IMG/VR virus record: IMGVR_UViG_3300044613_003216 | Coordinates: 1-29,144 of that record | DNA length: 29,144 nt | Direction: 5' to 3' (one strand) | Source of the DNA: a virus | In this document: one piece after another, positions 1 through 29,144 of the stretch | Layout of the letters: the number at the start of each line of letters is the position of its first letter | Numbering within the stretch: the first letter of the stretch is position 1 | Notes under the pieces: model-generated | What the model was told of the DNA's origin: nothing | The model's input: only the letters and a program-made list of their open reading frames with translations | The model's database searches: none | Translations under genes and position numbers: made by a program

Positions 1-1
1 G

Positions 2-49
2 CAAGCCACCGTCACCGTCAATCCGCCGCCCAAAGGCCACGCGAAGTAA
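2..49 (+). CDS. 3' end of an upstream phage protein (partial)
   Basis: An open frame enters from the left edge and stops with TAA at 47-49, three bases before the amidase start. Only 15 residues are visible, ending PPPKGHAK, which is too little to name it. By position it is probably the last part of a tail or adaptor gene in the same late operon. Confidence 0.45.
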   Translation, partial: QATVTVNPPPKGHAK

Positions 50-51
50 CC

Positions 52-636
52 ATGTGGAAGTGGATCAAGAGACTATTTGGAAAGCCGTCCGCGACTGGCC
101 CAGCGCCAGCCTCGCCGAGCTTGCCATTAGAATCCACAACCGTCTCCACACCCGCCGCGAGCAAAGCCTACGACGAACGCCGTCTCAACACCCCGAACAA
201 AAGCGGCCGCCCCATCACGCCGACCATGATCGTGTTGCACCACACCAGCGGTAGCTACAACGGCTCGGTGAGCTGGTGCATGAACCCCGCCAGCAAAGTG
301 AGTTACCACGTCATCATCGCCCGCAACGGCAACCGCACCGTCCTCGCCGACGATACGGCTCGCTGCTGGCATGCAGGTATCAGCTCATGGCAAGGCGTTC
401 CAGACTGCAACAGCTATTCCCTCGGTGTGGCATGGGACGGCAATACCTACGAAGACCCGCTCGGCGAAGCAGCGATGGACAGCGCCATCCAATACATCGT
501 GCCCCGCATGAAGCGCTGGCACATCCCGATGTCCCGCATCGTCACCCACCAGCAGATCGCCCCCAACCGCAAGAACGACATTTCACCTGCAGACGCGGCG
601 CGGTTCAAAAGCAGACTGAAGGCAGCGCTCAACTAA
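52..636 (+). CDS. N-acetylmuramoyl-L-alanine amidase (Amidase_2 endolysin)
   Basis: A 194-aa Amidase_2 (T7 lysozyme/PGRP-like) enzyme expected to cut the MurNAc-L-Ala bond of peptidoglycan at lysis. The core runs from about residue 57 to 180. It shows HHT (H63/H64), the SYHVII strand, HAG.SSW around 107-113 and a THQQIAP...KND block, giving H63, H166 and D176 as likely zinc ligands with K174 nearby. There is no secretion signal. Instead the protein opens with a Trp/Lys/Arg-rich stretch (MWKWIKRLF) and a Pro/Ala/Ser linker to about residue 40, which could hold it to the membrane or cell wall (inference). Its TAA overlaps the next ATG (TAATG), so the two genes are translationally coupled. The family call is firm; the role as main endolysin is inferred. 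Confidence 0.9.
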   Translation: MWKWIKRLFGKPSATGPAPASPSLPLESTTVSTPAASKAYDERRLNTPNKSGRPITPTMIVLHHTSGSYNGSVSWCMNPASKVSYHVIIARNGNRTVLADDTARCWHAGISSWQGVPDCNSYSLGVAWDGNTYEDPLGEAAMDSAIQYIVPRMKRWHIPMSRIVTHQQIAPNRKNDISPADAARFKSRLKAALN

Positions 637-2759
637 TGGCATTAGAAAGTCCAGTCCAACGCGACGGCGACAACGGCTTCATCGGCTTCGCCAGCCGCTT
701 GAACCCGCTGACCTTGCCCGCAGGCATGCTGCAAGACAGCGTCAATATGCGCTTGGATCGCGGCGTGGCACAGACCCGCAAGGGCAGCAAGCGCCTCACC
801 GACACCATCGGCACGACCGGCGCCCCGCTGACATTGGATTTCACCCTCGGCACAGACGTTTCCGTCACTTCGATCACTCGCAGCTCGACCACGGCCACCG
901 TCACTGCTGCTGCCCACGGCTTCACCACTGGCGACCAAGTGAACATCCGTGGCGCCGTGCAGACCGACTACAACGGCGACTTCCTTGTCACGGTCACGGA
1001 CGCCAACACTTTCACCTACACCGTCAGCGGCAGCCCCGCGACACCGGCCACCGGCACGATTGTTGCCAACAACGGCCCCGAAGTCCGCGACAGCTACGAC
1101 GGCGGACTGTATGCCGCCGGAGTCTTCGCCAGTCAGAACTACGACAACGCCAACGAATTTATCGTCCTTGCCGGATCTGACAGCGCCACGCTCTACCGGC
1201 AGGGACAATCGCCGGTCGTGAAGACCTATCCGACCAGCCCCGCCGAGAAGATCGAAGGCACCGACACTGTCAGCGTGCTACAAGCCTTTGATCGCTTGTA
1301 TATCCTCCGCGAAGCCTCCCGCACCGCCACCGGCTATGAGGAAAAGCTGACGACTGCCTCCGGCATTACCGTTTCCTCGACCACGGCCACAGTCAACGTC
1401 ACGGCCCATGGCTATCCGGCTGGCGCCCGTGTCCGCATCGAAGGCAGCACGACACCGGCTTTTGATGCAGGCCACGAATACGACATTCAGAGCGTAGCCA
1501 CGGATTCTTTCACCATTACCGTGCCAGCACTCACCGCGACCCACGCCGCCGCAGGAATCAAGGTGCGGAGAACAAAGCCGCCGATTTATTGGGACGGCGG
1601 TAGCGGCAACTTCGTCCGCGCCACCGCAGGCGTGCCCGCCGAAGGCGTCACCTACACGACGATGCCGAGCACCGGCTGGGCGGCCTACCACAATAACCGG
1701 CTTTGGTTTGCCAAAAACCGCGACACCGTGGCGATCAGCGACGTTCTTGACCCTGACTTGTATGACCCTTTCTGGAACAGCTTCCGCGCGGGCGCAGGCG
1801 GCGATGACCGCATTGTCGCCGTCCACCCATGGGTTGAAGGCCAAGCCCTCGTTTTCTGTAGGAAATCCATCTGGCTGGCTACGCTCAACCAATTCGCCTC
1901 CACCGATGGCAGCGACTTCAGCGTAGACACTCCGGTGTCACAGCTCACGCTCCTGACCAACGAAATCGGATGCAGTGCGCGCAACACGATCGTGACCGCC
2001 GGTGCGTTTGTCTTCTTCTTGTCCGACGCTGGCATCTACCGTCTCGACAGCCGCCTCGATCTAAAACTTCGCGGCGACACCAAGCCGCTCTCCGAACCCA
2101 TCGCCGACTTGTTCAGCCAAGTTGTCCAGTCCCGCGTGGAGCGCAGCGCCTTCGGAATCTGGCACAGCAACCGCTATCTCGTTGCCCTCCCAACCAGCGC
2201 CGACCCGCTCGACGGCAATCAGTTGGTGGTTGCTTGGAACGCCTTAACGGACACTTGGGAATACCGCGACATCTATCCGTCCAGCGCCAGCGTTAACCAG
2301 ATCCTTGTCGGCACCTACGATAACCAGCGCCGCGTGTTCTCGGTGCCGCGCTCCGGCAACCTCTATCTGTTGGAGCAAGAAGACAGCGCAATGGACGACA
2401 ACGCCGTCAACGCGGGCACCAGCCCAGTCACCGGAAGCATCAAGACCCGCCGCTATGATTTCGGCGACATGCACAGCAAGCGATTCCTCCGCACCATCGC
2501 CGATGTGGTTATTCCGGCCAGCGCCAGCGTTTCGACCAAGATCAGCACCATCAACCCTGACACCACAACGACAGTCGGCACGCTGACCAACAGCAACGCA
2601 AGCAGCGAAGACTACAACATGAAGTCTCCGGTGCGCTACAAGGCGCACAGCGCGGAAGTCATTTACGAAACCTCCGGCGGGCGGCCGGAAATTAGATCCG
2701 CCAGCATTGAGGCATCGCCCAAGTCGCTACCGCCCACGGAAACCCGCTCTGCCGCCTAA
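636..2759 (+). CDS. tail tubular/stabilisation-type structural protein with two FCCH-like modules
   Basis: A 707-aa protein. The frame is open upstream of 636, but the ATG at 636 overlaps the amidase stop and the sequence before it is the amidase read out of frame, so this start is preferred. The N-terminus (FIGFASRLNP, GMLQDSVNMRLDRG, TRKGS) resembles the opening of podovirus tail proteins of the gp12/stabilisation type, where a beta-propeller plugs the tail. Two related beta modules occur at about residues 75-143 and 245-311, each containing an STTATV...HG motif. They look like the FCCH fold often inserted in phage tail proteins. The rest is beta-rich, with W.Y..R and NRLWFA motifs. It lies between the endolysin and a tail fibre. 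The structural role is well supported by context; the exact part is inferred. Confidence 0.7.
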   Translation: MALESPVQRDGDNGFIGFASRLNPLTLPAGMLQDSVNMRLDRGVAQTRKGSKRLTDTIGTTGAPLTLDFTLGTDVSVTSITRSSTTATVTAAAHGFTTGDQVNIRGAVQTDYNGDFLVTVTDANTFTYTVSGSPATPATGTIVANNGPEVRDSYDGGLYAAGVFASQNYDNANEFIVLAGSDSATLYRQGQSPVVKTYPTSPAEKIEGTDTVSVLQAFDRLYILREASRTATGYEEKLTTASGITVSSTTATVNVTAHGYPAGARVRIEGSTTPAFDAGHEYDIQSVATDSFTITVPALTATHAAAGIKVRRTKPPIYWDGGSGNFVRATAGVPAEGVTYTTMPSTGWAAYHNNRLWFAKNRDTVAISDVLDPDLYDPFWNSFRAGAGGDDRIVAVHPWVEGQALVFCRKSIWLATLNQFASTDGSDFSVDTPVSQLTLLTNEIGCSARNTIVTAGAFVFFLSDAGIYRLDSRLDLKLRGDTKPLSEPIADLFSQVVQSRVERSAFGIWHSNRYLVALPTSADPLDGNQLVVAWNALTDTWEYRDIYPSSASVNQILVGTYDNQRRVFSVPRSGNLYLLEQEDSAMDDNAVNAGTSPVTGSIKTRRYDFGDMHSKRFLRTIADVVIPASASVSTKISTINPDTTTTVGTLTNSNASSEDYNMKSPVRYKAHSAEVIYETSGGRPEIRSASIEASPKSLPPTETRSAA
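861..1566 (+). repeat. internal duplication of an FCCH-like module
   Basis: Two copies, roughly 861-1065 and 1368-1566, encode related modules with a TTATV...AHG opening and an SFTITV or TFTYTV strand. The DNA shares an identical 15-base core, CTCGACCACGGCCAC, at 884-898 and 1376-1390. This indicates a duplication inside the tail gene. Confidence 0.6.
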
Positions 2760-2795
2760 TCTCTTAACGCTCAACCCTAAACTCTCAACTACCCT

Positions 2796-3548
2796 ATGGC
2801 CTCATATAATTACACCTTCACCTCTGGGGATACCGTGACCCCGACTAAGTTGAATTCCGCCCGCACCGTCAGCGAGATCGTCAACGCCGACATCGGCGCC
2901 GCAGCGGCGATTGGCCTTAGCAAGCTGGCGACCGGAGCATTGCCGAGCGCGATAACCGTAGCCACTGCAAACATTGTGGATGGAAACGTCACATTAGCAA
3001 AGCTGGTCACCGCCGTGCAGCAAGCACTCCTGCCAGTCGGCGCAGTGCAAGCCTTCGCGCGATCAACGGCTCCCGCCGGATGGCTTTCCGCGAATGGCAG
3101 CACTATCGGCTCCGCTTCCAGTGGTGCCACAAACGCATCGGCTGATTACTCGGCCCTGTTCGCCGTTCTTTGGGACAACTGGACAAATACCGACCTGCCA
3201 ATCCTTACCAGCGGCGGATCGGCCTCAACTCGAGGTGCGGACGCAGCCGCTGACTTCGCTGCCAACAAGCGTCTGCCGCTTCCCAATCTTAGCGGTATTT
3301 TTATTCGCGGCGCCGGTTCCGCGCAAACCATCGGCGGTAGCAGTTACAGTGGCACTTTTGCTGAGAAGCAGGCGGACGAGTTAAAGAGCCACGACCACCA
3401 ATACACTCGCTATGCGCAGATCATTACGAGGGCGGGCGGAGGCGACAACAACGTTTGGGCAAGCACAACCGGCGCACAGACCACAGCAACCGGCGGCACC
3501 GAGACCCGCCCCGCCAACATCGCGCTGCTCTACTGCATCAAGTTCTAA
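2796..3548 (+). CDS. phage tail fibre protein with collar domain
   Basis: A 250-aa protein with the classic phage tail collar signature (PF07484 type): APAGWLSANG at about residues 92-101, a central FxxLxxxWxN region, LPLPNLSGIFIRG at about 160-172, a SHDH histidine pair near 199-202, and the terminal ETRPANIALLYCIKF. The N-terminal 85 residues (SGDTVTPTKLNS, VDGNVTLAKL) are a trimeric-fibre-like shaft rich in small residues. It should sit at the tail tip and contact the host surface. The start lies in a C/T/A-rich leader (2760-2795) with no Shine-Dalgarno. The fold assignment is strong; the receptor is unknown. Confidence 0.88.
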   Translation: MASYNYTFTSGDTVTPTKLNSARTVSEIVNADIGAAAAIGLSKLATGALPSAITVATANIVDGNVTLAKLVTAVQQALLPVGAVQAFARSTAPAGWLSANGSTIGSASSGATNASADYSALFAVLWDNWTNTDLPILTSGGSASTRGADAAADFAANKRLPLPNLSGIFIRGAGSAQTIGGSSYSGTFAEKQADELKSHDHQYTRYAQIITRAGGGDNNVWASTTGAQTTATGGTETRPANIALLYCIKF

Positions 3549-3550
3549 GA

Positions 3551-3901
3551 ATGCTCCCATGGCAAAAGGCAAAACAATGGTGGGACAACCACAGCACGCA
3601 AGACTTCTGGGAAGCAGTCGGCGAGCATCTGTCGGCGGGCTATGTGTGGTCATCGCCGGAATGCTTCATGCTGGCTCGCGCTGTGCGGTGGAACGCGGAG
3701 GAGAACCAATTTGAACAAGGCCAAAGCAACTGCTGGCACGTCACTCTGGCTGCTTCTACTGGCCACGCAAATGCTTGCGGGGAGTTTATGCGCGTGTTCC
3801 CGCATCCGCAGCCTTGGGTTTCATGGTTTCGCGGGAGCAAGGACAACCGCGTGAGGGTTTACGACTGGGATAAATTAACTAAAGCAACGAGGAGGAAATA
3901 A
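3551..3901 (+). CDS. small conserved-looking phage protein of unknown function
   Basis: A 116-aa protein starting MLPWQKAKQWW. The ATG at 3551 follows the fibre stop by two bases; the same frame stays open upstream, but that part is only the fibre gene read out of frame. It is rich in Trp, Phe and His, soluble-looking, with motifs YVWSSPECFMLARAV and PHPQPWVSWFRG. No family is recognised. Its place directly after a receptor-binding fibre suggests a fibre-assembly or tail accessory role, which is inference only. Its last codons contain the AGGAGG site of the next gene. Confidence 0.7.
   Translation: MLPWQKAKQWWDNHSTQDFWEAVGEHLSAGYVWSSPECFMLARAVRWNAEENQFEQGQSNCWHVTLAASTGHANACGEFMRVFPHPQPWVSWFRGSKDNRVRVYDWDKLTKATRRK
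3890..3895 (+). promoter_or_regulatory. strong Shine-Dalgarno before the S74-domain gene
   Basis: AGGAGG lies seven bases before the ATG at 3903. It stands out because many neighbouring starts have no recognisable ribosome site, and it fixes the start of the 376-aa gene. Confidence 0.75.
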
Positions 3902-3902
3902 T

Positions 3903-5033
3903 ATGGGAGACGTAGGAAAAGCAGTTTCAAGCATTTTCGGAGGCGGTGGCGGAGGAGGCACGACTTACAATGTCGCGCAGCCCCCAGCGCCGACGCCAAT
4001 CGATTACGACAAGATGTATTCGGCGGCGCAGAAATACGGGAGGATTATGCTTGGCGACCAGATGGAGGCCACACTTGGCCTCTATCCGCAGATGACCAAT
4101 CTGCAATTCGGCACGGCCGATGAGATGGCCCGCCGCTTGGACAATGATTACTTCAAGCGTGCGCGCGGAGTTATCGGCGAAGAATTGCAATCAGCCAGCG
4201 CGCCCAACCAGATCGAGACGGAACTCCAGCGCCAAGCACAGGAGGAGCTGGCCCTTGGACGCTCGCTCTCGCCAGAGCAGGAGCGCGCAGCACAGCAGTC
4301 GGCCCGCGCCGCCTTTGCCGCTCGCGGTCTCGGCACAAGCGCCGGATCGTCTGCCGCCGAGATACTCAACCGCGACGCCATGTCGCAGCAGCGTCTCGAC
4401 CAGCGCCGTCAGTTCGCCCTCGGAGCCAACCAGCTTGACCTCGCCCGCCGTCAGCGGCGCATCGGTCTGGCCGGTGCTTACGGAGACATGGACCCATACC
4501 GTCAGGGGTTGAATGCGGCGTTCCAGCTTGGCGGCGCCACGCTGGACCGCTCAACCAACATGGCGAGCAATGCGTTCAATAACTCGCTGGCAACCGCCGG
4601 TTCGGTTGAGACCTTCAACCGCAATATGCAGGCGTCCCAGTTCAATAGCTGGATGAATAACAATGCGGCGGTGCAGGCGGCGAATGCGCAGGCGGGTGCC
4701 ATGCGCCAGTCCGGCACCATGGGTCTTCTTGGAGGTCTTGGCGGTGGATTGCTGCAAGGCGCAAGCATGGCACTAGCTTTCAGCGACAAGCGCATGAAGA
4801 AAGACATCAAGCCGCTCGGCAAGGCTGGCAGCGTGCTTGGACTCACCGCTTACGAGTTCAGCTACAAGGGCGATGACAAGAAGCACAAGGGCTTCATAGC
4901 TCAGGACGTGAAGAAGGTGCTGCCAGAGGCTGTCGCCGAAGTCGATTACAAGGGCAAAAAGCGTCTGGCCATCAAGCCAGCGGTTATCGGCGCCGCCCTC
5001 GCTGAAGAATTGATGGCTGCCAAGGCGGCTTAA
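3903..5033 (+). CDS. virion protein with C-terminal S74 intramolecular chaperone
   Basis: A 376-aa protein in three parts. It opens with a Gly-rich segment near residues 15-22. A long Ala/Gln/Arg-rich helical body (about 30-285) ends in a Gly-rich hydrophobic stretch, LLGGLGGGLL, near 270. The last 83 residues match the Peptidase_S74/chaperone family: SDKRMKKDIKPL, then LTAYEFSYKG, GFIAQDV and LPEAV. In this family the domain trimerises the protein and then cuts itself off at the Ser of SDKR. Here S294 and K299 have the spacing of the known Ser-Lys pair (family knowledge). S74 domains usually end fibres and spikes. This body looks more like a helical core or ejection protein, and it sits where podoviruses keep them. 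Confidence 0.8.
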   Translation: MGDVGKAVSSIFGGGGGGGTTYNVAQPPAPTPIDYDKMYSAAQKYGRIMLGDQMEATLGLYPQMTNLQFGTADEMARRLDNDYFKRARGVIGEELQSASAPNQIETELQRQAQEELALGRSLSPEQERAAQQSARAAFAARGLGTSAGSSAAEILNRDAMSQQRLDQRRQFALGANQLDLARRQRRIGLAGAYGDMDPYRQGLNAAFQLGGATLDRSTNMASNAFNNSLATAGSVETFNRNMQASQFNSWMNNNAAVQAANAQAGAMRQSGTMGLLGGLGGGLLQGASMALAFSDKRMKKDIKPLGKAGSVLGLTAYEFSYKGDDKKHKGFIAQDVKKVLPEAVAEVDYKGKKRLAIKPAVIGAALAEELMAAKAA

Positions 5034-5051
5034 TTAGAAAGAGACAAAACT

Positions 5052-5567
5052 ATGTTTAGCTATTCACCAACTACTCAGGACAATAGCGGCCAGATTCTTG
5101 CCGCAGGACAGGTCGGCGCCGCGCAGGCCAATGCCCAGATGATGGGACAAATGGGAGAAAATATCGGCGGCGCGCTGCAAGCCATTGGCGGCATGTATGG
5201 CGAGATTGAAAGCCAGAAAGCCAAAGGCCGCGCGTTCAAGGATGTGTTCAAGGTTGTCTCGCCGTCTCTCGGTATGTCTATGGAGCAGCTTGAGTCGGTC
5301 GCTGGCGGGAAACTTAAAAACGACCGCGATTGGTTCAAGGCGTCCGAGATGCTGATGCCGATGATGCCTGCGCTGATCAATTCGCAGCTAGGGCAGCAAC
5401 GCATGGAGCAGGCTCCCGCGCTGCAGGATCAGCGTACAAACGACCAGCGCGACATAATGTATGAGCGCGAGCGTCTGCAACGTGAGCGCGAGGTGATGAA
5501 CACGCCACAAGGTCCGGCTCCGGTAACCGTCCCAACGGCCATGCGCCGCTTCAACAAACCCATCTAA
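5052..5567 (+). CDS. small helical virion-type protein, unknown
   Basis: A 171-aa protein rich in Met, Gln, Ala and Gly (AQANAQMMGQMGENIGGALQAI), with a charged helical C-terminal part (DIMYERERLQREREV). There is no enzyme motif. The composition, the flanking virion genes and the neighbouring giant protein suggest a structural or DNA-ejection component, which is an inference. It is separated by only 3 bases from the next gene and very likely shares its transcript. Confidence 0.75.
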   Translation: MFSYSPTTQDNSGQILAAGQVGAAQANAQMMGQMGENIGGALQAIGGMYGEIESQKAKGRAFKDVFKVVSPSLGMSMEQLESVAGGKLKNDRDWFKASEMLMPMMPALINSQLGQQRMEQAPALQDQRTNDQRDIMYERERLQREREVMNTPQGPAPVTVPTAMRRFNKPI

Positions 5568-5570
5568 TCT

Positions 5571-6602
5571 ATGTCCACGCGCAACCGCAACCGACTGCCC
5601 GATCCGGTAGAGCCTGATCTTCCGCCATATAGCCCCAGCGACACCAGCGTGTCCAACTCGCTGGCCGAAATGGACGCTGGCTATGCGCCCCCGATGAGCG
5701 ATGAATACATGGACACCGCGCCGGAAGATGTCGTCAACGATGTGGCAGAGCAAGCGGAGGTGCGTCGCGCTGAACCCGCCGAGCGTCGCGTCACTTCGTC
5801 CACGATGGATCTTTCGTTCATCAACAAGCTCAACGATCCAAACCTGACCGAAGAGCAGGCCGCGGCGGAATACAACAAGCTGCCGCCCGCGCTGCGCTAC
5901 GTCTATGACCGCGTTGCTGACTTTTCGTACAACAATGAAGGCAGCGAGACTCCGGCGCAGCTTGATCCGCGTGACGCCAACCGCTGGCTCGATGAGTTCT
6001 ACGAGCGCGAGACGAAGGCAAAGCCGGAAGACAAGGCCAACAAGCCGCTCGGCCCGCGCGAGCTGCAGGTCGCCATGGATGACGTGGCGCTGATGCGCAA
6101 CACCATTGATTCCATCAAGAATCATGAGGGACGGTCAAAGGCGCTCGGATACCGCGGACCCTTCAACGTCGCCGCGCCTTCCTATTGGGGCGGTGTGGTC
6201 GATCAAGAGACCGGAAAGCAGCGCCCCGCCGCGGGAACTGCCGCCGCTGGATTCTCCAGCCTGATCGACAGCTCGCGCGCCAAGGTCTTCCTACCGGTCA
6301 TCCAGCGTATGCGTGGCTTCGGCTCGATGCAGGTGCGCGAGGCAGAGGCGGCGGTCAATTCGGCCAACCGTCTGTCGCTCGAATTGAGTGACTCCGACTT
6401 CGGCGCCGCTTTGGCAGAGGTTGAAGACTTCGCCGACCGCTTCGAGGCGAGATCGAAGGGTGTGCCGGTGGAGGAGATCAAGGCCGCAAGGACCGGAGGC
6501 CAGCCACAATCCGGCGCTGCCGCACCGGCTCGCAACACATTCGTTTACGACGGCTCTACCTACGAGCGCCTGCCGGACGGAACTGCCCGACTTATCGAAT
6601 AG
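5571..6602 (+). CDS. ejection/internal virion-type protein, unknown
   Basis: A 343-aa, highly charged protein. Residues 1-80 are Pro/Asp/Glu-rich and probably disordered. The middle is helical. Around 240-295 it carries a VFLPVIQRMRGFGSMQVREAE...LSDSDFGAALAEVEDF pattern that I associate, from memory, with phage internal virion or DNA-transfer proteins (xxLRGxGxxxxxEg...sdxdfxxaL). The C-terminus ends in a small FVYDGSTYERLPDGTARL beta motif. No catalytic residues are evident. It lies six bases before the giant protein, so the two may be co-translated and co-packaged. Confidence 0.7.
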   Translation: MSTRNRNRLPDPVEPDLPPYSPSDTSVSNSLAEMDAGYAPPMSDEYMDTAPEDVVNDVAEQAEVRRAEPAERRVTSSTMDLSFINKLNDPNLTEEQAAAEYNKLPPALRYVYDRVADFSYNNEGSETPAQLDPRDANRWLDEFYERETKAKPEDKANKPLGPRELQVAMDDVALMRNTIDSIKNHEGRSKALGYRGPFNVAAPSYWGGVVDQETGKQRPAAGTAAAGFSSLIDSSRAKVFLPVIQRMRGFGSMQVREAEAAVNSANRLSLELSDSDFGAALAEVEDFADRFEARSKGVPVEEIKAARTGGQPQSGAAAPARNTFVYDGSTYERLPDGTARLIE

Positions 6603-6608
6603 TACGAC

Positions 6609-9600
6609 ATGCCGCCAAAAACACTTACGGCGGAACAGGTCGCTGAGATTGACGGCAAGCAGCAGAAGCCGGTCAATTGGAGCGCCGTAATTCCGCAAAA
6701 GGAAGACGTTCTGACCGCCCGCGTTAATCGCGAGGCGGCGCGTCAGGATGCTCCCGCCATGCTGACGGCCGAGCAGACTGACGCTGCAGAGGCGCAGAAC
6801 AGCGTGGCGGCTGAGACGTCTTTTGGCCGCGCTATGGGCGCTCGCCCTGACCGCTCGGTCGGCCCTCAAGTTCCCGCTCCCAAGAAAGTGCTTTCCGCCG
6901 CAGAGGTAGACCAAGCGGACTACGAGCGGGTCGGCAACATTTCCTACATTCCCACCAAGGACGAGTGGAAGCGCTACAGCGAGCTGCGCCAGCGCCGCGA
7001 TGACAAGGTCGGCAAGTTCATCGAGGCGGGCCAAGCAATAGCTGGTGGTCTTGTTCAAGCGGCGGCGGCGACCGCCTATGCGCCCTTTGACTTTGTAACC
7101 CGCGGCACAAAAGCCTATGACGAATGGGTCAATTCCTCCGCGGAAGGAATGCGCCAAGCCAGCATCAGCACCGCCGAGCTGTGGTCATGGGCCGGTGATG
7201 TCGTCAATGATAGCGTCCGAGAGACCGAGCGCGTCAACGTGATCGACAACCAACTGCGCCAGCGACTCGCCGCGGAGAACAAGTTCACCGGCAACGCTCA
7301 GGCCGACGCACAGATTTTCGCTCAGGCCAGAGAGCAGGCCATGGCGTCCGGTGCCTACGAAAAGACGCAGGAGCAAGAAGCGGGCGACGAGGACACACAA
7401 TACCAGCGTTTCGTACGCGACCGATCCTTTCAGCAGCAGGCGGCTAACATCACCGAGACCAACATCGGCACGCTGCCAGACGGCCGCGCGGAGATGGGCA
7501 TCGATGAGTCGAAGCTCAATCAAGGACTGGTATTGGCCAGCGCCCTCGTTCTCGACCCGCTCAACATTGCAGTCCCTGCCGGTTTGGGTGCAGCGAACAA
7601 GGTGCGCCTTTTGCGCCGAGTCGGAAGTTTGGCAGGCAAGCCGCTTAAACTTGGAAGCAAGGTTGCCGGTGGAGCGGCACAGAAAGCGGAGAACCTTTAC
7701 TCTGGCATCGTAGAGGGCGTCGAAGGCGCAACCGGTGTCGGAGAAGCCGGACAGGCCGCGGCTCTCAGCGCTGTATCGTGGAAGGCGGCAGCAGCCATGG
7801 CCACGCTCAAGGGGAGTGGCAAACTGCTGCGACGCGCGGAGCGAGGGCTTGAAACCGGAAGCATCATCGCCCGCGAGATCGGCATCGGCGGTGTTGGCGT
7901 GTCGCGCATTGAGGCGGCGAGCAAGCTGCGCAGCGCCCCCATCCCTGAGCGCTACCGCCGTGCCTACGATGGCTTTTTCACTTCCGCGGACAGCACACTG
8001 CGCCGCGTCAGCGAGACGCAGGGTCTTTCACCCATCGCCCGCCGGTCGGCCGCAACGCTCGACAAGCTGGGCGCCACGCAGGTCTTCCGCGCGGCCGACG
8101 ACGCAGTGAGCGGAGCGGTGGCGACGGCGCCCATTGCTGTGCCGCTGGCAGCCATTGCACCGGAAGAGCGCCAGCCGGAGATCCTTGGCGCGATCATGAC
8201 TGTCGGCGCCGGTGCCGGTGTGATCGGCGGCAAGATGCGCCGCATGTCGGAGTTCGATGACGCGCTGGTAGCCAAGATGCTGGCCGATGCAGAGATCTCC
8301 GGCGGCGACGCCACATCGATGGCCAACATGATGCCGCACGACAGGCTGGTCAACATGGCTCGCATGCAGTCGGTCATCTCGCCCAAGGCGGACTTCATTC
8401 CCCTGCGCGCTACGGACTACGAGATCAACACGACGGTCAAGGAAGCGATGGGTCTGGGCACGCGCGGCATCTATGTTGACGCCAAGAAGGGGCAGCGCCC
8501 GCGGATCTTTGTTAACCTAGACAAGATGGCGACCGGCGACGTGGCTGGCCATGAGATTGGTCACGCCATCCTCAAGAGCGACATCCTCGGCGGTGAGGTG
8601 AAGCGCGGCATGCGCGCCATGGTTGACCAGCAGTATGGCACCGATGGAGTCGCCGCCCGCGGACGCGAATACGTCACAGCGAATCTCACGCAGGAGGTGC
8701 GCGACGGCACGACCGGCATCCAATTGAACGTGTTGCGCCCTGATGAGGTGACGCGCATCGCCGCGGCCGGTGGCGACGAAGCGGCCGAGCAGTCGCTGAA
8801 GAATGAGTTCATCCGCGAGCGCTGGGCCAACGACACCGACTGGCGCAAGCAGGCCATCGAAGAGCGCGCCGACATGCTTAACCAAGAGCGCTTGGCGCAG
8901 GGAGAGATCTCTTGGGACTGGGCGCGCGACGAGATTGCCGCGGAGACATTCAGCGGGCTTGGCAAGGGTCTGAACCTTTCCGGCATTCGTGCCAGTGGCC
9001 CGCTGAGTCGCGCGGTTGGCGCCGCCTCTGCAGGCTTCGAGGCGATGGGCGCTCGGATGCGCGGCAACGGACGACTGGAGACACCCAACCGGCTCTTCGT
9101 GGAGAACCCGCTCTTTGACACGCCGGAGATGCGAAAGGCGGTCAACAACTACGTCAAGACGTTCGACCGCTATCTGGTCGGTCTGGAAAAGGAAGGCGCC
9201 GTCAAACAGCGCGGCACGCCGATTGCGCCGACCGGCAAGGCTCAGGATGCGGCACGCAGTCCACACACGCGCACCTACAGCAACCGCAATGGCACAGTCA
9301 TCGAGAGCGACCTGTTCATCGAGAGGCCGGACGGCACGCGGGTGCCGAAGTCACAGCAGCAGCTCGACACTCAAGAGAAGGTCAGGGCGGCGACCATCAA
9401 GTCGATCAACGACCGCACCAAGTTCGTCAACGAGAACAGCGACGAGTGGGGCGCGCGGAAGTTGAGCAACGGCCGCGTCGAGGTTGGTGGCCCCAACCTT
9501 CCACTGCAGTTCGATCACTTTGTCCAAGTGCCGGAGTGGCTTCGAGCCAAGGCGCGCGAGTTCGAGGCCGGTCGCTCCAAGGGTCGCAGCTACCTCTACA

Positions 9601-12600
9601 GCTACAACGCCATCGGGACCGGCGAGGCTGGCAGCTACAAGATCAAGAACCTCGGCAACGTCGAGGCCAAGACCGGAGAGATGGTGCCATTCGGCTGGGC
9701 AGTTTCCACCAAGAACCACCTGCTGGCCAAGGTCATCGATCTCAACTCGTTCCGCGCCGCGGCGATCCGCGCTATCGACAACGAGCAGCTCGGCGAGTTT
9801 GGCAACGACCTGCGCGCCGTGGAGTCCGGCTTAAAGCAACTTCTCAACAACTACGAAAACGGCGTTGCGGGCGAGACCGGACTCGGTGTGACGCGCAAGA
9901 ACATCCTCAACGGACTGCTCGGCACCGGCACCGTCGTTCAAAGGGCGAGCAACCCTGTGTGGCACACGCTGAACAACCAAGGCAGCGTCCGCACGTTCCG
10001 CTTCGACCGGCTCAACTATGCCGACCCGCACGGCACAGGCTACTTCCCGCACTACAACAAGATCAACATCAACGCGCTGCCGGACGACGCCGGTCGCATG
10101 TCGTTGGATCAATACGGACAGTTCGATGCCGACCGCAAGGCGGCTTGGATGAACAAAGAAGCGATGAAGCGCGGCTTTAGCAACGCGACCAATTGGCAAA
10201 ACGCCGACGCGCAGGCATTCCAAGCGGCGGATGGGCAGTATCGGCAGCAGTTTCCGGCGGGTGGTGCGGCGCAGCGTGGGAGTGCTATGCCGGATGCTAC
10301 AACCACATCAAAGGCTGCCAAAACGCTGGAAGACCTCAAGCGCACTTCGTTCATTCCTACCAAAGTAGCGTCTGATGTTCTCGGAGGGTTTCCAGAATAT
10401 CTAAAGCCGGTTGCGCAATTTATTGCAGATCAGCGCGGCAAGCTCGTCGAGGGCAAGATGAACATGCGCGACATCACCAAGGCTTATGTGATGACGATTG
10501 CCTCGCAGGGGTCTGGAGCGAGGGCCGTTGAAGTTATTGCCAGCAACTTGGCCAAGAAGGACATTCCATTTGCCCCCACTCAGGACTTTTTGACCACAGA
10601 CAAACAGGGGCGCGCTGCAATTCGGCCCGAAGAAGCTGCCGCCTATTGGCTTGGCACCGAAGCAGGACAGCGCGCCCTCAACAACGCGGAGAGCGGCGTG
10701 TTTAATCCCAGCGACTGGCAGGAGATGGTCGCTCTGCGCAAGGCATACGGAGATGACAGGTTTGCCACTGTGCGCGCATTTTCGCCGGAGAACATCGCAC
10801 GCATTCCGCAGGTTCTTGCCGATATCAATGCAAGCCGAGGCAACACCGACGCCGTATTGACAGCCGTACAAAAGCTCAACGGAATCTCCACAGGCAAGAA
10901 GGGCTTTATTTCACATCTTCTCGGCATTGGCGACGTGCCGACGATTGATGCTGTGGAGATCAATTTTTGGCTGACCGGAAAAGGAGACGTTGGGAAGCTC
11001 AACACCAAGCGCGCCGACCTTGTTCGCCGCGTCAAGGAGTCGGTTAGCGACAGGCGCGTCAGCGAGGAGTTGTTTCGGCGCATTGACAACCGCATCAACG
11101 GATTGCGCGATCAGGTGCAGGGAGGGGCTGAGGTCGCTCCAGAGGTCTGGTCGCACGTCATGCATCACTGGCTTTGGGACAAGGCCAAGAAGATCGAGAC
11201 GACACACGAAGGCATGTACAGGGCGCAGGCCAGCTTTTTGCCGGACACCGTCATCAGCGACGAAGGTGGCACCGTCTGGCGCACGCTGCAAGAGGCTCCT
11301 GTTATTACGCTCAAAGACCTGCGCGGAAGAAAGGTCTTTGCGTCCTTCGCGGACCTTACAAGCGCGGGCAAGTTGTACAGGGGCATTGATTCAAGCGAGG
11401 TGGCTATACCGGTGCGAACACACGGCGGACCAGAATGGCCGTTGCTACAAGCAGAGCGTGTTGGCGAGGAAACCAACGTGTGGTCTAATCAGGGCGCCGG
11501 AGTTTCAACAACCAAGGCCAAGCGCGCAGACGAGGGCGCAATCATGCTCGTCGCGGCCATGCACAAAAACGCGCACGTCAGCAACACGGAAACGTCCACG
11601 GCGGTCATTGCAACAAACGCAGCCTATGCGCGCGATGGAAGAATTGCCGGAGACAATTTGCAGCGCCTCGATGACATGATCCGCGCGGAGATGCCTGACT
11701 TTGTTGGCATCGAGTCGCCGGACGTCATGGCGTACGTCAACAAGCTACCGTTCCAAGGAGAAAGAAGCAGAAGTCGCATCGCGCAGATTCTCGGATCGAA
11801 AGAAGCCGAAGCTCTGGGGGCGCCAAACTTGCAGCGCATATTGGACGAGATGCGCTCCTCGGAGTTTGACGGACTGCGGATCGGCGACGCGGTCATGGCT
11901 ATCGAGCTAACGGCGGGCGCTCCGGTTCTTAAGCTCGGAGAGAATGGAACGCTGAAGCATCCATCTTATCAATACGCCGTGCGCGGCAGAGTTCTCGGCC
12001 GATTCGCGCGCCCCATTAACGTCGAGACGATCTTCGATGACTTTTACGCGCAGAGAAGGGCGCAGGGTAAGCCGCAGCAAGGAGACAGACGCGCGCTTGA
12101 TTTGGCAAAGCCTGTGCAGGTCATTAATGACGCTATCGCTGACAGGATTCCAAGCAACGCATACACGGCGATCAAGTCTCCGCGGCATGCGCAGCTTATC
12201 AACATGGCCGTCAACGATCAGTGGCGCTCTACCTCGGCAAGCGTGAAGCAGGGAGGCGTTAGTCCGGCAGACATTGTTAGCGCGCTGAATGCATCTCCCG
12301 CCAAAGTGGCTCTTTCTAGGTATGATCTAAAAACCCTTAGCGGCAAGGTGCGCGCAAAAGAGCTTGAGGTCTTCCAGCTAGGCGACTCCGGCGTGTACTT
12401 CGGAGTGCGGAAGGGCGATCCGGCGTCAGACTATGGTCTGACTCCAGATGCGTATGGCTTTGGGCCGGACGAGCGCACGCTGACGCTGGTGATGAATAAC
12501 GAGCGCAAGGCCGGAGGTATGGCCGACGCCATTGTCGTCAAGGCGCTGCAGAATGGTGTCACGGCTTTGGATTGTTTCGCCGTTAAAAGCGGCAGGTCTC

Positions 12601-13070
12601 CGAGTGGATTTTTGCCGGAGCTTTACGAGCGCTTTGGGTTTCAGAGGGTTGGAGAGATACCTTTTGATCCTTCTTTTTACTCGAAAACCGAGCTTGCGGA
12701 TCTGAGGAAATACTGGAAGAGTACAGGGTGGGACGAGTCGGCAGGAATGCCTTCAATCGTCCTGATGAAATGGAAGGGAACTAATGAACAAAGACCAAAA
12801 AGCCTACGAGAACTTGTTGGCCAAAGTTCGTCAGGTGTTCGCCAAGGAGATAAACGAGGGTCTCTATTCCGAGACGCAGAAGGATCTTCTGGACGGCTTC
12901 CTAGACGACGCGGTGGCTCGCAGCGGCGGACCGGACAAGGTGACGCTGGAGCAGGTCAAGGGGTGCAAGGATCTGATGCAGGAGTGCGGCTTGGCCGCGG
13001 CATCCTAGGTCCGGTTGAGGAGCTGATCGGATTGTCTCCGGCCGAGCTGCGCAACCTCGGCATTCAATAG
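6609..13070 (+). CDS. giant polyvalent virion protein (zincin, GNAT-like and other domains)
   Basis: A 2153-aa protein, the largest in the window. Residues 1-110 repeat a short LTAEQ/LSAAEV motif (6-11, 52-56, 95-100). Residues 140-560 are helical with hydrophobic Ala/Gly segments such as AIAGGLVQAAAATAY and ILGAIMTVGAGAGVIGG. H648-E-I-G-H652 is a zinc-metallopeptidase signature, and DEIAAETF at 774-781 may give the third ligand. Later parts include a conserved-looking block near 950-1045, a TIDAVEINFWLTG motif near 1445-1457, a VLGRFARPINVETIFDDF region near 1795-1810 that I recall from other phage polyvalent proteins, and a GNAT-like domain at about 1930-2057 (ERKAGGMADAIV, LPELYERFGFQRVGEIPF). 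Such proteins are thought to be injected with DNA to modify or protect against host factors. Enzymatic activity is unproven. Confidence 0.85.
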   Translation: MPPKTLTAEQVAEIDGKQQKPVNWSAVIPQKEDVLTARVNREAARQDAPAMLTAEQTDAAEAQNSVAAETSFGRAMGARPDRSVGPQVPAPKKVLSAAEVDQADYERVGNISYIPTKDEWKRYSELRQRRDDKVGKFIEAGQAIAGGLVQAAAATAYAPFDFVTRGTKAYDEWVNSSAEGMRQASISTAELWSWAGDVVNDSVRETERVNVIDNQLRQRLAAENKFTGNAQADAQIFAQAREQAMASGAYEKTQEQEAGDEDTQYQRFVRDRSFQQQAANITETNIGTLPDGRAEMGIDESKLNQGLVLASALVLDPLNIAVPAGLGAANKVRLLRRVGSLAGKPLKLGSKVAGGAAQKAENLYSGIVEGVEGATGVGEAGQAAALSAVSWKAAAAMATLKGSGKLLRRAERGLETGSIIAREIGIGGVGVSRIEAASKLRSAPIPERYRRAYDGFFTSADSTLRRVSETQGLSPIARRSAATLDKLGATQVFRAADDAVSGAVATAPIAVPLAAIAPEERQPEILGAIMTVGAGAGVIGGKMRRMSEFDDALVAKMLADAEISGGDATSMANMMPHDRLVNMARMQSVISPKADFIPLRATDYEINTTVKEAMGLGTRGIYVDAKKGQRPRIFVNLDKMATGDVAGHEIGHAILKSDILGGEVKRGMRAMVDQQYGTDGVAARGREYVTANLTQEVRDGTTGIQLNVLRPDEVTRIAAAGGDEAAEQSLKNEFIRERWANDTDWRKQAIEERADMLNQERLAQGEISWDWARDEIAAETFSGLGKGLNLSGIRASGPLSRAVGAASAGFEAMGARMRGNGRLETPNRLFVENPLFDTPEMRKAVNNYVKTFDRYLVGLEKEGAVKQRGTPIAPTGKAQDAARSPHTRTYSNRNGTVIESDLFIERPDGTRVPKSQQQLDTQEKVRAATIKSINDRTKFVNENSDEWGARKLSNGRVEVGGPNLPLQFDHFVQVPEWLRAKAREFEAGRSKGRSYLYSYNAIGTGEAGSYKIKNLGNVEAKTGEMVPFGWAVSTKNHLLAKVIDLNSFRAAAIRAIDNEQLGEFGNDLRAVESGLKQLLNNYENGVAGETGLGVTRKNILNGLLGTGTVVQRASNPVWHTLNNQGSVRTFRFDRLNYADPHGTGYFPHYNKININALPDDAGRMSLDQYGQFDADRKAAWMNKEAMKRGFSNATNWQNADAQAFQAADGQYRQQFPAGGAAQRGSAMPDATTTSKAAKTLEDLKRTSFIPTKVASDVLGGFPEYLKPVAQFIADQRGKLVEGKMNMRDITKAYVMTIASQGSGARAVEVIASNLAKKDIPFAPTQDFLTTDKQGRAAIRPEEAAAYWLGTEAGQRALNNAESGVFNPSDWQEMVALRKAYGDDRFATVRAFSPENIARIPQVLADINASRGNTDAVLTAVQKLNGISTGKKGFISHLLGIGDVPTIDAVEINFWLTGKGDVGKLNTKRADLVRRVKESVSDRRVSEELFRRIDNRINGLRDQVQGGAEVAPEVWSHVMHHWLWDKAKKIETTHEGMYRAQASFLPDTVISDEGGTVWRTLQEAPVITLKDLRGRKVFASFADLTSAGKLYRGIDSSEVAIPVRTHGGPEWPLLQAERVGEETNVWSNQGAGVSTTKAKRADEGAIMLVAAMHKNAHVSNTETSTAVIATNAAYARDGRIAGDNLQRLDDMIRAEMPDFVGIESPDVMAYVNKLPFQGERSRSRIAQILGSKEAEALGAPNLQRILDEMRSSEFDGLRIGDAVMAIELTAGAPVLKLGENGTLKHPSYQYAVRGRVLGRFARPINVETIFDDFYAQRRAQGKPQQGDRRALDLAKPVQVINDAIADRIPSNAYTAIKSPRHAQLINMAVNDQWRSTSASVKQGGVSPADIVSALNASPAKVALSRYDLKTLSGKVRAKELEVFQLGDSGVYFGVRKGDPASDYGLTPDAYGFGPDERTLTLVMNNERKAGGMADAIVVKALQNGVTALDCFAVKSGRSPSGFLPELYERFGFQRVGEIPFDPSFYSKTELADLRKYWKSTGWDESAGMPSIVLMKWKGTNEQRPKSLRELVGQSSSGVRQGDKRGSLFRDAEGSSGRLPRRRGGSQRRTGQGDAGAGQGVQGSDAGVRLGRGILGPVEELIGLSPAELRNLGIQ
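12784..13008 (+). CDS. nested 74-aa acidic helical protein
   Basis: A 74-aa gene lying wholly inside the 3' end of the giant gene, in another forward frame. It begins MNKDQKAYENLLAKV five bases after a GGAAGGGA ribosome site. Its product is a well-behaved charged helical sequence (EINEGLYSETQKDLLDGFLDD). The overlapped frame of the giant protein here is abnormally rich in Gly, Arg, Ser and Gln, as expected when one frame is constrained by another. Function is unknown. It could be a virion or lysis-time accessory protein. Confidence 0.7.
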   Translation: MNKDQKAYENLLAKVRQVFAKEINEGLYSETQKDLLDGFLDDAVARSGGPDKVTLEQVKGCKDLMQECGLAAAS

Positions 13071-13264
13071 CTGCATAACTTTTCAAGCATTCCGCAAGGA
13101 AGACCCTAACGTGTCGCGCTCGGTGCGAAGCCTTGGACAGACCCCAAGTAGGTGATCTGATTATGGCCCAAGGCAAAGAGCGCTGCTTGATAAATTTGCT
13201 GTAGCACAGACGACAGTCGGTAGCGCTCCGACCGCCGCCGGTTGTAAAACCGTCAAAAACGGCA

Positions 13265-13284
13265 CTGCCAGATACACTGCCAGA
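13265..13284 (+). repeat. left arm-type repeats (CTGCCAGA x2)
   Basis: CACTGCCAGA occurs twice, 12 bases apart, giving CTGCCAGA at 13265-13272 and 13277-13284. Related CTGCCGGA copies lie on the other side of the tRNA-like core. The pattern fits integrase arm-binding sites of the P' or P arm. Confidence 0.55.
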
Positions 13285-13320
13285 GTGCCCGCCAACCCGC
13301 ATGAATGCTGGGTCCGCAGA

Positions 13321-13360
13321 TGATTACAAATCAGGTGCTCTACCACTGAGCTATACCGGC
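13321..13360 (-). other. attP core: 5' half of tRNA-Thr(TGT)
   Basis: Read on the minus strand, 13360 to 13321 matches tRNA positions 1 to about 41: a 7-base acceptor strand GCCGGTA, D stem/loop GCTC-AGTGGTA-GAGC, anticodon stem CCTGA, loop TTTGTAA with anticodon TGT (Thr), and the first three bases of the 3' anticodon strand. After that the sequence departs completely: no pairing partner for the remaining stem bases, no T arm and no matching acceptor strand at the right distance. It is therefore a tRNA fragment, not a working gene. The TGATT-ACA-AATCA palindrome in the anticodon arm is a typical strand-exchange core. Confidence 0.7.
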
Positions 13361-13369
13361 GAGAATCAA

Positions 13370-13375
13370 ATTATA
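13370..13375 (-). promoter_or_regulatory. TATAAT -10 box upstream of the tRNA 5' half
   Basis: On the minus strand a perfect TATAAT lies nine bases before the first base of the tRNA fragment, the usual distance for a tRNA promoter. No good -35 is seen at 16-18 bases; that region overlaps the GTCC boxes. It suggests that the phage carries a replacement promoter for the tRNA it interrupts. Confidence 0.45.
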
Positions 13376-13387
13376 GAGTAAAAAGCC

Positions 13388-13411
13388 GTCCACGATTGTC
13401 CGCGCTTGTCC
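13388..13411 (+). promoter_or_regulatory. triple GTCC operator upstream of integrase
   Basis: GTCC starts at 13388, 13398 and 13408, exactly one helical turn apart, with spacers ACGATT and GCGCTT. Matching arrays occur at five other places in the window. This one lies between the tRNA-like core and int, so it could control integrase or shape the attP complex. Confidence 0.6.
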
Positions 13412-13427
13412 TAAACGACTAGTCCCG

Positions 13428-13477
13428 CTGCCGGAGAATCCGCCTAAGTGCTGCCGGATCTTGAGGCACTCCGGCAG
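13428..13477. repeat. right arm-type repeats (CTGCCGGA x3)
   Basis: CTGCCGGA occurs at 13428-13435 and 13451-13458 and inverted (TCCGGCAG) at 13470-13477. These differ by one base from the CTGCCAGA pair left of the core. Three sites on the int side and two on the other resemble lambda-like arm sites. Confidence 0.55.
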
Positions 13478-13519
13478 TGCATGCTTGCGCTGTGATTTTT
13501 TCCATGCAATGACTGCGGC

Positions 13520-14641
13520 ATGGAAGCCACACACACGATCAAAAGCAGCAGCATTACCGGAACCATTCACCGAGTCGGCAACTCCCCATTCTGGCAGCTC
13601 AAATTCTACCACCCTAGCGACCGGAAGCGGAAGCGGGTCAGCCTCGGCACCGAAGACCTTGCGCTGGCCAAGGTCAAAGCCAAGATCATTCTCGATGACA
13701 CCGCGGACAAGGGCATCGGCGCCCTGCGCGAGCACGCGCGGCGCGACACTTCCGAGACAATTGGTGCGGCGATCCGTCATTACGAGATGGTCAGCAAGAT
13801 CAATAGCAGGCACGAAAATGTCAATTGCATGCTCCGGTTCCTGCGCGTCGCGCTCGGAACCGACGACGTCGAGGCCATTAAGGCCAAGCCCCTCTCGATC
13901 CTGACGACCGCGCTCATCTCGAAGTACCAGCGCAACTACAAGGGCAGCCCCTACTCCGTCCGCACCAACCTCGCCGCGACGCGCTCGATCTTCGCACACT
14001 CGCTCGAATGGGAGGGCTTCGAGCTACCGGACAACATCGCCACGTTCTGCGCGGCCACGACCGGCATGAAGGCGCCGGTCAGCACATTCGTCCGCATCGC
14101 GCCGGAGATCCTCGAAAAGATGGACGCATCGAGCAAGGGCATGGGCGGGTCCGTCCGCCGCGCGTATTTACTAACTCGATACCTCGGCATGACCCCCTCG
14201 GAGTGCGCCGCCGCCCGCAAGAGCTGGATCGAGGACCGCGAGGACCGGAAGGTCATCGTGATCATCGAGCGGCCGGAGGAAGGCGTGACGCTCAAGACCG
14301 GCCACAATCGCGGCAGAGTCATGAGCCTACCGGAATGGATGTCCGCGGAGCTGCTCGCGGTCGAGGGCGACTACCTCATCACCGGCAAGACGTTCGAGGC
14401 GCGGAAGCGATTCATGGAGCGGATGTTCAATGCGTGGGTCCGCGAGTTCATCCCCGACCGGCGCTCGGCCGCTTACGAGCTGCGACGTCAGGCCGGTTCC
14501 GACATGCTTAACGCGACCGGCAAGATCTCGCTGGTGCAGCACATGCTCGGCCATACGAGTCCGCAGACGACCGCGAGGTTCTACGCGGTGTACGACCGCG
14601 AGGTTGATGTCGCGTCAGTCTGGGATAAGTCCACCAATTAG
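13520..14641 (+). CDS. int: tyrosine recombinase/integrase
   Basis: A 373-aa site-specific recombinase. Residues 10-60 form an N-terminal arm-binding-like domain (GTIHRVGNSPFWQLKFY, KRVSLGTEDLALAK). A core-binding helical region spans about 70-165 and the catalytic domain about 180-360. Visible active-site parts are Y319-E-L-R322 (HxxR box with His replaced by Tyr), LGH with H345, and the probable nucleophile Y355. In the first box, where G-x-R-x-x-E is usual, it reads GMTPSEC, so the first catalytic Arg appears replaced by T225. The gene lies beside the attP-like region and a triple GTCC operator. No Shine-Dalgarno is evident before the ATG. The family call is firm; full activity is uncertain because of the atypical boxes. 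Confidence 0.9.
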   Translation: MEATHTIKSSSITGTIHRVGNSPFWQLKFYHPSDRKRKRVSLGTEDLALAKVKAKIILDDTADKGIGALREHARRDTSETIGAAIRHYEMVSKINSRHENVNCMLRFLRVALGTDDVEAIKAKPLSILTTALISKYQRNYKGSPYSVRTNLAATRSIFAHSLEWEGFELPDNIATFCAATTGMKAPVSTFVRIAPEILEKMDASSKGMGGSVRRAYLLTRYLGMTPSECAAARKSWIEDREDRKVIVIIERPEEGVTLKTGHNRGRVMSLPEWMSAELLAVEGDYLITGKTFEARKRFMERMFNAWVREFIPDRRSAAYELRRQAGSDMLNATGKISLVQHMLGHTSPQTTARFYAVYDREVDVASVWDKSTN

Positions 14642-14665
14642 ACATGTCCGGTGCGATGTGTCTAA
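14638..14665 (+). repeat. inverted repeat at the end of int
   Basis: TTAGACA (14638-14644, overlapping the int stop) and TGTCTAA (14659-14665) form 7-bp arms followed by AAAAG. It may be a weak terminator or an operator; there is no T-run after it on the + strand. Confidence 0.4.
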
Positions 14666-14726
14666 AAAGTAACTAAATCTATCCACGTTAAGGTGGTAGA
14701 ATAGATAGCGGAAAGGAGGTGCGCAG

Positions 14727-14858
14727 ATGCGTTACGAAACGTCCTCGCCCCTTGGGATCGTCTACGGTCCCTATGGCGCGACAGGATATGTCGGCGAGCG
14801 GAGGAACTTGAGCTGGATCACGGTCCTGTTCGAGTGGCTCGGCTTGAAGCCGGTGTAG
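14727..14858 (+). CDS. 43-aa small protein, unknown
   Basis: An ATG at 14727 follows a near-perfect ribosome site (AAAGGAGGT, 14712-14720), one of the strongest in the window. The 43-residue product starts MRYETSSPLG, is Gly/Tyr-rich in its first half, and has a hydrophobic Trp-containing C-terminal segment (WITVLFEWLGLKPV) that could touch a membrane. A TAGAAT-like -10 lies at 14697-14702, though no clear -35 is seen. A textbook terminator begins seven bases after the stop. The combination argues for an independently expressed small gene. Confidence 0.6.
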   Translation: MRYETSSPLGIVYGPYGATGYVGERRNLSWITVLFEWLGLKPV

Positions 14859-14864
14859 TCCCAG

Positions 14865-14896
14865 CGGCCGCTGGCAGAGATGCCCGCGGCCGTTTT
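14865..14896 (+). terminator. rho-independent terminator
   Basis: A 7-bp stem CGGCCGC/GCGGCCG continues after one mismatch into a 4-bp GGCA/TGCC stem closed by a GAGA loop, followed at once by TTTT (14893-14896). It ends the + strand int/43-aa transcript just before the convergent minus-strand cassette, whose last stop is at 14900. Confidence 0.8.
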
Positions 14897-14899
14897 GCG

Positions 14900-15124
14900 T
14901 CAGCAGTAAGCCGCTTCCCTGCGGAGAATATGCGCCTCAATCTCCGCAACTTCTTCGGCGTATGGCAGGACATCGAGTTCGAGGCAGGCGTTGCGAACGC
15001 AGCCATCGCTGAGGCACTGGCGCCGCATCATCGAGAACAATTCCGGCGAGTCGAACACGCGACCGGCGAGGCGCAGGCCGGACCATGGGAAGGTGCCGGT
15101 GGCGAAGTAATCGTGACGCATCAT
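14900..15124 (-). CDS. 74-aa protein of unknown function
   Basis: The last gene of the minus-strand cassette. Its start ATG overlaps the TGA of the lipoprotein gene (ATGA), so it is read by coupled translation. A second ATG directly follows, so the real start may be one codon later. The product, starting MMRHDYFATGTF, is mixed hydrophobic and charged with several Cys (CLSDGCVRNACLELD). No family is recognised and no membrane segment is clear. Confidence 0.6.
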   Translation of the reverse strand: MMRHDYFATGTFPWSGLRLAGRVFDSPELFSMMRRQCLSDGCVRNACLELDVLPYAEEVAEIEAHILRREAAYC

Positions 15125-15504
15125 CGCACCTGCAGGGTTTGCGCGGTCTGTGGCGCCTTGGGTTGCGTGGCGCTGTACCAGTGCGTGTAGCGCGGCACGC
15201 GCAGCAGCAGGCGAGACGGCACGCGGGAGCCGGAGGGATACAGCGCCTCCTCGTAGCTCTGCGTATCGTGCGGGACGTACGCTTGGAAGCGTGTCGGCTT
15301 CTGCCAGTTGCCAAACTTGTCGGCGACGACCTTGAGCTGCAGCGGTGTGGTGCCGACATACTCCGCGTTCATGTAGATGACGGCGCCGGTCGGTATGCTG
15401 CGGATGTCGATCGTGAGGACCGGCAGCGCCTGCTCGGTGTTGTAGTCGTTAGGCGTGGCCGCGCAGCCAGCCAAGGCCAGCGCGAGGATGGCGAGCGGTC
15501 TCAT
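15121..15504 (-). CDS. PEGA-like lipoprotein
   Basis: A 127-aa protein with a short lipoprotein signal, MRPLAILALALAGC, whose lipobox LAGC makes C14 the lipidated residue. The mature part carries a PEGA-like beta module (VLTIDIRSIPTGAVIYMN.EYVGTTPLQL, about residues 29-60) and an aromatic, Arg-rich C-terminal part. It would sit in the outer or cytoplasmic membrane facing the periplasm. In a cassette opposed to the lytic genes it is a candidate lysogenic-conversion or superinfection-exclusion factor, which is inference. It overlaps both neighbours by ATGA. A spanin role is less likely, as it is far from the endolysin. Confidence 0.75.
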   Translation of the reverse strand: MRPLAILALALAGCAATPNDYNTEQALPVLTIDIRSIPTGAVIYMNAEYVGTTPLQLKVVADKFGNWQKPTRFQAYVPHDTQSYEEALYPSGSRVPSRLLLRVPRYTHWYSATQPKAPQTAQTLQVR

Positions 15505-15686
15505 GCGACCTCCTCGATGGGCAGCATCAGTTGCGGGTCCGCGGCTTCCTTGCGGGCGAGCTGCACCATGTGCGCGTGGCTGATGACCAGCTCGGTCAGC
15601 TTGAGCGCCGCCTGCAGATCGTAGTCATGGTCCGCGTTGAACGTGGCCGCGGACTGCGCGATGGCGTGGGTGTTGAGGGTGGTCAT
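15501..15686 (-). CDS. 61-aa helical protein, unknown
   Basis: Starts MTTLNTHAIAQSA. The frame is open further upstream, but the ATG at 15686 forms an ATGA overlap with the upstream gene and is preferred. The product is a mostly helical, acidic protein (DLQAALKLTELVISHAHMVQLARKEA) without recognised motifs. Confidence 0.6.
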   Translation of the reverse strand: MTTLNTHAIAQSAATFNADHDYDLQAALKLTELVISHAHMVQLARKEAADPQLMLPIEEVA

Positions 15687-15895
15687 TTGTCCTCCCCTGC
15701 CTCTGCGAGAATCAATCCAATCAGCACTCCAACACTGACCGGCGAATCTTCGGCGATAAGTTTGCCGCATGCCGTTTCAGCCCACTTGGAGCCGTCTCTT
15801 CCGCCGTAGCGCCCCAGCACCTTGCCGGTTCGCTTGCTGATGACCTCAAAACTACTGGGGCCAATTTTTCGCTTGGTGATGCGCGCGGTGGTCAT
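15683..15895 (-). CDS. 70-aa protein, unknown
   Basis: Starts MTTARITKRKIGP at the ATG that overlaps the upstream stop (ATGA). The N-terminal half is basic and beta-like (SSFEVISKRTGKVLGRYGG), then a hydrophobic helix (VSVGVLIGLILAEAG) near the C-terminus. The pattern could be a small nucleic-acid-binding fold or a membrane-peripheral protein. No family is recognised. Confidence 0.6.
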   Translation of the reverse strand: MTTARITKRKIGPSSFEVISKRTGKVLGRYGGRDGSKWAETACGKLIAEDSPVSVGVLIGLILAEAGEDK

Positions 15896-16122
15896 TGTAG
15901 TGCGAGGATAATGGAGCGGCCCGCGGAAGTGGTCGGCTCCCAGTTGATGATGCGGACAACCGCTGATGACGGCATGCCGCGGGTGATAGCACGATCTTCG
16001 CGGCGAGTCGCCTGCAATGCGGCATGCGCCGTCTTGTAGGTGGTGCCGCGCTCCTTTGCCAGCCAGCCGGTCGGCAGCTCGCGGATCGTTGTCGATTTGC
16101 GGATGACGTGTGCGCTCATCAC
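15892..16122 (-). CDS. 76-aa basic protein, possible DNA-binding
   Basis: Starts MMSAHVIRKSTT at an ATGA overlap. The segment IRELPTGWLAKERGTTYKTAHAALQ reads like a helix-turn-helix core, with a small conserved turn GTTYKT. It could be a minor regulator in the cassette; the assignment is tentative. Confidence 0.55.
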   Translation of the reverse strand: MMSAHVIRKSTTIRELPTGWLAKERGTTYKTAHAALQATRREDRAITRGMPSSAVVRIINWEPTTSAGRSIILALQ

Positions 16123-16379
16123 GCAGCCCTCCGGTTAAGCACAGGTATCTCCGAGTTCGCCGAGATGGCAATGCACTTCGGCTTGGCCTTCACGGTCACC
16201 GTCTGGCCCATCAGGGTGGTGAACGTGCGGGGTTCGACCGGCAGCGCAATGTAGGCTGCCGTGGGTGTGACGCGCTCGACGCGCACCGGTCGGCCGTCGT
16301 AGCGGACGAGGTCGCCGGTGCGCAGGCGGGTGAGTTGCTGGTTGAAGTTCCAGCGGATGTGTGTGGTGTGTGTTTTCAT
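16119..16379 (-). CDS. 86-aa small beta protein, unknown
   Basis: Preferred start MKTHTTHIRW at 16379. A longer frame exists, but its extra residues (SSNQPTTNH) come from the CCAAC-repeat leader at 16380-16400. GDLVRYDGRPVRVERVTPTAAYIAL suggests a compact SH3- or KOW-like barrel. There is no Shine-Dalgarno; the leader is a run of CCAA repeats. The MKTH start is shared with the gene at 17640 and nearly with that at 16635. Confidence 0.6.
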   Translation of the reverse strand: MKTHTTHIRWNFNQQLTRLRTGDLVRYDGRPVRVERVTPTAAYIALPVEPRTFTTLMGQTVTVKAKPKCIAISANSEIPVLNRRAA

Positions 16380-16398
16380 GTGGTTGGTGGTTGGTTGG

Positions 16399-16635
16399 TT
16401 AGACGAAAAAGCGGACAAAACGCTGGCCAGCGACCATCTTGAGCAAGCCGCGCTTGCCGGATTCGTGGTGCAGCCACTTACCGTCCTCGTCGTAGATGTT
16501 GCGCGTGAACAGGCCGTTCTCGGTCGTCACGCAATTGAAGTTGCCAAGGCAGTCGCGGCCAAAGACCGAGACGACTTTTTGCAGACGCGCAGCCGTGGTG
16601 TTCGCTGCGCCCATTGTGGTGGTGTGTGTATTCAT
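16399..16635 (-). CDS. 78-aa protein, unknown
   Basis: Preferred start MNTHTTTMGAAN at 16635. An earlier ATG at 16650 lies inside the third GTCC box and would put the operator in the coding region. The product has a conserved-looking VFGRDCLGNFNCVTTENGLFTR core with two Cys and a basic hydrophobic tail. Its promoter-operator is just upstream and leaves an extremely short leader. Confidence 0.6.
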   Translation of the reverse strand: MNTHTTTMGAANTTAARLQKVVSVFGRDCLGNFNCVTTENGLFTRNIYDEDGKWLHHESGKRGLLKMVAGQRFVRFFV

Positions 16636-16644
16636 AACAAGTTC

Positions 16645-16675
16645 GGACATTACTGGACTTCTGTGGACAAGTCAA
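16645..16675 (-). promoter_or_regulatory. promoter with embedded GTCC triple operator (locus B)
   Basis: On the minus strand TTGACT (16675-16670) is followed 17 bases later by TAATGT (16652-16647). GTCC boxes at 16668-16665, 16658-16655 and 16648-16645 are exactly 10 bases apart and fill the spacer and -10. It would drive the 78-aa gene and the genes after it. Bound repressor would directly block polymerase. Confidence 0.55.
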
Positions 16676-17640
16676 GCGGCTATTTTTTGGGGGTTGGCCA
16701 AGGCGGATTCCCCCACCCCGACCGGCGCCGCCACCCATTTGGTGGGGCGCTTGTAGAAGGCGAACAGCGGGTCTTTGGCGCTGACCTCGAAGGTCGCCGT
16801 GAAGCTGACCTTGGAGCCGCGCTCGGCGTTGTCCGCGGAGGCCGGAAGGGTGCCGTAGGCGCGGGTGCCGTTGCCGAAGTCTACGAGGCACTTGTAGGCG
16901 CCGCCGAAGTCGCTCTCGACCCACTTGGTGCTGACGACGGTGCCCTCGACCGCGACGCGGCCCTCCGGTGCGCGCAGGCCATTGGCGACGGCCGCGGCGA
17001 CCTGCTGGGCGCGCTCGCGGTCCTGATCGAGCTTGGCCAGCGCTTCGCTGTACAGCTTGCCGACCAGCGCGAGCTGCTTGTCGCTGAGAGCGCCCTTGCG
17101 GCGGATGCGCTGGCGGATGTCGTTCAGCGTGGCGACGCCGTAGGAGATCTTGTGGTAGCTCGGATGGCTCTCCGCGACCGGAGGGTTCTTGGCGAACTCG
17201 AACGCCGGAGCTAGGTCGGCGCGCTCCGCGAAGAACTTGGCCTCGCGCACGTCACCGGCCTTGCGCTCCTTGGCTGCCTTCTTGCCAGCGGCGACGCGGG
17301 CCACCGCGCGGTCGCTGGTGAGGCTCAACCATTGCGCGCCTTGCTGCAGGCATTCGACGTTAGCGAAGCAGTCGCGGCCGATGTGAAAGAACCCGCCGGT
17401 CGGCGCGTGCTCGACGATGCAGCTATACAGGAGCGAATGACCGCAGCAGTCGCAGTTGCAACTATTGCCGTTGACCGCACCGGCCTGCTGGTAGCGGTTG
17501 TAGGCGGCTTGATCGCGCACCTCCATCTCGACGCAGGTCTCGAACCCTGTGCTGGAGTGCATTGAGTGCTCCTCGTAGACGTAGGCAAACGCGACCAAGT
17601 TGAGGTCGCTGGCTGGGAAGTTTCGGATGTGTGTTTTCAT
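16672..17640 (-). CDS. Cys-rich zinc-ribbon/OB-fold-like phage protein
   Basis: A 322-aa protein starting MKTHIRNFPAS at 17640. An upstream in-frame ATG would swallow the operator boxes. A CNCDCCGH cluster (C61, C63, C65, C66, H68) together with HIGRDC (C91) near residues 60-95 looks like a zinc-binding knuckle. The middle (about 120-225) is helical, with LSDKQLALVGKL. The C-terminal EGTVVSTKWVESDFGGAYKCLVDF...FYKRPTKW part resembles an OB-like beta domain. I recall this three-part layout from conserved phage and actinobacterial proteins of unknown function. It probably binds nucleic acid. It has its own GTCC-controlled promoter. Confidence 0.7.
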   Translation of the reverse strand: MKTHIRNFPASDLNLVAFAYVYEEHSMHSSTGFETCVEMEVRDQAAYNRYQQAGAVNGNSCNCDCCGHSLLYSCIVEHAPTGGFFHIGRDCFANVECLQQGAQWLSLTSDRAVARVAAGKKAAKERKAGDVREAKFFAERADLAPAFEFAKNPPVAESHPSYHKISYGVATLNDIRQRIRRKGALSDKQLALVGKLYSEALAKLDQDRERAQQVAAAVANGLRAPEGRVAVEGTVVSTKWVESDFGGAYKCLVDFGNGTRAYGTLPASADNAERGSKVSFTATFEVSAKDPLFAFYKRPTKWVAAPVGVGESALANPQKIAA

Positions 17641-17648
17641 TTCAGTGA

Positions 17649-17679
17649 GGACATTACCGGACATTTGCGGACAGCACAA
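17649..17679 (-). promoter_or_regulatory. promoter with embedded GTCC triple operator (locus C)
   Basis: On the minus strand TTGTGC (17679-17674) and TAATGT (17656-17651) are spaced by 17. GTCC boxes at 17672-17669, 17662-17659 and 17652-17649 repeat at 10 bases. The design is the same as locus B. Only ten bases separate the -10 from the ATG at 17640. Confidence 0.55.
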
Positions 17680-17713
17680 GGAAAAAATTTGCCCTCCCCA
17701 AACAGGCTAAAAA

Positions 17714-17977
17714 TCACCCTTCCGACAGGAATTGCTTCAGCTTTTCCTGCGTCCGGCGCAATTGGCCGACCGTGGCGTCGCGGAACTGTGGTGTGAGCGG
17801 ACCTCCGAATGCTTCTTCGCAATCTAGGAAGAATTCGATGGCCATCTGCACATACCGGTTGTTCGAGACGCGGTGAGCGGGCGCGGCGCGATTGAGTCTG
17901 GCGTGTGTCTTGGGCAGCAGCGAGACCGTGACTTTTTTTCCGTCACGACGTGCCGCCGCCTTGGTTGTTGGTTTCAT
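17714..17977 (-). CDS. ribbon-helix-helix transcriptional regulator candidate
   Basis: An 87-aa protein, preferred start MKPTTKAAARR at 17977 (an upstream ATG would cover the operator). The N-terminus is basic, then KKVTVSL (14-20) forms the DNA-reading beta strand, PKTHARLNRAAPAH (22-35) helix A and SNNRYVQMAIEFFLD (38-52) helix B: the Arc/CopG/MetJ pattern. The tail (60-87) is charged and helical. RHH dimers bind tandem short repeats cooperatively, which matches the 10-bp GTCC arrays. One array lies directly upstream of this gene, suggesting autoregulation. It is first in the minus cassette and divergent from the excisionase-like gene, the usual place for a lysogeny repressor. Fold is likely; the link to the boxes is inferred. 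Confidence 0.75.
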   Translation of the reverse strand: MKPTTKAAARRDGKKVTVSLLPKTHARLNRAAPAHRVSNNRYVQMAIEFFLDCEEAFGGPLTPQFRDATVGQLRRTQEKLKQFLSEG

Positions 17978-17980
17978 AGC

Positions 17981-18004
17981 GTCCGCAAACGTCCGCTCTA
18001 GTCC
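17981..18004 (+). promoter_or_regulatory. GTCC triple operator at the RHH gene start (locus D)
   Basis: GTCC at 17981, 17991 and 18001, 10 bases apart, with spacers GCAAAC and GCTCTA. The last box ends four bases before the RHH start codon. Here the boxes are inverted relative to the gene they precede, unlike loci B, C and E. No convincing -10 is seen. Confidence 0.55.
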
Positions 18005-18078
18005 GCACAAAGTCAACAACTGCTAACAGACCTCGCATGGGGTGTTCACCCTATGACGCACCACCCCGAAAAAAGCCC

Positions 18079-18114
18079 TTGCCATTTGTCCGCACTTGTC
18101 CGATAACACCGGAC
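18079..18114 (+). promoter_or_regulatory. early rightward promoter with GTCC operator (locus E)
   Basis: TTGCCA (18079-18084) and GATAAC (18102-18107) are spaced by 17. GTCC boxes at 18088 and 18098 lie within the spacer, and a GGAC in the opposite orientation is at 18111-18114. It lies 16 bases upstream of the excisionase-like ATG, so it likely starts the early operon and is repressible by the box-binding protein. Confidence 0.6.
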
Positions 18115-18123
18115 ATTCAAGCC

Positions 18124-18315
18124 ATGACACCACCACTTGTCCTCACCGTCACCGAAGCGGCCAAAGCTGTCCGCTGCCGCCGCACCGTCCTCGAAAACTT
18201 CATCCGCTCCGGCGAACTCACCGCGTTCTCGGTGGGCGGACAACGAGGGACACGCATCAGCCACCGTGCGCTTGAAGCCTTCATGACCAAGCGCGCCCTG
18301 CGCACCAGCAAGTAG
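18124..18315 (+). CDS. excisionase-like helix-turn-helix protein
   Basis: A 63-aa protein, start MTPPLVLTVTEAAKAV. It has the short MerR/Xis-type DNA-binding form: LTVTEAAKAVRCRRTVLENFIRSGELTAF (7-35) followed by a small beta wing (GGQRGTRISHRALEAFM). Such proteins bend attachment-site DNA and direct excision, or act as Cro-like switches. It is divergent from the RHH gene, which suits either job. The frame is open upstream, but the ATG at 18124 lies after the promoter/operator. Confidence 0.75.
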   Translation: MTPPLVLTVTEAAKAVRCRRTVLENFIRSGELTAFSVGGQRGTRISHRALEAFMTKRALRTSK

Positions 18316-18320
18316 CCTTT

Positions 18321-18452
18321 ATGACAAACACACCCACCATGCTCGAAGCCTTGAGCTACCTCACCGACACGACGTTTGTGTCCGTCGTCGCGCTGACGTT
18401 CAGCGTGTTCCTCGCCCTCGAAGTTATCAACCGCATCGGAGGTCGGCCATGA
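18321..18452 (+). CDS. 43-aa small membrane protein
   Basis: Starts MTNTPTMLEALSYL five bases after the previous stop. One hydrophobic helix (TFVSVVALTFSVFLALEVI, residues 18-36) crosses the membrane, with a short basic tail. Its TGA overlaps the next ATG (ATGA), which supports that it is translated. Confidence 0.6.
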   Translation: MTNTPTMLEALSYLTDTTFVSVVALTFSVFLALEVINRIGGRP

Positions 18453-18754
18453 TCGACATGAGCTACTACCAGCAGGAGATGTGCGAGTGCGGAGACCCTG
18501 AGTGTCTCGGCTCAACGCACATCGCTGCGGCGATGGTGCAGACGCTGCCGGTCCTGCGCGCCCCCATGCAAAGACTGCTCAACGAGCGCGACGAGGCACG
18601 CCGGATGTGCGAGGTGCTGGCCGCGGCACTGCCGGACCTAGCGCACGTCACGACCTCGCCCAAGGCCATGGCCGCGGCGAGCAATGAGATCCACACCGCG
18701 CTGCTTGCCTATGTGAAGCTGCGCAAGGGTTGGGATGAAGGGAGCGCGAAGTGA
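18449..18754 (+). CDS. 101-aa early protein, unknown
   Basis: Coupled by ATGA to the membrane protein before it. It begins MIDMSYYQQEMCECGDPECLG, with a Cys cluster (C12, C14, C19) that could bind zinc, then turns helical (PMQRLLNERDEARRMCEVLAAAL). No family is recognised; expressed early. Confidence 0.6.
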   Translation: MIDMSYYQQEMCECGDPECLGSTHIAAAMVQTLPVLRAPMQRLLNERDEARRMCEVLAAALPDLAHVTTSPKAMAAASNEIHTALLAYVKLRKGWDEGSAK

Positions 18755-19077
18755 GCGACGCCGAACGCATTCAACAGCTCGAAGCGCAACTGCGCAACAC
18801 CGAAGAGCAGCTCACCACCTACAAGGACAAGATCGACAAGGACGATCTGATTCGCTGCCTGCGCGCATCCCGCGACAGCTACCGGAACGAGACCATCCAA
18901 CTCAAGGACAGGATCGCTGACCTTGAGCAACAGAACGACGGACTGCGCGACGACAACATGAAGTGCGACGCGATGATGCGAGAAGCCCGCAGCGAGAGCC
19001 GCGACCTGAGAGCGCAGCTTGTTCGCGCCGCATGTGGCGAGATCAACCGGCTGCAACGCATGGAGGTTGCGGCATGA
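18751..19077 (+). CDS. 108-aa coiled-coil protein
   Basis: GTG start overlapping the previous stop (GTGA). Almost the whole product is a heptad-like coiled coil (RIQQLEAQLRNTEEQLTTY, IQLKDRIADLEQQNDGLRDD). Function unknown; small coiled-coil proteins are common in phage early regions. Confidence 0.65.
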   Translation: MSDAERIQQLEAQLRNTEEQLTTYKDKIDKDDLIRCLRASRDSYRNETIQLKDRIADLEQQNDGLRDDNMKCDAMMREARSESRDLRAQLVRAACGEINRLQRMEVAA

Positions 19078-19391
19078 CGACCGCGCACCGACTCACTCAC
19101 CGCGCCAAGGCGTTCAGCCTTGAGACCTACGAGAGCAACTCGCGCTGGCGCTCGAACGCCGCCATGGCGATGGACCGCGTGAGCGATGGCACCGAGATCC
19201 TTGCCGACCTCGTAGACCATGTCTCGCGCGCCTTCCGCAAAGGACGCGCGTCCGCTCACCTCACCCGCAAAGAAGCCTACTTCGCGGCGCACGCCTCCGG
19301 TCGCCGCGATGCCTTCATGAGCGGCTACCGATTTGCCCTGAGATACCAACGCCCAAGCCTAACCCCACATGAATACCGGAAAGAGAACTAA
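19074..19391 (+). CDS. 105-aa protein, unknown
   Basis: Starts MTTAHRLTHRAKAF at the ATG that overlaps the previous stop (ATGA). It is basic, with an aromatic-rich C-terminal part (YRFALRYQRPSLTPHEYRKEN) and no recognised domain. Confidence 0.6.
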   Translation: MTTAHRLTHRAKAFSLETYESNSRWRSNAAMAMDRVSDGTEILADLVDHVSRAFRKGRASAHLTRKEAYFAAHASGRRDAFMSGYRFALRYQRPSLTPHEYRKEN

Positions 19392-19479
19392 GACCTATCG
19401 AGGTGCCGCCCCAACGGTGCCTGCGCACATCATGCTAGTCATCGCGCAGCGCATCTGGAGGAAGCGTCGCCGTGGCTGA
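19369..19479 (+). CDS. possible 36-aa basic peptide
   Basis: An ATG at 19369 opens a 36-codon frame (MNTGKRTKTYRG...) that bridges the gap between the preceding and following small genes, overlapping both by a few bases. It is Arg/Lys-rich. Support is only positional. Confidence 0.3.
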   Translation: MNTGKRTKTYRGAAPTVPAHIMLVIAQRIWRKRRRG

Positions 19480-19594
19480 CCTCGGCTTTATCTTCATCGG
19501 CTTCGCCGCGGGTATGCCGGTCGGCGCGCTCGCTGCCTATGGGTTCATGTTCCTGTGGGCGATCCGCTGCGGACGCGAGGAGGACGCGGAGTGA
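19472..19594 (+). CDS. 40-aa small membrane protein
   Basis: GTG start nine bases after a GGAGGA ribosome site. The product is one hydrophobic helix (FIFIGFAAGMPVGALAAYG...) with a short charged tail (RCGREEDAE). Its TGA overlaps the next GTG, so it fits the chain of coupled genes. Confidence 0.5.
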   Translation: MADLGFIFIGFAAGMPVGALAAYGFMFLWAIRCGREEDAE

Positions 19595-19923
19595 CGATCA
19601 ACGGCGTCAACCCGAAGACCGGCCTGACGCGCTTTCCCGCGGCGCTGTGCTACTGGAACACCACCGGCAAGCGCTGGGTGATCCAGAGCCGCGTGCAGGA
19701 GCTGTCCAGCGCCCTGCGCCGCATCAAGGGCGCTCGACGCTTCGGGTACGCGATCATGGGCGGTCACCTCACCCTCTGGGCGCTCGATTGCACTGCGGCC
19801 AAGGCTAAGAGCGTGATCCGCAGTCTGACCAAGATTTTGCGCGACATCTCAGCGCAGAGTGGACCGGCTAAAATCAAGCAGGAGGCGCTTTTATTGAGCG
19901 GAAGGGTAGGAGGAGCGAAATAA
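19591..19923 (+). CDS. 110-aa protein, unknown
   Basis: GTG start (VTINGVNPKTGLTRF) chosen because it overlaps the previous TGA. Basic, with a beta-like N-terminal half (WNTTGKRWVIQSRVQELS) and a helical C-terminal half (KAKSVIRSLTKILRDI). No family is recognised. Confidence 0.55.
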   Translation: MTINGVNPKTGLTRFPAALCYWNTTGKRWVIQSRVQELSSALRRIKGARRFGYAIMGGHLTLWALDCTAAKAKSVIRSLTKILRDISAQSGPAKIKQEALLLSGRVGGAK

Positions 19924-19925
19924 TC

Positions 19926-20528
19926 ATGGGAAGACCTAAGACACAATCCAAGCCGAAGGCGAAGAAGCCCAAGCCAGAGCCAGAGATTGCCCCTGTGCAT
20001 GTGGGTCGCTCAACCGGCCTCGATGTGCCCGAAGCGAAGGCTGAGAAGATCGCCGCGGCGCACATGGCTGGCATGTCTATCCGCGAGATGTGCCGCGCAT
20101 TTAACACCAGCTACCACACGATCATGGCGCTGATACGCAACAGGCCGGAGCTGCTGGAACGCGCACGCGAAATTACCTCGAAGAACTGGAAGACGTTGGC
20201 TGCCGTAGGGACCGCGGAACTCTTTGAGAGGATACCGGACATGAAGTCGCACGAGCTGACGATCATGTCCGCGGTTGCAACGGAGAAATCAGAGCTGCTC
20301 TCAGGCGGCGCCACGCAGCGCGTCGAGCATGTCACGGCACCAGCCGCCGAGGCTTGGGATACGTTCGTGGCCGGACTCAAGGCGCGTGGCGATGTGGTGG
20401 ATGTGGCGTTTGAACCGGTCGAGGTGAGCGGAGACACGCCGCAAAAGGCCGCGGCAGCGCTCCCGCCGGTCAATTCCACCCCGAAACCGGAGAGCATCGA
20501 TGCTGATGTTCAACGACTTACGCTATAA
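19926..20528 (+). CDS. helix-turn-helix protein (possible small terminase-like)
   Basis: A 200-aa protein. A Lys/Pro-rich disordered N-terminus (1-25) precedes an HTH at about 41-77 (AEKIAAAHMAGMSIREMCRAFNTSYHTI). A helical region follows with VATEKSELLSGGATQRVE near 118-135, then a Pro/Ala-rich acidic tail. The HTH plus helical core resembles small-terminase and Mu-type helix-turn-helix phage proteins. It lies more than 8 kb from the large terminase, so a regulatory role is equally possible. An AGGAGG precedes the start by 12 bases. Confidence 0.6.
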   Translation: MGRPKTQSKPKAKKPKPEPEIAPVHVGRSTGLDVPEAKAEKIAAAHMAGMSIREMCRAFNTSYHTIMALIRNRPELLERAREITSKNWKTLAAVGTAELFERIPDMKSHELTIMSAVATEKSELLSGGATQRVEHVTAPAAEAWDTFVAGLKARGDVVDVAFEPVEVSGDTPQKAAAALPPVNSTPKPESIDADVQRLTL

Positions 20529-20679
20529 CCGAATACTATGTCCAGAATGTATAATGGAGCCACAGCGATTAACCCCTCGCACATTCCTCTGTACAGAGGG
20601 GGGGAGGGGGTCTGACTTGATTTTTTCTTCGCAAACCCCCGACCGGTAAGCCCTCGCAAAATTTTTTACAAAAACACCC
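20529..20679. other. intergenic gap before the replication operon
   Basis: A TATAAT lies at 20550-20555 without a good -35. A perfect palindrome CCTCTGTACAGAGG occupies 20586-20599. A G-run (seven then five G, 20598-20610) and T- and A-rich tracts up to the ATG at 20680 follow. It may hold the operon's promoter, an operator or an origin. No coding frame is visible. Confidence 0.5.
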
Positions 20680-21207
20680 ATGCAAAACCTCATCGAAAAA
20701 GCCAAAGCCGCCTTCAAGCCCCAACCCCAAGCCATCTCGAAGCCTGCCGCACAGTCCACTCCGCAGGCACTTGACCGTGAGATAGTTCCAAATGGCCTAC
20801 AGAGTAAACAGAGGCACGCCGATTCCCCAGAGATTAAAGAACAGTATGTTCCTTCTTCCTCCGAGCCAAAGCCGGAGGCCAACCTAGTCGCCGCCCCCAA
20901 GTCAGCCAAGGAGCTGGCCGAGGAGACCGCGCGGCAGGTTGGTTTCCGGCAGGGCGATGAGTTTGCCAACATCAGGCTGTGCAAGGCTCAGACCCCGCGC
21001 AACTCGCACATGCTCTACATTGAGAACCTTCCGAACTGGTCAGCGCGGGCGATCTGTTGGGTGAAGGACGCCGAGAGCTGGAAGCCGGTGTGCCCACCGC
21101 ATGACAAGCTGAAGGTTAAATACACCGGCATGGCGAACGTGGACGGCGTTTTGATGTTCGAGTCGTCGGACATCTCGAAGCGCAACCGTCTCAGGAGGGC
21201 ACAGTGA
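20680..21207 (+). CDS. 175-aa protein, unknown, early replication operon
   Basis: The first gene after the intergenic gap. Residues 1-85 are Pro/Gln/Lys-rich and probably disordered; from about 85 on it is compact (AKELAEETARQVGFRQGDEF, LPNWSARAICWVKDAESWKPV). No recognised domain. Its TGA overlaps the GTG of the initiator-like gene. The start has an A-rich leader with no Shine-Dalgarno. Confidence 0.65.
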   Translation: MQNLIEKAKAAFKPQPQAISKPAAQSTPQALDREIVPNGLQSKQRHADSPEIKEQYVPSSSEPKPEANLVAAPKSAKELAEETARQVGFRQGDEFANIRLCKAQTPRNSHMLYIENLPNWSARAICWVKDAESWKPVCPPHDKLKVKYTGMANVDGVLMFESSDISKRNRLRRAQ

Positions 21208-22049
21208 GCGTCGCAGCGACCTCTTACGTCTGGGAAAAGAGCGAGGCGGAAGGCGCCGACCGGCTGGTGCTGCTCGCGCTCGCTGACTTTGCGGACGAGT
21301 ACGGCAACTGCTTCGGATCGTGGGGCAAGCTGTGCAGCAAGACGCGCTTGGCTCGCTCAACCGTTGCCCGCTCTTTGCGTCGCCTGCAGGATTTCGGCGA
21401 GCTGGCCATGGTCGAGAAGGGTCATCGCCGCATCGCCGGAAACGGCTCCGAGGCGACCGTTTGGCGCATTGTCGGACTGGCGCCGGAGATAGGTGTCAAA
21501 TTGAGACGGGTCCAAAATTTGGACCCAAGTAGTGTCACGATTGGACCCAAGGAGTGTCAGGATCGGACCCCAACATATAAGAACAATAAGGAACATCTAT
21601 TAGGTGACACTCCGGCGACTCCGTCGCCTTCGCATCCTCCCAAAAAGGACGAGGCAGCAACCGGCGCCCCCGAATCCAAACCGCGCAAGGCCAAGGCTCC
21701 GGTCGAGGTTGTCGGCCCCGATTCGCTTCCCCTACCCCACTCCGGCTCCGGCTTTCACAAATGGTGGGGCGAGTTCTGCGAATTTCGCACCGGCAAGATC
21801 CGCGGGCGAAACAACCCCATGACGCTCCGCGCCGCCAAGATCATCTTGGACGAGCTGGCGACCGTGAACGAATGGCAAGCCGTCGAAGCCATCAAGACCG
21901 CCATCGCCTGCGCTTACGTCAAGCCCTACACCGACAAATACCGCGACAAGCGCGGAGGAGCGCAAAACCCGCAACCCCTGCCGCAGCAGGCGTCCGGTCC
22001 CAGTGCCTTAGAGCGCAGCCTGCAGCGCGCAAGATTGGAGGCGGCATGA
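21204..22049 (+). CDS. phage replication initiator-like protein (winged helix)
   Basis: A 281-aa protein with a GTG start behind AGGAGGG, overlapping the previous stop. Residues 1-75 form a winged-helix of the HTH_36/lambda O-like kind: DRLVLLALADFADEYGNCFGSWGKL..TRLARSTVARSLRRLQDFGEL. A low-complexity linker follows, and then a helical module near 180-250 (FHKWWGEFCEFRTGK, IILDELATVNEWQAVEAI). This layout matches initiator or replisome-organiser proteins that load the helicase; a DnaB-type helicase lies 1.4 kb downstream. The family is inferred from fold pattern and context. Confidence 0.7.
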   Translation: MSVAATSYVWEKSEAEGADRLVLLALADFADEYGNCFGSWGKLCSKTRLARSTVARSLRRLQDFGELAMVEKGHRRIAGNGSEATVWRIVGLAPEIGVKLRRVQNLDPSSVTIGPKECQDRTPTYKNNKEHLLGDTPATPSPSHPPKKDEAATGAPESKPRKAKAPVEVVGPDSLPLPHSGSGFHKWWGEFCEFRTGKIRGRNNPMTLRAAKIILDELATVNEWQAVEAIKTAIACAYVKPYTDKYRDKRGGAQNPQPLPQQASGPSALERSLQRARLEAA

Positions 22050-22588
22050 TCAAGGCTCCGATATTTGCGCTCGAAAACGGCGACCACTCGGCGGTGACGG
22101 ATCGCGGGTCGCTGCTTTCAAGTTTGCGCAAGGGCGATGTAAGCGAGTTTGAATTTTGCAAACAAGCAACGCAGCGCGGATGGAGGGTTCGCCACATGAG
22201 CGGCGCAGAGCAAAATTACGACGCAATCATTAGTAGAGAAGGCGCGCGGTCCTTATTTGTTCAGGTAAAGCGTTGCGCATACTTAAAGGATAGAAACGCC
22301 TATCATGTAAAAAACGAATGCGGGAGTGGCTTATATTGCAACCACGCCTACGACATTTTGGCGGCGCATTTGGCCGACATTGATAGGTGGGTTTTTTATA
22401 CAAGATCCGAATTAGGCAGCAGGCGCAAAACCACATACACGCCAACGCAAATGCGCAACCGCAGCGTTGGAAGTAATGCCCCCGACGCTAGAGATCCCGA
22501 CAACTGGGAACTTCTCGACCAAGTCGCGGCTATGTATTCGCAAGAATCTTTACCCCTAGGACAACCCTTGTCCCACCCCCCTGTATAA
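22046..22588 (+). CDS. PD-(D/E)XK nuclease
   Basis: A 180-aa protein, ATG overlapping the previous stop (ATGA). The nuclease core is visible: E34/E36 in DVSEFEFCKQ, D59 in YDAIIS, and Q73-V-K75 in LFVQVKRC, a Q-x-K variant seen in several PD-(D/E)XK groups such as homing-endonuclease-like proteins. Two loop residues (NECGSGLYCN) add Cys. The codons are much more A/T-rich than around it (many TTA, AGA, GTA), suggesting recent entry. It could be a recombination nuclease, a homing-type nuclease or an anti-host enzyme. Confidence 0.65.
   Translation: MIKAPIFALENGDHSAVTDRGSLLSSLRKGDVSEFEFCKQATQRGWRVRHMSGAEQNYDAIISREGARSLFVQVKRCAYLKDRNAYHVKNECGSGLYCNHAYDILAAHLADIDRWVFYTRSELGSRRKTTYTPTQMRNRSVGSNAPDARDPDNWELLDQVAAMYSQESLPLGQPLSHPPV
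22559..22573. promoter_or_regulatory. GGACAA-CCC-TTGTCC palindrome
   Basis: Perfect 6-bp inverted arms 28 bases before the ATG at 22601, with a TATAAA at 22584-22589 between. GGAC and GTCC are the units of the dispersed 10-bp operators, here arranged head to head. It could be a variant operator for the 59-aa gene. Confidence 0.4.
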
Positions 22589-22600
22589 ATTTCCCACATC

Positions 22601-22780
22601 ATGAAAAACCGTAAGACCAAACCCAAGCCGTCTCAGCCCAAGCTCGCTGAGTACACCATCAACATGGAAACCATCACCGCGTCCGTGGACGACGCCAAGG
22701 CAACCCTCGACGCGCTCTACCTGCTGCTCAACGCAGTTATCGAGCGGCTCGCCGAGGAGCAAGGGAGGGCCAAGAAATGA
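22601..22780 (+). CDS. 59-aa protein, unknown
   Basis: Starts MKNRKTKPKPS after a short gap with no Shine-Dalgarno. It has a basic N-terminus and then a helical acidic part (NMETITASVDDAKATLDALYLLLNAVIERL). Its stop overlaps the next ATG. Function unknown. Confidence 0.55.
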   Translation: MKNRKTKPKPSQPKLAEYTINMETITASVDDAKATLDALYLLLNAVIERLAEEQGRAKK

Positions 22781-23025
22781 ACCCTGACCTAGTGGTCGGC
22801 GAGATCGGCTTCGGCAGCAACTTCGGCTCCTCCGCGGAGCTGGAGTTCTACCGCGCCGAGGACAAGCGCAACTCGGCCGAAATGGCCAACCTCGAAGCGG
22901 AAAAGCGTGAGCTGATTAAGCGCGTCAACCGGCTCAAGCTCGTCTTGAAGCGGTGCGCGGCGCTCTCGCCCGACGTGAGCGACGAGAAGCACGAAGCGCT
23001 GCTGGCCGTGGAGGAGCCGCTGTGA
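22777..23025 (+). CDS. 82-aa coiled-coil protein, unknown
   Basis: ATGA overlap with the previous gene. A Gly/Ser-rich start (GEIGFGSNFGSS), then a charged helix with coiled-coil character (EFYRAEDKRNSAEMANLEAE). No recognised domain. Confidence 0.55.
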   Translation: MNPDLVVGEIGFGSNFGSSAELEFYRAEDKRNSAEMANLEAEKRELIKRVNRLKLVLKRCAALSPDVSDEKHEALLAVEEPL

Positions 23026-23222
23026 GCGCCGGAAAGGGCGACGCGCCGCGGCCAATAAACGGCCAAAAATACCGCGAAAACTGGGATGAAATTTTTTGCA
23101 GAAAACGCTTAAAAGTTGTTGCCCCCATGTCCGCATTTGTCCACACTTGCACGCATCAAGACCCACCGGCTGCCACCACGCCGAACGACGTAGAAACGGC
23201 AGCCCATGAGACCCGAACTTAA
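23022..23222 (+). CDS. 66-aa small phage protein (GDAPRP motif)
   Basis: GTG start overlapping the previous stop. The N-terminal AGKGDAPRPINGQKYRENWD is a pattern I recall from many small phage proteins of unknown role (KGD..RP....Y..N...I). The second half (PMSAFVHTCTHQDPPAATT) is low-complexity and overlies a GTCC box array. Confidence 0.55.
   Translation: MSAGKGDAPRPINGQKYRENWDEIFCRKRLKVVAPMSAFVHTCTHQDPPAATTPNDVETAAHETRT
23129..23152 (+). promoter_or_regulatory. GTCC operator upstream of the helicase genes (locus F)
   Basis: GTCC at 23129 and 23139, with a degenerate third unit GCAC at 23149, again 10 bases apart. It lies inside the 66-aa gene, about 60 bases before the next start. No clear -10 accompanies it. 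Confidence 0.45.
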
Positions 23223-23412
23223 ACAAACACTGCGCAGCGTATGGCCACACATTGCAGACGATGTCATAGCGGTGGACGAAGCGTGCGACCGCTGGCTCAA
23301 GCGTCGCTACGAAATGCGCCAACGACGGAGGGAGCGCAATGAGTCCGGTGCAGACTTTCATCTACCTAGCTTTCCTCGCCCTGCTGGTTCTCGCCGTGCT
23401 GGCAGCGAGTGA
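23206..23412 (+). CDS. 68-aa protein, unknown
   Basis: Starts MRPELKQTLRSVWPHIADDVI and overlaps the previous gene by 17 bases. The first 45 residues are a believable charged helical domain (AVDEACDRWLKRRYEMRQRR). The remainder overlaps the 32-aa membrane gene in another frame and looks disordered. Function unknown. Confidence 0.5.
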   Translation: MRPELKQTLRSVWPHIADDVIAVDEACDRWLKRRYEMRQRRRERNESGADFHLPSFPRPAGSRRAGSE

Positions 23413-23437
23413 TGACGACGACGACAACTTTGTATGA
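23339..23437 (+). CDS. 32-aa small membrane protein
   Basis: ATG at 23339 with GGAGGGA upstream. The product is one strong hydrophobic helix (FIYLAFLALLVLAVLAA) followed by an acidic DDDDDNFV tail. Its TGA overlaps the helicase ATG (ATGA). The membrane role is inferred from the helix only. Confidence 0.55.
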   Translation: MSPVQTFIYLAFLALLVLAVLAASDDDDDNFV

Positions 23438-24837
23438 AAACCACCACCACCCCACAAAGCCCAAACACCGAGAAGGCAGTGCTCGGCACACTCATGGCCG
23501 AGCCGAAGCTCGCTGATGAGGTTGCCGGATTGCATGGCGATCTTTTCTACACTCCTGCCCACCGCGCGATTTTCGATGCGATCAATGAGATCCGCGCAGA
23601 CGGCGGCGTGCCCAACATCATTGCCGTCACGCAGAGGCTCGACGCGCAGAAGAAGCTGACCTTTGTCGGCGGCGCCGGAGCCATCACCGAGTTTCTCATG
23701 CAAGCGTGCGGTGGTCTGGCCGCGCTCGAATACCATACGCAAACCCTGCGCGATCTGCACGGCCGTCGCTCGATTATCTCCGCGGCAGTCTCCATGCAGG
23801 CAGCGGCTAACGACATGGCCGCGAACGCCGACGAAGTGCTGCAGTCCGCCGGAGAGAGTGTCCTGTCGCTAAGTCTCGGCGCCCCGACCGACTCGATGCG
23901 CAGCGCGGCCGACATCGTGCCCTCGCTCCTCGAAGAGCTGGAGGCGCTGATGGACAACAAGCAGACCCTCGGTCTGCGCACCGGCTTTGCCGATCTGGAT
24001 CAGGTAACCGGCGGTCTGCGCGGCGGAACCCTGAGCGTCATTGCCGGACGTCCGGCCATGGGTAAGAGCGCGCTGATGATGAACATCGCGGACAACCTGA
24101 TGCGTCGCAAGGTGTCGGTGCTCTACTTCTCGCTGGAGATGCCAGCAAACGAATTGGCCGCTCGCGTAGTGTTGTCGCGCGCCAACACCAACACCGAGCT
24201 GGTCCGCAATGGATTCGTTGATCACGCCGGAAAGCGCCGCATCGGTTCCGCCGCTTTGGATTTTTCCGGCGAGCCGCTGTACATAGATGACCGCTGTGGC
24301 ATGTCTTTGTTGGACATCCGCGGACGTGCAAGGTTGGCCGTGAGGCGCTGGGGCGTGAAGATCATCTTTGTCGATTACCTTCAATTGGTAAGCCACGGCG
24401 CCGCCAAGAGCCGTGAGAATGAGGTCGGCTTTGTTTCGCGCGGACTAAAAGCGATGGCGATGGAACTGGGCATTCCAGTGGTCGCCGCCGCGCAGTTAAA
24501 CAGGCAGGCAGAGAACCGTCCTGACAACCGGCCGAAGCTCTCCGACCTGCGCGAGAGCGGCAGCATTGAACAGGACGCCGATTTGGTCGCTCTCGTTCAC
24601 CGGCCAGCCTACTACGCGGTGCAAGACGAAGAGCCGGAGCCACAGGACGCGGAGTTAATCATCGCCAAGCACAGGGCCGGACGCACCGGCACCTTGAATA
24701 TGACGTGGCGTCCGAGCCTGACGCGATTTGATGCGAAGGCTCCGGTCAGCAACATCGTCTCCGCGCCACGCCTGACTGACGAGGGCAACAGCGTCTACGC
24801 ACCGGACAAACAGCTCTGGGAGGCCATCAACGAATGA
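23434..24837 (+). CDS. dnaB: replicative DNA helicase (DnaB family)
   Basis: A 467-aa hexameric helicase that unwinds DNA ahead of the replication fork. The N-terminal DnaB domain (NTEKAVLGTLMAEPKL...FYTPAHRAIFDAI) spans about 10-105. The RecA-like motor follows a LRTGFADLDQVTGGLRGG lead-in: Walker A G205-R-P-A-M-G-K-S212, the LYFSLEM motif near 231, Walker B IIFVDYLQL near 310-318, and QLNRQAE plus LRESGSIEQDAD near 350-382. Its length matches bacterial DnaB. A winged-helix initiator-like gene lies upstream and SSB and nuclease genes downstream. Start is coupled by ATGA to the small membrane gene. Confidence 0.95.
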   Translation: MKTTTTPQSPNTEKAVLGTLMAEPKLADEVAGLHGDLFYTPAHRAIFDAINEIRADGGVPNIIAVTQRLDAQKKLTFVGGAGAITEFLMQACGGLAALEYHTQTLRDLHGRRSIISAAVSMQAAANDMAANADEVLQSAGESVLSLSLGAPTDSMRSAADIVPSLLEELEALMDNKQTLGLRTGFADLDQVTGGLRGGTLSVIAGRPAMGKSALMMNIADNLMRRKVSVLYFSLEMPANELAARVVLSRANTNTELVRNGFVDHAGKRRIGSAALDFSGEPLYIDDRCGMSLLDIRGRARLAVRRWGVKIIFVDYLQLVSHGAAKSRENEVGFVSRGLKAMAMELGIPVVAAAQLNRQAENRPDNRPKLSDLRESGSIEQDADLVALVHRPAYYAVQDEEPEPQDAELIIAKHRAGRTGTLNMTWRPSLTRFDAKAPVSNIVSAPRLTDEGNSVYAPDKQLWEAINE

Positions 24838-25211
24838 TCAACTCCCGCCAGAAGGGCGCCTCGTTCGAGCGCGAGGTTGCCAAGGCTCTGACCGCCGAAG
24901 GTTTTCCGGCACGGCGGGGCGCACAGGTCTCGCAGGGATCTTGGGGGATCTCCGCACCTGACGTTGTTGTGCCCTGCCTGCCGACTTGGCACTTCGAGTG
25001 CAAGCGCCACGGCCGCGCACGCTTCGATCTCGATGCGGCTATCGCTCAAGCCTACCGCGACGCCGAGCGCAAAAACTGTGCCGTGATCCATCGCAAGGAT
25101 CACTGCCGCATGCTGGTCACTCTCACATTCGAGGACTTCTGCGAACTCATGCGCCACAGCGACTTTCCCATCCAACCAAAAACACCAAACCCACATACAC
25201 AAAATGAATAA
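24834..25211 (+). CDS. PD-(D/E)XK Holliday junction resolvase-like nuclease
   Basis: A 125-aa protein coupled to the helicase by ATGA. The core shows E12/E14 in SFEREVAKAL, RRGAQ, D43 in APDVVVP and E55-C-K57 in HFECKR, the D...ExK layout of phage and archaeal Holliday-junction-type endonucleases. It would resolve or trim branched DNA during replication and packaging. The family call is good; the exact substrate is inferred. Confidence 0.75.
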   Translation: MINSRQKGASFEREVAKALTAEGFPARRGAQVSQGSWGISAPDVVVPCLPTWHFECKRHGRARFDLDAAIAQAYRDAERKNCAVIHRKDHCRMLVTLTFEDFCELMRHSDFPIQPKTPNPHTQNE

Positions 25212-25803
25212 AACCCTGACCACACCTGCGGGCATCGCTCGCTATCCCAGACTCAACTCGCCGGACACTAAGTTCTCCGAGGAGGGCCAATACAAAGTAG
25301 ACCTCGAAATGTCCGCCGAAGACGCGGAGCCGTTTCTCAAACAGATCGAGGCCATGTTCACTGAATTCCTTTCGGCCAAACTTGCCGAGATTAACAACAA
25401 GCTCGTCATGGAGGGGTTGCCCAAAAAGGCGAAACTAAAGCAGCACGCAGCGCCTTGGACGGAGAACGACGGCATGGTGCAGCTCAAACTGAAGGTCAAA
25501 GCAACCGGCAAGGGCAAGGACGGCGAGACCTACACGCGCCAACCGAAGCTGTTTGATGCGTCCGGCCAGATTACCAACGAAAACATCGGCGGCGGCAGCA
25601 AGCTCAAGGTCGCTGTGGTTCCATACTTTTGGTACACCGCGTCGCTCGGCGCCGGAATCACGCTGCAGCCCAAGGCGGTCCAGATTTTGGACTTGGTCAC
25701 ATGGAGCAGTGGCGGAACGGCCGAGGCTTACGGCTTCGAGGTTACTGAGGCGCCCCGCGCATCGGTCAAAACCGGAACCAACGGCGAAGAAGTCGAGTGG
25801 TAG
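25204..25803 (+). CDS. single-stranded DNA-binding protein (T7 gp2.5-like)
   Basis: A 199-aa protein. An OB-fold-like pattern starts IARYPRLNSPDTKFSEEGQYKVDLEMS, with aromatic and basic strands such as GGGSKLKVAVVPYFW around 135-149. It ends in an acidic/aromatic tail, GEEVEW, the hallmark of gp2.5-like SSBs that recruit partner proteins. It would coat single strands for replication and recombination. It overlaps the nuclease gene by eight bases and uses an A/C-rich leader instead of a Shine-Dalgarno. Confidence 0.8.
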   Translation: MNKTLTTPAGIARYPRLNSPDTKFSEEGQYKVDLEMSAEDAEPFLKQIEAMFTEFLSAKLAEINNKLVMEGLPKKAKLKQHAAPWTENDGMVQLKLKVKATGKGKDGETYTRQPKLFDASGQITNENIGGGSKLKVAVVPYFWYTASLGAGITLQPKAVQILDLVTWSSGGTAEAYGFEVTEAPRASVKTGTNGEEVEW

Positions 25804-25805
25804 CC

Positions 25806-26570
25806 ATGGCAACCACTGCAAAAAGGGGGGCGGCAAAACGCCGCTCCCCTTCGGCCAAGCCCGCCGAGCCTGCGCCGGAGCGCTTCGCTGCAGACGGTCG
25901 CAAACTTGTACGCTTGGAAAAGCTGAAAGCGCACCAGAAGTATATCCTCAAGGACGGCGCGCAAGTGGTAGGTGCCTCGACCATCTCCAAGATCGGCGAT
26001 GACCAAAGCAACCTGATCCACTGGGCATGGGGTCTTGGCAACAAGAACCAAGACTACCGGAAGGTGCGCGACCGCGCTGCCGACATCGGGACGATTACGC
26101 ACTTCTTAATCGAATGCTTCTTCCACGGTTGGGTGGCTGATCTCTCCGAGTTCGCACCGGCCGACGTCGAGAAGGCGGGCGTCGCGTTCAATAACTTCCT
26201 GTCGTTCTGGAACGAGCAGGGTCTCACGGTGCTGGAGCCGGAAGTGCAGCTCGTTAGCGAGCAACACTTGTTTGGCGGCACGATTGACGCGCCGTCTATC
26301 GACAAGGAGGGGCGCATCGTGTTGCTCGACTGGAAGACATCGAGCGGCATCTACCTGTCGCAAAAGCTGCAGCTCGCAGCCTATGAGCGCTTATGGAACG
26401 AGAACCGGCCGGAGCAACGTGTTCAGCGCCGCGCGGTCGTTCGCATCGGCAAGGAGAAAGCCAACGATCACAGCATCGAGTGGATGTTCAGCAGCGACAA
26501 CGAGTGGGAGCTGTTCAAAGCCCGCCTCGATCTGCACTACGCGAATCTTCGCTACAAGAAAGCCGCCTGA
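25806..26570 (+). CDS. RecB/Cas4-like PD-(D/E)XK exonuclease
   Basis: A 254-aa nuclease. The ATG at 25806 is preferred over an in-frame GTG at 25797. A basic tail (1-25) precedes the fold. Motifs in order are GTITHFLIE (H99, E103), an EPEVQLVSE strand, GGTIDAPS with D161, LLDWKTSS with D175 and K177, and QLAAY at 189-193. This set is typical of the RecB/Cas4-type PDDEXK_1 exonucleases, which in phages pair with SSB-type annealing systems. It follows the SSB gene directly. The end-processing role is inferred. Confidence 0.8.
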   Translation: MATTAKRGAAKRRSPSAKPAEPAPERFAADGRKLVRLEKLKAHQKYILKDGAQVVGASTISKIGDDQSNLIHWAWGLGNKNQDYRKVRDRAADIGTITHFLIECFFHGWVADLSEFAPADVEKAGVAFNNFLSFWNEQGLTVLEPEVQLVSEQHLFGGTIDAPSIDKEGRIVLLDWKTSSGIYLSQKLQLAAYERLWNENRPEQRVQRRAVVRIGKEKANDHSIEWMFSSDNEWELFKARLDLHYANLRYKKAA

Positions 26571-26818
26571 TGCCTCGCCGCAAATACATCGCCATCATCC
26601 GTAGGAAGCTCGGCCGCGAAAAGGCGGACGGACTCACTATGGGTGATGGCCGTGTGTTCATTGATCCGCGGCAAAGCGGCATCAACGAGCTGGACACCAT
26701 CGTCCACGAGTTGCTGCACGACTGTTTCCCCCACCTGAGCGAAGAAGCCGTCGCCGATGCCGCCGGAGTCATGGCGCGCAGCATGTGGCGCGACAAATGG
26801 AGGAGGGTCATGGAATGA
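26570..26818 (+). CDS. small zinc-metallopeptidase-like protein (HELLH)
   Basis: An 82-aa protein, ATG overlapping the exonuclease stop (TGATG). It carries H46-E-L-L-H50 in IVHELLHDCFPHLSEEAV and a strand GDGRVFIDPRQ before it. Such short HExxH proteins are common in phages and resemble minimal SprT/ImmA-like zinc proteins, but protease activity is not shown. The third ligand may be an acidic residue in EEAVADAA. Confidence 0.65.
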   Translation: MPRRKYIAIIRRKLGREKADGLTMGDGRVFIDPRQSGINELDTIVHELLHDCFPHLSEEAVADAAGVMARSMWRDKWRRVME

Positions 26819-27066
26819 CCGACACGCCCGAAACCGATAACCTTGCCCGCGGCAACCACGTTGTGCCGGTGGAGTTTGCGCGCGACTTGGAGCGCAAATG
26901 CAACCTCTATAACTCGTATTTTGAATCGACCAAAGCGGAGCTGAAGCAATTTAAGCGCGCGCTTAGTGATGCGCGCATTGAGGCGCACAACTGGAAAACA
27001 GCCTTTTGCGCACTAAACCCCGCCGAGCCTGCACATCCACGCTCCACACTCCGCACTTCCCCATGA
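26815..27066 (+). CDS. 83-aa phage protein, unknown
   Basis: Starts MTDTPETDNLARGNHVVP at an ATGA overlap. The PETD...VP.EFAR.LER pattern is one I recall from many small phage proteins. The rest is a coiled helix (FESTKAELKQFKRALSDARIEA) with a short disordered end. Role unknown. Confidence 0.6.
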   Translation: MTDTPETDNLARGNHVVPVEFARDLERKCNLYNSYFESTKAELKQFKRALSDARIEAHNWKTAFCALNPAEPAHPRSTLRTSP

Positions 27067-27218
27067 CGTCCGCAATCCTCATCGCCTTGGTCGGCCTGCT
27101 CTATTTCGCCGTGGCCATCGATCAATTCTGCATACAGCACAACTTTTGGGCCGGTGTGGTCTGGTTTGGCTACAGCGTTAGCCAGATCGGTCTTTGGCAC
27201 ATGACTATCCGGCCATGA
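27063..27218 (+). CDS. 51-aa small membrane protein
   Basis: ATG overlapping the previous stop. Two hydrophobic segments (ILIALVGLLYFAVAI and FWAGVVWFGYSVSQIGLW) suggest a hairpin membrane protein. Function unknown; not near the endolysin, so a holin role is unlikely. Confidence 0.55.
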   Translation: MTSAILIALVGLLYFAVAIDQFCIQHNFWAGVVWFGYSVSQIGLWHMTIRP

Positions 27219-27221
27219 TTC

Positions 27222-27377
27222 ATGAGTAAATACAGTATTATGACAGACGAAATCGCCGAGATCGACAAAACCATTGCACTTCTAAAAGCGCAGCGATGCA
27301 AACTTGTCGCCGCGGCGGCAAAGAAGAAGGCGGATGCGTTGTGCGCGGAAATGCGCAAGCGCAAGCAAGCGAAATGA
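27222..27377 (+). CDS. 51-aa basic helical protein, unknown
   Basis: ATG at 27222; a second ATG at 27240 (MTDEIAEIDKTIALLKAQR) may be used instead. The product is a Lys/Arg/Ala-rich helix (AAAAKKKADALCAEMRKRK), possibly nucleic-acid binding. No ribosome site is seen. Confidence 0.5.
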   Translation: MSKYSIMTDEIAEIDKTIALLKAQRCKLVAAAAKKKADALCAEMRKRKQAK

Positions 27378-27451
27378 ATTTTCTGATGGCAAAAGCGGGT
27401 TCGTGCAGGCGCGCATGGTGGTGTGCGCCTCGGAGCAAGCCGGTATGCCCA

Positions 27452-27477
27452 GCCCCACAGAGCACGACTAGTGGGGC
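27452..27477. repeat. hairpin-forming inverted repeat
   Basis: GCCCCAC (27452-27458) and GTGGGGC (27471-27477) are perfect 7-bp arms around a 12-base loop in the 199-base gap before the 138-aa gene. There is no T-run after it, so it is not a classic terminator. It may be an RNA structure or protein site. Confidence 0.5.
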
Positions 27478-27576
27478 GCCATCAAACTTTAGAGCGTCAT
27501 GGGAAATGCGGCGGTCGTTGTGGACTGGTCATTTCATCACCCCGCTCCTGTAACCGCATAAAACAGGAGCCGCTCT

Positions 27577-27993
27577 ATGTATTTTGAAACTGAACAACAC
27601 CGCGAGGTCGAGGCGCGCATGCTGCAGGAGGTCGCCGACAAATACGGCTACACGATTGAGCGCTGCAGCAAGGCGTATCCGGTGGACGCAGTCTTCATGC
27701 GCAACGGCGTGGCCAAACACCTTGTCGAAGCGCGGCGCCGCTACAACTCGAAGGACAAATATCCGACGTTTAGGTGGAGCCTGCAGAAATACGTCCACGT
27801 TGCGCAATTCAGCGACGTCCTGCCGACCAGCCTCATTGTCGAATGGACCGAGGGTATCTACGCGCTGGATATCATGCGGAAGCAGTATCCGGTCGGTTTC
27901 TTCCGTCCGCGTGAGGCGCGACGAGAGGCGGACAACGAGCCGTGCGTGGAGATTCCGGTGTCGGACTTTAAGGCGGTCATCGAGCGACAATGA
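27577..27993 (+). CDS. 138-aa nuclease-fold-like protein, possibly inactive
   Basis: ATG after AGGAG. The order E6/E10, D37 in YPVDAVFM, E51-A-R53 in LVEARRR and a K71 in a helix (SLQKYVHVAQF) mirrors a PD-(D/E)XK core, but the usual Lys of E-x-K is Arg. A hydrophobic strand (SLIVEWTEGIYALDI) follows. It could be a small nuclease with an altered site or a structural relative. Its stop overlaps the next ATG. Confidence 0.6.
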   Translation: MYFETEQHREVEARMLQEVADKYGYTIERCSKAYPVDAVFMRNGVAKHLVEARRRYNSKDKYPTFRWSLQKYVHVAQFSDVLPTSLIVEWTEGIYALDIMRKQYPVGFFRPREARREADNEPCVEIPVSDFKAVIERQ

Positions 27994-28205
27994 TTAGCTG
28001 GTCACCATATCCCATGCGCGCCGAAGTTGCCGGTGTCGGCACCGCGTGGCTGCTCTACGTCCAGCCGCAGGGCGGCATGGCGAACGACATTTGGACCTTC
28101 GTGCCGGAGTCCACCGGCCAACCGCTGCACGTCCGCAGCGACCAGTTCCATTTTTCTGAGAATCCGACTTTAGACATAGCAACTTTGGGCGCTGACACGG
28201 CTTAA
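27990..28205 (+). CDS. 71-aa protein before terminase, unknown
   Basis: ATGA overlap with the previous gene. Starts MISWSPYPMRAEVAGVGTAW; aromatic-rich, beta-like (TAWLLYVQPQGG, IWTFVPES). Its last codons contain the left arm of the inverted repeat next to terminase. Confidence 0.55.
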   Translation: MISWSPYPMRAEVAGVGTAWLLYVQPQGGMANDIWTFVPESTGQPLHVRSDQFHFSENPTLDIATLGADTA

Positions 28206-28250
28206 CAAATCGGTTCTGGGAGGGGCCGCGCGTCAACCAGTCAGCGCCCA
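28186..28250. repeat. 11-bp inverted repeat upstream of terminase
   Basis: TGGGCGCTGAC (28186-28196) and GTCAGCGCCCA (28240-28250) are perfect arms spaced by 43 bases. Inside is a smaller CGGC/GCCG pair (28198-28201, 28225-28228). It could be a cos/pac recognition structure or an RNA element controlling the terminase gene. Confidence 0.55.
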
Positions 28251-28294
28251 TTACATTTTAGAGGGGAGAGCGCAGCGGAGTCTGCGCAGTGGGA

Positions 28295-29144
28295 GTGAAC
28301 GAACAGAAACAACGGTTTCAGCCGACCGAGCACCCTGTGATGAAGATCGACACTGATCTTCTGAGCAAACTGGGGCCGGAGGAAGGCTGGCAATATCTCA
28401 AAACGAGGGAAGAGCTAATCGCGCGCGAGGCGAGCGATCCGTTCCGCTTTGGCTATGTGCCGCCGCTGTGGAAAAAGGCCAGCGAGCTGCTTGAAAAACA
28501 CCGCGAGCTGCTCGTCATGGGCGGAAACAGGAGCGGAAAAACCGAGTGGGCGGCGAAGGAAGTCATTAGATTAATGCACAGCAAGGCCGGAGCCGTCGTC
28601 TGGTGCTTCGCCGAGACGTCCGCGACTAGCATCGAGTCGCAGCAGCCGCGTCTTTGGAAGTTTATGCCCCCTGAGTGGCGCAATGCGCGCAAAAGTCAGG
28701 TCACAAACATCAGCTACACGGTCAAAAACGGATTCAGTGAGGCAAAATTCGTGGCACCCAACGGCAGTATCTGCTGTTTCAAAAATTACGCACAGGATTT
28801 GAGTGTCATAGAAGGCGCGGAGCTGGATATGGCATGGTGCGATGAGCTGGTCGGTTTAGATTTGCTCGAAACACTTCGTTTTCGCCTCGTAGACCGCAAC
28901 GGAAAGCTCGCGGTCACATTTACGCCGGTCCAAGGCTACAGCCCGACCGTCGCGTCCTACTTGAACGGCGCAAAAACCATCGAGGACGCCGACGCCGAGC
29001 TGCTGCCGAAGCGCGCCGAGAAGGACGGCGAGCAAATCATCACCGGATACGAGAAAGTCCCGATCCTGCAGATGAGCACGCGCAACCGGCCGGTGCTCTA
29101 CTTTCATACGCGCGCCAATCCATGGGCCGGATGGTCTCGTATGC
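28295..29144 (+). CDS. terminase large subunit (partial, runs off the right edge)
   Basis: The motor that pumps DNA into the capsid. About 283 codons are visible. The ATPase core shows Walker A GGNRSGKT in LLVMGGNRSGKTEWAAKEV, an adenine/coupling region (VVWCFAETSATS), Walker B DMAWCDE followed by LVGLDLLE, and a TFTPVQGYSP coupling motif. The C-terminal nuclease lies outside the window. Start uncertain: GTG at 28295, another GTG at 28289, or an ATG at 28340 in the same frame; the frame closes upstream at 28259-28261. It should be followed by portal and capsid genes. Confidence 0.85.
   Translation, partial: MNEQKQRFQPTEHPVMKIDTDLLSKLGPEEGWQYLKTREELIAREASDPFRFGYVPPLWKKASELLEKHRELLVMGGNRSGKTEWAAKEVIRLMHSKAGAVVWCFAETSATSIESQQPRLWKFMPPEWRNARKSQVTNISYTVKNGFSEAKFVAPNGSICCFKNYAQDLSVIEGAELDMAWCDELVGLDLLETLRFRLVDRNGKLAVTFTPVQGYSPTVASYLNGAKTIEDADAELLPKRAEKDGEQIITGYEKVPILQMSTRNRPVLYFHTRANPWAGWSRM

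Follow-up and report, generated by a model that had tools for sequence, protein, structure and literature searches.

Phased GTCC arrays at the attachment site and promoters of a phage and their probable reading by a small excisionase-type protein

Introduction

Excisionase sites are usually weakly specific and hard to spot in sequence. Among the better described systems, the Xis proteins of Pukovnik and lambda use tandem sites one helical turn apart beside the att core. In coliphage 186, Apl occupies direct repeats with a 10-11 bp spacing, at att as well as at the switch promoters, and it acts as a repressor of both promoters (PMC7498355). RdfS of ICEMlSymR7A, an RDF of the HTH_17 type, binds attP and its own promoter at sites that have no consensus motif (PMC11963761). 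BldC of Streptomyces binds head to tail and cooperatively to the 9-bp repeat of its optimised site whiI-opt, TGTCCGAATTGTCCGAATTG, where it reads an AT-rich minor-groove tract and a T-G step, the latter through Arg30 (PMC5859096).

The 29,144-nt stretch of temperate-phage DNA analysed here (the window) carries arrays of the word GTCC repeated every 10 bp, which a sequence-only reading had described as a dispersed operator family read by a small ribbon-helix-helix (RHH) protein. As with Apl and P2 Cox, there is a small protein, presumed to bind DNA, and the predicted sites are one-turn direct repeats at attP and at the presumed switch promoters; the likeness to Apl is one of site layout, and binding is a prediction here. 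Unlike in 186, at least two accessory-gene promoters carry arrays as well, the switch promoters diverge instead of facing each other, and the presumed repressor is RHH-like. The candidate reader shares with BldC an excisionase-family winged helix and, in its predicted sites, the GTCC word of whiI-opt, although BldC is a chromosomal developmental regulator and not an RDF. It resembles Pukovnik Xis in predicted fold and RdfS in both predicted fold and HTH_17 type, but the word GTCC is legible and invariant here, the motif is strict where RdfS has none, and there are extra presumed promoter targets. The protein is probably a dual excisionase and regulator of the Apl/Cox class whose site word is unusually easy to read.

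Results

GTCC boxes recur with a strict one-turn period

Exact GTCC-N6-GTCC occurs 12 times in the window, against a mean of 0.78 and a maximum of 3 in shuffled sequence, which confirms the excess. Rescanning recovered the three-box arrays that had been reported at 13388 (+), 16645 (-), 17649 (-) and 17981 (+) as exact matches, with none for the reversed-pattern control, and the two-box forms at 18088 and 23129 are likewise present (Table 1). The distances between same-strand GTCC pairs peak sharply at 10 bp, with 12 pairs compared with one at 9 bp and one at 11 bp, and no other distance from 4 to 44 bp has more than four. Among all 256 tetramers, only GTCC and its complement form four 10-bp triples in the window. 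The dispersed operator family proposed earlier is supported, as is the cooperative one-turn logic suggested for it, and the arrays recur in related IMG/VR contigs. Two of the 12 pairs, at 18238 in the wing of xis and at 24312 in the dnaB gene, were absent from the earlier list; both sit within conserved coding sequence and are probably incidental. An inverted GGAC (18111-18114) lies beside the 18088 array and a degenerate GTCA (18012) past the 17981 array.

The unit in the window is roughly GTCC-R-C-A-N-W-T. Its position 9 is A or T in 28 of 29 internal units and positions 7 and 10 in 76%, a bias that at position 9 stands out despite the roughly 60% G+C of the related contigs. The boxes are direct repeats of the BldC type, combining the TGTCC word with an A/T-rich end in head-to-tail order. 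The minus-strand promoter arrays have sequence in common beyond GTCC; in part they derive as paralogues from a single promoter cassette and cannot all be counted as independent events, while the flanks of the attP, RHH-promoter and xis-promoter arrays differ from one another.

Table 1. Positions in the window of the arrays, the attachment site and the genes around them.
Position	Strand	Feature	Basis or remark
13263..13284	+	Probable left integrase arm-type sites, CACTGCCAGA twice, 12 bp apart	Repeat scan, relatives; putative function
13322..13361	-	attP core, 5' half of tRNA-Thr(TGT), acceptor 5' end to anticodon loop	Sequence
13388..13411	+	Three-box GTCC array inside attP, 26 bp from tRNA edge	Scan and relatives
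13427..13480	.	Probable right integrase arm-type sites, GCTGCCGGA at 13427 and 13450, inverted copy at 13470-13480	Putative function
13520..14641	+	Tyrosine integrase, 373 aa	PF00589 E 1.3e-8; phrog_1 E 2.9e-22
16399..16635	-	78-aa gene of unknown function, probably leaderless	No Pfam or PHROG match
16645..16668	-	Three-box GTCC array just upstream of the 16399-16635 gene	Overlaps TTGACT-17-TAATGT
16672..17640	-	322-aa phage protein of unknown function	phrog_18425/4750/4265
17649..17672	-	Three-box GTCC array just upstream of the 322-aa gene	Overlaps TTGTGC-17-TAATGT
17714..17977	-	87-aa RHH-like protein, candidate lysogeny repressor	HicB PF05534 20.6 bits, cut-off 21
17981..18004	+	Three-box GTCC array over RHH gene promoter/start	Kept in all relatives spanning the site
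18040..18051	.	Conserved non-coding dyad GGGTG-TT-CACCC, candidate operator	Between the 17981 and 18088 arrays; putative function
18088..18101	+	Two-box GTCC array over xis promoter (TTGCCA-17-GATAAC)	One subgroup of relatives only
18124..18315	+	63-aa excisionase-family winged-helix protein (Xis), proposed reader	Family profiles, predicted fold
23129..23142	+	Two-box GTCC array in non-coding DNA of the helicase region; the gene at 23206 starts about 65 bp further on	Conserved in relatives

An array lies inside attP at a fixed distance from the core

The tyrosine integrase gene and the tRNA-Thr half-gene that forms the attP core are both kept in relatives, and the half-gene is nearly identical in 11 of them. 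ARAGORN made no call at 13322-13361, where half of the tRNA is missing, and the anticodon was read by eye. CTGCCRGA words cluster around attP, and the 13388 array lies between the core and the probable right arm-type sites as direct repeats about one helix turn apart, the layout of excisionase or RDF sites. In the relatives' alignment its distance from the tRNA edge is constant across the compared types with diverged sequence, and the GTCC letters are fixed amid variable spacers and variable DNA on either side; in one type of relative the third box reads ATCC. By its position, this array is where binding of an excisionase would be expected.

Arrays overlap the presumed promoters of minus-strand genes and of xis

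At the minus-strand genes, the array fills the space from just past a -35-like TTG to a -10-like TAATGT or TAAAGT. Where TTG/TAATGT are found, the start codon follows the last box by 8-11 bases with no ribosome-binding site between, which suggests that these messages are leaderless. The 17981 array ends 3 bp before the ATG of the RHH gene; its place at that gene's own start, reported earlier, held up on comparison with the relatives. Overall, the three minus-strand genes (16399-17977) start 3-11 bases past an operator and lack a Shine-Dalgarno sequence. A sigma-70 consensus scan gave no promoter above threshold, the hexamers being weak, so the promoters are placed from the conserved positions of TTG/TAATGT. 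The natural reading is that a bound array would occlude RNA polymerase. As at the switch promoters of Apl/Cox-type systems, sites lie at both of the divergent promoters that we infer to form the lytic/lysogenic switch, those under the 17981 and 18088 arrays.

The 16645 array is conserved in four relatives (L006, L007, L008 and L326), and in some relatives the promoter cassette has multiplied further; L007, for example, carries three, before three genes. In a second subgroup (L010-L017; L020-L026, L028), repeated TTTGCA/TGTGCA words, possibly another operator, replace the GTCC array of the xis promoter. About 25 bp of non-coding DNA between the RHH and xis genes (18037-18062) is strongly conserved and holds the dyad at 18040, a candidate site of another protein, perhaps the RHH protein.

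The arrays travel with two small regulator genes

Xis scored 37.7 bits against PF12728 (E 2.5e-9, cut-off 27) and 33.1 bits against TIGR01764 (excise, cut-off 28.8). Its predicted structure (pLDDT 79) matched BldC bound to DNA (6AMA/6AMK) and, at rank 2, Pukovnik Xis (4J2N) best in a Foldseek search, which also returned RdfS (8DGL) and P2 Cox (4LHF), all with modest E-values (6e-3). The profiles and the predicted fold together place the protein in the small excisionase-family winged-helix group. A PDB sequence search with the Xis profile gave no match, and we found no literature on GTCC together with excisionase.

For the 87-aa protein, no RHH profile scored above cut-off in Pfam or NCBIfam. 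The model (pLDDT 62, no PDB match) shows helices only, in the right order, the strand not being modelled in the monomer. It is probably an RHH protein, a plausible but weak assignment. Its two variants are 74% identical and share an unchanged VTVSL strand. Because no HTH_3-type repressor was found in the window or in nine relatives, and because its gene is divergent from xis, the protein is a fair candidate for the lysogeny repressor.

About 14 related uncultivated IMG/VR contigs encode the RHH protein (74-100% identity) and Xis (mostly 92-98%; 89% full-length for one); arrays are present in all of them. No relative of either protein, and no near DNA match, was found among isolated phages, and GTDB genomes and IMG/VR yielded no more distant RHH relatives beyond the close set. 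Where phages that lack the RHH/Xis module encode a distant homologue of the 322-aa protein, triple arrays are absent; thus the arrays travel with the regulators and not with the target gene. No arrays accompany a distant relative of Xis encoded on an Acidobacteria MAG fragment (L351).

TGTCC arrays adjoin integrase genes in unrelated phages

A scan of IMG/VR for TGTCCG arrays found three unrelated lineages in which an integrase gene and a tRNA attachment site have TGTCC arrays between them or alongside. In L037/L126 (33% G+C) a five-box array separates the integrase gene from a tRNA 3' fragment, and an HTH_17 gene lies about 0.6 kb off; in L096/L109 a triple array lies between integrase and tRNA-Arg; L042 has an array next to its integrase gene and a tRNA fragment. 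A search of 40 array-bearing records (among them L037 and L042) and of an overlapping second set of ten (among them L126) detected no RHH_1 gene; these sets covered two of the three lineages, L037/L126 and L042.

Three copies of TGTCCGN4 occur in at least 120 viral contigs, compared with 40 for the reversed pattern. An 11-bp version is likewise found in at least 120 (L152-L271), so the exact spacing is not special across all phages. HTH_17 genes are present in 16 of 40 array contigs and 9 of 40 controls, no clear enrichment. The small terminase Nu1, considered as a general reader, occurred in one of 40 and was dropped. Many of these arrays lie in other contexts, such as late promoters near ArpU/Ltr-like regulators and terminase/HNH regions.

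The 10-bp arrays (L032-L151, 3-10 boxes) come from very different phages of 33-72% G+C. Often they have a primase/helicase gene on one side and HNH/terminase genes on the other, or they adjoin regulators that resemble sigma-70 region 4. Several Firmicutes-like contigs have TATTGT/TATAGT 14-15 bp past the last box, like late-promoter activator sites. Some of the 11-bp arrays are within apparent coding sequence and some have inverted copies.

Discussion

Which protein reads the arrays? We consider it likely, at roughly three chances in four, that the reader is Xis, acting as both RDF and transcription regulator in the manner of Apl. The sequence-only reading had assigned this role to the RHH protein; we reassign it because of the placement of an array in attP, the Apl and RDF precedent, the fold matches, the occurrence of the word in the BldC site and the independent lineages with arrays at attachment sites. 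The control of int and early promoters that had been ascribed to the RHH protein keeps its first part, a role for the arrays at those sites, and loses the second, the RHH protein as their reader.

In the proposed mechanism, one Xis protomer would occupy each 10-bp unit, reading GTCC through the major groove and the A/T-rich end with its wing, and protomers would bind head to tail and cooperatively and bend the DNA. Bound at attP, Xis would assemble the excision complex in the space that separates the tRNA-Thr core from the probable integrase arm sites. Once made, it would also block the minus-strand core promoters at 16645, 17649 and 17981, that of the RHH gene among them, and through the 18088 array it would restrict its own expression. 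The RHH protein, divergent from xis, would stand in place of a CI or C repressor. Several observations count against Xis as reader. The Arg30 with which BldC reads guanine is not conserved, its equivalent in a by-eye alignment being Glu24 or Asn25, and residue 25 varies among relatives. The optimised BldC repeat is 9 bp rather than 10, the xis-promoter array is absent in one subgroup, most unrelated TGTCCG-array contigs have no detected HTH_17 gene, and L042 and L096 have none beside the array; the modest Foldseek E-values and the weak promoter hexamers weigh in the same direction.

RHH operators, such as those of MetJ, Omega, ParG and CopG, consist of tandem short boxes that are bound cooperatively. 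It is conceivable, though unlikely, that the reader is the RHH protein, which would place one dimer on each box and act as a small lysogeny repressor of int, xis, the minus-strand genes and itself. The best-conserved array is at the start of its own gene, tandem sites one turn apart are near the range of MetJ, Omega and ParG, both variants keep the VTVSL strand along with the same GTCC word, and the relatives have no detected HTH_3 repressor that could take this part. Such a reader would leave the attP array and its fixed distance from the core unexplained, however; a role at attP is not expected of RHH proteins, and the array is placed like an excisionase site. GTCC is asymmetric with its boxes head to tail, typical RHH units are spaced at 7-9 bp, and the xis promoter, an expected target of the repressor, has no array in one subgroup. 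Moreover, the neighbouring divergent gene encodes a protein whose structural relatives bind such arrays, and no RHH_1 gene was detected in the unrelated integrase phages L037, L126 and L042 with their att arrays, although divergent members may escape PF01402. The RHH protein may possibly bind elsewhere, perhaps at the 18040 dyad.

Another view, which we hold to be rather improbable, is that both proteins, or a third phage or host factor such as the HTH protein encoded at 19926-20528, share the operator in competition of the CI/Cro type. Both regulators flank the same intergenic arrays, and TGTCCG arrays elsewhere adjoin terminase genes and regulators of the sigma-70 region 4-like (ArpU/Ltr) type, so the word may serve more than one protein; the 19926-20528 protein matches no family convincingly, however, and nothing directly points to a second reader. 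That the arrays have no part in regulation, being local repeats or remnants of a promoter cassette that spread, seems very improbable. The minus-strand arrays are alike beyond GTCC and hence copied, but at both attP and the RHH promoter GTCC persists amid diverging surroundings, and the 10-bp phase is strict.

If Xis is the reader, a single 63-aa protein would couple excision to the shut-off of lysogeny-side genes, the presumed repressor included, and the GTCC word could be used to locate excisionase targets in other phages. The sites themselves keep to a strict word and period, both in the clearly bounded attP and at the promoters of three or more minus-strand genes. A broader proposal, that TGTCC every 10-11 bp is a shared code by which excisionase/BldC-type winged-helix proteins of unrelated phages recognise att sites and promoters, is doubtful; the other contexts and the common 11-bp pattern leave it as a tentative suggestion. 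Were it correct, RDF target sites could be found by sequence, even though RdfS sites are reported to have no consensus.

Two minor features of the window may be added. The attP holds the 5' half of tRNA-Thr rather than the usual 3' half, so the host tRNA in a lysogen would be transcribed from phage DNA beside the 13388 array, and a minus-strand TATAAT lies 9 bp upstream of the tRNA-Thr start in this window. Positions 6609-13070 form a single open reading frame of 2153 aa, whose product is probably a large virion-associated multidomain protein.
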